Source: Tannerella sp. (GTDB lineage Bacteria; Bacteroidota; Bacteroidia; Bacteroidales; Tannerellaceae). Taken from it: a stretch of 13,466 nt of DNA. Every line of letters starts with the position of its first letter. Within the stretch, counting starts at the first letter, position 1. Location of the stretch: assembly GCA_031283785.1 (NCBI GenBank), contig JAITBC010000029.1, positions 1 through 13,466 on the forward strand. Direction: 5' to 3'. A program made the position numbers and the translations under genes. Shown piece by piece: positions 1-13,466 of this stretch. The notes below the pieces were generated by a model that worked only from the letters and a program-made list of their open reading frames with translations, was not told the DNA's origin and did not search any database.

Positions 1-354
1 ATGAGAAGAAAATCGAAATGCTATTCCAAGAAAATCGAAATGTTAAAAATATCTGTACTTTTATTGATGCACCGCAGAAATGGAACACTATCTATACTTA
101 ATTAGCAATGCCAAAAAAATCAAGGATCAGGAATGGACGATCGCTTACATGACAAAGAAGCCGAACGAAGATTGGAGCGACAGTTCACTTATGGTAACGG
201 CAAGCAAGTGTTTTGGTGGAAGATAGATGAGTAGAGCCAAAAAGGCAGTTTTTGCGGGGAAAAATGGCGAAACATATATCGACACAATTTACCCCCTTCG
301 CAATATATTGCAGAGGGGGTAAAATTGCAAATTTCGAGTTTTTGAGACAGCCTC
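1..354. mobile_element. Possible insertion-sequence end with decayed coding debris
   Basis: No intact gene is present. Short coding-like stretches appear in different frames: frame 3 up to about 104, frame 2 from the ATG at 80 to the stop at 224-226 (48 codons), and frame 1 from about 106 to the stop at 232-234. This is what a frameshifted or decayed gene looks like, but none of the peptides is recognisable. The segment ends at 339-354 in TTTTTGAGACAGCCTC. Its reverse complement, GAGGCTGTCTCAAAAA, resembles terminal inverted repeats of insertion sequences in Bacteroidales; this is recalled, not searched. A large hairpin lies just inside that end (285-327). No transposase and no second terminus can be seen in the window, so the element would extend off the left edge. 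Family unassigned. Confidence 0.3.
285..327. repeat. Long imperfect inverted repeat (hairpin)
   Basis: CAATTTACCCCC (285-296) pairs with GGGGGTAAAATTG (315-327) with a one-base bulge. The space between them contains a second short palindrome, GCAATATATTGC (300-311). The result is an extended hairpin about 43 bases long. There is no T-run directly after it on either strand, so it is not a typical intrinsic terminator. It sits about 12 bases inside the putative insertion-sequence end and may belong to that element. Confidence 0.55.
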
Positions 355-358
355 AATA

Positions 359-389
359 AAGAATGAATAAGGCTTTATTATTCATTCTT
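359..389 (-). terminator. Perfect 12-bp inverted repeat at the end of the PstS-like gene
   Basis: AAGAATGAATAA (359-370) and TTATTCATTCTT (378-389) form a perfect 12-bp stem around a 7-base loop. The right arm contains the stop codon and the last three codons of the minus-strand gene. On the minus strand the stem is followed by TATTGAGG, which is T-poor, so termination is plausible but not certain. The hairpin may instead act mainly in 3'-end stability. Confidence 0.45.
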
Positions 390-1319
390 CAGATAAGACA
401 GATATTTTTTGCTGTCGTCCAATCGTTCTTTTTGATTAGTTAGGGTTTTACTGTCTAAATTCAGGAATCCGTATTCATGATTGTATTGCTGTCCGTGTTC
501 CAGAATCCAGTTCACAAAATGCACAACATCTTTGTTGGTGAAATATTCTTTCGGTATTTGCAAACCGAAATTCTTGACCGGTATCGTTTCTATTTTTGAT
601 TCTTCGAGTAAAGAAATCAATTGGTCGATATTGGACGAATCGAATGCTTCTTTTTGTTTCAGCTTCAACTGCAACGGAACTAAAGATATGCCGGTTTTCA
701 ACTGCCGCGACGTCAGGTCGAATACATAGTTCAACGTATTGAAAGTGACGCCTTTTTCGTCTTTTTGTACGGCGGTAAGCAGGTAAATTTCGTCTCCGAA
801 AATTTTCTTCCCCTTTATCCGTTCGGGCGCCTGGTCGAAATGTTCTGCCAGCGCCTGGGTCGTCGAAGATTCGCTGTCGCGGGAATAAATGGTCGCCGTA
901 TATTTGGATTTTTCATCAGGATCAAAATCCTCGTCCAGAACGTCTTTCTCAAAAACCAGTTCGACGATCTCTTTTTTCTTTAGCCCTTTGGCTGCTTTTT
1001 CCAGAAGTGGATTCTGTGCATTGCTTACAGGCAGAAGCGCATACCGGCCTATGTAAACAATCTTTTCCCCATTGGCGCTGTCATCGTCGGAAAGCGAATG
1101 GACGATAACCGATAAGTCCGAAGATTCTTTGTTTGGCGATGTGCCGACACCCAGCCGGATAGGTGATTGCGGGTTTTCTTTTTTATATTCCGTAAGCCAT
1201 TTCTCGACGATGGGATATACAAATTTTGTCCCTTCTATGCGGATTTCCTGTGCTAAAACATATCCGGAGAAAAATGTAAATGAAAGGACTGCTGCTATTT
1301 TATAAACTGTTTTTTTCAT
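378..1319 (-). CDS. Secreted PstS-like substrate-binding protein
   Basis: A 313-aa protein with a signal peptide of about 23 residues (basic MKKTVYK start, hydrophobic core, cleavage likely after VLA before QEIRIEG). The mature N-terminus IRIEGTKFVYPIVEKW (26-41) matches the start of the PBP-like domain of phosphate-binding PstS proteins. YSRDSESSTTQAL (145-157) sits where PstS proteins have their phosphate-binding Ser/Arg/Asp/Gly/Thr loop. Length fits the family. No pstC, pstA or pstB follows, so transport is unproven; lone secreted PBP-like proteins are common in Bacteroidota and their role is often unknown. There is no lipobox cysteine, so it should be periplasmic rather than lipid-anchored. 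Start chosen because the ATG directly precedes the signal peptide. The gene is monocistronic here, between a putative insertion-sequence end and a long structured upstream region. Confidence 0.8.
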   Translation of the reverse strand: MKKTVYKIAAVLSFTFFSGYVLAQEIRIEGTKFVYPIVEKWLTEYKKENPQSPIRLGVGTSPNKESSDLSVIVHSLSDDDSANGEKIVYIGRYALLPVSNAQNPLLEKAAKGLKKKEIVELVFEKDVLDEDFDPDEKSKYTATIYSRDSESSTTQALAEHFDQAPERIKGKKIFGDEIYLLTAVQKDEKGVTFNTLNYVFDLTSRQLKTGISLVPLQLKLKQKEAFDSSNIDQLISLLEESKIETIPVKNFGLQIPKEYFTNKDVVHFVNWILEHGQQYNHEYGFLNLDSKTLTNQKERLDDSKKYLSYLKNE

Positions 1320-1331
1320 TGCTTATATTAT

Positions 1332-1367
1332 TTATGTTAGTGATTAATTATTATGTTAGTGATTAAT
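1332..1367. repeat. Two tandem copies of a 17-bp sequence
   Basis: TTATGTTAGTGATTAAT occurs at 1332-1348 and again at 1351-1367, a 19-bp period, 13 bases upstream of the PstS-like start codon. This could be a paired regulator-binding site or a recent duplication. The period does not fit the 11-bp spacing of a classical PhoB box. Confidence 0.85.
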
Positions 1368-1371
1368 ATTA

Positions 1372-1379
1372 TAAATGTA
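1372..1379 (-). promoter_or_regulatory. Weak -7 candidate close to the PstS-like gene
   Basis: On the minus strand TACATTTA matches the Bacteroidota -7 element TAnnTTTG except for the last base. No clear TTG is seen at the -33 distance. It would give a leader of about 50 bases. Confidence 0.2.
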
Positions 1380-1403
1380 TGAGTTATTAAGAAAATGCGC
1401 ATC

Positions 1404-1484
1404 GCGGACATTCCGCAAGACGAAAGAAGACAGTGTGCGACATCGATCGGCTTCCGATAAAAGGAGAAGCATCAGCTTCTTTTT
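1404..1484. other. Cluster of three hairpins, the last terminator-like on plus
   Basis: GCGG/CCGC (1404-1416), ATCGG/CCGAT (1446-1458) and AGAAGC/GCTTCT (1465-1480) form three hairpins in a row. On the plus strand the last is followed by TTTT, so it could terminate a short plus-strand RNA. On the minus strand all three would lie in the 5' leader of the PstS-like mRNA if transcription starts near 1531. No coding sequence overlaps. Confidence 0.4.
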
Positions 1485-1537
1485 GATTAATTTTGAATAT
1501 ATAAACGACATATCTAAACCATGATTAATTACGGCGA

Positions 1538-1545
1538 CAAAGGTA
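1538..1545 (-). promoter_or_regulatory. Candidate promoter for the PstS-like gene
   Basis: TACCTTTG on the minus strand is an exact TAnnTTTG match. The -33 region is TTTTTC rather than a clean TTTG and falls in one arm of the hairpin at 1564-1589. It would produce a leader of about 210 bases containing the three hairpins and the 17-bp repeats. Confidence 0.4.
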
Positions 1546-1563
1546 TGGCGTTATTATCTTCCG

Positions 1564-1589
1564 AAAAATACCACATTAATGGTATTTTT
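1564..1589. terminator. Perfect 10-bp A/T-tailed hairpin (bidirectional terminator shape)
   Basis: AAAAATACCA (1564-1573) and TGGTATTTTT (1580-1589) pair perfectly around the loop CATTAA. The A-tract before and T-tract after make it terminator-like in both directions. It lies between two divergent promoters with no gene ending into it, so its role is unclear: insulation between units, or an operator. Confidence 0.55.
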
Positions 1590-1693
1590 GTCATATAAAT
1601 TTCACCGCACATTTTTATCGCTCTGTGTGCGATTCAAAAATTTCATGTATGTTGTCCTTTTATCATCCGTTTCGTTTTTTATTTGCCGATTTC

Positions 1694-1724
1694 TTTGAAT
1701 TACATTTGCTTTACATTACATTTG
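1694..1724 (+). promoter_or_regulatory. Promoter of the radical SAM gene
   Basis: TTTG (1694-1697), 19 bases, then TACATTTG (1717-1724), a very good match to the Bacteroidota housekeeping promoter (TTTG / TAnnTTTG). A second TACATTTG at 1701-1708 lacks a properly spaced -33. Transcription should begin near 1731, giving a leader of about 100 bases before the ATG at 1832. Confidence 0.75.
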
Positions 1725-1831
1725 CACAAAATTATGATCGCCGGCTAATTGCCTGTACTTTTATTAAAACGGTTGATTTTGTATTATACATAAAATTTAT
1801 ATGCGTCGGTACGCAAGAAAACTATAACAGT

Positions 1832-3118
1832 ATGAAGATTAAATTGATTTATCCAAAATGGAAGAAATTGCCGGGACAGACGACTTTTAATTTACCTCCT
1901 CACGGGCCGGTTGTTTTTGCGGCTACGCTTCCCGAATACGTAGATATTTCGTTTACGGACGAAAATGTTGAAGATATTGATTTTGATGAGGATTGTGATC
2001 TCGTCGCGATCTCCATGATGTTGAGCACGCAGGTGAAACGCGGCTGGGCGATAGCTGATGAATATCGTTATCGCAGCAAGCAGGTGATGTTCGGCGGCAT
2101 CTCGACCATGTTGCATGCCGAAGAGACGATGGAACATGCCGACTCCGTTTTTCTTGGAGAATCGGAGGGGCGTATGGAAGAAGTCCTTAGCGACTGGAGA
2201 AAGGGCGAGCTGAAAAAAGTGTATAATTATTTGGTGAAGCAGCCTCCTGTCGAGGATATCGGCCCCGCCCGCCGCGATTTGTATAAGCGCGAGCTTTACA
2301 ATCATAAAGGCGTACAGATGGTTGATTTGTTTCATGCTTCGCGCGGCTGCCGTTTCAGTTGTTATCCGTGTGCCGTATCTTATCTGGGTGGTCGTATATT
2401 CCGTCCCCGGCCTATCGACAAGGTGATAGAAGACTTGGCCTCAATAGATAACAATCGTTTGTTTGTCGTTGACAATTCCCTTGCGCAAAATAAAGAATGG
2501 GAAATGGAACTCTTCCGCGAAATGATTCCGTTTAAGAAAAAATGGATAAGCCATACGATCGAAGACGATCCGGAAGTGCTTGACCTTGCCGCACAAGCCG
2601 GGGCATGGTATGTATATCAGGCGGTATATGACACGTCAAACTATATAAAAGAACGCGTGAAGCGTTATCATGATTATGGTATCGGCGTCGAAGGGACAAT
2701 TCTTTTGGGTATAGACAGTCAGACGGAAGACGACATCAAGCGATTGATAGATTTCCTCCTTGAAATAGACCTCGACCTTGCCGAATTTACGGTAATGACG
2801 CCGTTCCCCCATACGAAAGGATATGACGATTACCTGCGCCAGGGACGTATCTTCGATTTCGACTGGAATCATTATAATGCCGGACAAGTGGTGTTCCACC
2901 CGAAACATATGTCGGCGGAGCGTCTGCAGGAGCTATACGAATATGCGTGGGATACTTTCTATAAAGACGAAAGTCAGGAGCAGAAAATGTTCCGTCTGTT
3001 TACGAGCGTTGTCTTGCGCGAAATGAAAGAAGGAACATACCGCCCCCGCAACCGTTCGCTCGTCAACAAATCATTTGGGAAAGAGGTAGTGAGGAAACTG
3101 AATAAGGTTGAGAATTAA
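1832..3118 (+). CDS. B12-type radical SAM enzyme
   Basis: A 428-aa protein. The start is the ATG at 1832: the frame stays open back to 1625, but the promoter at 1694-1724 lies inside that extension, and MKIKLIYPKW is a typical N-terminus for the family. Residues 1 to about 125 form a Rossmann-like cobalamin-binding-type domain ending in FLGESEG (107-113). The classical DxHxxG cobalamin motif is not visible, which is common in this subgroup. The radical SAM cluster motif is C173-x3-C177-x2-C180. The C-terminal half has TPFPHTKGYDDYL (323-335) and VVFHPKHMS (353-361), as in HpnP/HpnJ-like radical SAM proteins. Such enzymes usually methylate unactivated carbons or rearrange cyclic substrates; the substrate here is unknown. 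Tailoring of an aryl product from the nearby lyase block is possible but only inferred. It converges on the GH17 gene with a 7-bp gap and no obvious terminator. Confidence 0.85.
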   Translation: MKIKLIYPKWKKLPGQTTFNLPPHGPVVFAATLPEYVDISFTDENVEDIDFDEDCDLVAISMMLSTQVKRGWAIADEYRYRSKQVMFGGISTMLHAEETMEHADSVFLGESEGRMEEVLSDWRKGELKKVYNYLVKQPPVEDIGPARRDLYKRELYNHKGVQMVDLFHASRGCRFSCYPCAVSYLGGRIFRPRPIDKVIEDLASIDNNRLFVVDNSLAQNKEWEMELFREMIPFKKKWISHTIEDDPEVLDLAAQAGAWYVYQAVYDTSNYIKERVKRYHDYGIGVEGTILLGIDSQTEDDIKRLIDFLLEIDLDLAEFTVMTPFPHTKGYDDYLRQGRIFDFDWNHYNAGQVVFHPKHMSAERLQELYEYAWDTFYKDESQEQKMFRLFTSVVLREMKEGTYRPRNRSLVNKSFGKEVVRKLNKVEN

Positions 3119-3125
3119 AACGTTC

Positions 3126-4907
3126 CTACTTTTTTACCACCTTGGCAAAAGTTTCGTTTATCCGAAAGAGGTACAGCCCCTGCGGATAGGCTGACAGGTC
3201 GAGGCGGTCGCCAACAACATTCTGCAACAGTAAGCCCCGCATGTCGTATACTTTTACGTCGCTTTCCGCTCCAAAAAAGACAATGCCCGATGTGGGATTG
3301 GGATAAGGCATGACGGCGGTTGAAGACGCCGGCGGAATATTGCCGACAATTCCCTGATAAAAAGGATGCAGTTCGAGATGGCCGTCCATTAGTCCGAAAT
3401 ATTGTTCAATGGGATGTCCTCCGTTTTGCGATTTGACAGGCTCATCGTATGCCTCAAAGAAAAATGCCGGGATATCATCGCGGGCAATCCATTCGAGAAA
3501 TCCGTTCAGGTATTTCACTGCTTTTTGCGGCGAAGGAGTTTGGGTGAAGCCGTTTTCTACGCTGTATAGGCCTCCGGAATAGGGTGTTCCCGTTTCGGTC
3601 AGCAAAACGAATTTTGCGGGAAGTGCAGCTGTCTGGTTTGTATATGTTCGGATGAGCGCATCAATCATTTCATTTTCGGGCGTACTGTCCCACGTGCCGC
3701 AATAAATGTTCACGCCGACGAAGTCAAGTCTGTCCAGTACGGCGCGGCTCCAGAGTACATCCGATATATCCGCGCTTCCGACAGGTATGACGAAACCTGC
3801 GTCTTTCACAACCTTGCGAACGGCGTCGATACACGAGGCATGTGTTGCCGGAGCAATGCCCGCCAAGCTACATTCGTTTCCGACGGAGATAAGGTCAGGC
3901 GCCGGTCCGGTTTCGAGGATTTGTCGTAGGCCCTGTATTTGTGCGTTATTCTCAAGCGTATTGTTGGTTACATGTACGCCGATCATCGTTCGCAGCCCCT
4001 GTTCTTTAGCAATTTTGTTGATGTACTGGAGTCCGTTGTTCAGAGTTCCGAAGGTTTTGACCCATTTTGTAAGCCGGACAACGGGCGCCATTCTTGTGCG
4101 CGTCGTTTCTTCGGAGAGAGGATGACCGAATGGCTCTCCGTTGAGGGCAAGTGAGACATTGAGACCCCAGAACGGAGTAGCGAGCGGCTCGCGGGGCAGC
4201 CAAACGAAAGAGGCCGGCGCGCTGAACGCGCCTGACATGCGGGTGACAGCCTTGATGAGCAGCGACCCGTCGGAAGGTACGGCGAACAGGGTGGCGTCAT
4301 TGGCATTGTATATCCTGGCGGAAGCGGAAGTGGCGGGGTCGCTGCCGTCCTGTGTGTACAATATAGCGCCTCCGGCCTGACAGGAGAGCGTGATGCGCCG
4401 TCCCGCATCCGCCAATCCCGGGCGAATGTCCGGCACGGGCGGTTGCGGGCGGTTTGCCCAGAAATCGTTCCGGTTCACCGCGAGCGCCGGGCCGATGTGT
4501 TTTCCGTTCATGAAACCGGCGTTCACACGGCTTCCTTCAATGCCGTCGAATGTAGCCCGCAGCACGAAGTAAAAGTTGACGTTGACGATCTCGAAATCGC
4601 CCTGTCCTCCGGTTGTGATGTTTATCGAGAAATTGCCCGAAGCATCGATGGCATTCAGATAGTTGTTGTAGTAAGGCTTTACATAATCGCCCCACGAAGT
4701 GTGAAGCATTGCAATGACGGCGTATTGCGCGGCGTTATTTTCCGTAAAGTTGTCCCATATGACCCGTCCTTCGGCGGCGCCCCCCTCTCCTGTCGGCGGG
4801 ATGTAGTTGACGACAATATCCGGGTCTGCGGCATGCATCCGGGTTATGCCGGCACAAAGCAATATTCCGGCTACAAGACGTACAAACTTTTGAAAAAATC
4901 TATTCAT
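3126..4907 (-). CDS. T9SS-secreted GH17-like beta-1,3-glucanase
   Basis: A 593-aa, multi-domain exported protein. In order: signal peptide (about 1-26, cleavage after MHA); an N-terminal beta-rich domain (about 28-135); a short Fn3-like module of the chitobiase C-terminal type (about 162-235, with ILYTQDGSDP); a TIM-barrel glycosidase (about 240-521); and a T9SS type-A sorting domain (about 530-593, with YPNPTSG, VKVYDMRG, YPQGLYLFRI). Catalytic residues inferred for GH17 are E345 in SVGNE (acid/base) and E438 in TETGTP (nucleophile). FFFEAYDEP (482-490) followed by EQYFGLMD is also GH17-like. The expected substrate is beta-1,3- or mixed-linked glucan, cleaved outside the cell or at its surface. 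Whether it is endo- or exo-acting cannot be told. It lies 65 bp downstream of the ligase gene, so may be cotranscribed or have its own promoter. No SusC/SusD genes are nearby. Confidence 0.82.
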   Translation of the reverse strand: MNRFFQKFVRLVAGILLCAGITRMHAADPDIVVNYIPPTGEGGAAEGRVIWDNFTENNAAQYAVIAMLHTSWGDYVKPYYNNYLNAIDASGNFSINITTGGQGDFEIVNVNFYFVLRATFDGIEGSRVNAGFMNGKHIGPALAVNRNDFWANRPQPPVPDIRPGLADAGRRITLSCQAGGAILYTQDGSDPATSASARIYNANDATLFAVPSDGSLLIKAVTRMSGAFSAPASFVWLPREPLATPFWGLNVSLALNGEPFGHPLSEETTRTRMAPVVRLTKWVKTFGTLNNGLQYINKIAKEQGLRTMIGVHVTNNTLENNAQIQGLRQILETGPAPDLISVGNECSLAGIAPATHASCIDAVRKVVKDAGFVIPVGSADISDVLWSRAVLDRLDFVGVNIYCGTWDSTPENEMIDALIRTYTNQTAALPAKFVLLTETGTPYSGGLYSVENGFTQTPSPQKAVKYLNGFLEWIARDDIPAFFFEAYDEPVKSQNGGHPIEQYFGLMDGHLELHPFYQGIVGNIPPASSTAVMPYPNPTSGIVFFGAESDVKVYDMRGLLLQNVVGDRLDLSAYPQGLYLFRINETFAKVVKK

Positions 4908-4972
4908 ATATTGTATAATTGTTGGCGTTAATAAATCCTGTTAAAGATACGGCATTTCTCCTGTGTCTTTGT

Positions 4973-6280
4973 TTATGATTTATCTTCCCGATAGTCGAAG
5001 AATTTAATCAGTTTGCGGCTTGTCGGGGGCATTTGTTTTTTTGCTATTAACTCGATGGGTTCGAATACGATGTCGGGGGCGACGCGTATTTTCGAGCGGA
5101 ACAGGTCTTTTATCTGTTTTATAAAGGCTTCACTGTTGTTTGAGCTGCCTGTGAGGATGCGTATACCGTCTGTGCCGATGGCGTTTGTATAGACTTCTAC
5201 GATGTAGTTTTTTACTTCCGGGATATTTTCGAGGATGTCATACAGTGCGGCAGGATAAAGCGTTGTCCCTTTATATTTTATCATTTGTCCTTTGCGACCG
5301 AGGATAGGTCCCAAGCGCAAGGTGTTTCGTCCGCAGGCGCAGGGTTCTTCAAAATGATAGCAGACGTCTCCCGTTTTGAAACGTATAAGCGGCATGCCCT
5401 CTACGCCGATAGTGGTGACGGTGATCTCGCCGGGCTCGCCGGGTTTCACGGGTTGGTCGTTGTCGTCGAGAAATTCAACGATTGTGAGGTCGGGTTTGTG
5501 GTGTGTTCCACATTCCTTTTCACATTCGCTGAACGACGACTGCATCTCTGTCGAGGCATAGTTGACGTGCATCGTCAGTTCCGGCCACAGCGCGTGTATT
5601 TTCTCTCCGAGTTTATTAAAGGCATGTTCATTCGTGCGTACCGTTTCGCCGACGCATATAGCGCGTTTTATGGAGCAGTTGCGGTAATCGATACGGTTCG
5701 CCTTCGCAAAATCGATGAGTTTGAGCAGGAATGACGGCACGCATATACATACGGTAGGATTTATACGGCGTATGGTGTTCCATTGCAGTTCGGGAATGCC
5801 GTTTCCTACGCGTATCAGGCCGGAGCCTAATTTCACGCTGCCGAGTTGACATGCCTGTCCGGCCATGAAACAGCGGTCGATGGTCACCATGAGCTGGATG
5901 ATGTCGGAAGGCCGGCATCCTGCAAATTCGTATGATAGCGCTTCGCTCAAAGCGAGGCGTCGCAGGTCGTTTTCCGTATCGGCAAAGGTGACCGGTTCGC
6001 CGAGAGTGCCGGATGTTGTTACATAATCGCGTATACAGGATATGGGGACGCAGACAAAATCTTTGTTGCGCAATTGCAGATCCTGTTTTGTCGTAACGGG
6101 TATATGCCGCAGGTCTTCGATATGTTTTATTTTTGAGATATTGATGTTTTCTTTTGCAAACAGTTCTTTGTAATAAACAGAGCGGGCATTCACATATTCA
6201 AGTAATTCCGTCATTCTTTTTTCCTGATATGTTTTAATTTCCGGTAATGGAAGATGTTGAAGTCTGATACTGTTATCCAT
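4973..6280 (-). CDS. PaaK-like AMP-forming aryl-acid ligase
   Basis: A 435-aa adenylate-forming enzyme of the phenylacetate-CoA ligase type. Start placed at the ATG at 6278-6280 (MDNSIRLQHLPLPEIK); a longer frame back to 6397 would overlap the preceding gene's end by about 98 bp and adds a non-homologous tail. Motifs: TTSGTLGEP (88-96, nucleotide-binding loop), NYASTE (240-245), TGD (303-305), CACGR (314-318) typical of PaaK relatives, GRKGQMIKYKG (328-338), and a C-terminal lysine near 423 (SRKLIK) as the likely adenylation lysine. It activates a carboxylic acid as acyl-AMP and passes it to CoA or a carrier protein. With the ammonia-lyase upstream, p-coumarate or a related aryl acid is the natural guess. 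It starts 19 bp after the acyltransferase stop, consistent with one operon. Confidence 0.83.
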   Translation of the reverse strand: MDNSIRLQHLPLPEIKTYQEKRMTELLEYVNARSVYYKELFAKENINISKIKHIEDLRHIPVTTKQDLQLRNKDFVCVPISCIRDYVTTSGTLGEPVTFADTENDLRRLALSEALSYEFAGCRPSDIIQLMVTIDRCFMAGQACQLGSVKLGSGLIRVGNGIPELQWNTIRRINPTVCICVPSFLLKLIDFAKANRIDYRNCSIKRAICVGETVRTNEHAFNKLGEKIHALWPELTMHVNYASTEMQSSFSECEKECGTHHKPDLTIVEFLDDNDQPVKPGEPGEITVTTIGVEGMPLIRFKTGDVCYHFEEPCACGRNTLRLGPILGRKGQMIKYKGTTLYPAALYDILENIPEVKNYIVEVYTNAIGTDGIRILTGSSNNSEAFIKQIKDLFRSKIRVAPDIVFEPIELIAKKQMPPTSRKLIKFFDYREDKS

Positions 6281-6299
6281 AGTTATATTAAGTATATAT

Positions 6300-7436
6300 T
6301 TATCCGTTAATAATTTTTTCTGCGTTTTCGACCGGCGAGGCATATATTCCGAGAAAGATAGACATAAGCGTGTCTTTGTCGCCTTCTGCCTGTTCAAGCA
6401 TATGCCGGCAACGGGCGGAGAATATTTCTTTTTCTTCCGGCGTATAAAAGTCGCTGTATTTTGTACTCCCCGAATGCATGTCGCAGGCGATATAATTGTT
6501 GTCGTATAATTTGTAATTTTCGTAAATACGCCGGTCGATAAGCGATGCTACCGTTTTATAAAATTCGTTGGGATATTTGTAGTTTATCTCAAGTTCTTCC
6601 GTTGTAACGGGTTTACAGACACTTATGTTAACAGCGCCTTTGGGTTGCAATATCCCCGTCAGGATGCTGTTGAGGTCTTCGCCCGGTTGTTTAATATATT
6701 TTTCGCACTTGCGTGAAAGATATAATTCGCGTGTTTTCAGGATATCGCATGATTCTATCCGGTACGATATTGCGACGGGTACGATGTTAAGTTCTCCCGC
6801 CGACTGAATCGGATCGGCGGCATTGCTCATGCAAAACATCTTTATGATGCCCTGGTCGGTCGCGTCGTTACCGTCTTTGGTGCGGCCGTTGCGTTGAGCT
6901 ATCCATATGGATTCGCCTTTCTCTTTAATCGTATAACGGATATATTCCGACAAATGCATTGAATTTTTGAGAAATTCGCGGATCGTACTGCTTCTTATTA
7001 CTTTGAACATCTTGTTCGTTTTCCCGATATCAACGACCAGTTGCGGATGCATCAGGTTACTGCCGAAAGTTATTTCCGTAGTCCGGAAGCCATTGGAATG
7101 GAGGATATATTGGAATAATGATGAATCGAGCATGATATCCCTGTGATTTGAAATGAAAAGATAGTTTTTCCCCGTATCAAGCCCGTCAAGTCCGCTGTAA
7201 GTGAAGTCCGGAATGGAACGTGCGATGACTTGCCGGTTTACGTGGTACATGACATTTAACTGGAACTCCTCGGTTGTGCGGATATTGCGTACCATATTCC
7301 GCACATCTTCCACGTTCCTGCCCGGGAAAATATACTGTGATAACGTTTCAAAATGTTCGCTGTCGGCTATGCGCTGCATGGCCGGTGGTATCTCGGAAGG
7401 GTAATAAGGGCATATATCGTCGAATTTGTTTTGCAT
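6300..7436 (-). CDS. PlsC-like membrane-associated acyltransferase
   Basis: A 378-aa protein of the glycerolipid acyltransferase superfamily. The active-site block is SNHRDIMLDS (96-105): catalytic H98 followed by D104, an Hx5D spacing rather than the usual Hx4D. Further blocks are KVIRSS (145-150), WIAQRNGRTKDG (178-189, the phosphate-binding Gly/Arg motif) and NIVPVAISY (217-225, acceptor-site proline). No clear membrane-spanning segments appear, so it is probably peripheral to the inner membrane. It would transfer an acyl group from an acyl-ACP or acyl-CoA to a hydroxyl acceptor. Between an aryl-acid ligase and an ammonia-lyase block, a role in attaching an aryl(-polyene) acyl chain to a lipid is likely; general phospholipid synthesis is the alternative. 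A 75-bp spacer separates it from the upstream small gene. Confidence 0.8.
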   Translation of the reverse strand: MQNKFDDICPYYPSEIPPAMQRIADSEHFETLSQYIFPGRNVEDVRNMVRNIRTTEEFQLNVMYHVNRQVIARSIPDFTYSGLDGLDTGKNYLFISNHRDIMLDSSLFQYILHSNGFRTTEITFGSNLMHPQLVVDIGKTNKMFKVIRSSTIREFLKNSMHLSEYIRYTIKEKGESIWIAQRNGRTKDGNDATDQGIIKMFCMSNAADPIQSAGELNIVPVAISYRIESCDILKTRELYLSRKCEKYIKQPGEDLNSILTGILQPKGAVNISVCKPVTTEELEINYKYPNEFYKTVASLIDRRIYENYKLYDNNYIACDMHSGSTKYSDFYTPEEKEIFSARCRHMLEQAEGDKDTLMSIFLGIYASPVENAEKIING

Positions 7437-7511
7437 ATCTTCGTTTGTTTCTCAATATAGTCAAGTTGTGAAATAGTTTTTGACCGTATAATTAATATTC
7501 ATTTGTCGGTA

Positions 7512-7883
7512 TCAGGAGAATAAAGATTTGATTTCGTCGGGCGAAAGCTGACGGTAATCGGGCCTGCCTTTCTTGCCGCCTGTTTCGGGGAATGATACCT
7601 GGAAAACCTCTTCGTCATAGAACGGCAGTTTTGAATTTGTATCGGGATTACATTCGAGATAGATGACGTCCTTTTCAGAAAAACCTTTGCTTTCGCAAAT
7701 TTGTTTTAACAGCGAATACCCCACATAAGTAACGGATGTCCCGGGATTATCCTGATACAATTCCGTTACAATAAAATATGTTTTCCCTTTGCAAGTCAGT
7801 ATTTTTAATCCGCACTTTGAAGGGACATCCCATTGGCCGTTGAATTCGAAAACCTCATCGTAATATTTTTCAGGAACTTTCAT
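7512..7883 (-). CDS. Unrecognised 123-aa protein coupled to the ammonia-lyase gene
   Basis: A soluble protein of 123 aa without signal peptide or membrane segment. I do not recognise the family. It has four cysteines (24, 31, 63, 78) not in an obvious metal-binding pattern, alternating hydrophobic stretches suggesting a small alpha/beta or beta-rich fold (GLKILTCKGKTYFIVTEL, 25-42), and a basic then acidic C-terminus (GGKKGRPDYRQLSPDEIKSL). The start is the ATG at 7881-7883; a TTG two codons earlier (7887-7889) overlaps the lyase stop codon. The ATG lies only 2 bases after that stop (7886-7888), so translation is probably coupled. Its position suggests an accessory role in the aryl-acid pathway, but no activity is claimed. 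Confidence 0.7.
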   Translation of the reverse strand: MKVPEKYYDEVFEFNGQWDVPSKCGLKILTCKGKTYFIVTELYQDNPGTSVTYVGYSLLKQICESKGFSEKDVIYLECNPDTNSKLPFYDEEVFQVSFPETGGKKGRPDYRQLSPDEIKSLFS

Positions 7884-7885
7884 TT

Positions 7886-9433
7886 TCAATGCAAATTTTT
7901 AGTCGTCAGATAATTTTTTATCGTTTCGATATCCTTATATTTAGGCGTATCATCCGCAAAGATAGGAAAAAATGAGCGAATTTCATGATAAATAGCGAGT
8001 GTTTTTTTTGACATTTTCTTTTGTATCTTGAGATAATCAATAGCTTGAACGAGCGCCATGAAATGAATTGACATCACCTGGTATCCGTTTTCAATTACCG
8101 TACAGGCCATCAGCGACGCATTTGTTCCCATACTTACAATATCCTGATTATCATTGTTGTTTGGTATGCTATGGACATACATTGGGTTGGACAGCGTCTG
8201 ACATTCGGCAGTAGTCGAAGTGGCGGTGAACTGTGCCGCCTGTAATCCGTAATTCAGGCCGAGAACACCGAGGTTGACGAACGGAGGCAGAATATTGTCG
8301 TTGATGCGGTTATGACATAGATAATTTAGCTGGCGTTCGGCAAGCATTGTCATTTTCGTAACGGCGATTTTCAACTTATCCATTTCGAAGGATATATAAT
8401 CGCCGTGGAAATTGCCCCCATGGTAAACGTATTTCGTTTGAGGGTCTACAATCGGGTTGTCGCACGCAGAATTGAGTTCGTTGATAAGCACTCTTTCCGC
8501 GTTTTCGAGTTCGTCGCAGACGGGACCGAGTATCTGGGGTACGCAACGTAATGAATAGTAAGCCTGTATTTTATGATTGAAAATCTTTTCCGTATGATTG
8601 TTATTGTACATTTCTATTTCGCGTTTTTTCATCGTTTGATTGCCCTGTGCCCATTTGCACATCTTACGGGCAACGGCTAACTGTCCTTTGTGCCTTTTCG
8701 TACCGTTCAGGACGGGTGACATCATGTCGTCGTACGATGACGCTATTTCGTTCATCATGACAGATGCGACGATCGCCCATTCCATAAGTTGGCGGGCATA
8801 GATCAGGTTGACAAGTCCGATGCCGGTCATTACGGAAGTCCCGTTTGTCACGGATAAGCCTTCGCGGATACGTATTTCAAACGGTTTAAGTTTTTCCGCT
8901 TTCATCACTTCTGCCGCAGGCGTCAGTTTACCTTTGTAAAAAACTTCCCCTTCCCCGATAAGCGTCAGTGCAATATGGGCTAACTGTACAAGGTCGCCGC
9001 TTGCCCCGACGCTTCCATGTTCGGGTATATACGGATAGATATCACGGTTGATAAATTCGGTGATGAGACGGACGAGGTCGGTATGTATGCCGGAATACCC
9101 TTGCAGGAACGTGGAAAGGCGTGCAATCATGGACGCTTTGACATAGATAGTTTCCAACGGCTTGCCGGCTCCCGTCGAATGGCTTCGGATAATGTTATAC
9201 TGTAACTGCCTGAGATCGTCGTCGTCAATACGATACTGCGCCATAGGGCCAAAGCCGGTATTGATGCCGTATATAATTTTTTCTCTGGAGAAATCTTTCA
9301 GGAATGAATAACAGTAATCGACTTTTTGGATTGTTCTTGCAGATAAGTTCAATTTTTTACCGCCGAATAGAAGGTCTTTGATGTCGTTTAATAAGAATCC
9401 TTTTTCGGGGTTATATGTGATTGTTTTTTCCAT
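7886..9433 (-). CDS. Tyrosine ammonia-lyase (aromatic amino acid lyase, MIO enzyme)
   Basis: A 515-aa member of the histidine/phenylalanine/tyrosine ammonia-lyase family. A144-S145-G146 in GSVGASGDLVQLAH form the MIO prosthetic group. Other active-site features are Y55 in YGINTGFG, N198 in NGTS, the YYSLRCVPQ segment (292-300), N326 in DNPIVD, and the QFTATSTTAE loop (401-410). The substrate-selectivity pair in this alignment is S84-H85, which looks histidase-like. However, the whole sequence, including GPMAQYRI, HGGNFHGDYIS and SNPMYVHSIPNNNDNQDIVSMGTN, closely resembles the F. johnsoniae tyrosine ammonia-lyase as I recall it, and that enzyme has the same pair. No hutU, hutI or hutG is nearby. 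Expected product: p-coumarate plus ammonia, feeding the ligase downstream. It starts 33 bp after murF and is translationally linked to the 123-aa gene. An automatic call of hutH would probably mislead. Confidence 0.85.
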   Translation of the reverse strand: MEKTITYNPEKGFLLNDIKDLLFGGKKLNLSARTIQKVDYCYSFLKDFSREKIIYGINTGFGPMAQYRIDDDDLRQLQYNIIRSHSTGAGKPLETIYVKASMIARLSTFLQGYSGIHTDLVRLITEFINRDIYPYIPEHGSVGASGDLVQLAHIALTLIGEGEVFYKGKLTPAAEVMKAEKLKPFEIRIREGLSVTNGTSVMTGIGLVNLIYARQLMEWAIVASVMMNEIASSYDDMMSPVLNGTKRHKGQLAVARKMCKWAQGNQTMKKREIEMYNNNHTEKIFNHKIQAYYSLRCVPQILGPVCDELENAERVLINELNSACDNPIVDPQTKYVYHGGNFHGDYISFEMDKLKIAVTKMTMLAERQLNYLCHNRINDNILPPFVNLGVLGLNYGLQAAQFTATSTTAECQTLSNPMYVHSIPNNNDNQDIVSMGTNASLMACTVIENGYQVMSIHFMALVQAIDYLKIQKKMSKKTLAIYHEIRSFFPIFADDTPKYKDIETIKNYLTTKNLH

Positions 9434-9466
9434 TGTTTATTTGTTTGTTTTGCAAATCAGAATTGA

Positions 9467-11026
9467 TTATAAATTATCGATTATATTCTCAAGATGTATT
9501 CCGCGCGAGCCTTTTATGAGTATTTCATATCCTTTCAACGGAGTGGTTTTGAGGTGTTTGTTTAATTCGTCTACCGTTTTAAAACGCGTATAAGTTTGTC
9601 CGGCGGCATAAAACCGTTCGCCGCAGAGCAGGACTTTATTAAATCCGCATTTATTTACAAGCGATATGATTTCTTCGTGCATTTTCGGGCTTTCTTCGCC
9701 AAGTTCCAGCATATCGCCGAGAATGACGGCTTTTTGTGATGATACGGAATCTTTGGCGGAGGAGGATACCGTATCGGGGAGCCGGTCGGGTGCGGAACGG
9801 ATATACCGTTTCTCCAGCAGGGCAAAATTTTCCAGAGCCGCCTTCATGCTGCTGGGATTAGCATTATACGCATCTATAATGAGTATATTGTGATCTGTTT
9901 TTTTCAATTGCGAACGGTTGTTTGTCGGCAGATATGACGATAAGGCTTCGTTTATCTGTTCGGGCGGGATGCGGAAATAAAGTCCCGCCGTAATAGCTGC
10001 AAGTGCATTGTACAGGTTGTATTTGCCGACAAGATGCGTGTCTACGCGGGATGTCTCAATGTCTTGCGTTGCAGCGTTTTGTAAGTGCCACCGGAACGAA
10101 AGGAAAGGGTCATTCTGAATGACCTCGCCCGTGACCGACGGAGATTGCCGGCGGCACATATCTTCTTGTCCGCTTTGCTGTAAGGTCCCGTCCGTTTTCA
10201 TTTTACGTGCAGATTCGTCTGTTTCTGTGGACTGTGCAGATTCGTCAGGGATATTGCCGTAAGTTGTTTTCTTTATACCTTTCGCCATCTCCATCAGGCG
10301 TTTATTATTCCTGTCAATAAAAATCATGCCGTTTGTTTCCCTTATGAAATCATACAACTCACCTTTTGTCCGAACGACGCCTTCGAACGAACCGAACCCT
10401 TCCATGTGAGCGTATCCTACGTTTGTGATAAGTCCGTAGTCGGGCCGGGCTATTTCCGCCAGTTCGCGTATTTCGCCGGGGTGACTGGCGCCCATTTCCA
10501 CAACCGCCAGTTCATGTCGGTCCGTCAGTTTAAGTAATGTTAGCGGTACGCCTATATGGTTGTTAAGATTACCCTCCGTATGCAGTGTATTGTATTTTTG
10601 GGATAAAACTTTAGCTATCAGTTCTTTTGTCGTTGTTTTCCCGTTAGTGCCCGTGATGCCGATAATCTTAGTTCCCAGGGCTTCTCTGTGAAAGCGTGCG
10701 AGTTGTTGTAATGTTTCGAGTACATTCTCAACGACGATCATCCTTTTGTCCGACGGCACGGAGACGCCATCATTATTTATCGGCACGGAGGCGTCGTTAT
10801 TAGCGGATAGCGTAAGGTCATTATTACCTGCCGGCGCAGAAACATTCTCGACGACGGCATATGCGCATCCTGCCTGCAGCGCTTTTCCTGCGTAAGCGTT
10901 ACCATCAAAAGTCTCGCCTTTAAGTGCAAAAAATATAGCGCCGGGCGGACATGCCCGGCTGTCGGTAGTGACAACGGGATGTTGTTTGTATAATGCGTAC
11001 AATTCAGATATAATCATACCGTACAT
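9467..11026 (-). CDS. murF: UDP-N-acetylmuramoyl-tripeptide--D-alanyl-D-alanine ligase
   Basis: The cytoplasmic peptidoglycan enzyme that adds D-Ala-D-Ala to UDP-MurNAc-tripeptide using ATP. Seen: TDSR (21-24) and GAIFFALKGETFDG (29-42) in the substrate-binding N-domain; the ATP loop GITGTNGKTTTKE (123-135); EMGASHPGEI (177-186); GKYNLYNALAA (334-344); DAYNANPSSM (385-394); GDMLELGEES (437-446). At 519 aa it is long for MurF (usually about 430-460). The extra length lies in three low-complexity inserts: 62-97 (NND-rich, between two VVENV stretches), about 260-300 (DES/TDES-like), and 410-430 (Ser-rich). The catalytic motifs are intact, so it should be functional. A second ATG three codons downstream (11015-11017) is an equally good start. 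It is first in the minus-strand run leading to the lyase block, 33 bp apart, so readthrough is likely. Confidence 0.93.
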   Translation of the reverse strand: MYGMIISELYALYKQHPVVTTDSRACPPGAIFFALKGETFDGNAYAGKALQAGCAYAVVENVSAPAGNNDLTLSANNDASVPINNDGVSVPSDKRMIVVENVLETLQQLARFHREALGTKIIGITGTNGKTTTKELIAKVLSQKYNTLHTEGNLNNHIGVPLTLLKLTDRHELAVVEMGASHPGEIRELAEIARPDYGLITNVGYAHMEGFGSFEGVVRTKGELYDFIRETNGMIFIDRNNKRLMEMAKGIKKTTYGNIPDESAQSTETDESARKMKTDGTLQQSGQEDMCRRQSPSVTGEVIQNDPFLSFRWHLQNAATQDIETSRVDTHLVGKYNLYNALAAITAGLYFRIPPEQINEALSSYLPTNNRSQLKKTDHNILIIDAYNANPSSMKAALENFALLEKRYIRSAPDRLPDTVSSSAKDSVSSQKAVILGDMLELGEESPKMHEEIISLVNKCGFNKVLLCGERFYAAGQTYTRFKTVDELNKHLKTTPLKGYEILIKGSRGIHLENIIDNL

Positions 11027-11056
11027 AAATTATTTAAAAAGCGACTTACATAGTAT

Positions 11057-11064
11057 CAAAATTA
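11057..11064 (-). promoter_or_regulatory. Candidate -7 element for murF
   Basis: TAATTTTG on the minus strand matches TAnnTTTG and would start transcription about 25 bases before the murF ATG. No clean -33 TTG is seen. A second exact -7 match, TACTTTTG, lies at 11122-11129 on the same strand, also without a clear -33. Confidence 0.4.
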
Positions 11065-11065
11065 T

Positions 11066-11104
11066 CGTAATGTAGTTTCCTGCATTTGTCAGCTACATTT
11101 TACG
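11066..11104. repeat. Inverted repeat in the murF/folP divergent region
   Basis: CGTAATGTAG (11066-11075) and CTACATTTTACG (11093-11104) are reverse complements except for two extra bases in the right arm, with a 17-base spacer. It directly abuts the proximal murF -7 candidate, so an operator for a dimeric regulator or an mRNA leader hairpin are both possible. Confidence 0.5.
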
Positions 11105-11150
11105 ATTAAAATTTTGTGGCGCAAAAGTAATTTATATTAGGTTATTTTCA

Positions 11151-11158
11151 TACATTTG
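11151..11158 (+). promoter_or_regulatory. Candidate -7 element for folP-cdaA
   Basis: TACATTTG is an exact TAnnTTTG match 30 bases before the folP ATG. No good TTG is seen at the usual -33 distance. Its presence argues against using the TTG at 11156 as the folP start codon. Confidence 0.5.
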
Positions 11159-11188
11159 CGAGTTAAAAAGTCTGTTTTAGAATTTAAG

Positions 11189-12028
11189 ATGAGTGCAAAA
11201 CTATTGAATATAAAAGGTAAGTTAGTGTCGTTGGATACGCCGGTTGTGATGGGTATACTCAATGTGACGCCCGATTCGTTTTATGCCGAAAGCCGGCAAC
11301 AAAGCGAAGCGGCTGTCGCAAAACGTATCGAAACGATCCTGTCGGAAGGCGGCGCTATTATCGATGTCGGCGGATATTCTTCGCGTCCCGATGCGGAGGA
11401 AGTATCCGCCGAAGAAGAATGGGACAGGATTGAGCCGGCATTGAAAATGTTACAGCGTGATTATCCTGAAATTCCCGTATCGCTGGATACGTTCAGGGCG
11501 GATATAGCGCGTCGCGCGGTGGAAACATACGGTGTTGCCGTGATTAATGATATTTCGGGCGGTAATATGGACGGCCGTATGTTTGAGGCGGCGGCGAAGT
11601 TGAATGTCCCTTATGTGCTTATGCATATGCGTGGCGTACCGCAGACAATGCAGCAGTATACGGATTATGATAATATCATTGAAGACGTCATGTTGTATTT
11701 TGCCGAAAAAGTACGGGATTTACGGTCGTCGGGCGTTAATGATATCATCATCGACCCCGGCTTCGGATTCGCTAAAACGTTAGACGGGAACTATGAGCTT
11801 ATGCGCAGTCTGAATGAGTTTTCGACATTGCTTGAGTGTCCGCTGCTCGTTGGCGTTTCGCGTAAAAGTATGATATACGGATTAATCGGCTGTACGGAGG
11901 AGGAGAGCCTGAACGGTACGACGGTGCTGAATACGTTCGCATTGTTTAACGGAGCGGATATCCTGCGGGTGCACGATGTGAGGGAGGCGGTCGAAGCCGT
12001 GAAAATTGTTTGTAAAATAAAACGTTGA
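11189..12028 (+). CDS. folP: Dihydropteroate synthase
   Basis: A 279-aa TIM-barrel enzyme joining 6-hydroxymethyl-dihydropterin pyrophosphate and p-aminobenzoate to give dihydropteroate in folate synthesis; the target of sulfonamides. Motifs: MGILNVTPDSF (21-31, the metal/pyrophosphate loop with N25), DVGGYSSRP (59-67), SLDT (98-101), VINDISGGN (118-126), MHMRGVPQTMQ (145-155), DPGFGFAKT (189-197), GVSRKS (222-227) and the terminal RVHD (260-263). All expected residues are present. The start is the ATG at 11189 (MSAKLLNIKG); an upstream TTG in frame falls in the -7 element. It is followed after 4 bases by cdaA, an arrangement common in Bacteroidota, so they form one operon. Confidence 0.95.
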   Translation: MSAKLLNIKGKLVSLDTPVVMGILNVTPDSFYAESRQQSEAAVAKRIETILSEGGAIIDVGGYSSRPDAEEVSAEEEWDRIEPALKMLQRDYPEIPVSLDTFRADIARRAVETYGVAVINDISGGNMDGRMFEAAAKLNVPYVLMHMRGVPQTMQQYTDYDNIIEDVMLYFAEKVRDLRSSGVNDIIIDPGFGFAKTLDGNYELMRSLNEFSTLLECPLLVGVSRKSMIYGLIGCTEEESLNGTTVLNTFALFNGADILRVHDVREAVEAVKIVCKIKR

Positions 12029-12032
12029 TGTT

Positions 12033-12803
12033 ATGTTTATTTCATTTGGGATAAAGGACGCAATAGATGTCATTTTGGTGGCCTTTTTTATGTATCAGAC
12101 CTATAAACTGATGAAAAGTTCCGGTACATTAACCATTTTCAGCGGCATTGTGTCTATCATCGCGGTGTGGGTGCTTGTCTCGCAGATACTGGAGATGCGT
12201 CTTATAGGCGCTATACTGGATCAGGTGATAAGTGTCGGATTTATTGTACTGGTCATCCTGTTTCAGGATGAAATACGTCGTTTCCTTATCGCATTAGGTT
12301 CTAACCGCGGATGGCGTATTTTTTATAACTTTTTCAGGAAACAGGATAACGGAACCGGCGATCAGAAATTCGTTATGCCCGTAGTGCTGGCATGTATGAA
12401 CCTGGCCAAAAAGAAGACCGGGGCGCTTATTGTGATACAGCATGAAATGGACCTGTCGCCCTATATCCAGACGGGTGAAATGTTCACGGCCGACGTGAAT
12501 GCACGCCTCATCGAAAATATCTTTTTCAAGAACAGCCCCCTCCACGACGGAGCGGTGATTATCGTCGACAACGACATCAAAGCCGCCGGATGTATCCTGC
12601 CGGTGGCGCATAACGTTGTGATACCGAAAGAAATGGGACTGCGCCACCGTTCCGCTTTAGGCATGTCTATTGAAACGGACGCCCTGATCGTTGTCGTATC
12701 GGAAGAAAGAGGTTCCATCACCGTTGCGCGTAACGGGAAACTGAACCGCTGCGCTTCGGCCGAAGAATTGCAACTGATTCTTTCCGGCGAAAAAGTCGTG
12801 TGA
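12033..12803 (+). CDS. cdaA: Membrane diadenylate cyclase (c-di-AMP synthase)
   Basis: A 256-aa CdaA (DacA) type diadenylate cyclase converting two ATP to cyclic di-AMP, a signal tied to osmolyte and cell-wall homeostasis. Three N-terminal membrane helices at about 9-25, 33-50 and 62-78 anchor it to the inner membrane. The cytoplasmic DAC domain (about 95-240) carries LHDGAVII (170-177) and GLRHRSALG (202-210), the two hallmark catalytic motifs, both intact. It is placed directly behind folP with a 4-base gap. No cdaR or glmM partner follows, unlike the Firmicutes arrangement. The C-terminus is short, as in other Bacteroidota versions. Confidence 0.94.
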   Translation: MFISFGIKDAIDVILVAFFMYQTYKLMKSSGTLTIFSGIVSIIAVWVLVSQILEMRLIGAILDQVISVGFIVLVILFQDEIRRFLIALGSNRGWRIFYNFFRKQDNGTGDQKFVMPVVLACMNLAKKKTGALIVIQHEMDLSPYIQTGEMFTADVNARLIENIFFKNSPLHDGAVIIVDNDIKAAGCILPVAHNVVIPKEMGLRHRSALGMSIETDALIVVVSEERGSITVARNGKLNRCASAEELQLILSGEKVV

Positions 12804-12914
12804 AGCAGCGAGGAAACATCCCCGTGAAACCCTGTGGAGCGCCATGAAGCGCCTGCAGGCCAATTCAAATGCGCCCCTCTTGAAAGGAACAGGCGAGAAA
12901 ATACTTAAAAATAC

Positions 12915-12932
12915 ATAACAACGTTATTTTTT
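12915..12932 (+). terminator. Weak terminator candidate after folP-cdaA
   Basis: ATAAC (12915-12919) pairs with GTTAT (12923-12927) around a 3-base loop and is followed by TTTTT. An A-rich stretch upstream could extend the stem against the T-run. The stem is short and AT-rich, so efficiency is doubtful. The 111 bases between cdaA and this site hold nothing I recognise. Confidence 0.3.
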
Positions 12933-12944
12933 CGCGAAAATATT

Positions 12945-12974
12945 TTTGTACTTAAAAAAAGAATTGTATCTTTG
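12945..12974 (+). promoter_or_regulatory. Strong promoter in the intergenic region after cdaA
   Basis: TTTG (12945-12948), 18 bases, then TATCTTTG (12967-12974), an excellent match to the Bacteroidota promoter. Transcription would start near 12981. The only thing obviously downstream is the mini-ORF/AG-tract segment that ends at the terminator at 13215-13261. Confidence 0.65.
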
Positions 12975-13010
12975 GCGCTGTTATTATATTTTAATTAAAA
13001 AATACAGTTT

Positions 13011-13124
13011 ATGAATTTTCTCTTAACAACAGGCATCGCCATTAATTGTAATTTAAGCATCTTTAAACCTTTCGACGGAAGGTTTGGCACAATCCTTGTA
13101 GAGAGAGAGAGAGAGAGAGAGTAA
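13011..13124 (+). CDS. Mini-ORF of 37 codons ending in the AG tract
   Basis: ATG at 13011 follows an A-rich leader about 30 bases after the predicted transcription start. The peptide begins MNFLLTTGIAINCNL and ends in an ERERERE tail encoded by the AG tract, with TAA at 13122-13124 directly after it. It has no recognisable domain. Its frame depends on tract length: adding one AG unit, or losing two, would join it to the open plus-strand frame that runs from 13102 to the window edge. It may be a real small peptide, a leader peptide or chance. Confidence 0.2.
   Translation: MNFLLTTGIAINCNLSIFKPFDGRFGTILVERERERE
13084..13100 (+). promoter_or_regulatory. Sigma-54-like -24/-12 site
   Basis: TTGGCAC (13084-13090), five bases, then TTGTA (13096-13100). 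This matches the RpoN consensus TTGGCAC-N5-TTGC with T for the final C. The start point would fall near 13110, inside the AG tract. No enhancer-binding site is identified. Confidence 0.3.
13100..13121. repeat. Perfect (AG)11 dinucleotide microsatellite
   Basis: Twenty-two bases of uninterrupted AG repeats, flanked by CTTGT and TAAGC. Perfect dinucleotide tracts this long are rare in bacterial genomes outside contingency loci and are prone to polymerase slippage. It overlaps the mini-ORF's last codons and the predicted start of the sigma-54-like promoter. Confidence 0.97.
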
Positions 13125-13214
13125 GCAGGCGTATATAGTCTATTTATATTATGTACACGCGCGTATTACCATGCGCGTTGGAGACAGCAAAAACAAATCA
13201 TTTAAGCCCTATTT

Positions 13215-13261
13215 CCCGGTCGTCGTTTTTATCGGATTAAACGACGAAACGGGATTTTTTT
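13215..13261 (+). terminator. Strong intrinsic terminator
   Basis: CCCG (13215-13218) and CGTCGTTT (13221-13228) pair with AAACGACG (13239-13246) and CGGG (13250-13253). This makes a 12-bp stem with a small internal loop, followed by A and seven T. It acts on plus-strand transcripts; on the minus strand no T-run follows the stem. Confidence 0.75.
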
Positions 13262-13263
13262 AT

Positions 13264-13466
13264 TCACAAAAACATATTCAAGCCAATGTCGCCGGTGTGG
13301 ATTTCCGGCTCTGGGTAATCGAATCGGACGCCGACGTACGCAATTTCGTCCTCGAAGCTGACAAAGTACTCGACAGCGACGCCTTCAAAGGCCTGTTCGC
13401 CGCAGTAGAAGCCACGCTTGCCGTAGCTTTCCCGACGCTGTCGGGCGTGATAGCTGTCAGCGGAGT
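13264..13466 (-). CDS. 3' end of an unrecognised minus-strand gene (partial)
   Basis: The last 66 codons of a minus-strand frame ending with TGA at 13264-13266; the 5' part lies beyond the window. The peptide is rich in Tyr, Phe and Glu and ends YPEPEIHTGDIGLNMFL; I do not recognise it. Three points favour this reading. The sequence turns GC-rich just inside the stop. The region to the left looks non-coding. The plus-strand terminator at 13215-13261 fits a convergent gene pair. The competing reading is a plus-strand frame open from 13102 to the edge, with an ATG at 13171 (MRVGDSKNKSFKPY) and in codon register with the minus frame. That one would have an intrinsic terminator inside its coding sequence and a start codon partly buried in a GC hairpin. 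I cannot exclude it. Confidence 0.45.
   Translation of the reverse strand, partial: SADSYHARQRRESYGKRGFYCGEQAFEGVAVEYFVSFEDEIAYVGVRFDYPEPEIHTGDIGLNMFL

Follow-up and report, generated by a model that had tools for sequence, protein, structure and literature searches.

An AG repeat inside a leader reading frame as a putative phase-variable transcription attenuator in Tannerella sp.

The downstream edge of the window (the whole stretch of 13,466 nucleotides of Tannerella sp. DNA that was analyzed here) carries a promoter, a short leader ORF, and an AG tract, in this order and all 3′ of cdaA. Comparison with related loci provides good support for reading this locus as an ON/OFF slippage switch, in which the copy number of the repeat would set the reading frame. 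We consider it rather probable that the switch acts as a phase-variable transcription attenuator. According to this model, a housekeeping-type promoter would give rise to a leader RNA, on which ribosomes would start at the leader ATG and translate through the AG tract, with slippage in the tract setting their reading frame. In two of the three states, ribosomes would detach just past the tract, allowing the hairpin further downstream to fold and to end transcription (OFF). In the third state, they would cross the hairpin region and block its folding, and transcription would enter the operon beyond (ON), which in relatives mostly begins with SusC. At 11 copies, the window would represent the OFF state.

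The earlier note on this DNA had described a promoter in front of an ATG-initiated frame that ends at a pure 22-base AG tract, a table of frame outcomes by copy number, and a terminator hairpin inside the fused frame. These elements are indeed present at the locus, and the predicted fold bears out the hairpin (Table 1).

Table 1. Features of the candidate switch at the downstream edge of the window
Feature	Positions	Strand	Basis
Bacteroidota-type promoter, TTTG (12945–12948) and TATCTTTG (12967–12974), 18-nt spacing	12945–12974	+	Box match; kept in relatives
Leader ORF in the 11-copy state, 37 codons and TAA, ATG at 13011	13011–13124	+	Frame table; frame kept in relatives, peptide not
Imperfect inverted repeat, 10-nt arms, 90% complementary, just 5′ of the −24-like element	13065–13085	+	Inverted-repeat scan
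RpoN-like −24/−12 element TGGCACAATCCTTGT, abutting the tract, final base T (C at most related sites)	13085–13099	+	
(AG)11 tract, 22 bases, proposed length switch	13100–13121	+	
TAA closing the leader at 11 copies (proposed OFF)	13122–13124	+	
TAG, predicted leader stop at 10 copies (proposed OFF)	13136–13138	+	
Long frame, reached with 9, 12, or 15 copies (proposed ON), passing the hairpin to the contig edge	13123–13466	+	
Terminator-like hairpin, stem 13214–13254, followed by seven T (13255–13261)	13214–13261	+	Fold prediction
Unnamed protein family, fragment lacking the N-terminal part	13300–13461	+	Homology of the plus frame

A run of eight AG units was absent from 200 shuffles of the window. 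The three frames behind the tract end 0, 14, and more than 343 nt 3′ of it, the last of these being open to the contig edge at 6 copies as well as at 9, 12, or 15, and the hairpin lies within this frame, 93–133 nt 3′ of the tract. Its predicted fold has an energy of −20.0 kcal/mol (z −3.09) and was equaled in stability in 1 of 200 shuffles; a simple terminator scan of the window did not list it. This hairpin would presumably terminate transcription, and translation would relieve the termination. A protein database search with the leader protein returned the window's own protein alone, placed on a single contig of 13,466 bases, so that the window seems to span an entire contig. No known RNA family was detected in the window at the gathering threshold.

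Promoter and hairpin of the window are flanked by 25-nt arms (12936–12960 and 13255–13279) that are 80% complementary. Conserved inverted repeats around the promoter were not found in relatives, which do not keep these arms. An invertible promoter was rejected, given an arm complementarity over 70 sites of 0.578 for own arms, hardly higher than the 0.566–0.573 for swapped arms (0.547 for shuffled arms).

We searched the 41 genomes of one Tannerella-like genus with a pattern in which the 17 bases 5′ of the tract are followed by (AG)4, tolerating two mismatches at most. Matching sites numbered 68 and lay in 20 of the genomes, with no more than 11 in any one of them; the reversed pattern matched 0 sites. 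Within the family, a stricter pattern matched 19 of 123 genomes, all of them within the genus set. Many of these sites are paralogues, with the 68 sites collapsing into 17 clusters and the largest cluster comprising 44, which weighs against the attenuator model. We compared 109 sites, consisting of the window, the 68 sites, and 40 hand-picked sites that possess the pre-tract element and have no AG match. The repeat at the same spot is AG at 65 sites, GA at six, poly-G at 10, AC at two, and AT at one, and 25 sites have none. The resulting set of 84 repeat sites excludes three of the 68 that fell below the repeat threshold and counts one of the 68 as GA; it retains five AG sites that have four copies, along with one (AT)4 site. 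When poly-G behind the element was searched for on its own, allowing one mismatch at most, it was found at 15 places in nine of the 41 genomes and at none in the controls. Because different repeat units occupy one position, we argue that the repeat itself, and not its sequence, is what matters.

Between loci, the number of AG copies ranges from 4 to 35 (65 AG sites, window included) and is evenly spread modulo 3, with 21, 24, and 20 sites for remainders of 0, 1, and 2. These differences are between loci, since each species is represented by a single genome in the collections. Most of the named genomes are draft MAGs, so that tract lengths may carry assembly error, another point against the attenuator model. 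Two sites with identical flanks (L147 and L148) may be one locus that was assembled twice. At L134, L136, L142, L147, L148, L153, and L172, the contig breaks off in the tract itself or no more than about 110 nt away, which is what assembly breaks caused by tract length or paralogues would produce. The tracts would presumably slip in living populations. The part of the earlier proposal of an ON/OFF contingency locus that the related loci support is frame switching by copy number.

Promoter and leader frame accompany the repeat in relatives. The promoter box TANNTTTG was found within 110 nt 5′ of the leader ATG at 56 of 61 sites, compared with a mean of 5.7 and a maximum of 12 over 200 resamples; here and below, resampling is first-order Markov and not exact shuffling. 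An ATG located 45–110 nt upstream and stop-free to the element was present in frames 0, 1, and 2 at 62, 11, and nine of the 84 repeat sites, and at two, zero, and three of 22 sites without a repeat. At 20 of the 84 repeat sites, an in-frame leader ATG is absent, which counts against the attenuator model. The 51 nt 5′ of the element are stop-free in the three sense frames at 70, 22, and 15 of the 84 sites (16, seven, and two of 17 cluster representatives) and in the antisense frames at 35, 47, and 43. Substitutions in the leader are flat across codon positions (561/677/635 in 114 pairs of equal length and 60–98% identity).

Behind the tract, one frame is long and the others close sooner. At 68 sites with at least 400 nt behind the tract (window left out), the sorted stop-free runs have means of 11, 81, and 258 nt, compared with 18, 51, and 115 in resamples. 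Reduced to a single site for each of the 17 clusters, the set has a longest run of 225 nt versus 107, a value that 0 of 1000 resamples reached. The antisense strand is also rather open, which counts against the attenuator model, with 160 nt versus 219 nt for the sense strand; the sense run is longer in 57 of 68 sites and shorter in nine. Codon positions in homologous long frames are again flat (1441/1279/1467), and no peptide constraint that would point to a conserved product from the frame behind the repeat was detected in these 82 pairs of relatives. Because an open frame is kept while codon positions are flat, selection appears to be indifferent to the encoded peptide and to keep a frame open regardless of what it encodes. 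The longest of the three frames is the one currently in use at 18 of 68 sites, and at 11 of 51 sites with an in-frame leader, a share somewhat below the third that random phase would give and thus a further point that the attenuator model has to bear. A metagenome protein of 122 residues (P0003) represents a leader of this type fused to a long frame, and its last residues are those encoded by locus L125 at its second hairpin.

The earlier note regarded the terminator inside the fused frame as the weak point of a switch, a view that the relatives make improbable. We scanned the DNA between tract and next gene for hairpins followed by a T-run at 74 sites with at least 150 nt behind the tract (window included), using three scans of different strictness, the rules of which were altered twice. 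Hairpins were found at 21 of 74 sites in the first scan (1–4 in resamples), at 15 of 74 in the second (1–3 in resamples), and at 46 of 74 in the widest, which has a high background (13–20 in resamples). In the widest scan, the strongest hairpin is crossed by at least one open frame at 36 of 46 sites, where 12.5 are expected. When each cluster contributes a single site, the count is 10 of 12, and finer clustering gives 17 of 21. Among the 46 sites, exactly one frame crosses at 26, two at 10, and none at 10, and the frame currently in use crosses at nine of the 46. The frames through the hairpin suggest that the terminator is the target of the switch, and that translation through it would be the switch itself; movement of the leader stop codon is probably directed at this terminator. 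Against the attenuator model stand the 28 of 74 sites at which nothing passed even the widest scan, the sites with no or two frames through the hairpin, and the twice-altered scan rules together with the high background of the widest scan.

Downstream of the cassettes, 40 of 66 AG-list sites with a repeat show a forward ORF of at least 450 amino acids in the DNA examined. At 31 of the 40 sites, this ORF matches the TonB plug and carboxypeptidase-regulatory domains that mark SusC; five others match IPT/TIG, and YdjC, DUF4988, Fasciclin, and AAA domains were seen at one site each. By eye, SusD-like ORFs follow many of the SusC ORFs. The window itself ends 5′ of any next operon gene; its own next operon, beyond the contig edge, is presumably of the SusC type.

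The position of the long frame relative to this next ORF bears on a related explanation, in which the same frame switch would work by translational coupling, with the ON leader ending at or next to the next start codon and no terminator involved. At 30 sites, a large ORF begins no further than 700 nt away; at 10 of them, the end of the long frame lies 25 nt or less from the start of this ORF, and the two overlap at L163 and L168. At the other 20 sites, however, the long frame ends 68–438 nt early, hairpins are enriched behind the tracts, and the long frame of the window has no end before the contig edge. As a general account of these loci, coupling therefore seems unlikely, although the 10 close sites indicate that it may replace attenuation at some loci.

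AG tracts are also common elsewhere in the genus, with 226 matches for at least seven units in 32 of the 41 genomes. The compared set includes 56 AG sites of at least seven copies (window included), so about a quarter of these tracts lie at the element described here, and most are found away from it, which speaks against the attenuator model. We hand-picked 20 other AG sites (12 of them from genome G018, which alone has 46 matches). Eight of these sites carry TTAATTAAC, seven lie beside an unrelated repeat rich in GC, and the remaining five belong to neither group. The loci with TTAATTAAC 5′ of the tract form a second class, which lacks the RpoN element and possesses a leader ORF in each case. 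Second-class AG leaders were noted at L269, L270, L272, L273, L275, L280, L282, L283, and L286, with SusC-like ORFs, by eye, behind L270, L272, L273, and L275. At the seven G018 loci (L265–L268, L271, L274, and L276), the AG tract lies beside a ACGCGCGTAGCGCG-like repeat without a promoter box.

The abundance of AG tracts is the reason why we give some weight to a reading in which the locus is a dispersed repeat that contains a microsatellite and has no regulatory role, improbable as we hold it to be. Consistent with such a repeat, the segment is multi-copy, since a search with the plus frame gave 11 matches in the relative G002, of which ten fall 3′ of the tract, and the seven G018 tracts beside an unrelated repeat show, by eye, no SusC-like ORF directly behind them. 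What a repeat without a role would not explain is the maintenance of a frame, the fixed place of the tract after promoter and leader, the different repeat units at one spot, and the SusC ORFs that come next.

One second-class locus informs on how the cassettes may be built. Positions 13100–13306 of the window are 95% identical in the DNA 3′ of the tract to L286 (G022:C286), whereas the leader 5′ of the tract is unrelated and of the second class. Given such identity behind different leader classes, the AG repeat seems to be the place where leaders and hairpin modules are exchanged by recombination. G022 was rejected as a strain of the window species, because two window regions were unmatched despite the common 95% segment (8 of 16 candidates scored); G002 is 85–89% identical there.

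The tract directly follows a sequence resembling an RpoN (sigma-54) promoter, which has the −24/−12 consensus TGGCAC-N5-TTGC. Positions 13085–13098 fit TGGCAYRNTNNTTG, which represents most of this pattern and was matched in 5 of 200 window shuffles. The base that follows is a T, so that the element of the window ends in TTGT, whereas most relatives have TTGC. Most related sites carry a full −24/−12 match 5′ of the tract, but the same pattern was used to find them. Across the 41 genomes, TGGCAYRNTNNTTGC has 153 matches versus 61 for reversed controls. The rpoN gene was found in 36 of the 41 genus genomes; matches to the RpoN activator domain, found in seven of seven genomes, do not discriminate, as they also occur in 14 of 14 control genomes. 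Among the sites without a repeat (L225–L264), seven have CGGACACTTTT further upstream, and 14 of 22 precede, by eye, ABC transporter- or TolC-like ORFs.

These observations would fit an RpoN promoter with the repeat in its initially transcribed region, where tract length would tune transcription or the 5′ end and the frame would be irrelevant: the tract follows the TTGC of the −24/−12 match at related sites, the element and rpoN are frequent in the genus, and the element without a repeat often precedes transport genes. We weigh this reading lower because the −12 part of the window reads GT and ends in T, not C. It also leaves unexplained the open leader frame, the long frame behind the tract, and the second class of AG loci that lacks the element, and we regard it as very unlikely. 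Conversely, the attenuator model has no need of an RpoN-like element. This element sits within the leader ORF, and the ORF possesses a housekeeping-type promoter of its own.

The long frame of the window runs in frame into a piece of an unnamed protein family. The plus-frame protein search, a check named in the earlier note, yielded 21 proteins including the window's own, P0004, and P0005. The plus frame shares 50% identity with G001:C185 over query residues 60–113, and a relative of 447 amino acids (L185:859-2199) ends in a Glucosaminidase domain. Of eight loci taken from the genome search with the plus frame, five have AG tracts that differ in length from that of the window, with 6, 7, 17, 24, and 24 copies. 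Members of the family, which occurs near some cassettes, start with MFYxRIN and comprise about 200–240 amino acids. A phage origin of the plus frame was dismissed, as it had no match in the phage collection and no relative in viral contigs; two exact patterns likewise had no matches in viral contigs.

At the window edge, the plus frame has a codon score of 25.0 bits and the best minus frame 11.9, in a test in which the true frame won for 140 of 165 control pieces and one training gene was out of frame. A minus-strand gene ending at 13264 was rejected for its lower score. The earlier note had treated strong homologs of the minus-strand peptide, with none of the plus-strand one, as evidence against the switch; the plus frame does have relatives, and for the minus-strand peptides no significant match appeared in the two sets searched, with none over the cut-off in Pfam and a best E-value of 0.68 among 80 cdaA loci.

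A classical contingency gene, in which the fused frame including the family piece would be the switched product, is the least probable of the alternatives: in-frame continuation into the piece and the best codon score at the edge favor it, but the piece lacks the N-terminal part of the family (compare P0005), at L087 (reversed) it lies in a different frame from the long frame, and the absence of peptide-level constraint on relatives' leaders and long frames, with a next large ORF that is mostly SusC, makes the fused frame unlike a product. In this part, the earlier proposal is revised.

The window cdaA is 84–88% identical to that of the four nearest uncultured Tannerella MAGs (L001, L002, L003, and L061), which we take to be from termite gut. 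Among ten of the 80 cdaA loci, seven have, by eye, pta- and ackA-like ORFs behind cdaA, and L061, L006, and L001 differ. Conserved synteny 3′ of cdaA was rejected for the window, the DNA of which behind cdaA has no blastn match in the 80 cdaA loci. In L001, about 526–1008 nt after cdaA, an open frame encodes a repeated peptide close to RHIPIVGNHIPIVG.

The closest known counterpart of the proposed attenuator is the pil1 pilus locus of Streptococcus gallolyticus (Danne et al. 2014; PMC3894217). There, GCAGA repeats in the gene of a leader peptide determine whether its stop codon comes before the terminator or falls within it, and experiments showed that termination is prevented when the longer leader is translated. 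The repeat lies inside the leader-peptide ORF, and out-of-frame changes of the repeat switch the state (PMC3894217), as proposed here. In both cases, the short leader stops before the hairpin (39 bp in pil1, about 90 nt in the window) and the longer one reaches or passes it, and an operon for a surface system lies behind, in the present case known from the sequence of relatives. The layout matches the described pil1 system in each feature visible in sequence, which is why the same kind of switch is proposed. The two differ in phylum and in the repeat unit, which is GCAGA in the described pil1 locus and AG, GA, AC, or G here. Further, one pilus locus was described there, compared with up to 11 sites per genome here, which are known by sequence alone.

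In the simple-sequence contingency loci of Neisseria, Haemophilus, and Campylobacter, the repeat is found in or before the gene of a variable protein. The candidate switch shares with them a change of reading frame by slippage of short repeats, but its repeat lies in a leader with a non-conserved peptide. Phase variation in Bacteroidales is known mainly as DNA inversion, and invertible promoters switch their surface systems at random; random switching of surface systems would be common to both, whereas the route, inversion of DNA, is different. RpoN promoters resemble the relatives in spacing and in the bases before the tract, but here the element is located inside a leader ORF with its own promoter, and the window copy ends in TTGT. 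Among the matches listed in the open-licence literature, there was none for a repeat-controlled leader of SusC.

As a tentative extension, leaders that bear a repeat might be interchangeable across the genus, with shared hairpin modules attached at the repeat. They might act before various SusC/SusD operons as many random attenuators that are independent of one another, and each cell might thereby display its own combination of nutrient receptors. An RpoN promoter embedded at many of these loci may add a phase-independent start inside the repeat. The attenuator model predicts the state of a locus from tract length alone, with every third copy number being ON. If true, a mechanism described for one streptococcal pilus would exist elsewhere at scale, and a slippage-driven, translation-controlled terminator at many SusC-type operons would give single cells a further way to diversify their nutrient uptake and outer-membrane receptors.
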